Assembly: GCA_947302765.1 (NCBI GenBank)
Contig: CAMYWN010000006.1
Span: 1 to 33,811 of the forward strand
DNA: 33,811 nucleotides
Direction of reading: 5' to 3'
From: an uncultured Candidatus Saccharibacteria bacterium
GTDB lineage: Bacteria > Patescibacteriota > Saccharimonadia > Saccharimonadales > Saccharimonadaceae
Shown: positions 1-33,811 of the stretch, piece after piece
How the letters are laid out: every line of letters begins with the position of its first letter
How positions within the stretch are numbered: the stretch's first letter is position 1
Program-made: the position numbers and the translations under genes
The notes under the pieces: model-generated
Database searches by the model: none
What the model was told of the DNA's origin: nothing
Seen by the model: only the letters and a program-made list of their open reading frames with translations

Positions 1-70
1 TATCACTAACTATTTTACCTTATTGAGTGTCCACGGTCTATTTGAGGATTAACATGGCTTCGTATCTCGT

Positions 71-208
71 ATGGCGTTGTTGAATAATTCGTGCGGGTCC
101 TGGTTGCACCTCTATTCTTGGGACACACTTAAGGCCGTTCGGCTAAGCTTATGGTCCCAAGAACAGAGGTTGCGACCACCCGTTCGACGAATCATTCAAT
201 AACGCCAT
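71..208. repeat. Long imperfect palindrome / rod-like hairpin, function unknown
   Basis: ATGGCGTTGTTGAATAATTCGT (71-92) pairs with ACGAATCATTCAATAACGCCAT (ends 208); inner arms CCTCTATTCTTGGGAC / GTCCCAAGAACAGAGG; small apical hairpin GCC-GTTC-GGC flanked by CTTA/TAAG. Confidence 0.85.
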
Positions 209-382
209 CTTATATTAAATTAGACACAAAGAGGCAGCAAAAACATTACATCAAAGTCTCTCTGATTCCGAAAAGGCATATTATTTCAAAAAGACCGTTT
301 GACTAGGCGAGGAGAATTGGCAAGGCTTTATCTTTTTTGTATACTTGAAGCACTTATGGTAGAAAAGAATTGACATTTTCGA

Positions 383-395
383 TATAATAAGGGGT
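383..395 (+). promoter_or_regulatory. -10 TATAAT (383-388) placed 7 nt before the lepA-N ATG; leaderless-type promoter
   Basis: gaTATAATaaggggtATG. Confidence 0.7.
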
Positions 396-941
396 ATGGA
401 AAAGATACGGAACTTCTGTATAATTGCGCATATCGATCATGGCAAGTCGACGATTGCGGACAGGATGATGGAGCTAACTGGAACAGTGGAGAAGCGCGAA
501 ATGAAGTCACAATTACTTGATTCGATGGAACTCGAACGTGAGAAGGGAATTACGATTAAATTGGCGCCGGTAACGATGAAGTGGAAGGGATATACGCTGA
601 ACTTGATCGATACGCCGGGGCACGTGGATTTTTCGTATGAGGTGTCGCGATCGCTACAAGCTGTAGAGACGGCTGTACTGGTAGTCGATGCGACGCAGGG
701 GATACAGGCGCAAACCTTAGCTAATGTATATCTTGCGATTGAACAAGATTTGAAGATAATTCCAGTAATTAATAAGGTGGATTTGCCGGCGGCTGATGTA
801 GAGAAAGTGGCGGCGCAGATAATAAACTTACTAGGGTGTTCACGCGAAGAAATCATCGAAGCATCTGGTAAGACGGGATATGGTGTGGACAGGATTTTGG
901 ATGCAGTGGTGGATAGAGGACTAAAGCCGAAAGCTATGTGA
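396..941 (+). CDS. lepA: Elongation factor 4 (LepA), N-terminal GTPase-domain half
   Basis: [41 protein letters not shown]; ends at the G-domain boundary (ILDAVVDR...). Confidence 0.93.
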
Positions 942-1014
942 TGTTGATTCCAGTATGGACACATACGGTCCCCTTGACATCCTCTCATGGGGCAGGATGA
1001 TGCTTTGCTAAGTA

Positions 1015-1031
1015 TGATATAATACATAATT
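1015..1031 (+). promoter_or_regulatory. Extended -10 promoter (TGATATAAT) for the second half of lepA, leaderless spacing
   Basis: TGaTATAAT at 1015-1023, ATG at 1032. Confidence 0.65.
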
Positions 1032-2360
1032 ATGACGAGAGCGTTGATTTTTGATTCGTATTTTGACGATTATCGGGGAGTGGTGCTTTATGTACGAATT
1101 TTTGATGGTGAGATCAAAAAGAACGCAGAAATACTAATGATGGCGGCGGGAACAAAAGGTTTGGCACTTGAAGTGGGGGTGCTAACGCCGAAGATGTCGC
1201 CGCGAGATGCTTTAGAGGCGGGTGAAATTGGCTATATTGTGACAAATCTGAAAACTACGCGCGAAGCAAAGGTAGGCGATACGGTGACGCTCGCGAAGGG
1301 ACTTACTGTACGAGAAAAAAGGAACGATGTGTCGGTGTTTAGTAATGATAAACTTGGGGGTGGCGACAAACTGAATGGTGTAAAACACGAAGTGGTGGAT
1401 GCGGAAGGTAAGGTGCTGGAACCGCTGCCGGGGTATAAGGATGTACTACCTTTTGTCTATGCGGGGTTTTTTCCGGTCAGTAATGATCAGTATAAGGAAT
1501 TGAAAGAGGCGATTGAGAAATTGTCACTGTCGGATTCGGCGCTAAGATATGAGCCGGAGAATTCGCCGGTTCTGGGGTTTGGTCTTCGGATTGGGTTCTT
1601 GGGGCTACTACACATGGATATTATTCGCGAACGACTAGAAAGAGAGTTTGGGTTGGATTTAATCGTGACAAATCCTTCGACAAATTACGAAGTAGTAATG
1701 AATAATGGTGAGATTTGCGAGATTAAATCCGCATCGGATTTGCCAGATGCGAGCGAGATTCGCGAGATTCGTGAGCCATGGGTGAAGGGCGAGATTATTT
1801 TGCCGAAGTCGATGATTGGAAATGTGTTGAACCTCATCAATGAAAAACGTGGGCACCAGACGAATGTATCATATATTGAGGACAGAGCGGTGATTGATTT
1901 TGAAGCGCCGATGGCGAATCTGCTGACGGATTTTTATGATCAGCTAAAATCGGCGACATCGGGCTATGCATCCTTTAATTATGAGTTGGATGGATATCGG
2001 GCGGAAGATTTGGTGCGGGTGGATTTCTTGGTGGGTGGACATAGGATGGATGCTTTGTCGGTGATGGCGCATAGGAGCGAGGCGGAAGGGATTGGGCGCG
2101 AAGTGATAAAAAAGCTGAAGGAAGTGATACCGCGACAGAACTGGGAAGTGGCGCTGCAAGCGGCGATTGGAGCAAGAATTATTGCGCGAGAGACGATTGG
2201 TGCATATCGTAAGGACGTAACGGTAAAAATTCACACCGGCGATAGAGATAGAAAGGCGAAGCTGCTCGAAAAGCAGAAACGTGGTAAGGCGCGGATGAAG
2301 AGGTTTGGTAAGATTGATATTCCGAGCGAGGCGTTTACAGTGATGTTGAAGAGAGATTAG
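1032..2360 (+). CDS. lepA: Elongation factor 4 (LepA), domain II to C-terminal half
   Basis: RALIFDSYFDDYRGVV..., RIGFLGLLHMDIIRERLEREFGLDLI, GRE.IKKLKEVIPRQ, C-terminal KQKRGKARMKRFGKIDIPSEAF. Confidence 0.93.
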   Translation: MTRALIFDSYFDDYRGVVLYVRIFDGEIKKNAEILMMAAGTKGLALEVGVLTPKMSPRDALEAGEIGYIVTNLKTTREAKVGDTVTLAKGLTVREKRNDVSVFSNDKLGGGDKLNGVKHEVVDAEGKVLEPLPGYKDVLPFVYAGFFPVSNDQYKELKEAIEKLSLSDSALRYEPENSPVLGFGLRIGFLGLLHMDIIRERLEREFGLDLIVTNPSTNYEVVMNNGEICEIKSASDLPDASEIREIREPWVKGEIILPKSMIGNVLNLINEKRGHQTNVSYIEDRAVIDFEAPMANLLTDFYDQLKSATSGYASFNYELDGYRAEDLVRVDFLVGGHRMDALSVMAHRSEAEGIGREVIKKLKEVIPRQNWEVALQAAIGARIIARETIGAYRKDVTVKIHTGDRDRKAKLLEKQKRGKARMKRFGKIDIPSEAFTVMLKRD

Positions 2361-2380
2361 CGGTTTGGTATAATAGAATA

Positions 2381-2887
2381 ATGAGACGAAATGCGATTAG
2401 TCTATTTGTTATAGCGATGGTCTTGATGACTAGTGTGTTTTCGGGAGTTGCGAAAGGAATTTCTGAGGCTCAGAGTCAAAATTTGAAGGAGCATTGTGAT
2501 GAGGTGCGAGAGAAGCTGAAAATAGTACAAAAAAACGATGCAAAGACGCGCGTCTTTTTGGGTAGTAAATATGAAACTATATTAAATAAATACATTGTAC
2601 CTTTGAATGTGCGGTTGGTGGAGAATAATTTATCGTCAAATGGGCTGATTGATTTACAGAATAGTTTTGCGGAAACTAGAGCAGTGTTTAATGCAGATTA
2701 TATTAATTATCAGCAAAGCTTGGAGAATTTGGTGACTATTGATTGCAAAACTGAGCCGGATAAATTTTATAATGAGCTTTCAATTGTGCGCAAGAAGAGA
2801 CTAACGATGGAGCAGGATGTGCTGAAGATGCGGAACTTGTTGACTCAGTATGTAAAATCAATAACGGAACTAAAGGGGAAGATGTAG
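2381..2887 (+). CDS. Hypothetical secreted/membrane-anchored protein
   Basis: N-terminal hydrophobic signal; -10 TATAAT 6 nt before ATG. Confidence 0.75.
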   Translation: MRRNAISLFVIAMVLMTSVFSGVAKGISEAQSQNLKEHCDEVREKLKIVQKNDAKTRVFLGSKYETILNKYIVPLNVRLVENNLSSNGLIDLQNSFAETRAVFNADYINYQQSLENLVTIDCKTEPDKFYNELSIVRKKRLTMEQDVLKMRNLLTQYVKSITELKGKM

Positions 2888-3271
2888 ATGGTGATAGAAA
2901 AAAATGATGAAAACAAAAAAATGGAGCCCGGCGGAAGGAATCTGGTACTTCTGGGGGTGTTCGCTACTTTGATTGCTGTGATTACCACGGGGGTTTCCTT
3001 GATGCTTTATCATAATTCAGGCGATATTTATTTGGATAGATCTAGGCCGGGATTTTTGCCAGATGAGGAAGAAGCTGAAGAGGAGAGGGTTGAAGAAGAA
3101 TATACTTTTTCGCGGAGCGGTAAAATAACCGGAGAGGTCTTGGACGAGTTGCTAAAGAACTTAGATTTAGAGATACAGTCGATTGATGCGTACGATGATC
3201 AATTCGGTGAAGGGGCCTTGTCGGATGAAAGGCTAGGAATTCCGTTGGAGTTGGATGATAAAACGAATTAA
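2888..3271 (+). CDS. Hypothetical single-pass membrane protein
   Basis: Hydrophobic segment LVLLGVFATLIAVITTGVSLMLY; starts directly after the preceding stop. Confidence 0.7.
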   Translation: MVIEKNDENKKMEPGGRNLVLLGVFATLIAVITTGVSLMLYHNSGDIYLDRSRPGFLPDEEEAEEERVEEEYTFSRSGKITGEVLDELLKNLDLEIQSIDAYDDQFGEGALSDERLGIPLELDDKTN

Positions 3272-3315
3272 TGTGCCTTGATTTTTGTAAAGAACAATAA
3301 TATACTTATGTTAGA

Positions 3316-4434
3316 ATGAAAAAAGTTCAGAAAAAAGCGCGAACGTTAAGTGCAATTTCGTTAGCGGTTTTTGTCTTAGCGACAATAGTGATGGTTTTCG
3401 CGTTGTCTAGAACTGTAGCTGAGGTTAGAGAGGTGGCGATATCAAGGGAGCCAGAGGCGTTGCTTGCGAGTGCTGGACTAAAGGATGCGAAGGACGTGTC
3501 TTTACAGGTGTCGTATTTTGACCAGGTGGCGGATGGGTGTGTAGATATCTACGACAAAACGAAGAGTAGGATGCTGGAAGAACGACAGTTTGGCTGGAGA
3601 AAATGCGGTTACTATAACCAGCAATTAGAACAGGGGATAGTTGATTATGATTTGGGTAATGATTATTTGCCAATTGCGGTTGGAGGTAATTTGATTCCGA
3701 ATCGGGGTTTGACTGATTTGTCGAGATGGTACTCGGAGGTTGAAGGAAAGAGTAAGGAATATACGGGTATTATTAAGCTGGATTATGACGCGGAGGATGC
3801 GACATTTAGTTTTTATCAGAAGGAGTTTTATCCGTTAGATGATGCCGAGTATGATAAAACAGAAATCGTGAATAATGACGGGCATAACCATTTATTCACG
3901 ATGAGATTTATGGTACCGTTTACCGCATTGCTTAGTGGAAATGAGTCTTTTTCAATAACTGCCGATGATGATACGTTTGTGTTTATTGGGGATAAGCTTG
4001 TGCTTGACATGGGCGGCATTCATGATGCTACGACGGGGAGTTTTGTGGTTCGGGAAAATGGAGAAATTTATACTGCAATAGAAGATGTCGATTATGCATA
4101 TTCGGGACTGAATGTGAACAGTAACGAGGGTTCGGTGGTGAGGATTTATCATGCGGATAGAGATGAAAAGAATTCGGTGTTCAAGGTAAGATTTGCTGGG
4201 ATGAATTTGGGCGTGGTTGATGCGCAATTGGCGGACGGCGAAAAAGACGGAGTGCAAATTGCTTATGATCCGAATGACCCGTCGTATGTGGCGCCACTGG
4301 GTGAGAGTGCGGTAGTGAAACCGGATACGACTAGAGGCTATATGATATTGGTGACGATAGAGGGCGCAGTAGTAGTAGTTCTTGCGGTGTTCGTAGCGCT
4401 TTCTGCGAGGTTATTGATTAAACGAGCTAGGTAG
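3316..4434 (+). CDS. Membrane-anchored fibro-slime/PA14-like domain surface protein
   Basis: Two terminal TM segments; SITADDDTFVFIGDKLVLDMGGIHDATTGSF resembles the fibro-slime/PA14 core. Confidence 0.75.
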   Translation: MKKVQKKARTLSAISLAVFVLATIVMVFALSRTVAEVREVAISREPEALLASAGLKDAKDVSLQVSYFDQVADGCVDIYDKTKSRMLEERQFGWRKCGYYNQQLEQGIVDYDLGNDYLPIAVGGNLIPNRGLTDLSRWYSEVEGKSKEYTGIIKLDYDAEDATFSFYQKEFYPLDDAEYDKTEIVNNDGHNHLFTMRFMVPFTALLSGNESFSITADDDTFVFIGDKLVLDMGGIHDATTGSFVVRENGEIYTAIEDVDYAYSGLNVNSNEGSVVRIYHADRDEKNSVFKVRFAGMNLGVVDAQLADGEKDGVQIAYDPNDPSYVAPLGESAVVKPDTTRGYMILVTIEGAVVVVLAVFVALSARLLIKRAR

Positions 4435-4436
4435 CT

Positions 4437-4560
4437 TTTGTGGGGGTTCGGAAATCGAATGACATGGCTGATTTTTTGTGAGGTTCGAAATTAGATGCGG
4501 TGGTTGATTGTTTGCAAAGTTCAAGATTGGAGGTTGTGATTGATTATTTGCGAGGTTTGG
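4437..4560. repeat. Degenerate tandem repeat, period about 36 bp, overlapping the tsaB 3' end
   Basis: gaggttcgaaattagatgcggtggttgattgtttgc / aaagttcaagattggaggttgtgattgattatttgc / gaggtttggaaat. Confidence 0.75.
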
Positions 4561-4876
4561 AAATATTAGCTGGTCGGCCGTAGTCTGGAATGATGATGGG
4601 GCGGAGTTTTCCGTGATGATCTTTTAGAGGTATATTGAGTTCGTGAGCGAGAGTGTTGACGATGGAGGCACCGATGCGAAGACCAGTAAAGGAACCGGGG
4701 CCGGACATAAAGGTGATTTCGTCGATATCCTGCCATGTTTTATGTTTGGTGGACAGTTTTTCGTTGATGAAACTAAGGAGTTTTTCGGCAAGTGAATTGC
4801 CAAATTCGTGCTGATATTCTGTGTCGTCTAGCTTAAGTATGGTAGTAGGTGTGGAAGTGTCTAAAAACATTTTCAT
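4544..4876 (-). CDS. tsaB: tRNA threonylcarbamoyladenosine biosynthesis protein TsaB (short form)
   Basis: LDTSTPT..., FMSGPGSFTGLRIGASIVNTLAHELNIPL; coupled to tsaE. Confidence 0.85.
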   Translation of the reverse strand: MKMFLDTSTPTTILKLDDTEYQHEFGNSLAEKLLSFINEKLSTKHKTWQDIDEITFMSGPGSFTGLRIGASIVNTLAHELNIPLKDHHGKLRPIIIPDYGRPANISKPRK

Positions 4877-5352
4877 AAGATAACCTCCCTACCGTCTTCG
4901 GTGTAAATTATTTTGATTGTGTGATGATTTTTTGGGAGAAGGTTAGCGGTAGATCCGCCCCATTCGATGACGATGATGTTGTTAGGGTTCTGGAGGTTTT
5001 CGGCTAGATCTTCCGACATCAGGCCCGGGTCTGGAAGGCGGTAGAAATCATAATGAATTAGACGACCGCTGTTTGGCAAGGCGTATTGTTTGGATATAGT
5101 GAAGCTAGGGCTGGTGACGGGCTCTTTAATACCTAATCCTAGGGCGAGACCACGCGTGAAAGTGGTTTTACCGGTGCCGACGTCACCAATAAGTTCTATA
5201 ACGATTGCTGCAGGTTGGGCTTGCTGGCCGCCCTCTTTTATCTCCGCGTATGACTGATGGGGAGATTCTTGGGTGGTTGTTGTCTGGCTAGATAGGGTTT
5301 TAGCAAATTGTTTACCAAAATCGAGCATTTCTTGTTCGGAGTGAATAATCAT
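4873..5352 (-). CDS. tsaE: tRNA threonylcarbamoyladenosine biosynthesis ATPase TsaE
   Basis: GDVGTGKTTFTRGLALGLGI, VTSPSFTI, HYDFYRL, VIEWGG. Confidence 0.92.
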   Translation of the reverse strand: MIIHSEQEMLDFGKQFAKTLSSQTTTTQESPHQSYAEIKEGGQQAQPAAIVIELIGDVGTGKTTFTRGLALGLGIKEPVTSPSFTISKQYALPNSGRLIHYDFYRLPDPGLMSEDLAENLQNPNNIIVIEWGGSTANLLPKNHHTIKIIYTEDGREVIL

Positions 5353-5370
5353 TGTATAATAAATTATATC

Positions 5371-6729
5371 ATGAATATATATATATCTGGAATAACTGGC
5401 ACGGGGCTGGGGCCTTTGGCACTAATGGCGAGGCGAGCTGGCTTTAATGTATGTGGGACTGATTTGGCGAAGGGTGCAATTTATGATGAGTTGGTAGAGG
5501 CTGGGATTGAGATGAAGATAGGTCCGCAGGACGGGGAATTTTTAAAGGAGAAGCTAGCGGAAGGAGTGGATTGGTTTGTGTATACTTCTGCTCTGAAAGA
5601 GGACCACGCTGAGCTCGTGATGGCGAGAGCGAAGGGTGTGAAGTGTACCAAGAGAGATGATTTTACGGAGTTTTTGGTGGAAAAACTCAGACTTAAAATG
5701 GTGGCGGTGGCGGGGACGCATGGAAAAACTACTACGACGGCGATGATTGTGTGGGGGGCATTGAAGCTTGGGATACCGGTATCATATATAGTGGGGACCA
5801 CGCTCGGTTTTGCATCGAGTGGAGCCTACCAGGAAAAGGATAAATATTTTGTATATGAGGCAGATGAATATGATAGAAATTTCTTGAGATATCATCCGTG
5901 GCTCGCGGTAATTCCGGCGGTAAGCTATGATCACCCAGATATTTATCCTACACAGGAAGATTACGATGCGGCGTTTATGCAGTTTAGGACTCAAAGTAGA
6001 AAAGTGATCGAGCATAAGGAAGGTTTAGCTAACGAGGTCGCTGAGGGCTCTTTATCTACTGATTGCTTAGCCGGAGGGACTACTGGTGGATTTTTGCCTA
6101 GTGATTTTGGCTTAGCGGGGGAAGCACGACGAATTGACGCGGCGTTGGCGGCTGAAGCGGTGCTGGAGATGATGGTGGAGCAAGGTATGGTGAATAGGGA
6201 TGAGGATGAGAGTAGAGGTGATGATAGCGGATTGAGGCAGGCGAGAAGAAAAATAGTGCAAATATTGGATGAATTTCCTGGAGTGGGGAGAAGGTTTGAA
6301 AGGATTGGCTTGAATGTCTATTCGGATTACGCTCATCATCCCGAGGAAATTGCTGCGACCTTGAATGTGGCTCAGGATGAAAGAAAACGATTAGGAAAAC
6401 GCGGGGTTGTGGTAGTGTACCAGCCACATCAAAACACTAGACAGCATAAAGTGAAGGATGGATATAGGGACGCTTTTGTTGGTGCAGATAAGGTTTTTTG
6501 GTTACCAACATATTTGACGCGGGAAGATGAGAGTTTGAGGGTACTGACGCCAGAAGACTTTATTGCCACACTGGAAAACCGTGAAGTGGCGGAGGCGGCG
6601 GAACTAAATGATGACCTAGAGAAGGAGCTAAGGAAACTAATAGAAGAGGGCTATATTGTGCTATTAATGACAGCGGGGCCGGCGGATGGTTGGATGAGGG
6701 AAAAATTTAGGGAAAAATTTAGGGATTGA
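5371..6729 (+). CDS. murC: UDP-N-acetylmuramate--L-alanine ligase family (MurC/Mpl)
   Basis: GITGTGLGPLALMARRAGFNVCGTD, AGTHGKTTTTAM, YEADEYDRNFL, DYAHHPEEI, YQPHQNTR; start moved to 5371 because TATAAT at 5355-5360 precedes it. Confidence 0.88.
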   Translation: MNIYISGITGTGLGPLALMARRAGFNVCGTDLAKGAIYDELVEAGIEMKIGPQDGEFLKEKLAEGVDWFVYTSALKEDHAELVMARAKGVKCTKRDDFTEFLVEKLRLKMVAVAGTHGKTTTTAMIVWGALKLGIPVSYIVGTTLGFASSGAYQEKDKYFVYEADEYDRNFLRYHPWLAVIPAVSYDHPDIYPTQEDYDAAFMQFRTQSRKVIEHKEGLANEVAEGSLSTDCLAGGTTGGFLPSDFGLAGEARRIDAALAAEAVLEMMVEQGMVNRDEDESRGDDSGLRQARRKIVQILDEFPGVGRRFERIGLNVYSDYAHHPEEIAATLNVAQDERKRLGKRGVVVVYQPHQNTRQHKVKDGYRDAFVGADKVFWLPTYLTREDESLRVLTPEDFIATLENREVAEAAELNDDLEKELRKLIEEGYIVLLMTAGPADGWMREKFREKFRD

Positions 6730-6761
6730 ACGATTATGGTGTTTATGCTAACATTGTAATT

Positions 6762-9700
6762 ATGGAAGCAAAGTGGAGGAGGATGCGAAAGGGGGTACTT
6801 GGGGGATGTGTGGGGGTTGTTGCTGCAGTTTGTTTGACGGTTACCCTGTCGGGAGGCGAGAGAGTGATGGCACTGGCAGGGGTCGGGGAGTCGAAAACAG
6901 TATGTGGAGATATTACAAATAATGCTTCAGATAAGACAAAGGTGTATAATCCTTCGTTATACGTTGCCTGTACTCAAAGGAATGTAGATAAAAAAACTGA
7001 TTACGGAGCGATTTGGTTGGGTAATATGAGGAAGGATAGTCGCGACTATTTATCCGCTAAGGTGTCAACTGGGGTTGTTGATGAAAATGGTCAGATGGAG
7101 GTTTTTTTGCGTGGAGCGGTAATGGGGCCTAATGGTGCTCCTGCAAGCGATAATCAATCTTTAACTGGTTCTGCGCAATGTATCAAGATATATGTGAAAC
7201 GGGGCGGTAAAACATATGAGCCATTTAGCTTTAGTAATACTGTATCGGATATGATTGATGAGAGATGTGAGCTAAAGCGTGGTGAGCAAATTGTTCAGAC
7301 ATACAAACCTAATTACATTCTAAGAAGACAGGCGAATCCTGATCCGTTTAAGCTTGATGGGAATGGCAATGGGATTAGATTTGGTGGGACAAGGGTGTTT
7401 GTGGATTTTTCAAAACTGGAAAACACTCCATGGGCGACAATAGAGAAGCGAGATGGTGGATTTATTGAGTTTAATGAGGCTAGCGTGACTATACAGAGGT
7501 GTTTTGGTACAGGGCGAACATACGGTACGGCTGAAGAAAAGGCTGCCTGTAGGTCTGAGGACTCCGTGGTCAAGGTTTACGGAAATTTGATGTCGGCAAA
7601 ATCGACTGTGTCGGGCGGCGGCAAGACGATGAGTACGGGCGAGGTAACCCAATCAACAGCATTTGCGGGCCCACTGATTTTAGACGGTTGCGAAAATGGG
7701 TGCGACGTTACTTTTACACATGAGATTAAGAAGAAAAATAGTTTTCAATTTAATCAGAGTTATTATTATTGGATTAAAAATGGTATAAACCGCCAGCATG
7801 TTGTTGACTCTAGTCTTATTGAGGGAACAGATGAGAAGACTATTGAGCCCGGCAATATGACATACAATAAGACTGTTAAGTTGTACCCGGGTGAAATCTA
7901 TTGCAGTAAGATGGACTATGGTATAGGAAAAGATTTGAATGATAAGGGAACTATTCGGAGCACTAGTGTATGTGCGGCGGTAAAAGGAAAATTGAATACT
8001 GCAATTAGCCTAGATGTCCAACGACAAGAAGGAAGTAAACTTGGAATGTCTGGGATAATCAATAAAAGTGGTACTAATTCTATCTATGTTCAGCCAGGTA
8101 GGTTTGAGGTTGGATCGACGGTAACAACGAATGTTCAAAAGGCATACAACCTTAGTTTGAAACGAGTTGCGATAGATGGTAATTTACTTACTCCTGATTT
8201 GGAGAAAAGAGATGTGACTTTGGCTAATCGAGTGCTTAATAATTTTAATTGGAGTAATACGGCGAAGGTTACGATGCGCGAGATAGATGAAAATAAGGAT
8301 GAAAATAATAAAGTCCTATATGATAAGGATCTGATGAGTGAAGGATATCTTTTAGGGGGTCGATGCTATAATCCTGATTTTAAAAGAAGTGAGCTCGGCG
8401 AGGACTGGATTTGTCATCTTCAGGGTGAATCGGTGAATTTTCAAGGGCCTGGGCATACGTATGAGTTAAGTGGACGAGTTAATGCGAGTGATAATAGGTC
8501 GGTGCCGGGATCTGTTGAATTTGAGAATGTGAGCAGTGTTGGCGGTATTTATCTTAGAGCCAATATTGGAACCGAGTTGGTTTCTAATAACCTGAGTGTC
8601 AAGGTGCCGTATAATTTTATGAATTCGACTTGGGTAGAAGGAGACGGAATGAAGAATATTGAGCTTGAGTCCCGTTTTGACGTTAAATATTTTGTAAACG
8701 TAGGTGAACGTGAAAATAAGACATTAGGCGGTGATCGTCCGTATGCTACTCAGGTGGATAACGCAAAAAGTGGGGTGGATTGGTGCAAAATAAAGAAGGG
8801 TATTCCAGTTAGTAGTGTTATCGACCTGAATGCGTGTGAGGGTGTTAAAGAAACAGTAACTTATGATGCGGATAAAGATAGAGAAGGAATTCAATTAGAG
8901 ACATTATCCCCGGGTCAGCATGAGCGGTCGGTCTCGATAGAGCAGGAAGACTTAATTAATAAAGGGGTCCAGGTCGGAGATATAATTTGTGCATGGTCGT
9001 GGGTGACTCCGTGGAATTCTTGGGATGATTTACAAATGAGTCATACATGGAATGAGGATGGCAATATTGCTCACTCTTGGGACAATGGAGATTTGAAGAA
9101 TAAGAAGGTGTGCGGGCAGATTGGGAAAAGTCCAACAATTCAAGTGTGGGGTGGAAATGTGCTATCTAGAGGGAAATTGGATGTATCTTCGGTGAAGAAG
9201 AAAACAATTAAAGAAAAAACGCGCCGGTTTGGGTCGTTTGGAGAATTAGGGGTCTTTGCTGGCGATAGTGGCAATTTCGCGAACGGGGCAGCTTTGGGGT
9301 ATGAGGGAATTCATCAGTGGAATGAAGATAGCAAGAATGTTTTGTTGCCGAGTTATCTCGGTAAGAAACAGGGGGATTCAGAAGAAATCGGCGGTGGAAG
9401 TGGGACAAGCATGGGTGAGTTGAAAAATACTTTTGGGATCGACGGAGCAATCAGAGGAATAAAAGATTTTGCGGAAGCGTTAGGTGGGAAGTATTGCGGT
9501 GACAATACTAGTGGATGTTTGGACTCAGAAGAGGGGAGTACAGGTATAGTAGCGGTGAGTACAGATATTTGCGGAGGCGATAACTGCGAAGATAAGAATG
9601 TGGATATTTGTGATGAAAACGGAAACTGCAAAGCTAAGACAATAGTTAGTATTAAGCCTAGAAAGAGTGTGGTGATAGGAAAAGATGACGTAAAAGAATT

Positions 9701-10106
9701 AGAAGACGTAAAAATAACTACAAACGTACAATATGAAGACGAAACTGATGGATATGACTTATTTTCTGAGGTTCCGAGGTTTATTGTTATAGCTAAGGAC
9801 ATAGAGATTGGATGTGATGTTACAAGGATAGATGGGTTGTTAGTTGCGACAGGGACTGTGAATACGTGTAATAAACAAGGAGGCGATTTAAATGATGCGG
9901 ACTACTCACACCAACTCATTGTAAATGGGGCTATTATTGCAGATAAATTAGTGGCGAATCGGACCTATGGGGCGGGGCCTGGGATATATTCTATAGTGCC
10001 GGCAGAGATTGTGCGATTTGACCCGACGTTACTTGATTTGGACTTGGGCTCGAACGACTCCAACCCTAAAATTGTGAATATAACGGAGTTGCCGCCAAGG
10101 TACTAA
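6762..10106 (+). CDS. Large (about 1100 aa) secreted/surface protein, unknown function
   Basis: N-terminal hydrophobic segment after basic residues; long secreted-type sequence with multiple Cys; start after MNDYG... chosen by signal-peptide position. Confidence 0.75.
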   Translation: MEAKWRRMRKGVLGGCVGVVAAVCLTVTLSGGERVMALAGVGESKTVCGDITNNASDKTKVYNPSLYVACTQRNVDKKTDYGAIWLGNMRKDSRDYLSAKVSTGVVDENGQMEVFLRGAVMGPNGAPASDNQSLTGSAQCIKIYVKRGGKTYEPFSFSNTVSDMIDERCELKRGEQIVQTYKPNYILRRQANPDPFKLDGNGNGIRFGGTRVFVDFSKLENTPWATIEKRDGGFIEFNEASVTIQRCFGTGRTYGTAEEKAACRSEDSVVKVYGNLMSAKSTVSGGGKTMSTGEVTQSTAFAGPLILDGCENGCDVTFTHEIKKKNSFQFNQSYYYWIKNGINRQHVVDSSLIEGTDEKTIEPGNMTYNKTVKLYPGEIYCSKMDYGIGKDLNDKGTIRSTSVCAAVKGKLNTAISLDVQRQEGSKLGMSGIINKSGTNSIYVQPGRFEVGSTVTTNVQKAYNLSLKRVAIDGNLLTPDLEKRDVTLANRVLNNFNWSNTAKVTMREIDENKDENNKVLYDKDLMSEGYLLGGRCYNPDFKRSELGEDWICHLQGESVNFQGPGHTYELSGRVNASDNRSVPGSVEFENVSSVGGIYLRANIGTELVSNNLSVKVPYNFMNSTWVEGDGMKNIELESRFDVKYFVNVGERENKTLGGDRPYATQVDNAKSGVDWCKIKKGIPVSSVIDLNACEGVKETVTYDADKDREGIQLETLSPGQHERSVSIEQEDLINKGVQVGDIICAWSWVTPWNSWDDLQMSHTWNEDGNIAHSWDNGDLKNKKVCGQIGKSPTIQVWGGNVLSRGKLDVSSVKKKTIKEKTRRFGSFGELGVFAGDSGNFANGAALGYEGIHQWNEDSKNVLLPSYLGKKQGDSEEIGGGSGTSMGELKNTFGIDGAIRGIKDFAEALGGKYCGDNTSGCLDSEEGSTGIVAVSTDICGGDNCEDKNVDICDENGNCKAKTIVSIKPRKSVVIGKDDVKELEDVKITTNVQYEDETDGYDLFSEVPRFIVIAKDIEIGCDVTRIDGLLVATGTVNTCNKQGGDLNDADYSHQLIVNGAIIADKLVANRTYGAGPGIYSIVPAEIVRFDPTLLDLDLGSNDSNPKIVNITELPPRY

Positions 10107-10192
10107 GCATCTGTGCTTTGATTTGCTTTGAAATTGTAAACATGACAGTATTGTCGCCAGGATATTAAATGTTTGTGCTTTTACTCGCTTCG
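10069..10192 (+). repeat. Two-copy 62-bp tandem duplication spanning the ORF stop codon
   Basis: aaattgtgaatataacggagttgccgccaaggtactaag... vs aaattgtaaacatgacagtattgtcgccaggatattaaa...; no indels, differences mostly transitions. Confidence 0.85.
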
Positions 10193-10246
10193 AAGTTCGG
10201 CGCTTAAGATAGTGCGAGACGCTACGCGATATGATAGAATTGTGAC

Positions 10247-11593
10247 ATGAAAATAAAAAGTCAGTTTGTTTGTCAGCAGTGTGGCGCTACTTATGCGAAG
10301 TGGGTGGGGCAGTGTGCTAATTGTAATGCGTGGAATTCGCTGGTTGAGCAACCGGTTGAAGCGATCTCTCCAAAAACCGCGTTAGCGAAGGGGCAGAGCT
10401 CTGGGAAAAAGCTAGATTTTGTAAAGATATCTACAATTGCGCCTTCTGATGCGAAGGCGAGACTTTTGACGGGTTTTAAGGATTTGGACGTGGTGCTGGG
10501 CGGAGGTTTTTTGGCGGGAGCGGTTTCGCTTTTGGCGGGGCAACCTGGCATGGGGAAATCTACCATCTTGATGCAGATTTGCTCAGAAATAGCTAAGAAG
10601 CACGAAGTATTGTATGTTTCCGGTGAGGAGTCGGCGGGGCAGGTGAAGCTTCGCGCAGTGAGGCTTGGGGCGGATTCTGAAAAGCTTAGTTTTGCAGCTT
10701 CGACTTCGGCGAATGATATAGCAAAAACAATTGAGGGTGGAGAATTTGATTTTGTGGTGGTGGATTCGATACAAACGCTAGCGATGGATGAAATATCTTC
10801 GGCACCGGGGACGGTTTCGCAGGTAACAAATTCGGGCAATTTGATTATTCGGGCGGCAAAGGCGATGAATACTGCGGTAGTGATTGTGGGGCATGTAACG
10901 AAGGAGGGGACCTTAGCGGGGCCAAAGATTTTGGAACACTTGGTAGATGTAGTGCTTAATTTTGAGGGTGATAGGTATGGTGGATTCAAGACGGTACGAG
11001 CGGTAAAAAACCGGTTTGGTTCGACCAATGAGGTGGCGATATTTGAAATGTTGGGGTCGGGATTAGTTGAAGTACAAAATCCTTCGGCGGCACTTTTGGC
11101 GGAAAGAACTAATACAGACGGGTCGATTATTTTGGCGACACTAGAGGGGAATCGGCCAATTTTGGTAGAGATTCAGGCGCTCGCGACAAAGACAAATTAT
11201 GGCTATCCGAAGAGAACCGCTTCGGGATTTGATTTGAACCGGCTAAATATATTGATAGCCGTGCTAGAGAGAAGAACGAAGCTGAAATTGTCGGAGCAAG
11301 ATATTTTTATCAATGTGGTGGGCGGAATGAAGCTAAATGATTCGGCGGCGGATCTTGCGATATGTATGGCAATTGCGTCGGCAGTGGCGGGGAGAAAGCT
11401 AAGTGATGATTATGTAGTGTTTGGCGAAGTGGGACTTGGCGGTGAGATACGCTCGGCTTTTCGGGCGGACCAGAGGATAGCGGAGGCGAAGAAACTAGGG
11501 TTTGCTCATGCAATTGGGCCAGTGACAGTCCGTGACGAATTTGTAATTCCGGCAAAGGACCTCAGGACTACGCTAGTAAGGTATGTTAAATGA
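10247..11593 (+). CDS. radA: DNA repair protein RadA
   Basis: CQQCGATYAKWVGQCANCNAWNSL zinc motif, GQPGMGKSTILMQ, KNRFGS, Lon-like C-terminus. Confidence 0.96.
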   Translation: MKIKSQFVCQQCGATYAKWVGQCANCNAWNSLVEQPVEAISPKTALAKGQSSGKKLDFVKISTIAPSDAKARLLTGFKDLDVVLGGGFLAGAVSLLAGQPGMGKSTILMQICSEIAKKHEVLYVSGEESAGQVKLRAVRLGADSEKLSFAASTSANDIAKTIEGGEFDFVVVDSIQTLAMDEISSAPGTVSQVTNSGNLIIRAAKAMNTAVVIVGHVTKEGTLAGPKILEHLVDVVLNFEGDRYGGFKTVRAVKNRFGSTNEVAIFEMLGSGLVEVQNPSAALLAERTNTDGSIILATLEGNRPILVEIQALATKTNYGYPKRTASGFDLNRLNILIAVLERRTKLKLSEQDIFINVVGGMKLNDSAADLAICMAIASAVAGRKLSDDYVVFGEVGLGGEIRSAFRADQRIAEAKKLGFAHAIGPVTVRDEFVIPAKDLRTTLVRYVK

Positions 11594-12117
11594 AGATATT
11601 AGGAATTGATCCGGGGATTGGGATTTGTGGATTTGGGCTAATTGAGACCTCGGCGCGGGCCTCGGCGCGGGCGTTGGATTTTGGCGCAGTGACAACAAAA
11701 GTAGATGCTCCGATACCAGCGCGACTATTGGAACTATACGATTCTTTGACGCAGGTGTTTAATGAATGTAAGCCGGAAATGGTAGCAGTAGAGAAACTGT
11801 TTTTTGCGAAAAACATTACAACAGGGATTGTGGTAGCTGAGGCGAGAGGAATCGTATTGTTGGTCGCGGAACAAAATGGCTTGCCGGTGTACGAGTATAC
11901 ACCGAATCAAATTAAGATGTCATTAACGGGTTATGGGGCAGCGACGAAGACTCAGATAGAGGAGATGGTGCGGGTGCATTTAGGATTAGAAACAAAACCA
12001 AAGCCTGACGATGCGGCGGATGCGTTAGCGGTGGCGATTACTTGCGGGTTTTTGTATGGTCAGGGACAGAATGACGAGCATAAGTTTTCGAATTCGCGTG
12101 GACGTAAGATGAGGTGA
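11590..12117 (+). CDS. ruvC: Holliday junction resolvase RuvC
   Basis: MKILGIDPGIGICGFGLIE, VEKLFFAKN, DDAADALAVAI. Confidence 0.95.
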   Translation: MKILGIDPGIGICGFGLIETSARASARALDFGAVTTKVDAPIPARLLELYDSLTQVFNECKPEMVAVEKLFFAKNITTGIVVAEARGIVLLVAEQNGLPVYEYTPNQIKMSLTGYGAATKTQIEEMVRVHLGLETKPKPDDAADALAVAITCGFLYGQGQNDEHKFSNSRGRKMR

Positions 12118-12151
12118 TATAATTAAGGAGTTTACTACGGAAGGATAAAAA

Positions 12152-12733
12152 ATGATAGCACATATTAAAGGGATAATTGAAGAGAAGTTTGGTACAAATG
12201 GCGTGATCGTGGATGTGGGTGGGGTAGGCTACGAAATGATGGTACCAGTACCGGATTTTGAAAGCGCGACGCTTGGTGAGGAACGCAAGTTTTATACCTA
12301 CCATCAAGTGAGAGAAAATGCAGAAGAGTTATATGGGTTTTCGAGCTTGGTGGCGAAGAAACTTTTTGAAATGCTAATCTCAGTGCAGGGTATTGGGCCA
12401 AAGGCGGGAGTAGCGATTTTGTCTCTAGCGGAAGCGGAGGAGGTAAGGAATGCAATTGCGAATGCCGATACGAGCTTTATTAGCAAAGCGTCTGGGGTAG
12501 GGAAAAAGTCGGCAGAACGAGTAGTGGTGGATTTGAGGGATAAGGTAGGGACTCCGTCAAAGTATGGTGCAACTGATGTGAAGTATGGCGTGAAAAAACT
12601 TGACGAATCAGATGAAGCGCTCGACGCGTTGATTGCTCTGGGATTCCAGCTGAAGGAAGCTACGGCGGCATTAGCGGAGGTAGATGCTTCGCTACCCGTG
12701 GAGGAGCGTGTAAGGTTAGCTCTTAAGGGATAA
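12152..12733 (+). CDS. ruvA: Holliday junction helicase subunit RuvA
   Basis: MIAHIKGIIEEK, VGGVGYEMMVP, GIGPKAGVAILS, GVGKKSAERVVVDLRDK. Confidence 0.95.
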   Translation: MIAHIKGIIEEKFGTNGVIVDVGGVGYEMMVPVPDFESATLGEERKFYTYHQVRENAEELYGFSSLVAKKLFEMLISVQGIGPKAGVAILSLAEAEEVRNAIANADTSFISKASGVGKKSAERVVVDLRDKVGTPSKYGATDVKYGVKKLDESDEALDALIALGFQLKEATAALAEVDASLPVEERVRLALKG

Positions 12734-13705
12734 TTAGTTTGAAAGGGGGAACCAAGTGATTTCGACGGGGTCTTGATTTTGAAGGTTGCCAGAAACGGCG
12801 GCTACAGCGAGGAGGGGTTGAAGGTTTTTGAACTTGGAGTTAGTGTATTTGAGGTAAGATTCGGCGGCAAAGCGCATTTTTTGAAGTTTCTCTGGCGTGA
12901 TAGCTTCGAGACTGGAGCCATGAAGGGCGGATTTACGATATTTGACTTCAGTAAAATAGATGTAGTTTTCCTTGGCTGAAATGATGTCGATTTCGTAGAA
13001 AAAGGTTTTGTGATTTCTGGCTATAATGCTGTGTCCGTGATTTGATAGGTAATTAGCGACGAGTTGTTCGGCTTGTTGGCCTATTTTGGTGGTGTTTTTA
13101 TGTTGTTTCGTTTCTGACTGGAAATTGATAAGGGATTTGCAAGGTTCGAAGGATTTGCGGTGTTCATCTGTAAGGCCGTATTGGTAAATGGCCGCGACAT
13201 GGGCTTTGGTGCCGTAGCCGACGTGCTTTTCGAAGCCGTATTCTGGATATTTGGTGGCGAGGTCCGTCATATAACGGTCGCGGGCGACTTTAGTAATGAT
13301 AGAAGCGGCGGAGACTTCGCGGATTTTGTCGTCGGCTTTGATGCAGGTAGAGACGTAGCTTTCTAAAGGGGTTCCTGTTAGAAAGTTTACTTTGCCATCG
13401 ATGATAATCTGGGAAAAAGGTGTGTGAAGTCTTTGAACTGACTTCACGGCGCGTTTCGTGGCAAGTTTTAGGGCCTTTGAGATACCGATTTCATCTATTT
13501 CGGTTGCTGAAACCCAGCCAAGCCCAGTAGTGGATTCTGCTAAGATGATAGAGTTTAATTCTTCGCGCTTCTTAGGTGTGAGTTTTTTGGAATCTTTGAG
13601 CTCAGAAAACCAGGGTTTGATTTCTGGGGGCAAAATAACAGCGCCAACGACAAGTGGCCCCGCGAGAGGGCCACGTCCGACTTCGTCGATGCCAAGAATC
13701 GGCAT
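12734..13705 (-). CDS. rnhB: Ribonuclease HII fused to a YraN/UPF0102 endonuclease-like domain
   Basis: N-term GIDEVGRGPLAGPLVVGAV, DSKKLTPKKRE; C-term IGQQAEQLVANYLSNHGHSIIARNHKTFFYEIDIISAKENYIYFTEVKYRKS. Confidence 0.93.
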   Translation of the reverse strand: MPILGIDEVGRGPLAGPLVVGAVILPPEIKPWFSELKDSKKLTPKKREELNSIILAESTTGLGWVSATEIDEIGISKALKLATKRAVKSVQRLHTPFSQIIIDGKVNFLTGTPLESYVSTCIKADDKIREVSAASIITKVARDRYMTDLATKYPEYGFEKHVGYGTKAHVAAIYQYGLTDEHRKSFEPCKSLINFQSETKQHKNTTKIGQQAEQLVANYLSNHGHSIIARNHKTFFYEIDIISAKENYIYFTEVKYRKSALHGSSLEAITPEKLQKMRFAAESYLKYTNSKFKNLQPLLAVAAVSGNLQNQDPVEITWFPLSN

Positions 13706-14256
13706 TATTTGGTCTCGTCGGTGTCTTTTGTGTTGTTTTTGGATTCTTCAGACTGTTCGTTAGTTGGGGTCTCGGCGGCTTTTGCTTCTTCTGGGGTATT
13801 TGTTGCTGTTTCGGTTTCTGTGGTTGTCTCTGTGTCTGCCTCTGTTTCGGCTGGAGCTTCTGCCGGCTCTTCTGGAATCTCGACATTATTTACCGCATTG
13901 CGATCGAAATCTTTACTAGTGAGACGGGCGGATTTGCCAGAACGTTCGCGGAGATAAGTAAGGTTATTGCGGCGAACCTTGGCACGGCGAACGATTTCGA
14001 TTTTCTCTACCAACGGAGAATGGATGAGATAGGACTTTTCTACACCAACGCCAGAAGTAACTTTACGAACTACGATGCGGGCGGTGTGAGATTCTTTGCG
14101 ATCTACACGGATCACGACGCCTTCAAAAGTCTGAAGGCGGAATTTGTTTCCTTCCTTGATTTTTTGGGTGACTCTAACAGTATCGCCGGATCTAACATCC
14201 ACGATGGCTTTTTTCTTTTGTGCGTCACCAATTTCTTTTAATACTGAAAAACTCAT
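13705..14256 (-). CDS. rplS: 50S ribosomal protein L19 with long acidic Thr/Glu/Ala-rich C-terminal extension
   Basis: DVRSGDTVRVTQKIKEGNKFRLQTFEGVVIRV, GVGVEKSYLIHSPLVEKIEIVRRAKVRRNNLTYLRERSGKSAR. Confidence 0.95.
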   Translation of the reverse strand: MSFSVLKEIGDAQKKKAIVDVRSGDTVRVTQKIKEGNKFRLQTFEGVVIRVDRKESHTARIVVRKVTSGVGVEKSYLIHSPLVEKIEIVRRAKVRRNNLTYLRERSGKSARLTSKDFDRNAVNNVEIPEEPAEAPAETEADTETTTETETATNTPEEAKAAETPTNEQSEESKNNTKDTDETK

Positions 14257-14362
14257 ATTTTACCTTTATTATTAGACAATTATCTGTTATTTTACCACAC
14301 TTTATACTGGATGACAAGGGGCCATGTTTTATGGGGGTTATGTTTTATGCTGAGCTTATGAT

Positions 14363-15463
14363 TTATACATTGAATTTGAACTCGACTACGTCGCCGTCTT
14401 GCATGATGTAAGTTTTGCCTTCGGTGCGGAGGAGGCCGGCTTCTTTGACGGCTTTTTCGGAGCCGAGCTTTTTGAGGTCGTCGTATTTACAGATGTTGGC
14501 GGCGATGAAGCCTCTTTGGAAGTCAGTATGGATAGTGCCGGCGGCTTCGGGGGCGGTGGAGCCTTTTTTGATGGTCCAGGCGCGGCATTCTTTCTTGCCG
14601 GCGGTGAGGAAGGATTGGAGGCCTAATGTTTCATAGGCGGCTTTGATTAGCTCGCCAAGTGCATCTTCTTTTACTCCATAGCTCTCTAGGAATTCTTTGC
14701 GTTCTTCTCGGTTCATGCCGGACATTTCTTCTTCCAGCTTCGCGTTAACAAAGATTGCTTGATTGTTAGCGCTAGAACGAACAGTTCTCGGTCCGCTTCG
14801 CTCACGCCCGTCGTTACGGGGTTCGCTCGCTATTTCGCTCCCGTTGTCGCGAACGACCTCGAACTGTTCATTCTTGTCGCTAACAAGCTTGCGGAGTTTG
14901 TTTTGTAAATCCTGGTCGGTGAGGCCTTGTTCGTCGACATTGAACATGTAGATGACGGGTTTGTCGGTGAGGTAGGGAATGTTTTCGTCTTCTGGCGACT
15001 TTTTGCGTTTGGCTTCGACTTTTGAGCGGGTTTCTTCGTCGGCGAGTTGGAGTTCTAGATTAATGATATCGATATCGTCCTTGGCCTGCTTGATGATGTC
15101 GTCTTCGGGTTTGTTGTCGGCTCTTACGATATCGTTGTTTTTGAAGGCGCGGACGACGTGGCAAATAGCCTGGCATTCGCGGATATGGGCGAGAAATTTG
15201 TTGCCGAGACCTTCACCTTTGCTTGCTCCTGCTACTAGGCCAGCGATGTCAACAAATTCGACTGTTGCGGGAACAACTTTGTCGGTCTCATACATTTTGG
15301 CGAGTACGTCCAGGCGTTCATCTGGTACTGGTACGATGCCGACATTTGGCTCGATAGTAGCAAAAGGATAGTTGGCGGCAAGGGCGCCAGCGTTGGTGAG
15401 TGCGTTAAACAGTGTAGATTTGCCGACGTTTGGGAGGCCGACAATGCCGATCTTTAAATTCAT
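14363..15463 (-). CDS. ychF: Redox-regulated ATPase/GTPase YchF (Obg family)
   Basis: KIGIVGLPNVGKSTLFNALTNAGALAANYPFATIEPNVGIVPVPDERL, KECRAWTIKKGSTAPEAAGTIHTDFQRGFI; ATG at 15463 preferred over upstream TTG. Confidence 0.96.
   Translation of the reverse strand: MNLKIGIVGLPNVGKSTLFNALTNAGALAANYPFATIEPNVGIVPVPDERLDVLAKMYETDKVVPATVEFVDIAGLVAGASKGEGLGNKFLAHIRECQAICHVVRAFKNNDIVRADNKPEDDIIKQAKDDIDIINLELQLADEETRSKVEAKRKKSPEDENIPYLTDKPVIYMFNVDEQGLTDQDLQNKLRKLVSDKNEQFEVVRDNGSEIASEPRNDGRERSGPRTVRSSANNQAIFVNAKLEEEMSGMNREERKEFLESYGVKEDALGELIKAAYETLGLQSFLTAGKKECRAWTIKKGSTAPEAAGTIHTDFQRGFIAANICKYDDLKKLGSEKAVKEAGLLRTEGKTYIMQDGDVVEFKFNV
14764..14885. repeat. In-frame palindromic insertion element inside ychF
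   Basis: Arms TGTTAGCGCTAGAACGAACAGTTCTCGGTCCG (14764-14795) and CGACCTCGAACTGTTCATTCTTGTCGCTAACA (14854-14885) are imperfect inverse complements. Confidence 0.8.
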
Positions 15464-15531
15464 AACCAACCTGTGATATCTGTTATTGTTGGTATAATTA
15501 TAACATATTTTGATATATAATATACTGTATG
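15447..15531. promoter_or_regulatory. Divergent ychF/MazG promoter cassette, copy 1
   Basis: ccgatctttaaattcataaccaacctgtgatat...tatataatatactgtATG. Confidence 0.75.
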
Positions 15532-15840
15532 GATGGTATTCAGAAAAAGGTTAATGATTTTAATACTAAATATAATCTTGGGGGATCGATTGAGGCGAGG
15601 TTTATTGATTTGTCGTCTGAGGTTGGAGAACTCGGTAAAGAAATACTTGAGGGCACCGATTATGGTAAAAAAGAGTTTAGTAAGACGGGTAATTTGGGAT
15701 CTGAATTTGGCGATGTTTTGTTCTCGCTGGTTTCGGCCGCTAATTGCGCTGAGGTTGATTTAGGTGTTGCTTTGGAAAAAGTTTTGAAGAAGTACGAGGA
15801 TAGATTTAATAAAAAAGGGCATATTGGGTCTGAAGATTAA
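15529..15840 (+). CDS. MazG-like nucleotide pyrophosphohydrolase
   Basis: LSSEVGELGKEILEGT, EFGDVLFSLVSAANCAEVDLGVALEKVLKKYEDRF. Confidence 0.85.
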   Translation: MDGIQKKVNDFNTKYNLGGSIEARFIDLSSEVGELGKEILEGTDYGKKEFSKTGNLGSEFGDVLFSLVSAANCAEVDLGVALEKVLKKYEDRFNKKGHIGSED

Positions 15841-15870
15841 ATAGGCGCGGTTACTAAATCAGTTAGTGGG

Positions 15871-15899
15871 TTGAAAATCTGGGACGGATTAGATATAAT
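15871..15899 (+). promoter_or_regulatory. Sigma70-type promoter TTGAAA-N17-TATAAT
   Basis: ttgaaa 15871-15876, tataat 15894-15899. Confidence 0.7.
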
Positions 15900-15905
15900 G
15901 CGCGA

Positions 15906-15980
15906 AATGAAATACTAGTATAAGAGTAAGCATAAAAGATGCCCAAGATATTGAATTATATCAAGCGCGTCTTTTTTTTT
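15906..15980 (+). ncRNA. Candidate about 75-nt small RNA or attenuated leader
   Basis: Consensus-like promoter immediately upstream, hairpin plus T9 tract immediately downstream, no substantial ORF. Confidence 0.45.
15937..15980 (+). terminator. Intrinsic terminator
   Basis: agatgcccaagatat-tgaatt-atatcaagcgcgtct followed by TTTTTTTTT. Confidence 0.7.
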
Positions 15981-16074
15981 GTTTAATAATAATAATTTTC
16001 CACTTTGGCTTTAAAAGGTGGATTTTGGCAGTAAGCGGAATAAAAGAAATAGATTGGTTTAGAAATATATGATT

Positions 16075-16148
16075 CCGATCTTTAAGTTCATAACCAACCT
16101 GTGATATTTGTCAGATTATAGTATATTTTGAGGTAAAATATAAGTATG
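16075..16148 (+). promoter_or_regulatory. Duplicated ychF-promoter cassette, copy 2
   Basis: ccgatctttaagttcataaccaacctgtgatatttg... ends taaaatataagtATG. Confidence 0.75.
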
Positions 16149-16862
16149 AATGATTTGAAGAATTTTAATACCAGTCCCGATAAAGATGTTGGCCAACCTG
16201 AAGCAGAAAAAATACTTGGTTCCATGCCAAGCTTTGAGGAACATGTACCAGAATTAATAAGGCCAGAAGCTTGGACTAAATTTCCAGATATTACAGAGGG
16301 CGTAGATGAACGTCCGGACGTGAACGGTGTACCACAGACTTTATGGAGGGGTGAAAGAGTTTATCTCGATAATATTGACGAATTGGGTAATCGAAGTATT
16401 ACGACTGTTGGACATGAAGCAAAACACAATAGGGATGGTGTGGTGTTTTGTGCTCGTGATAAACAATTTGCATGTGCTTATGCTATTGGTACAGATGGCG
16501 TGATTTGGTATGGCGACGAATTGCCAAAAGAGCAGATACCCATAGGTGTAGTATATAAAATTGAAAACACCAATAATTATCTTAATGCTTCGCCAACCGA
16601 TGACGAGCCGTTATCCTTTGGGCCATTTGCTGGAAAATTTAGAGAATTTATAGTAAAAAGTGTTCCGGCTAGTCAATATTCGATTGTGGAAATATACATT
16701 ATGGATGATTTTGACCAACCTGGTGGCCATAGGCGTTCAGATTTTCGTAGGCCAAAGGAAGTATATAAAATCAGAAATCAAGAAGAATTGCCGGGTGTGA
16801 TAGCCGAAGTAAAAAGAAGAATGGATGAGCTCGATCGGAAACGACATTTATCGTCAGAATAG
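16146..16862 (+). CDS. Uncharacterised protein; possible ADP-ribosyltransferase-like fold
   Basis: TLWRGERVYLDNID...VVFCARDKQFACAYAIGTDG loosely resembles ART-type cores; weak. Confidence 0.6.
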   Translation: MNDLKNFNTSPDKDVGQPEAEKILGSMPSFEEHVPELIRPEAWTKFPDITEGVDERPDVNGVPQTLWRGERVYLDNIDELGNRSITTVGHEAKHNRDGVVFCARDKQFACAYAIGTDGVIWYGDELPKEQIPIGVVYKIENTNNYLNASPTDDEPLSFGPFAGKFREFIVKSVPASQYSIVEIYIMDDFDQPGGHRRSDFRRPKEVYKIRNQEELPGVIAEVKRRMDELDRKRHLSSE

Positions 16863-16893
16863 ATAAAAGGTAGTTGGTTTAGGAATACAAGAT

Positions 16894-16981
16894 GCAGACC
16901 TTTAAATTCATAACCGAATTGTGGTATTTCGGTAGTATTAAGCCAAATAATAGTGTATCTTAGTATATAATATTCGGTATG
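16894..16981 (+). promoter_or_regulatory. Duplicated ychF-promoter cassette, copy 3
   Basis: gacctttaaattcataaccgaattgtggtatttcgg... ends tataatattcggtATG. Confidence 0.65.
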
Positions 16982-17626
16982 AAGATTACAAAATTAGAGC
17001 ATTCTGGAATAATAATTGAGAAGGACGGGAAGCGGGTCGTTTTTGATCCGGTGGAAATTAAGGGAAAAATACCGAAATTAGAAAACGTCGTCGCTATCGT
17101 TGTTACTCATAAGCATGGCGATCATTTGCAGCTGGAGATTATCGCTGGAATACGACGCGATAATCCCGCCGTGAAGATTTTTACTACTAGTGATACGGTT
17201 TCACTCATTGAAGATGCTATTTCTGTGAAGAGTGGTGACAGTTTTGAGATTGATGGCTTTAAACTGGATTTCTTCGGAGAGAACCATGCTGATATTATTC
17301 CTGGACAAACGCCATGCGAGAATATTGGTGTGGTGGTTGACGACAGAATAATAAATCCCGGCGATTCTTTTGACCAGCCGAACGCAAAGGCGGATGTTTT
17401 ATGCGTGGCGATTTCTGCGCCTTGGCTAAAGATTGTAGAATCGATGAACTATGTCAAGAGCATTAGGCCCAAAACTGTGATACCGGTGCACGATGCTTTT
17501 TTGTCAGAGTTTGGCGAGTCCGTTAGTGGTAGTTGGATGAAAAAAGCATGCGACGAAGTAGGGGCGGACTACAAAGAACTAAGGCCGGGTGAAAGTATGA
17601 CTGACAACGTGGAGAGTTTGGGATGA
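16979..17626 (+). CDS. Metallo-beta-lactamase-fold hydrolase (UlaG-like)
   Basis: IVVTHKHGDHLQ, NPGDSFDQP, IPVHDAFLSEFG. Confidence 0.88.
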   Translation: MKITKLEHSGIIIEKDGKRVVFDPVEIKGKIPKLENVVAIVVTHKHGDHLQLEIIAGIRRDNPAVKIFTTSDTVSLIEDAISVKSGDSFEIDGFKLDFFGENHADIIPGQTPCENIGVVVDDRIINPGDSFDQPNAKADVLCVAISAPWLKIVESMNYVKSIRPKTVIPVHDAFLSEFGESVSGSWMKKACDEVGADYKELRPGESMTDNVESLG

Positions 17627-18033
17627 ATATTTGTATTTGTTGTAGTTTGAGTTTTACCGACAAGGTAAAAATTGTGGCTCGGAATTTAGAAAAAATGGGG
17701 CACGATGTTTTCCTGCCAAACGGAGTTTTGGTTGATGCGATTCATAAACCAGATTTTGATCCGGTGGTAGCAAAGCATGATAATGGTTATGATGCAATAC
17801 GTGAGCATTTTGACAAAATCAAGAAAGCCGATGCGATTTTGGTATGTAACTATACGAAAAACGATGTCGAGAATTATATTGGAGCAAATACGTTTTTAGA
17901 AATGGGTTTTGCTTATTATCTAGGGAAACCTATTTTTGTGCTCAATCCTTTGCCGGATTACAAGTATGTCAATGATGAGCTGTTGAGTTTTGGTGTTAAC
18001 TTAATAAATGGTGATTTGTCTAGAATAAAATGA
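17623..18033 (+). CDS. Nucleoside 2-deoxyribosyltransferase-like protein
   Basis: KKADAILVCNYTKNDVENYIGANTFLEMGFAYYLGKPIFVLNP. Confidence 0.75.
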   Translation: MNICICCSLSFTDKVKIVARNLEKMGHDVFLPNGVLVDAIHKPDFDPVVAKHDNGYDAIREHFDKIKKADAILVCNYTKNDVENYIGANTFLEMGFAYYLGKPIFVLNPLPDYKYVNDELLSFGVNLINGDLSRIK

Positions 18034-18110
18034 TACACCTCTAAAAGCGGGTTTAGTAAGATACTGCCAAGATTCTTTATTCTGGTGTATTTTCTGATAG
18101 AATATTCTGT

Positions 18111-18515
18111 ATGGTGAAAGAGAAAAGCTGTGGTTGTATCATTTTGAAAGATAATTCAGTGCTTATAATTGGGGCGAGAGATGATAATGGAAAATTGTAT
18201 TGGTCGTTTCCAAAAGGACATCAGGAACGAGGAGAGACAGACATTGAGACTGCGCTTCGAGAAACCAAAGAAGAGGTTGGGCTGGATGTTGAAATAGTTG
18301 ATAGAGAGCCAATCCGGACTTGGCACATGGTACATAATGGAACCGTGCGCAAGGAAATACGATTATTTATCGCGAAACCCCTAAATGGTGATATCTTAAG
18401 ACAGGAAGACGAAGTAGAAATAGTGAGATGGGCACCCATTGACGAAGCTGGTAGCTTTTTTGACGAATACTACAATGATGTGTGGGAAGAGTTTTTGCGT
18501 AGGGTGAAGTCGTAA
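18111..18515 (+). CDS. NUDIX hydrolase
   Basis: GHQERGETDIETALRETKEEVGLD matches the Nudix box. Confidence 0.95.
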   Translation: MVKEKSCGCIILKDNSVLIIGARDDNGKLYWSFPKGHQERGETDIETALRETKEEVGLDVEIVDREPIRTWHMVHNGTVRKEIRLFIAKPLNGDILRQEDEVEIVRWAPIDEAGSFFDEYYNDVWEEFLRRVKS

Positions 18516-18539
18516 ACTATTGTGGTGTATAATAAACAT

Positions 18540-19658
18540 ATGAGCGATCGGGCGAAGTATAACGTATTTTTATTTGTCTCAACATTTGCAAGGGCATTGG
18601 TTGAGATTTTTATTTCACTCTTTTTATTTAAGAATGGTTTTTCGCTTAGCCAGGTGTTGTTGGTTTATTTATTAGAAAACTTTTTCGCTTTATTTATTTC
18701 TTATGCTATGGTGAGGATTGGTGAAAGATACAATTATGCGGTCGTAATGTGTATTGGGATTGTGGCATTTATTATTTTGCAAGTTGTTTTAAGTCATCCA
18801 GTGCATGATGGTTTCTTTGTGGTACTATTATCCTTCTTGTATTCGCTTTATAGGAGGGGGTACTGGGTAGCCAGAAGATATTATGTGACTAAAGTGGTAC
18901 CGCGGCGAGACTCGTCAGGTCCATTTAGTATTATGATGGTAGTATCGGAAGTCGCTTCGACTTCGGCTGGTTTTTTGGGCGGTTCTTTATTAGACGGATT
19001 TAATGTGTTGACCTTAACGATATTATCTTCAGTCCTATTATTCGTAAGCGCGATCCCGCTTCTTTGGATTAAAGGTAAACCGAGTGGAACCAAGGTTGAA
19101 TTAATGAAGAATTTAAAAAAATATGACAAGAAGAACTATTTAGCTTTTTCGTTGTTTGAAATAAACAATGTTTTGACGTTTATTTTCCCGATTTTTGTTA
19201 CTCTTTACATTAAAGAAACATATATGATGGCGGGGGTAGTGAGCGCGGTTAGTAGTCTTGCGATAATTGTTTTTATTCTGATTTACGGTAGGGTAATCAA
19301 GAAAAGAAACTATTTTATACTTAGTACAGTACTTTTTGTTGCGATAAACAGCAGCAAACTATTGTTTTTGGACTATGCTTTTTTGGTGCTTTGCTTTGTG
19401 GAGGGGATTGTTAAGAAGATGCAGGAGCAATCGCTTAATAAAATTTATTTCGAAAATCGGGGCGATATGGATCTAACACATTACAACTTGATATATCAAA
19501 TTGTTGAGGCGTTTGCCAGAATAATCGTGACGATTCCTTTGCTATTTATGAACGATGTGAGAATGATGATAATGTTTGTTTTGGTTGTTATTTGTATTAA
19601 TATAATAATATATGCTTGTAGTGTAAAAAATCGGGTTTGGCATGAAACGGATACATAA
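18540..19658 (+). CDS. MFS-type multi-pass membrane transporter
   Basis: About 10-12 hydrophobic segments; start at 18540 with TATAAT 6 nt upstream. Confidence 0.75.
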   Translation: MSDRAKYNVFLFVSTFARALVEIFISLFLFKNGFSLSQVLLVYLLENFFALFISYAMVRIGERYNYAVVMCIGIVAFIILQVVLSHPVHDGFFVVLLSFLYSLYRRGYWVARRYYVTKVVPRRDSSGPFSIMMVVSEVASTSAGFLGGSLLDGFNVLTLTILSSVLLFVSAIPLLWIKGKPSGTKVELMKNLKKYDKKNYLAFSLFEINNVLTFIFPIFVTLYIKETYMMAGVVSAVSSLAIIVFILIYGRVIKKRNYFILSTVLFVAINSSKLLFLDYAFLVLCFVEGIVKKMQEQSLNKIYFENRGDMDLTHYNLIYQIVEAFARIIVTIPLLFMNDVRMMIMFVLVVICINIIIYACSVKNRVWHETDT

Positions 19659-21024
19659 AAAAGACAAAACCAAAAAAGGATTGTTGATAGTTTTGATTAG
19701 TTTGATTTTGGTGATTGTGATATTGGTTATTCTTAACGTCATGCTTGCGATTACGAATGCAAAACGTAAACAAGTTTGGCAAGATGCTGAATCCTTTTGC
19801 GAGAGCCTCTTTGAGAGTGGCGCAGTAAAGGAAGATGTTATGGAAGAAGATATGAAGACGTGCCTTGAAAAGTTAGACAAAGTTGATAGACAGGATAAGA
19901 CGGATAGTTATCGCGAAGCAATTAAGGATGCGAAGTTTTATCTAGAGGTAAAAAATGAGATTGCGAACTATTATGATGAGGAAGGGATTTTTAAGGAGGA
20001 GACGAGAGAAGCTGAACTGACCGAAACCGAGCATGCTTTTGGCGCGTTAGCGGAGCCTTATCGGGAGAAATTGGAGGCGGAGATAAATCGGCTTTGGGCG
20101 GAGTTTGAAAAGGTTAGAGACGTGAAAGAGGTGGTGCTCGGGTTGTTTGATGGGTTAGAAGATATTGAATACTTTGAGCAGGCGGAGGTTTCGGAAGCGG
20201 TTGGAAGGGAACAATATGAGGATGTAAGGCAATTAGTAGATACCGTATCTCAAGTGGAGCTGAAAGAAAAGTTACAGCTGGCGCTGAAGAAGGTCGACGA
20301 AAAGATAAGTAGAGATGAACAAATACTAAGAGAAAAACAAGAAGCGGAAAGGCGTGCGTATTTGGCGAGACTGGAAGCGGAGAGAATTGAACGGGAGAGA
20401 ATCGAAAAGGAGAGAAGAGAAGCGGAAGAACGTCGGCAAGCCGAAATCGCGGCGGCCTGGCATATTTTGGATATTCGATATATTTCGCAAAACCATTTTG
20501 AAGTATTTAATGGTTGCGAGGCGGCCTCGCTTCTAATGGGGATGCATTATAAGGGGCTACTCTTGAATACTGAGTATAGAAAATTCGTAGATGAGATGCC
20601 GAAATCAGATGATCCGCATACGGGTTTTTACTTGGATATTTACGGTTATGAGCCGCGCGATGAGGCACATTGGATAGACGCGGCTCCGCTGGTTGCGTAT
20701 GGGAATCAGAGTGCGGGAAGTAGCGCTGTAGTTGATTTGAGCGGAAGCTCGATAGAGGCGATCAAGAATGAGGTACTAAATGATAATCCGGTAGTAATAT
20801 ATCTAACCTACAATTTTGAGGATTTAAAAGAGATTGTAAATGGGGCGCCGGTTAATCTTCATGTAGTATTGTTGTCGGGATATAATCAGATGACGGACGA
20901 ATACCAAGTAATCGACCCGTGGACCAGAAGAACAGGACAGTACGTGTTTACGGTTGCTGGTAGCAGAATCGATAGTCTGTACAGGCAAGTAGGGCAAAAA
21001 GCAGTGGTGGTGAGGTCAGAATAG
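19642..21024 (+). CDS. Membrane-anchored coiled-coil protein with C39-like cysteine peptidase domain
   Basis: N-terminal TM, E/R-rich coiled coil, then ISQNHFEVFNGCEAASLLMGMHYKG...NLHVVLLSGYNQMTDEYQVIDPW. Confidence 0.82.
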   Translation: MKRIHKKDKTKKGLLIVLISLILVIVILVILNVMLAITNAKRKQVWQDAESFCESLFESGAVKEDVMEEDMKTCLEKLDKVDRQDKTDSYREAIKDAKFYLEVKNEIANYYDEEGIFKEETREAELTETEHAFGALAEPYREKLEAEINRLWAEFEKVRDVKEVVLGLFDGLEDIEYFEQAEVSEAVGREQYEDVRQLVDTVSQVELKEKLQLALKKVDEKISRDEQILREKQEAERRAYLARLEAERIERERIEKERREAEERRQAEIAAAWHILDIRYISQNHFEVFNGCEAASLLMGMHYKGLLLNTEYRKFVDEMPKSDDPHTGFYLDIYGYEPRDEAHWIDAAPLVAYGNQSAGSSAVVDLSGSSIEAIKNEVLNDNPVVIYLTYNFEDLKEIVNGAPVNLHVVLLSGYNQMTDEYQVIDPWTRRTGQYVFTVAGSRIDSLYRQVGQKAVVVRSE

Positions 21025-21122
21025 CTGAGTAAAAGGCGCGAATAGCTAAGTAAAAGGTGTTTGCGATGATTTGTTTGTCGTTCGCGATGATTCGTTTGTC
21101 GTTTGTAGTGATTTGTTTGTAG
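21019..21122 (+). repeat. Two adjacent 21-bp tandem arrays starting at the ORF stop codon
   Basis: GAATAGCTGAGTAAAAGGCGC/GAATAGCTAAGTAAAAGGTGT then TTGCGATGATTTGTTTGTCG/TTCGCGATGATTCGTTTGTCG/TTTGTAGTGATTTGTTTGTAG. Confidence 0.85.
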
Positions 21123-21179
21123 TTTGCAGGCTAGATTTTGATGTATAATGTGAGTAATAAGTAGAGGAGGTAATTAATC

Positions 21180-21593
21180 ATGAAGGTGTATGTGGCGGCA
21201 TCGAGTAGTTTCTGGGATAGATTGCCGGGAGTAAAAGATAGATTGGAAAAGTTGGGACACGAGGTGTTGTTGCCTTCTACCATGAATGACCCTGATTTAG
21301 AAGAAAAGTCTTGGAAAGAGGGTAAGGACGCACACGCGAAGCTAATTCGAGGATTATTTGAGGATAGCGAAGAAATAATAGGGAAACAAAGTGACGCGAT
21401 TTACTTGATGAACTGGGATAAACGAGGGATTTCTGGCTACGTAGGAGGGGCGGCACTAGTAGAGCTGTATATTGCACATCGGGAGCACAAGAAGATTTTT
21501 ATTGAAAATGATGTTTTTCCGGGGCTAATGTATGATGAGATTATGGGGTTTGGCCCGACCTTTGTGCACGGTGATTTGAGTAAGATAGTATAA
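21180..21593 (+). CDS. Nucleoside 2-deoxyribosyltransferase-like protein, paralog of 17623-18033
   Basis: MKVYVAASSSFWDRLPGVKDRLEKLGHEVLLPS; shared C-term FGPTFVHGDLSKI vs FGVNLINGDLSRI. Confidence 0.7.
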   Translation: MKVYVAASSSFWDRLPGVKDRLEKLGHEVLLPSTMNDPDLEEKSWKEGKDAHAKLIRGLFEDSEEIIGKQSDAIYLMNWDKRGISGYVGGAALVELYIAHREHKKIFIENDVFPGLMYDEIMGFGPTFVHGDLSKIV

Positions 21594-21684
21594 GTGATTA
21601 GGTTTGATGTGCGCGACTAAGCTGGCGTGTATTGGGTTTGGGAGAATGTGGTAGATTTCGTAGGAAGAGTGGTACAATAAAATT

Positions 21685-22392
21685 ATGGAAGTGGAGTTTT
21701 TGAAGAAAATTGTAAAGGAAGCCGAGGGGATTTCGGAGAAACATTTTGAGGTACATCGTAAAGGTGACGAGGGGGATATAGTAACGGATTTGGACCTTGA
21801 GATTGAGAAATACTTGATTGAGAAGATAAAGGAGAGCTATCCGGACTTTGCGATTGTGAGTGAGGAATTTAATGCGGAGAATGCAGAAACGGATAATTGT
21901 TTTATTATCGATCCTATTGATGGAACGATTAATTTTGCTAATGGTCTGCCGATGTGGGGGACGCAGGTGGCCTGTAAAAAGAATGGCGAAGTAGTGGCAA
22001 GCGTTATTAATCTGCCACGGATGGGGGAGATGTACTATGCAGACGAGACTGGGGCTTATCGGAATGGCGAGAGAATTGGGGTGAGAGAGGTTCCGATTAA
22101 AGATGCGTTATATTCGATAGTGGGGAAGAAAGCGATTACGGATGCGGTAAAAATGTGTGCGTATACGGATCATCGAAGGTTTTTTGGGGCGTCGTGCTAT
22201 GACTTTACGGCGATGGCGTGTGGGCGGATTCATGGGACGAACTATCGAGCGGAACATCCGTGGGATTATGAGCCGGGATTATTCTTGTGTAAGATGGCGG
22301 GAGCTGTAGTAAAGGATGTGAGAGGGTTTCATGCGGCGGCGATGAATCAGGAATTCTTGGATTTGTTGGAGAAAGAAACGGCCTTGCGGTAG
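21685..22392 (+). CDS. Inositol monophosphatase family protein
   Basis: DIVTDLDLEIEKYL, IDPIDGTINFANGLPMWGTQVA, AEHPWDYEPGLFLCKMAGAVV. Confidence 0.92.
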   Translation: MEVEFLKKIVKEAEGISEKHFEVHRKGDEGDIVTDLDLEIEKYLIEKIKESYPDFAIVSEEFNAENAETDNCFIIDPIDGTINFANGLPMWGTQVACKKNGEVVASVINLPRMGEMYYADETGAYRNGERIGVREVPIKDALYSIVGKKAITDAVKMCAYTDHRRFFGASCYDFTAMACGRIHGTNYRAEHPWDYEPGLFLCKMAGAVVKDVRGFHAAAMNQEFLDLLEKETALR

Positions 22393-22545
22393 AGCAGAGG
22401 GGGCGTTTTGGTGCTGGGGTGCAAGAAGCTAGGGTTAGCGGCCGAGTGCAAAAAGCTGACGTAAAAATCTGAATCGGTGATTGAGTGGAAAAAACTAGTG
22501 TTTAAGGTTGACAAAAAATGAGTTTTGTGGTACAATCTAGGGTAG

Positions 22546-23019
22546 ATGGCGCTTTTGCCACGAGAGTATTTTAAAAATATTAGGGGGTTTAAAAAAATGA
22601 AGAAAATGTTATTTCCATTCGCGTGTGTTTGTTACGTTATTTACTGGGGCGGCATTATGACCAAGTTTTATCTTGGCACAATGGAGAGTTACATTCTTTG
22701 GACGGTGCTCTGGTTGAACTTCGGGGTACTAAGTGGCTCTGTCTTTAATCGAGGCCACGAAATGGCTGTGGAACACTTGAGAGAGGAAGGTATTCGGTAT
22801 GACAATAAGTACCGATACTTGCCGGCCTGTGTCTGTGCAGTTGTTGGTCTCATTACCTACTACGCCGCCTTTAAGTACTTCGATGCCCAAGATAATCCTT
22901 GGGGCGCAGTGGTGCCGGCTATCTACCTTATTTTCATGGAGGTGGTGTCGCGCTTTGTGTGGGCTGGTAAGCTCAGTCGAGTGCGAAGACGGAAGCGTCA
23001 TAAAAGAAGAAGGAGGTAA
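22546..23019 (+). CDS. Small multi-pass membrane protein, unknown
   Basis: Four hydrophobic segments, Arg/Lys-rich C-terminus. Confidence 0.7.
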   Translation: MALLPREYFKNIRGFKKMKKMLFPFACVCYVIYWGGIMTKFYLGTMESYILWTVLWLNFGVLSGSVFNRGHEMAVEHLREEGIRYDNKYRYLPACVCAVVGLITYYAAFKYFDAQDNPWGAVVPAIYLIFMEVVSRFVWAGKLSRVRRRKRHKRRRR

Positions 23020-23026
23020 AAACATG

Positions 23027-23059
23027 TGCCCTGGGCCGAAAGGCTCGGGGCATTTTTTT
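23027..23059 (+). terminator. Intrinsic terminator, GAAA tetraloop
   Basis: TGCCCTGGGCC-GAAA-GGCTCGGGGCA-TTTTTTT. Confidence 0.9.
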
Positions 23060-23068
23060 GTTGGAGAT

Positions 23069-23107
23069 TTTTGCTACAAACTTTTGCTACAAACTTTTGC
23101 TACAAAC
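23069..23107 (+). repeat. Three perfect 13-bp direct repeats TTTTGCTACAAAC
   Basis: Exact copies at 23069-23081, 23082-23094, 23095-23107. Confidence 0.95.
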
Positions 23108-23136
23108 TGGACAAAATGTAGTAAACTAGAATTAGC

Positions 23137-24117
23137 ATGAAGAAAAGATTTTGGAATTACTGGCAATGGGTGGTACTAGTAGTAGTAATAGTGATAGTTG
23201 CTTTAATTGTAGTGAATCGTGAATGGATCCATGACTATTGGCGGGGGATTTCGTATCGTCCATCGGCTGAGGTCGCGAGGATCCGGGATGAGTTGGGCCT
23301 AACTGAATATGGTGGATTTTTATTTAATGCTTCGATGCCGGTTTTGAGTGACAGGGATGAGTTTAACGAAAAGTGCCGGTTTGAGCGGGACGAAGAAGAT
23401 GCGGTTTTGGGGTGTTATTTAGATAAGGATATCTATATTTATGACATAACAGATGCGCGACTAGATGGAGTGCGCGAATGTACTACCGCGCATGAGCTAC
23501 TGCATGCAGTTTGGAAAAGAATGAGTGAAGACGAGAGAAATTCTTATGCAGAGCTTTTGGCGGAAGTGTATGAAAAGAACAAGGATTTTCTCGAAGAAGA
23601 ACTATCGATATATGATAATAATGAGAGGCGCGAAGAGTTATATGTGCGAGCTGGGACGGAGGTGAAGAGCTTGCCAAAGGAGTTAGAAAACCACTTTGCA
23701 AAGGTGTTTAAAGACCAAGATAAAGTAGTGGGGTATTATGATAAATATATTACAGTGTTCAGAAATCTACAGGCGGAGTTAGATAATCTCAAGTCGGAGA
23801 TGGAAGAGATTAAACTGCAAATCGAGGCTAAGGAAGCAGAGTATACACAAGCGGCGGAGCAGCTTAATGCGGATATTGCGGAGTTTAATACCTGCGCTGA
23901 TACTATGGGGTGTTTTACGAGTCAGTGGGAGTTTAATAGGTCAAGGAATGTATTAATCAGCAGGCAGGAGGCCCTTGATGAGCTTTATGGTGAAATTGAT
24001 GCACTAGCAAATGAGTATAACGCGAAAGTAGACAAATATAATGAGGATGTGGTTTCTAGCAATAAGCTCAACCAGATTATGAATTCGGCGAGTAAGGTTG
24101 AGGGGCTGGGCGAGTAG
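23137..24117 (+). CDS. Membrane-anchored HExxH metalloprotease-like protein with coiled coil
   Basis: N-terminal TM; CTTAHELLHAVWKRMSEDER; coiled-coil C-terminus. Confidence 0.7.
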   Translation: MKKRFWNYWQWVVLVVVIVIVALIVVNREWIHDYWRGISYRPSAEVARIRDELGLTEYGGFLFNASMPVLSDRDEFNEKCRFERDEEDAVLGCYLDKDIYIYDITDARLDGVRECTTAHELLHAVWKRMSEDERNSYAELLAEVYEKNKDFLEEELSIYDNNERREELYVRAGTEVKSLPKELENHFAKVFKDQDKVVGYYDKYITVFRNLQAELDNLKSEMEEIKLQIEAKEAEYTQAAEQLNADIAEFNTCADTMGCFTSQWEFNRSRNVLISRQEALDELYGEIDALANEYNAKVDKYNEDVVSSNKLNQIMNSASKVEGLGE

Positions 24118-24278
24118 GTAGCTGTGCTCTCTAAGGGGGGGTAAACAATTGAAGGAACGGGTAGGTGGTTGTGGTTTTTGGTGGCTAGGCGAGTAAACGG
24201 TTGTGTTTTTGAAGAACTAAGCGAATAATTGGTTATGTTTAAAGATTTAACCGGAACGGGTGGTGGTTTTTTGATGGT
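24104..24278 (+). repeat. Degenerate tandem repeat, period about 32 bp, spanning the ORF stop
   Basis: GGCTGGGCGAGTAGGTAGCTGTGC.. / GAAGGAACGGGTAGGTGGTTGTGG.. / GGCTAGGCGAGTAAACGGTTGTGT.. / AACTAAGCGAATAATTGGTTATGT.. Confidence 0.75.
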
Positions 24279-24295
24279 TTGCTATAATGAGAGCT

Positions 24296-25138
24296 ATGAG
24301 ATTAAGGATAAGAAGAATACTTGCGATGGGTGGGTTACTAGCCGGAGTCGGAGCATGGTTGTTTTTGAATCCGGAGAGCTACGAGCTGATTTTTAAAAGG
24401 ATTAAGGATACTGGGGCGGAGGAAATTGTTAATGGCGTAGTGAAACTGCGTGAGGGGATAGAGGAAGTAATGACGGAAGGGGGATTGGGGCAAGAAACTG
24501 ACGGCGTAAACGGCGAGAATGGTGGAACGCAAGTGGAGGCCAATATGGGCAGTACCAGTGGCGAGGAGATGGGAGAAGGACGGTTAGCATCGGAGGTCCT
24601 AGAGAAGCTTGCGGTAAAAGGGCGAGCGCCAAAGACGGGATACAGTAGAGAGCAGTTTTATGATGGGTGGCCTAGCGTCGATGGATGCAGCTTGCGCCAG
24701 AGGATTTTGAAGAGAGAACTGGGAGACACGGCGAGATTGGATGGGTGCAATGTAGTAGCAGGTGAATATGATGAACCATACACGGGGAAGCACGTGGTTT
24801 TAAGTAGCAAAGCGGAAGTAGGTAAGATTCAGATAGACCACGTGGTGGCGCTTTCGGATGCGTGGCAGAAGGGAGCGCAGTACATGGAAAAGGAAGTGCG
24901 TGAGCAAATTGCGACGGACCCGCTAAATCTGTTGGCCGTGGACGGGGCGGCAAATCAGCAAAAATCCGACGGCGATGCGGCAACGTGGCTGCCAGCAAAT
25001 AAGCAATTTCGCTGTCAGTACGTGGCTAGGCAAGTGTCGGTGAAATATAAATATGGGTTATGGGTGACGCAGGCAGAAAAAGAGGCGATTTCGCGGGTAC
25101 TTGAGAAATGTCCGAATGAGCGAGCATTGGGTGTATAA
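24296..25138 (+). CDS. Secreted/anchored HNH (DUF1524-like) endonuclease family protein
   Basis: TM near N-term; DGCNVVAGEYDEPYTGKHVV, IQIDHVVALSDAWQKGAQ, DPLNLLAVDGAANQQKSDGDAATWLP, VKYKYGLWVTQAEKEA. Confidence 0.9.
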   Translation: MRLRIRRILAMGGLLAGVGAWLFLNPESYELIFKRIKDTGAEEIVNGVVKLREGIEEVMTEGGLGQETDGVNGENGGTQVEANMGSTSGEEMGEGRLASEVLEKLAVKGRAPKTGYSREQFYDGWPSVDGCSLRQRILKRELGDTARLDGCNVVAGEYDEPYTGKHVVLSSKAEVGKIQIDHVVALSDAWQKGAQYMEKEVREQIATDPLNLLAVDGAANQQKSDGDAATWLPANKQFRCQYVARQVSVKYKYGLWVTQAEKEAISRVLEKCPNERALGV

Positions 25139-25163
25139 TAGTAGTAATTAAGTGGAGTAATAT

Positions 25164-25859
25164 ATGAAAAAATACATTTGGAGCGGAGTGATTGGGGGAA
25201 TATTATTAGTGGTAGGAGCGTTTTTGCTAGGGAAGTTCGTGTTCCCGAATAATTTGGTGAGTTTGCCAGCGCCGGAACTAGCGGAGGGGCAGCGGGGGGA
25301 GCTTGGAATTGACAAAAATGTAAATGAGGCGACGATTGATGCTTATCTTGGGCGAAGCGATGCAGTATATCGGGATCTTCGGATGCTTGAGGACCCGGGA
25401 AACTATGAAGCGATTGGGGGTGATTCAAAACTGTCGGGGTTCGTGAGGGGATTTGAGGTGGTACCATTTCCGTATATTGTGAATGTGTCTGGATTGCCAG
25501 AGGAAGTGGGACAGACTTACGCTGGGAAGACTCTGTTTTATCAACATTCAGATGGCTCGTATACGCCGAATTATGAAGAATCAATGGAGGTATTGGAGGG
25601 GCTATTTCCGAAGGACAAGGTGATATTCTTGATGTGTGGGGGTGGGGGATATTCTGGGATGATGAAAAAGATGCTCGTGGCGCTTGGTTGGGATGAATCG
25701 AAGATTTACGATGTGGGTGGGTACTGGTTCTATGAGGGAGAGAATGCGGTGGAAGTGAAACGCGTTCGAGATGACGGAACTATAGTGTATGATTTTTATA
25801 AGGTGCCGGTACATGAGATTCGGTTCGAAGAATTGACTCGGCTTGGCTCGAAGGGCTGA
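25164..25859 (+). CDS. Membrane-anchored rhodanese-like domain protein
   Basis: VIFLMCGGGGYSGMMKKMLVALGWDESKIYDVGGYW. Confidence 0.72.
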   Translation: MKKYIWSGVIGGILLVVGAFLLGKFVFPNNLVSLPAPELAEGQRGELGIDKNVNEATIDAYLGRSDAVYRDLRMLEDPGNYEAIGGDSKLSGFVRGFEVVPFPYIVNVSGLPEEVGQTYAGKTLFYQHSDGSYTPNYEESMEVLEGLFPKDKVIFLMCGGGGYSGMMKKMLVALGWDESKIYDVGGYWFYEGENAVEVKRVRDDGTIVYDFYKVPVHEIRFEELTRLGSKG

Positions 25860-25965
25860 TTTGGCTTGAGAAGTTGGCCCGATTTGATTCGAGAAATTGA
25901 TTTGTCCTGAGGGATTGATTTGATTCGAGAAAGTGATTCTAATTCTAGAGATTGGCTTAACGAGA
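25818..25965 (+). repeat. Degenerate tandem repeat, period about 19-22 bp, starting in the ORF 3' end
   Basis: TTGGCTCGAAGGGCTGATT / TGGCTTGAGAAGTTGG.. / TTGATTCGAGAAATTGATT / TGTCCTGAGGGATTGATT / TGATTCGAGAAAGTGATT. Confidence 0.75.
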
Positions 25966-26008
25966 TTATGGAAAAATAGAGTAGAAAAAGAAAGGTATCG
26001 GAGAAATA

Positions 26009-26626
26009 ATGGCAAACAAACGTACGAGGAAAAAGCAAGGTGAAGCTGCGAAAAATGAACGAATAATGAGCGGAAAGGCCGTAGCTATGAAAGGATGTAG
26101 GATGAAAGTGGGGGATGGAGAGTCTACGTTAGCGGAAGGAAAGTTGGCTAGATTGAAGGTTTGGCAATTGGTAGTATTGCTGGTGGCCGTAATAGGCGGA
26201 ACGGTATTGTTTCTGGGGGCGGTAGGTGGATGGTTTGGTGGCAGTAAAGTGACGCTTGACGCAGAATATTATTGTGGTGAAGAATGTGATGGCGAAATGA
26301 TGGAGCTTAGTGGGGTTAGATATGAGGAACTAGTGCGGAATGGTGGATCGTTTGTGGTGTTTGTGGACCAGAGCGGGTGCACAACGGCGGAGAGGTTGCG
26401 AGGATATGTGGCTGATTATGCTCGTGAAGCTGGGGTGAAGGTGTATCGAATGATGTTTAGCGATATGAAGGAAACGTCGTTACATGATTTCGTAAAATAC
26501 TATCCGTCGGTAGTAGTAGTGTCGCGCGGGCGAGTGGCGGGGTATCTAAGGGCAGATAGCGACGAGGATGCAGATTATTATAATGATTACGGAGCGTTCG
26601 TGCGGTGGATAGGGCGGTATCTGTAA
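26009..26626 (+). CDS. Single-TM protein with possible thioredoxin-like extracytoplasmic domain
   Basis: GGSFVVFVDQSGCTTAERLRGYVADYAREAGVKVYRMMFSDMKE...YYPSVVVVSRGRVAGYLRAD. Confidence 0.6.
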   Translation: MANKRTRKKQGEAAKNERIMSGKAVAMKGCRMKVGDGESTLAEGKLARLKVWQLVVLLVAVIGGTVLFLGAVGGWFGGSKVTLDAEYYCGEECDGEMMELSGVRYEELVRNGGSFVVFVDQSGCTTAERLRGYVADYAREAGVKVYRMMFSDMKETSLHDFVKYYPSVVVVSRGRVAGYLRADSDEDADYYNDYGAFVRWIGRYL

Positions 26627-26708
26627 TGTCTTGGAGTGTTGGATAGGGAGGTAATTGTAATGTCTTGGAGTGTTGGGCAGGGCGGTAATTGCAATGTCTT
26701 GGAGTGTT
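26607..26708 (+). repeat. Three 34-bp tandem repeats; the first contains the ORF stop codon
   Basis: GGATAGGGCGGTATCTGTAATGTCTTGGAGTGTT / GGATAGGGAGGTAATTGTAATGTCTTGGAGTGTT / GGGCAGGGCGGTAATTGCAATGTCTTGGAGTGTT. Confidence 0.95.
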
Positions 26709-26859
26709 GTTTTTTCATCGTGAGACACTAGGTGAACAGATAGGGTGAGATTTGCGCTGGGTTTTTGAACGTAATGAGTGCGGCAATATTTAATATCGGG
26801 ATGGTGGTGATTTGTGGAAAAGTTTGGCTTGATTTAGCTAAAAAATGGCTGAAAAAGTA

Positions 26860-26888
26860 TTGACAACCGGCTTATGGCTAATTATAAT
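26860..26888 (+). promoter_or_regulatory. Full-consensus sigma70 promoter TTGACA-N17-TATAAT
   Basis: TTGACA 26860-26865, TATAAT 26883-26888. Confidence 0.9.
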
Positions 26889-26966
26889 GGAAAGTGTTAA
26901 AGGTTATACATCCATTAACGTAAAATAACAACTAATTTTCCACCTGGAGTGGAAGGAGAAAAAAAT

Positions 26967-27551
26967 ATGAAAAAATCATTAATTGCAACTGGTGCAGCAG
27001 CCGTAGCTTTAGCAGCGATGCCGGCTCTTGGCGCTTTCGCTGATGTGACGGATACCGTTATTCTCACGATCAATAGCGCTTGTTCGGTTGGACAGACTAC
27101 TGGTAGCCCAGTAGCTGGTACTGGTAAAACGATGGAAGAGACCGCTGCGGTAAACAGCCATCTTTACACTTGGGATGCTGATGGTTCTCAAGGTGGCACT
27201 CTTAAAGTTACTTGTAACGATGCTTCTGGTTGGAACGTTAAGGCGGTTGGTTCTTCTAACGGATCCCCTGTAACTTCAATGGCAGCTTCGGCTAGTGGTA
27301 CGCCAATCGTGACTGGTACTGCTACTTCTGGTGCTACATCTAACTGGATGTTTAAGGTAGCTGGTACTGGTACGGTGGCTGGTTATCAATCTTGGTCGGC
27401 AATTCCTGCAACTGCTACTAAGGTTGCTACTGGTAGTACTTCTGTATCTGAAAATGCTATTAGTACTGGTTATCAGGTATGGGTAAGTGCTACTCAGGAA
27501 GCGGATACTTACACTGGTAAAGTAACATATACGGTTGCTCCTGGTGCTTAA
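26967..27551 (+). CDS. Small secreted, Thr/Ser/Gly-rich surface protein, probably abundant
   Basis: Signal peptide MKKSLIATGAAAVALAAMPALGAFA; Shine-Dalgarno GGAAGGAG; consensus promoter. Confidence 0.85.
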   Translation: MKKSLIATGAAAVALAAMPALGAFADVTDTVILTINSACSVGQTTGSPVAGTGKTMEETAAVNSHLYTWDADGSQGGTLKVTCNDASGWNVKAVGSSNGSPVTSMAASASGTPIVTGTATSGATSNWMFKVAGTGTVAGYQSWSAIPATATKVATGSTSVSENAISTGYQVWVSATQEADTYTGKVTYTVAPGA

Positions 27552-27567
27552 TTCTTAAGCTGATTAA

Positions 27568-27598
27568 AATACAGCCTCGTATGGGGCTGTATTTTTTG
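27568..27598 (+). terminator. Intrinsic terminator
   Basis: AATACAGCC-tcgtatgg-GGCTGTATTTTTT. Confidence 0.9.
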
Positions 27599-27640
27599 TT
27601 GTCTTGTGATATAATAAGTGTATTATTAAGAGAGGTATTA

Positions 27641-28225
27641 ATGAAGGAATCCAAAAAGAGCAAAAAGAAAAAAATAATTACCGATGCGGTGATTGTGGCG
27701 GTGATTGTGGCAATTATTGCTGTAGTTATGTTTTTGTTAACTTACAAAAAGGAAACTCGTATTACTGAAAGTTATAATAGTAGTGATACTTCTTCTTTAG
27801 TTTGTATTTCACAAAAAAATGACAGCGAAGACTCTTTTTTCTATAGTGAGACCGCAACGGGCGTAAAGCACACTATTAAGCTTGTTTATAGTGATAGCAA
27901 GATTGCAAAAATGTCTTATGAATATGATGGTGAATATAATAGTGAAGAGGAAGCTAAGAAAGATAGTGGGCATTTACATACTATTTATAATCTGTATTTA
28001 GGTGATCGTGGTGTGAACCATGAGATTCTTTCGCCGGTGTTTCAGTTTACTGGCAATAAGGCATTAATCAGACTGTATTTGGATGATTATGGGAAAATGA
28101 ATACTCCAATTGGGAAGGTATTTTATATTGGAAGCGGAATAATTGACACTATTGGAAAAAATTCTCCAAAAGAGACCAAAAAGATTTATGAAAATAAGGG
28201 ATTTTCGTGTATAATTAATGATTAA
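27641..28225 (+). CDS. Hypothetical membrane-anchored extracytoplasmic protein
   Basis: Basic N-term then TM DAVIVAVIVAIIAVVMFLLTY; start at 27641 preferred over 27581, which lies in the terminator. Confidence 0.7.
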   Translation: MKESKKSKKKKIITDAVIVAVIVAIIAVVMFLLTYKKETRITESYNSSDTSSLVCISQKNDSEDSFFYSETATGVKHTIKLVYSDSKIAKMSYEYDGEYNSEEEAKKDSGHLHTIYNLYLGDRGVNHEILSPVFQFTGNKALIRLYLDDYGKMNTPIGKVFYIGSGIIDTIGKNSPKETKKIYENKGFSCIIND

Positions 28226-28251
28226 ACAGTGGTAATAAAAATAAAGGAGGT

Positions 28252-29220
28252 ATGATGATAAAGAGAATCAATAAATTATTGGTAGCATTTGGAGTATTAC
28301 TGGCTTCTTTTGTGGGGTTAAGTAATACTTTTGCAGATATGGATGGGATGGACACGGTAATGACGATTTCGCCGCCTAGCCAAAAAATTGTTTTAACTCC
28401 AGGAGAAGATTTTGAAGGGTCCATATCCGTTTCTAGTTCTAGCACGGCGAAGAATGGTCTAAAGTATTCTGTGACAGTTGGTGCGTTTAGTCTTGTAACA
28501 GATGAGAATGGTAACGTAGATTATAATGATGTGGATGTAGATACTGTCACTAGCTTTAACCAAATTATGGAGTGGATTGAGCTAAAGAAAGATAATGGTG
28601 AAGTAGAAATAGGTGGAATAGATACTATTCCTTTCACTATCCATGTACCAGAAAATGCCCCAGCTGGAGGCCAATATGCGACGATTATTGTGCAAAATGA
28701 TACTGGACTAGATAACGCTAGTGGAAAAGGTGTATCGATTGAAAGTAAAGTTAGATTTGCATCTAATATATTCGCAGAGGTGACTGGTGAAACTGAAGAA
28801 AAAGGGGCAATAATAGAAAACAATATTCCGTCCTTCTTACTTAGTAATCAATTAAGCGCGACCTCATTAGTGAAGAATGATGGTAACGTGCACACTGATG
28901 CGGAATATACCTTACAAGTGTGGCCGCTTTTTAGTGATGAAGAGATTTACACTAATGAGGAAGAACCTGAGACTAGTTTAGTCATGCCGGGGACAGAAAG
29001 GTATCATAGCAAGACGATCGAAGGTTTGCCAGCGGTAGGTATTTTTAGGGCAAAACAAACTGTAAAGATATTTGGCGAAACTTCTATTGTGGAGAAAATA
29101 GTAATTGTTTGTCCATTATGGTTGTTATTCCTGATCCTCTTTGTGATTATCGCATTAATAATATGGATATTCACGAAGGTAAAAGGTAACAAAAAGCGAA
29201 ATAGCAACACGACGGAATAG
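28252..29220 (+). CDS. WxL-interacting/DUF916-like surface protein with C-terminal TM
   Basis: Signal peptide; ISPPSQKIVLTPGEDFEGSISVSSSSTAKNGLKYSV, IPFTIHVPENAPAGGQYATIIVQ; C-terminal TM and basic tail; SD AGGAGG. Confidence 0.65.
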   Translation: MMIKRINKLLVAFGVLLASFVGLSNTFADMDGMDTVMTISPPSQKIVLTPGEDFEGSISVSSSSTAKNGLKYSVTVGAFSLVTDENGNVDYNDVDVDTVTSFNQIMEWIELKKDNGEVEIGGIDTIPFTIHVPENAPAGGQYATIIVQNDTGLDNASGKGVSIESKVRFASNIFAEVTGETEEKGAIIENNIPSFLLSNQLSATSLVKNDGNVHTDAEYTLQVWPLFSDEEIYTNEEEPETSLVMPGTERYHSKTIEGLPAVGIFRAKQTVKIFGETSIVEKIVIVCPLWLLFLILFVIIALIIWIFTKVKGNKKRNSNTTE

Positions 29221-29229
29221 AGATTAATT

Positions 29230-29257
29230 AATACCGCCTCTTTCGGGGCGGTATTTT
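29230..29257 (+). terminator. Intrinsic terminator
   Basis: AATACCGCC-tctttcgg-GGCGGTATTTT. Confidence 0.9.
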
Positions 29258-29403
29258 GTGGGGGTGTAGATATAGTGGAATCAGAGCTATGTAGCGGGTG
29301 ATAAGGCGAGCCTTTGAGTGGCTAGGAGTTGAGCAGTGTGGTGCGGTTGGTTAAACTTTATAATTTTTTGTGGTTTATAGAGGTAGTTCTTTTATATTGG
29401 TGG

Positions 29404-29432
29404 TTGACTTTCGGGTGGGGATGAAGTATGAT
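29404..29432 (+). promoter_or_regulatory. Sigma70-type promoter TTGACT-N17-TATGAT
   Basis: TTGACT 29404-29409, TATGAT 29427-29432. Confidence 0.7.
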
Positions 29433-29444
29433 GGAGGTAGAAGT

Positions 29445-29470
29445 GAATTGATAACAATAGTTAACAATTG
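29445..29470. promoter_or_regulatory. Palindromic operator-like site
   Basis: GAATTGATAAC-AATA-GTTAACAATTG just downstream of the predicted start of transcription. Confidence 0.55.
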
Positions 29471-29498
29471 AAAATAGTAAAAATTCAAAGGAGGGAAA

Positions 29499-30374
29499 AT
29501 GAGTGAAGAGAAAATGCAAAAATACAATGGGTGGAAGGTACGGTCGGTGTGGGATGAGGTGCGGGAAGAGTGGTGGTTATCGGTGGTGGATGTGGTGGGG
29601 GTGTTGACGGAGCAGCCTGATGTTAGGGGGGCAACGTTTTATTGGTCTAAGCTGAAGGAGCGATTGCGTGAGGAGGGAGCGGATCAGTTGTTGACAAATT
29701 GTCAACAACTGAAATTAACTTCTTTGAAGGATGGGAAGAAATACAAGACAGACGTCATGACGGTGGAACAGGTCTTGAGGCTGGTGCAATCTATTCCATC
29801 GAAGAAGGCAGAGCCGTTTAAGGTTTGGCTTGCGAAAGTTGGTAATGAACGAATTAATGAGACGATAGATCCGGAGCTGGCGATGAATCGTGCGATGGAG
29901 ACGTATCTTAAGAAAGGATATAGTGAAGAGTGGATACGTCAGAGATTGATGTCAATTAAGGTAAGAAATGATTTAACGAATGAGTGGAGGAATCGTGGAG
30001 TGAAGAAAGGTAAAGAGTATGCGATTTTGACGGATGAAATCTCTAAGGCTTGGTCTGGGATGACGACGAAGGAATATAAGACCTTTAAGGGTCTAAAGAA
30101 AGAGAATTTGCGCGACAATATGAGTGATTTGGAATTAGTACTTACGATGCTTTCGGAGGCTACGACTACGGAGATTGAAAAACAGAAACAGCCGAAAACT
30201 TTTGAAGAACACAGAGGGGTAGCGAAGTCCGGTGGTGAAGTAGCTGGGATTGCTAGAAAGGCAGTAGAAGCTCGGACGGGAAAGAAAGTTATCACATCGG
30301 ATAATGCAGAAAGGCTTAACCCGATGAAAGATTTAATAGAAGGTTTGATTGAAGGAGGAGTAGAAAATGAGTGA
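29499..30374 (+). CDS. Bro-N/DinD-like protein (DNA-damage-inducible protein D / antirepressor family)
   Basis: YNGWKVRSVWDEVREEWWLSVVDVVGVLTEQP, LLTNCQQLKL, SIPSKKAEPFKVWLAKVGNERI, NLRDNMSDLELVLTMLSEATTTEI; SD AGGAGG. Confidence 0.85.
   Translation: MSEEKMQKYNGWKVRSVWDEVREEWWLSVVDVVGVLTEQPDVRGATFYWSKLKERLREEGADQLLTNCQQLKLTSLKDGKKYKTDVMTVEQVLRLVQSIPSKKAEPFKVWLAKVGNERINETIDPELAMNRAMETYLKKGYSEEWIRQRLMSIKVRNDLTNEWRNRGVKKGKEYAILTDEISKAWSGMTTKEYKTFKGLKKENLRDNMSDLELVLTMLSEATTTEIEKQKQPKTFEEHRGVAKSGGEVAGIARKAVEARTGKKVITSDNAERLNPMKDLIEGLIEGGVENE
29685..29711. promoter_or_regulatory. Near-perfect 27-bp palindrome inside the DinD-like CDS
   Basis: CAGTTGTTGACAA-A-TTGTCAACAACTG. Confidence 0.6.
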
Positions 30375-31068
30375 AACTACAAGGTTACTGAAGGGGATTA
30401 TGAAGATGTCGGGGTGGACGCAGGAGCAAGTGGCGATAAAGCTAGGGGTGAGTTATCCGACAATGAATGCTTGGGTGAATGGGAAGTCGAAACCGCGACA
30501 AGCGATGATGAATAAGATACAGAGGTTGTATTTGGCGCAGGATATTACAGATGATGTTGAGCCGACTTACGTGACGTTGGTGAATGTGCCGAGACGATTA
30601 AAAGTGGATGACATGGTGATATTGGAGAAGGACCCTAGTAATGATTATGATGATGAGGCGATTATGGCGGTGATGATGGATGATAATGAGGATGAGTGGT
30701 TGGGAGATGATATTGCTAGCGGTGATGGGGGTGTTAGTGGAACTAGTGAACACAATGATGTTGGTGCGGTAGACGATAATGCCAACCAATCTGAGAATAG
30801 TGATGGCTTGGGTGACGATGAGGATGATGGCCCATTTGGCGGGAGAGTTGCGCCAATAGGGGTGGGGGATATTTCGAAGACGTATTGCTTAGTAGATGAT
30901 TTTATGTATGTGGCGAATTCGATCAGCACAGTGGTGAGGGGAACGAATTCGGCGGGGAGGATTTATGATAAGTTTGAGAGGGCGGCACGAGCGCGGGTGC
31001 TATTTATATTTCATAAGGTAGCGATAGCGAGGGTGGTGGAATGGGATTATGCGGAAGAGGGGGAGTGA
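30367..31068 (+). CDS. XRE-type HTH protein with HIRAN-like domain interrupted by an acidic insert
   Basis: GWTQEQVAIKLGVSYPTMNAWVNGKSKPR (HTH); LKVDDMVILEKDPSNDYDDEAIMAVM and VANSISTVVRGTNSAGRIYDKFERAARARVLFIF (HIRAN-like). Confidence 0.75.
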   Translation: MSETTRLLKGIMKMSGWTQEQVAIKLGVSYPTMNAWVNGKSKPRQAMMNKIQRLYLAQDITDDVEPTYVTLVNVPRRLKVDDMVILEKDPSNDYDDEAIMAVMMDDNEDEWLGDDIASGDGGVSGTSEHNDVGAVDDNANQSENSDGLGDDEDDGPFGGRVAPIGVGDISKTYCLVDDFMYVANSISTVVRGTNSAGRIYDKFERAARARVLFIFHKVAIARVVEWDYAEEGE

Positions 31069-33028
31069 TGCTGGTGTTCTTGCGGTGCAGAAGTGGTTTT
31101 GTGATTCGGTGACGTATGAAGGTGAGCCGTACTCGATAGATTATGAGCAAGCGGCAGCGGTAGCGGATGAATCCTTGAACACGATTGTGGTGGCGCGAGC
31201 CGGGTCGGGTAAGACGCGGACGTTGGTGGCGAAGGTTGTGTACCTTGTGGCGGTGCGGGGCGTAGAACCCGATGAAATAATGGCATTTGTATTTAATGCG
31301 AATGCGGCGAAAGAGATTAATGAGCGACTATCGAAGATGCGGGTGAATGGCGAGACGGTGATTAAGGATGAGGGCGGAAGTGAAGCTATGCGGCGAGATG
31401 GTGATGGCGGTAGTAGAGTAAAAATGAGTAATGATGCTCGGAAAGTGGTTGACGGAGCGATAAGAGATACTGACAGTATGGTAAGAATTGCGAGCACTTT
31501 TCATGCTTTTGCGAGGAAGATAGTGTATCAGGTGTGTAAGGGGGAGAAGAGGTGCGGGAAGATTTTGGCGGGAGAGAAGGAAGCGTATATACTAGAAATA
31601 GTGCGACGGATGATGGATGATGTAGAGTGGCGAGCCAAGATAGTATGGTTCATGAAAGGTCAGGGCGAATTAAGGCCGGTGGGGGAGAGAGGGAGGGTAA
31701 TCGAGGATGCGGTGAAGTTAGAAGAAGAGGAGCTAGAGAGGTTTGCAGCGATGATGGTGCAGTTTGTGAATCGGGCGCAGCAGAAGTATTTGGGTGGCGA
31801 AGTGACGATTAGAGAAGTGGCCGAGGAATACTTGCGTGGGGAGGGGGTGACGGAAAGAGAGAAGGCGTTTGTGGAGCTAGGAGTGGAGGTGTTTCGGAGG
31901 TACCATTGGTATTTGCTAGATGCGAAGCGGGGGCCTGACAGATTCTCAGAATATGGGACGGATTTTAATCTGATCGTGTCGTGGGCGAGTCGGCTGATTG
32001 CGAGCAAGCGGGAAGAGGTAGCGAGACTGCTAGGTGGGAAGAAATATATATTGATAGATGAATACCAGGATTTTTCGCAACTTTTCTTGGCGGCTGTAAG
32101 GGCGATACGGACGGTGGCTGGTTCGGCGCGACTCTTCGTGGTAGGAGATGACTGGCAAGCGATTAATCGGTTTGCGGGGAGCGAGGTGGAGTATTTTAAG
32201 GAGTTTGAGAAGTTTTTTCCTGATAATGTGCGGCGGTATGAGATTACGACGAATTATCGGTGCGACTGCGAGGTGGTAGATAGAGCGCGGAAATTTATGA
32301 TAAAAGCGATGAGTGAGAGGGGTGAGTTTCGGGCGTTTTCACGAAGGATGGGGAGGGTGATAGTGGTGGATCCGAGGGTGACGGAATGTGAGCTGCCGCT
32401 GGCAGTGGATCAGAGGATGATGGGGCGTAGGCAGCCGTCAGTTGTGGGTTTGGGGATGATAGAATGTGGGTTGTTGCCGGTAAAATATGATAAAGGAGCG
32501 AGTGGGCGAGATATGGTGTATGCAGAGATGGTGTGGCGGATGCTGGGGAGAGAACCGAAACGGAAGACGGTGCGGTATGTGAAGACGGTGGTGGAGCTGA
32601 TGCGGGTCAATCGGAAAGCGCGGGAGACAATGTTACTACATAGGAATAACGAGATGAGTTTGGAGGGAGTGAGCCTTGTGGGGCTGGCACGAGGGTTAAA
32701 GTGGGGACTGGAGCAGATGGGCGTGATGAGTATAGAGGAATTTGATGCAAAGGTGCGGGTGATGACGATACATAAATCGAAAGGGCTAGAGGCGGAAGTG
32801 GTGATTATTTTGGAGGCGGATGATGGGGTGATACCAAAATTGCACCCGGATACGCTATTATATGGGATGTTCGGGGAGACTATAGATGTGGCGTTGGATG
32901 ACCAGAAGCGGTTGTTTTATGTGGCGATGACGCGGGCGAAGCGGCGGCTATATATTATACATGACGGAAGCAGCGGAGCGGGATTTGTGAAATATCTCGG
33001 GAGAGGGGTGGAGAGATGGGGCGAGTGA
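31049..33028 (+). CDS. UvrD/HelD-like superfamily 1 helicase
   Basis: VARAGSGKTRTLVAK, ILIDEYQDFSQ, VVGDDWQAINRFAGS, TTNYRCD, MTIHKSKGLEAEVVI, LFYVAMTRAKRRLY. Confidence 0.93.
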   Translation: MRKRGSDAGVLAVQKWFCDSVTYEGEPYSIDYEQAAAVADESLNTIVVARAGSGKTRTLVAKVVYLVAVRGVEPDEIMAFVFNANAAKEINERLSKMRVNGETVIKDEGGSEAMRRDGDGGSRVKMSNDARKVVDGAIRDTDSMVRIASTFHAFARKIVYQVCKGEKRCGKILAGEKEAYILEIVRRMMDDVEWRAKIVWFMKGQGELRPVGERGRVIEDAVKLEEEELERFAAMMVQFVNRAQQKYLGGEVTIREVAEEYLRGEGVTEREKAFVELGVEVFRRYHWYLLDAKRGPDRFSEYGTDFNLIVSWASRLIASKREEVARLLGGKKYILIDEYQDFSQLFLAAVRAIRTVAGSARLFVVGDDWQAINRFAGSEVEYFKEFEKFFPDNVRRYEITTNYRCDCEVVDRARKFMIKAMSERGEFRAFSRRMGRVIVVDPRVTECELPLAVDQRMMGRRQPSVVGLGMIECGLLPVKYDKGASGRDMVYAEMVWRMLGREPKRKTVRYVKTVVELMRVNRKARETMLLHRNNEMSLEGVSLVGLARGLKWGLEQMGVMSIEEFDAKVRVMTIHKSKGLEAEVVIILEADDGVIPKLHPDTLLYGMFGETIDVALDDQKRLFYVAMTRAKRRLYIIHDGSSGAGFVKYLGRGVERWGE

Positions 33029-33183
33029 TGAAGATTAGAGCGCGGGAGGAATTGGACATGTTGCTTGATAGGTTAAGTGCGGATGATGAGGACAAGATGC
33101 TTAGTAATGATGAAATGTGGCGTGGTGTGCGGAAACATATGAAAGATGTGGAGATGCGGAGGGGTACTCGTGTAAAAAAATGA
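33028..33183 (+). CDS. 51-aa hypothetical protein, translationally coupled to the helicase (not in the ORF track)
   Basis: TGATG overlap with the helicase stop; MKIRAREELDMLLDRLSADDEDKMLSNDEMWRGVRKHMKDVEMRRGTRVKK. Confidence 0.6.
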   Translation: MKIRAREELDMLLDRLSADDEDKMLSNDEMWRGVRKHMKDVEMRRGTRVKK

Positions 33184-33259
33184 AATAAGATTTAGCTCTT
33201 GTTTTAAAGATAGCTTGCTTCGAAAGTTTTCGATAATACTTTTTGTCAATTATGTTAGT

Positions 33260-33341
33260 CATATTTTGCCAAGTCAAATTGCCATATTCTGCCAAGTTGA
33301 ATTGCCATATTTTGCCAAGTCAAATTGCCATATTTTGCCAA
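33260..33341. repeat. 23-bp iteron-like tandem repeats, about 3.6 copies
   Basis: CATATTTTGCCAAGTCAAATTGC at 33260, 33283 (3 transitions), 33306, partial at 33329. Confidence 0.95.
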
Positions 33342-33390
33342 ATTCTCTCTATTGTATGGTTTTCATGGTGTAATGCTATGAAGGAGTAAT

Positions 33391-33811
33391 ATGAAAGATG
33401 ATTATTTGCCAAGAATTGTTGATAAGATGGTTGAAAACCGTCTGAAGGATTTTGGAGCAGTTTCCATTGTGGGATGTAAGTGGTGTGGTAAGCCTACTAC
33501 CGGTCGGCAGTTTGCTAAGAGTTATATTGAGCTGCAAAACACAGAAGACAACCAGAATATTCTAGCTGTGGCTGAGAATCAGCCGAGCCTTATTTTGGAG
33601 GGCGATAAACCTAGGTTGATTGATGAATGGCAGGATGCGCCTGGCGTATGGGATGCGATTCGTCATGACGTAGATAAGACTAGGTTGGCTGGTCAGTATA
33701 TTTTGACTGGTTCATCTACGCCGCGCGCAAGGAGGCCGCGTCATTCTGGGGCCGGTAGGTTTGCTCAGATTACGATGCGACCGATGACGCTTTTTGAGTC
33801 TGGTGATTCGA
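33391..33811 (+). CDS. AAA+ ATPase, DUF4143-type, N-terminal part; runs off the window
   Basis: SIVGCKWCGKPTTGRQFAKS (P-loop-like), LILEGDKPRLIDEWQDAPGVWDAIRHDVD, GQYILTGSSTP; SD AAGGAG. Confidence 0.85.
   Translation, partial: MKDDYLPRIVDKMVENRLKDFGAVSIVGCKWCGKPTTGRQFAKSYIELQNTEDNQNILAVAENQPSLILEGDKPRLIDEWQDAPGVWDAIRHDVDKTRLAGQYILTGSSTPRARRPRHSGAGRFAQITMRPMTLFESGDS

Follow-up and report, generated by a model that had tools for sequence, protein, structure and literature searches.

A candidate DNA-end-responsive operon pairing an HTH-HIRAN protein with a UvrD-type helicase in ruminant-gut Saccharibacteria

Organization of the locus

What might a small symbiont of the ruminant gut, a Candidatus Saccharibacteria, gain from three closely packed genes (29499-33028) beside its 23S rRNA gene? 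The window analysed here is a stretch of 33,811 nucleotides, all features of interest being on its forward strand. An earlier note had proposed a four-gene operon for DNA damage or defence, of which three genes are as described: gene 1 (29499-30374) and gene 2 (30367-31068) overlap by 8 nt, gene 2 and the helicase gene (31049-33028) overlap by 20 nt, and TGATG lies at 33026-33030, all as claimed. No homologue of the supposed fourth gene, a 51-aa ORF (33028-33183), turned up in the loci fetched, among them that of G236, a neighbour with 84% identity; the ORF also lacks a family match and was dropped.

The set occupies a variable slot, with a surface-protein cassette on one side and the 23S rRNA gene on the other, which is now mapped in this genus of ruminant-gut Saccharibacteria; in relatives its content is highly variable. 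A terminator-like hairpin of the upstream WxL-like gene (29230-29255, AATACCGCC...GGCGGTATT then TTTT) sets that gene apart from the operon, and a similar hairpin precedes the slot in G306, G259, G163 and G286. The promoter TTGACT-N17-TATGAT is present upstream of gene 1 (29404-29432), as had been noted; taken alone, its sequence is no more frequent than chance allows (9 matches versus 6.0 +/- 2.0 in shuffles); its position, however, is kept in four relatives, two in which gene 2 leads (G236 and G271) and two in which gene 1 leads (G306 and G259). In G236, this promoter and gene 2 are both retained, and gene 1 is cleanly absent. One promoter thus serves the set, whichever of genes 1 and 2 leads. 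No operator palindrome is shared by the upstream regions examined.

A DinD-family protein

Gene 1 (PADLOC PDC-S13, PHROG_15286) encodes a Bro-N domain (Pfam 6e-8, 33.6 bits against a cut-off of 25.6; E. coli DinD scores 32.4 bits) followed by a C-terminal helical domain. Its proposed DinD/Bro-N identity was borne out: PDC-S13 models recognise gene 1 (2e-124) as well as E. coli DinD (2e-121 for a sister model and 2e-16 for the one that fits gene 1 itself), PDLC04920 matches both, and the gene 1 family profile aligns with the C-terminal helical domain of DinD at 24.3 bits (best of 5000 shuffles, 11.3), so that sequence profiles support membership of the DinD family. The only significant match of gene 1 to a solved fold is DdrC of Deinococcus (six chains, E 1.5e-5 to 7e-4), which binds single-stranded DNA and protects and circularises DNA (PMC5436757). 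E. coli DinD inhibits RecA-mediated strand exchange (PMC4129442, PMC4849656), and RecA is present in the genome of the window.

Relatives of gene 1 occur on viral contigs and plasmids, the viral ones having been missed when scanning with a single sequence and found in a later scan. The family is already catalogued as a defence candidate under PDC-S13, for which a literature search yielded nothing useful. The combination of the three genes has no name, as the earlier note had supposed, but each part is of a known kind.

RecA filaments are removed by E. coli DinD, as by UvrD, Rep and PcrA (PMC4849656), and Saccharibacteria are naturally transformable via ComEC (PMC10633639), which would suit a role in natural transformation, with the set acting on single-stranded DNA as it enters the cell (3' ends, RecA filaments) and limiting or processing recombination; no competence gene is linked to the set, and we regard this role as very unlikely.

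An HTH domain joined to a split HIRAN domain

Gene 2 encodes an XRE-type HTH domain (residues 7-57, 30385-30537; Pfam HTH_3 1.1e-6, with helices at residues 3-57 of the AlphaFold model), which resembles DdrO in a fold search, though matches among XRE domains are generic. It is joined to a HIRAN domain split into a first half (residues 66-104, 30562-30678), in which KDPSNDYDDEAI aligns to RDPNNPYDKNAI of HLTF, and a second half (residues 175-228, 30889-31050) with the motif VANSxxTVxRGTxSAGRIYDKF, which is common to single-domain HIRAN proteins of Clostridia and Methanobrevibacter. Between them lies a variable acidic insert (approximately residues 105-174, 30679-30888; pLDDT ~50) that is short or absent in orthologues.

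The splitting of the domain lowers its Pfam HIRAN score, which at 17.1 bits in the protein of the window stays below the cut-off of 24.7, as it does in every HTH-HIRAN member scanned (best orthologue 24.5). The HIRAN domain reported earlier is nevertheless there, and the failure to find it, which the note had named as a refutation, did not occur; it was confirmed via homologous single-domain HIRAN proteins that share both halves (Pfam 1.1e-8, 35.2 bits), via PDB profile search (HLTF 5e-4, lp_0118 5e-6) and, more weakly, via the AlphaFold model. Together, these comparisons confirm the predicted architecture of gene 2 as XRE HTH plus HIRAN. Residues N92, Y94 and D95 align to N91, Y93 and D94 of HLTF, so that the 3'-end residues N-x-Y-D are kept; the HLTF HIRAN domain binds the 3'-OH of single-stranded DNA, and an N90A-N91A mutant of HLTF loses HIRAN function (PMC11237066). 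Prokaryotic HIRAN domains have been described as uncharacterised (PMC11090510), and a literature search for HIRAN in Saccharibacteria yielded nothing useful. In a contig scan outside Saccharibacteria, HIRAN-only proteins turned up in Firmicutes and methanogens, with no related helicase or DinD gene nearby.

A helicase related to helicase IV

Gene 3 encodes a UvrD-type helicase of 659 aa with an intact frame and all SF1A motifs, including VGDDWQAI. Its best NCBIfam match is helicase IV (PRK11054, 164.4 bits against an equivalog cut-off of 543), and by these scores it is a relative of helicase IV and not a member. Of the UvrD/HelD label given previously, the UvrD part stands; identity with the RNA polymerase-associated HelD was rejected, the model NF041464 giving 36.2 bits (cut-off 419). 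The match of GajB profiles to gene 3 (5e-44) is that of a generic UvrD, and Gabija (GajAB) was rejected since no GajA-like OLD-family nuclease gene is present in the operon. Neither gene 2 nor the helicase has a relative in IMG/VR, phage records giving only generic, partial matches to the helicase; a phage origin was rejected, viral relatives being confined to gene 1. In G306 and G253, the reading frame of the helicase is broken.

Conservation of the gene set

Among 175 genomes of the genus, gene 2 lies beside the helicase gene in 7 of the 9 loci that could be tested, mostly with an overlap (20, 20, 20, 25 and 7 nt, and one 3-nt gap, in six diverged loci). Co-occurrence of the two genes in 7 genomes, where about 1 is expected, has a hypergeometric probability of 3.6e-6, uncorrected for relatedness. 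Gene 1 joins them intact in four loci, and is optional in the set. In G259 and G271 gene 2 lacks the helicase partner, and in at least 9 genomes the helicase lacks gene 2; because each occurs without the other, the two are not strictly interdependent. Co-occurrence, whose absence in other genomes the earlier note had named as a refutation, is conserved within the genus, though the pairing of gene 2 with the helicase is not strict.

The separate occurrence of all three genes, in a slot that is highly variable or empty, would also fit a chance meeting of independent mobile or accessory genes with no joint function. Against such a coincidence, which we judge unlikely, the frames of gene 2 and the helicase overlap or abut in the six loci, a single promoter serves all, gene 1 at this locus forms one dedicated clade (support 100/98), and it lies no more than 25 nt from the genes next to it, whichever order they take, the packing staying tight though gene order changes. 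The earlier idea of a co-transcribed module acting at DNA ends stands.

Content of the slot and a possible role in defence

A variety of genes upstream of the set in relatives suggests an anti-phage module, in which gene 2 would sense the DNA ends of phages and would block infection together with the helicase and an upstream effector that can be exchanged (DinD-like, PemK, NYN, Abi-alpha or STAND-like). The upstream cargo includes a PemK-toxin domain (G285), NYN nucleases (G240 and G142), Abi_alpha (G271), an HTH-Mrr-nSTAND protein with a second PDC-S13 protein (G229) and the MBL protein PDC-M48B (G331); the assignment of gene 1 to PDC-S13, its viral and plasmid relatives, and the proposal that HIRAN antitoxins of HipA kinases are sensors of phage DNA ends (PMC8262856) point the same way. 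The PDC families, however, are candidate systems, the helicase stands alone in many genomes, and no toxin or nuclease domain is found among the three genes of the window. The slot may also hold surface-protein genes, other genes or nothing, which tempers its interpretation as a pure defence island; the defence role proposed earlier is suggested by the neighbours in this slot. We consider an anti-phage module somewhat improbable.

Regulation and proposed function

A connection of the operon to the SOS response had been suggested. No full-length LexA was found in G000 (87% complete) or in 9 of 10 relatives searched, in which only about 75 N-terminal residues match; G306 carries a full LexA. Since most members seem to be without full-length LexA, classical SOS control of the operon is unlikely. 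HTH-HIRAN, a single protein, might instead act as a LexA-independent damage switch: on sensing 3' DNA ends it would directly derepress its own DinD-like protein and helicase, and in streamlined Saccharibacteria it would stand in for the LexA/RecA relay. This proposal is doubtful, but if true, these reduced symbionts, in whose phylum few full-length LexA proteins seem to exist, would possess a direct DNA-end-to-transcription switch.

The explanation that we favour, at about an even chance of being correct, is a self-regulated operon responding to exposed DNA ends; the compact gene set probably serves to detect loose ends of DNA and deal with them. Gene 2 would most likely repress the operon via its HTH domain, while its HIRAN domain would bind free 3' ends of single-stranded DNA that arise at breaks or stalled forks or belong to phage genomes or to transforming DNA entering the cell. 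Binding of a 3' end would relieve repression, bring the co-translated helicase to the end, or both, this recruitment being comparable to the action of the HLTF HIRAN domain within one polypeptide. The helicase would then unwind DNA or strip proteins off it, and the DinD/DdrC-like gene 1 product, where present, would bind exposed single strands or limit RecA filaments there. The benefit may be repair, recombination control or anti-phage defence. Points counted against a DNA-end-responsive operon are the missing operator palindrome, the loose pairing of gene 2 with the helicase, the broken frames, the sub-threshold HIRAN score and the surface-protein genes in the slot.

If a DNA-end-responsive operon is indeed present, the widespread, unexplained DinD/PDC-S13 family would be linked to DNA-end handling. 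The translational coupling of HTH-HIRAN to a helicase yields a sharp, testable prediction of what prokaryotic HIRAN domains sense.

Comparison with known systems

The HipN (HipS-HIRAN) antitoxins of HipI kinases and the HipL kinases resemble gene 2 in combining HIRAN with a regulatory domain in a small operon with proposed DNA-end sensing (PMC8262856), but the HIRAN domain of the window is joined to an XRE HTH domain and coupled to a helicase; membership of HipIN or HipL was rejected because the operon has no HipA-type kinase or HipS match. The HIRAN-helicases HLTF and Rad5 likewise pair HIRAN with a DNA motor and conserve the 3'-end residues, whereas the bacterial set consists of two separate proteins, has an additional HTH domain, and employs an SF1A motor of UvrD type in place of SWI/SNF. 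E. coli helicase IV, the best NCBIfam match of gene 3, shares VGDDWQAI with it, but gene 3 falls far below the 543 bits of that family. E. coli DinD has the Bro-N domain and the same C-terminal helical domain as gene 1, but identity is low (22% over the aligned part), and gene 1 is encoded together with HTH-HIRAN and a helicase in one operon, where LexA control is not evident. In Deinococcus, DdrC, a DNA-binding protein, is under the control of the repressor DdrO (PMC5436757), an arrangement of HTH regulator and DdrC-like protein that is similar to genes 2 and 1, the gene 2 HTH domain being DdrO-like in fold though generic in its XRE matches; DdrO is relieved by IrrE cleavage, whereas in gene 2 the HTH domain is followed by HIRAN.

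Operon structure and gene content

The draft genome containing the window (0.92 Mb in 110 contigs, of which the window is contig C6), whose congeners are Candidatus Saccharibacteria from the gut of goat and sheep, encodes an operon of three forward-strand genes behind a promoter (TTGACT-N17-TATGAT, 29404-29432). The overlapping open reading frames of the earlier note are correct: gene 1, of the DinD family (29499-30374), overlaps gene 2 (30367-31068) by 8 nt, and gene 2 overlaps gene 3 (31049-33028) by 20 nt. The fourth gene of that note (33028-33183) has neither a family match nor a homolog in any fetched locus, including that of G236, a genus genome with a helicase 84% identical to gene 3, and is dropped from the operon. 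Beyond the operon lie short, repeated TTGCCAAGTCAAATTGCCATATT-type units (33265-33345) and the beginning of an AAA_14 ATPase gene (33391-33811; Pfam 6e-13, PADLOC PDC-S01 5e-26), cut by the contig end at 33811. Elsewhere in the window, a LepA (elongation factor 4)-like GTPase (396-2360) apparently occupies two ORFs (396-941 and 1032-2360), which appears to reflect a frameshift or assembly error.

Gene 1 contains a Bro-N domain (Pfam, 6e-8) and matches PADLOC PDC-S13 (2e-124 over 277 residues) and PHROG_15286 (2e-113). PDC-S13 models also match E. coli DinD (2e-121 for a sister model, 2e-16 for that of gene 1), which a profile built from relatives of gene 1 scores at 24.3 bits, compared with at most 11.3 bits over 5000 shuffles. 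The only solved structure significantly matched by the AlphaFold model (pLDDT 84) is DdrC from Deinococcus radiodurans, of which six chains align at E 1.5e-5 to 7e-4 over 215-248 columns, with modest TM-scores (0.26-0.40 by query length); a sequence profile reaches DdrC independently (E 0.003).

Gene 2 joins an XRE-type HTH (HTH_3, 1e-6) to a HIRAN domain that scores below the Pfam cut-off in the window (17.1 versus 24.7 bits) and in all orthologs scanned (24.5 bits at best), likely because an acidic insert of variable length (alignments A1 and A3; pLDDT about 50 in the AlphaFold model) splits the domain. The second half of the domain (VANSxxTVxRGTxSAGRIYDKF) also occurs in HIRAN proteins of Clostridia, Synergistaceae and Methanobrevibacter that consist of this single domain; one of them, from Acidaminococcus, matches HIRAN at 1e-8 (Pfam). 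A profile search of the PDB finds lp_0118 (5e-6) and the human HLTF HIRAN domain (5e-4), placing KDPSNDYDDEAI opposite RDPNNPYDKNAI of HLTF. With the AlphaFold model, Foldseek ranks XRE domains highest, DdrO among them but none below E 0.001, and also finds HLTF HIRAN (4s0n, probability 0.82).

Gene 3 is a complete SF1A helicase with every motif, nearest to helicase IV (164 bits versus a cut-off of 543) rather than to the RNA polymerase-associated HelD (36 bits). Its longer relatives in G059 and G005 have a segment that gene 3 lacks; by eye, this segment resembles a restriction-type nuclease (PDFYLP...WEHW; loci L095, 7145-9337, and L096, 7291-9645, respectively).

Distribution within the genus

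The genus set (174 genomes and the window) has 18 helicases in a single clade and HTH-HIRAN genes in ten genomes. Gene 2 and the helicase gene are neighbors, or have no more than gene 1 between them, in seven loci: the window, G236, G306, G229, G285, G240 and G330. Their frames overlap by 7-25 nt or lie 3 nt apart in six of the seven. These 7 co-occurrences compare with about one expected (hypergeometric 3.6e-6, ignoring relatedness). The helicase is missing beside gene 2 in G259 and G271, gene 2 of G142 is truncated by a contig end, and G203 retains a mere remnant of gene 2 ahead of its helicase.

Gene 1 precedes gene 2 in the window, G306 and G259, lies between gene 2 and the helicase in G229, and is a 122-residue fragment in G201. 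It is cleanly absent from G236, where the promoter and gene 2 start are the same as in the window; the promoter box keeps its position whether gene 1 or gene 2 comes first. The gene 1 family is widespread (plasmids, viral contigs and 34 of 174 genus genomes), and the four intact copies at these loci form a single clade (100/98) separate from many other homologs.

Most loci with enough sequence are flanked by a WxL-like surface-protein gene (28252-29220 in the window; present in 164/174 genomes) and the 5' end of the 23S rRNA gene; the window contig stops short of any 23S gene. The helicase is inverted in G260 and G277, and that of G278 has neither neighbor. At least seven genomes have nothing in this slot, which then measures about 200-350 bp; elsewhere it carries PemK, NYN, Abi_alpha, HTH-Mrr-nSTAND with a second PDC-S13, MBL PDC-M48B or Schlafen-AlbA genes, but also apparent surface-protein genes. 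Thus, it is a general variable slot in which conflict-type genes abound, rather than a pure defence island. Its cargo in G229 (locus L121, 2482-6486) includes a 1334-aa protein with an HTH and weak matches to an Mrr-like nuclease and a STAND NTPase, possibly an unnamed STAND-type defence protein; in G240 and G142 (L123 and L099), a gene for a 419-aa protein with no Pfam match precedes the NYN nuclease gene.

Possible regulation and mechanism

DNA ends and single strands are the common theme of the three parts. HLTF HIRAN binds the 3'-OH of ssDNA, and mutation of N90/N91 disrupts HIRAN function (PMC11237066); DdrC has a preference for ssDNA and acts on DNA by protecting it, annealing strands and circularizing linear molecules (PMC5436757); and RecA filaments are removed by DinD and likewise by UvrD-type helicases (PMC4849656). 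In gene 2, the HIRAN domain would bind 3' ends, the DinD/DdrC-like protein would act on ssDNA and RecA filaments, and the helicase would unwind DNA or remove proteins; the operon may also confer some protection against phages. Self-repression is suggested by the HTH, given that its operon has a promoter of its own. In the most economical model, 3' ends would draw gene 2 protein away from its putative operator and simultaneously recruit the helicase. The gene families, the coupled frames, the promoter, the gene 1 clade and the slot are observed, whereas self-repression, binding to ends, helicase recruitment, an effect on RecA and any protection from phages are inferred.

RecA is present in the genome of the window. 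Of the genus members searched, G306 alone yielded full-length LexA, and the others show just the N-terminal DNA-binding part, a pattern of gene content that argues against classical SOS control of the operon. In the genome of the window, this LexA-like domain lies on contig C1 (25623-25847); there, as in most genus members searched, it has no match to the LexA peptidase half.

Relation to known systems

The search of libraries and papers turned up no named system that combines an HTH-HIRAN protein with a helicase and DinD. Nearest to the operon are the HipN HIRAN antitoxins (PMC8262856), HLTF and DdrO/DdrC. Every component is a member or a relative of a known family.
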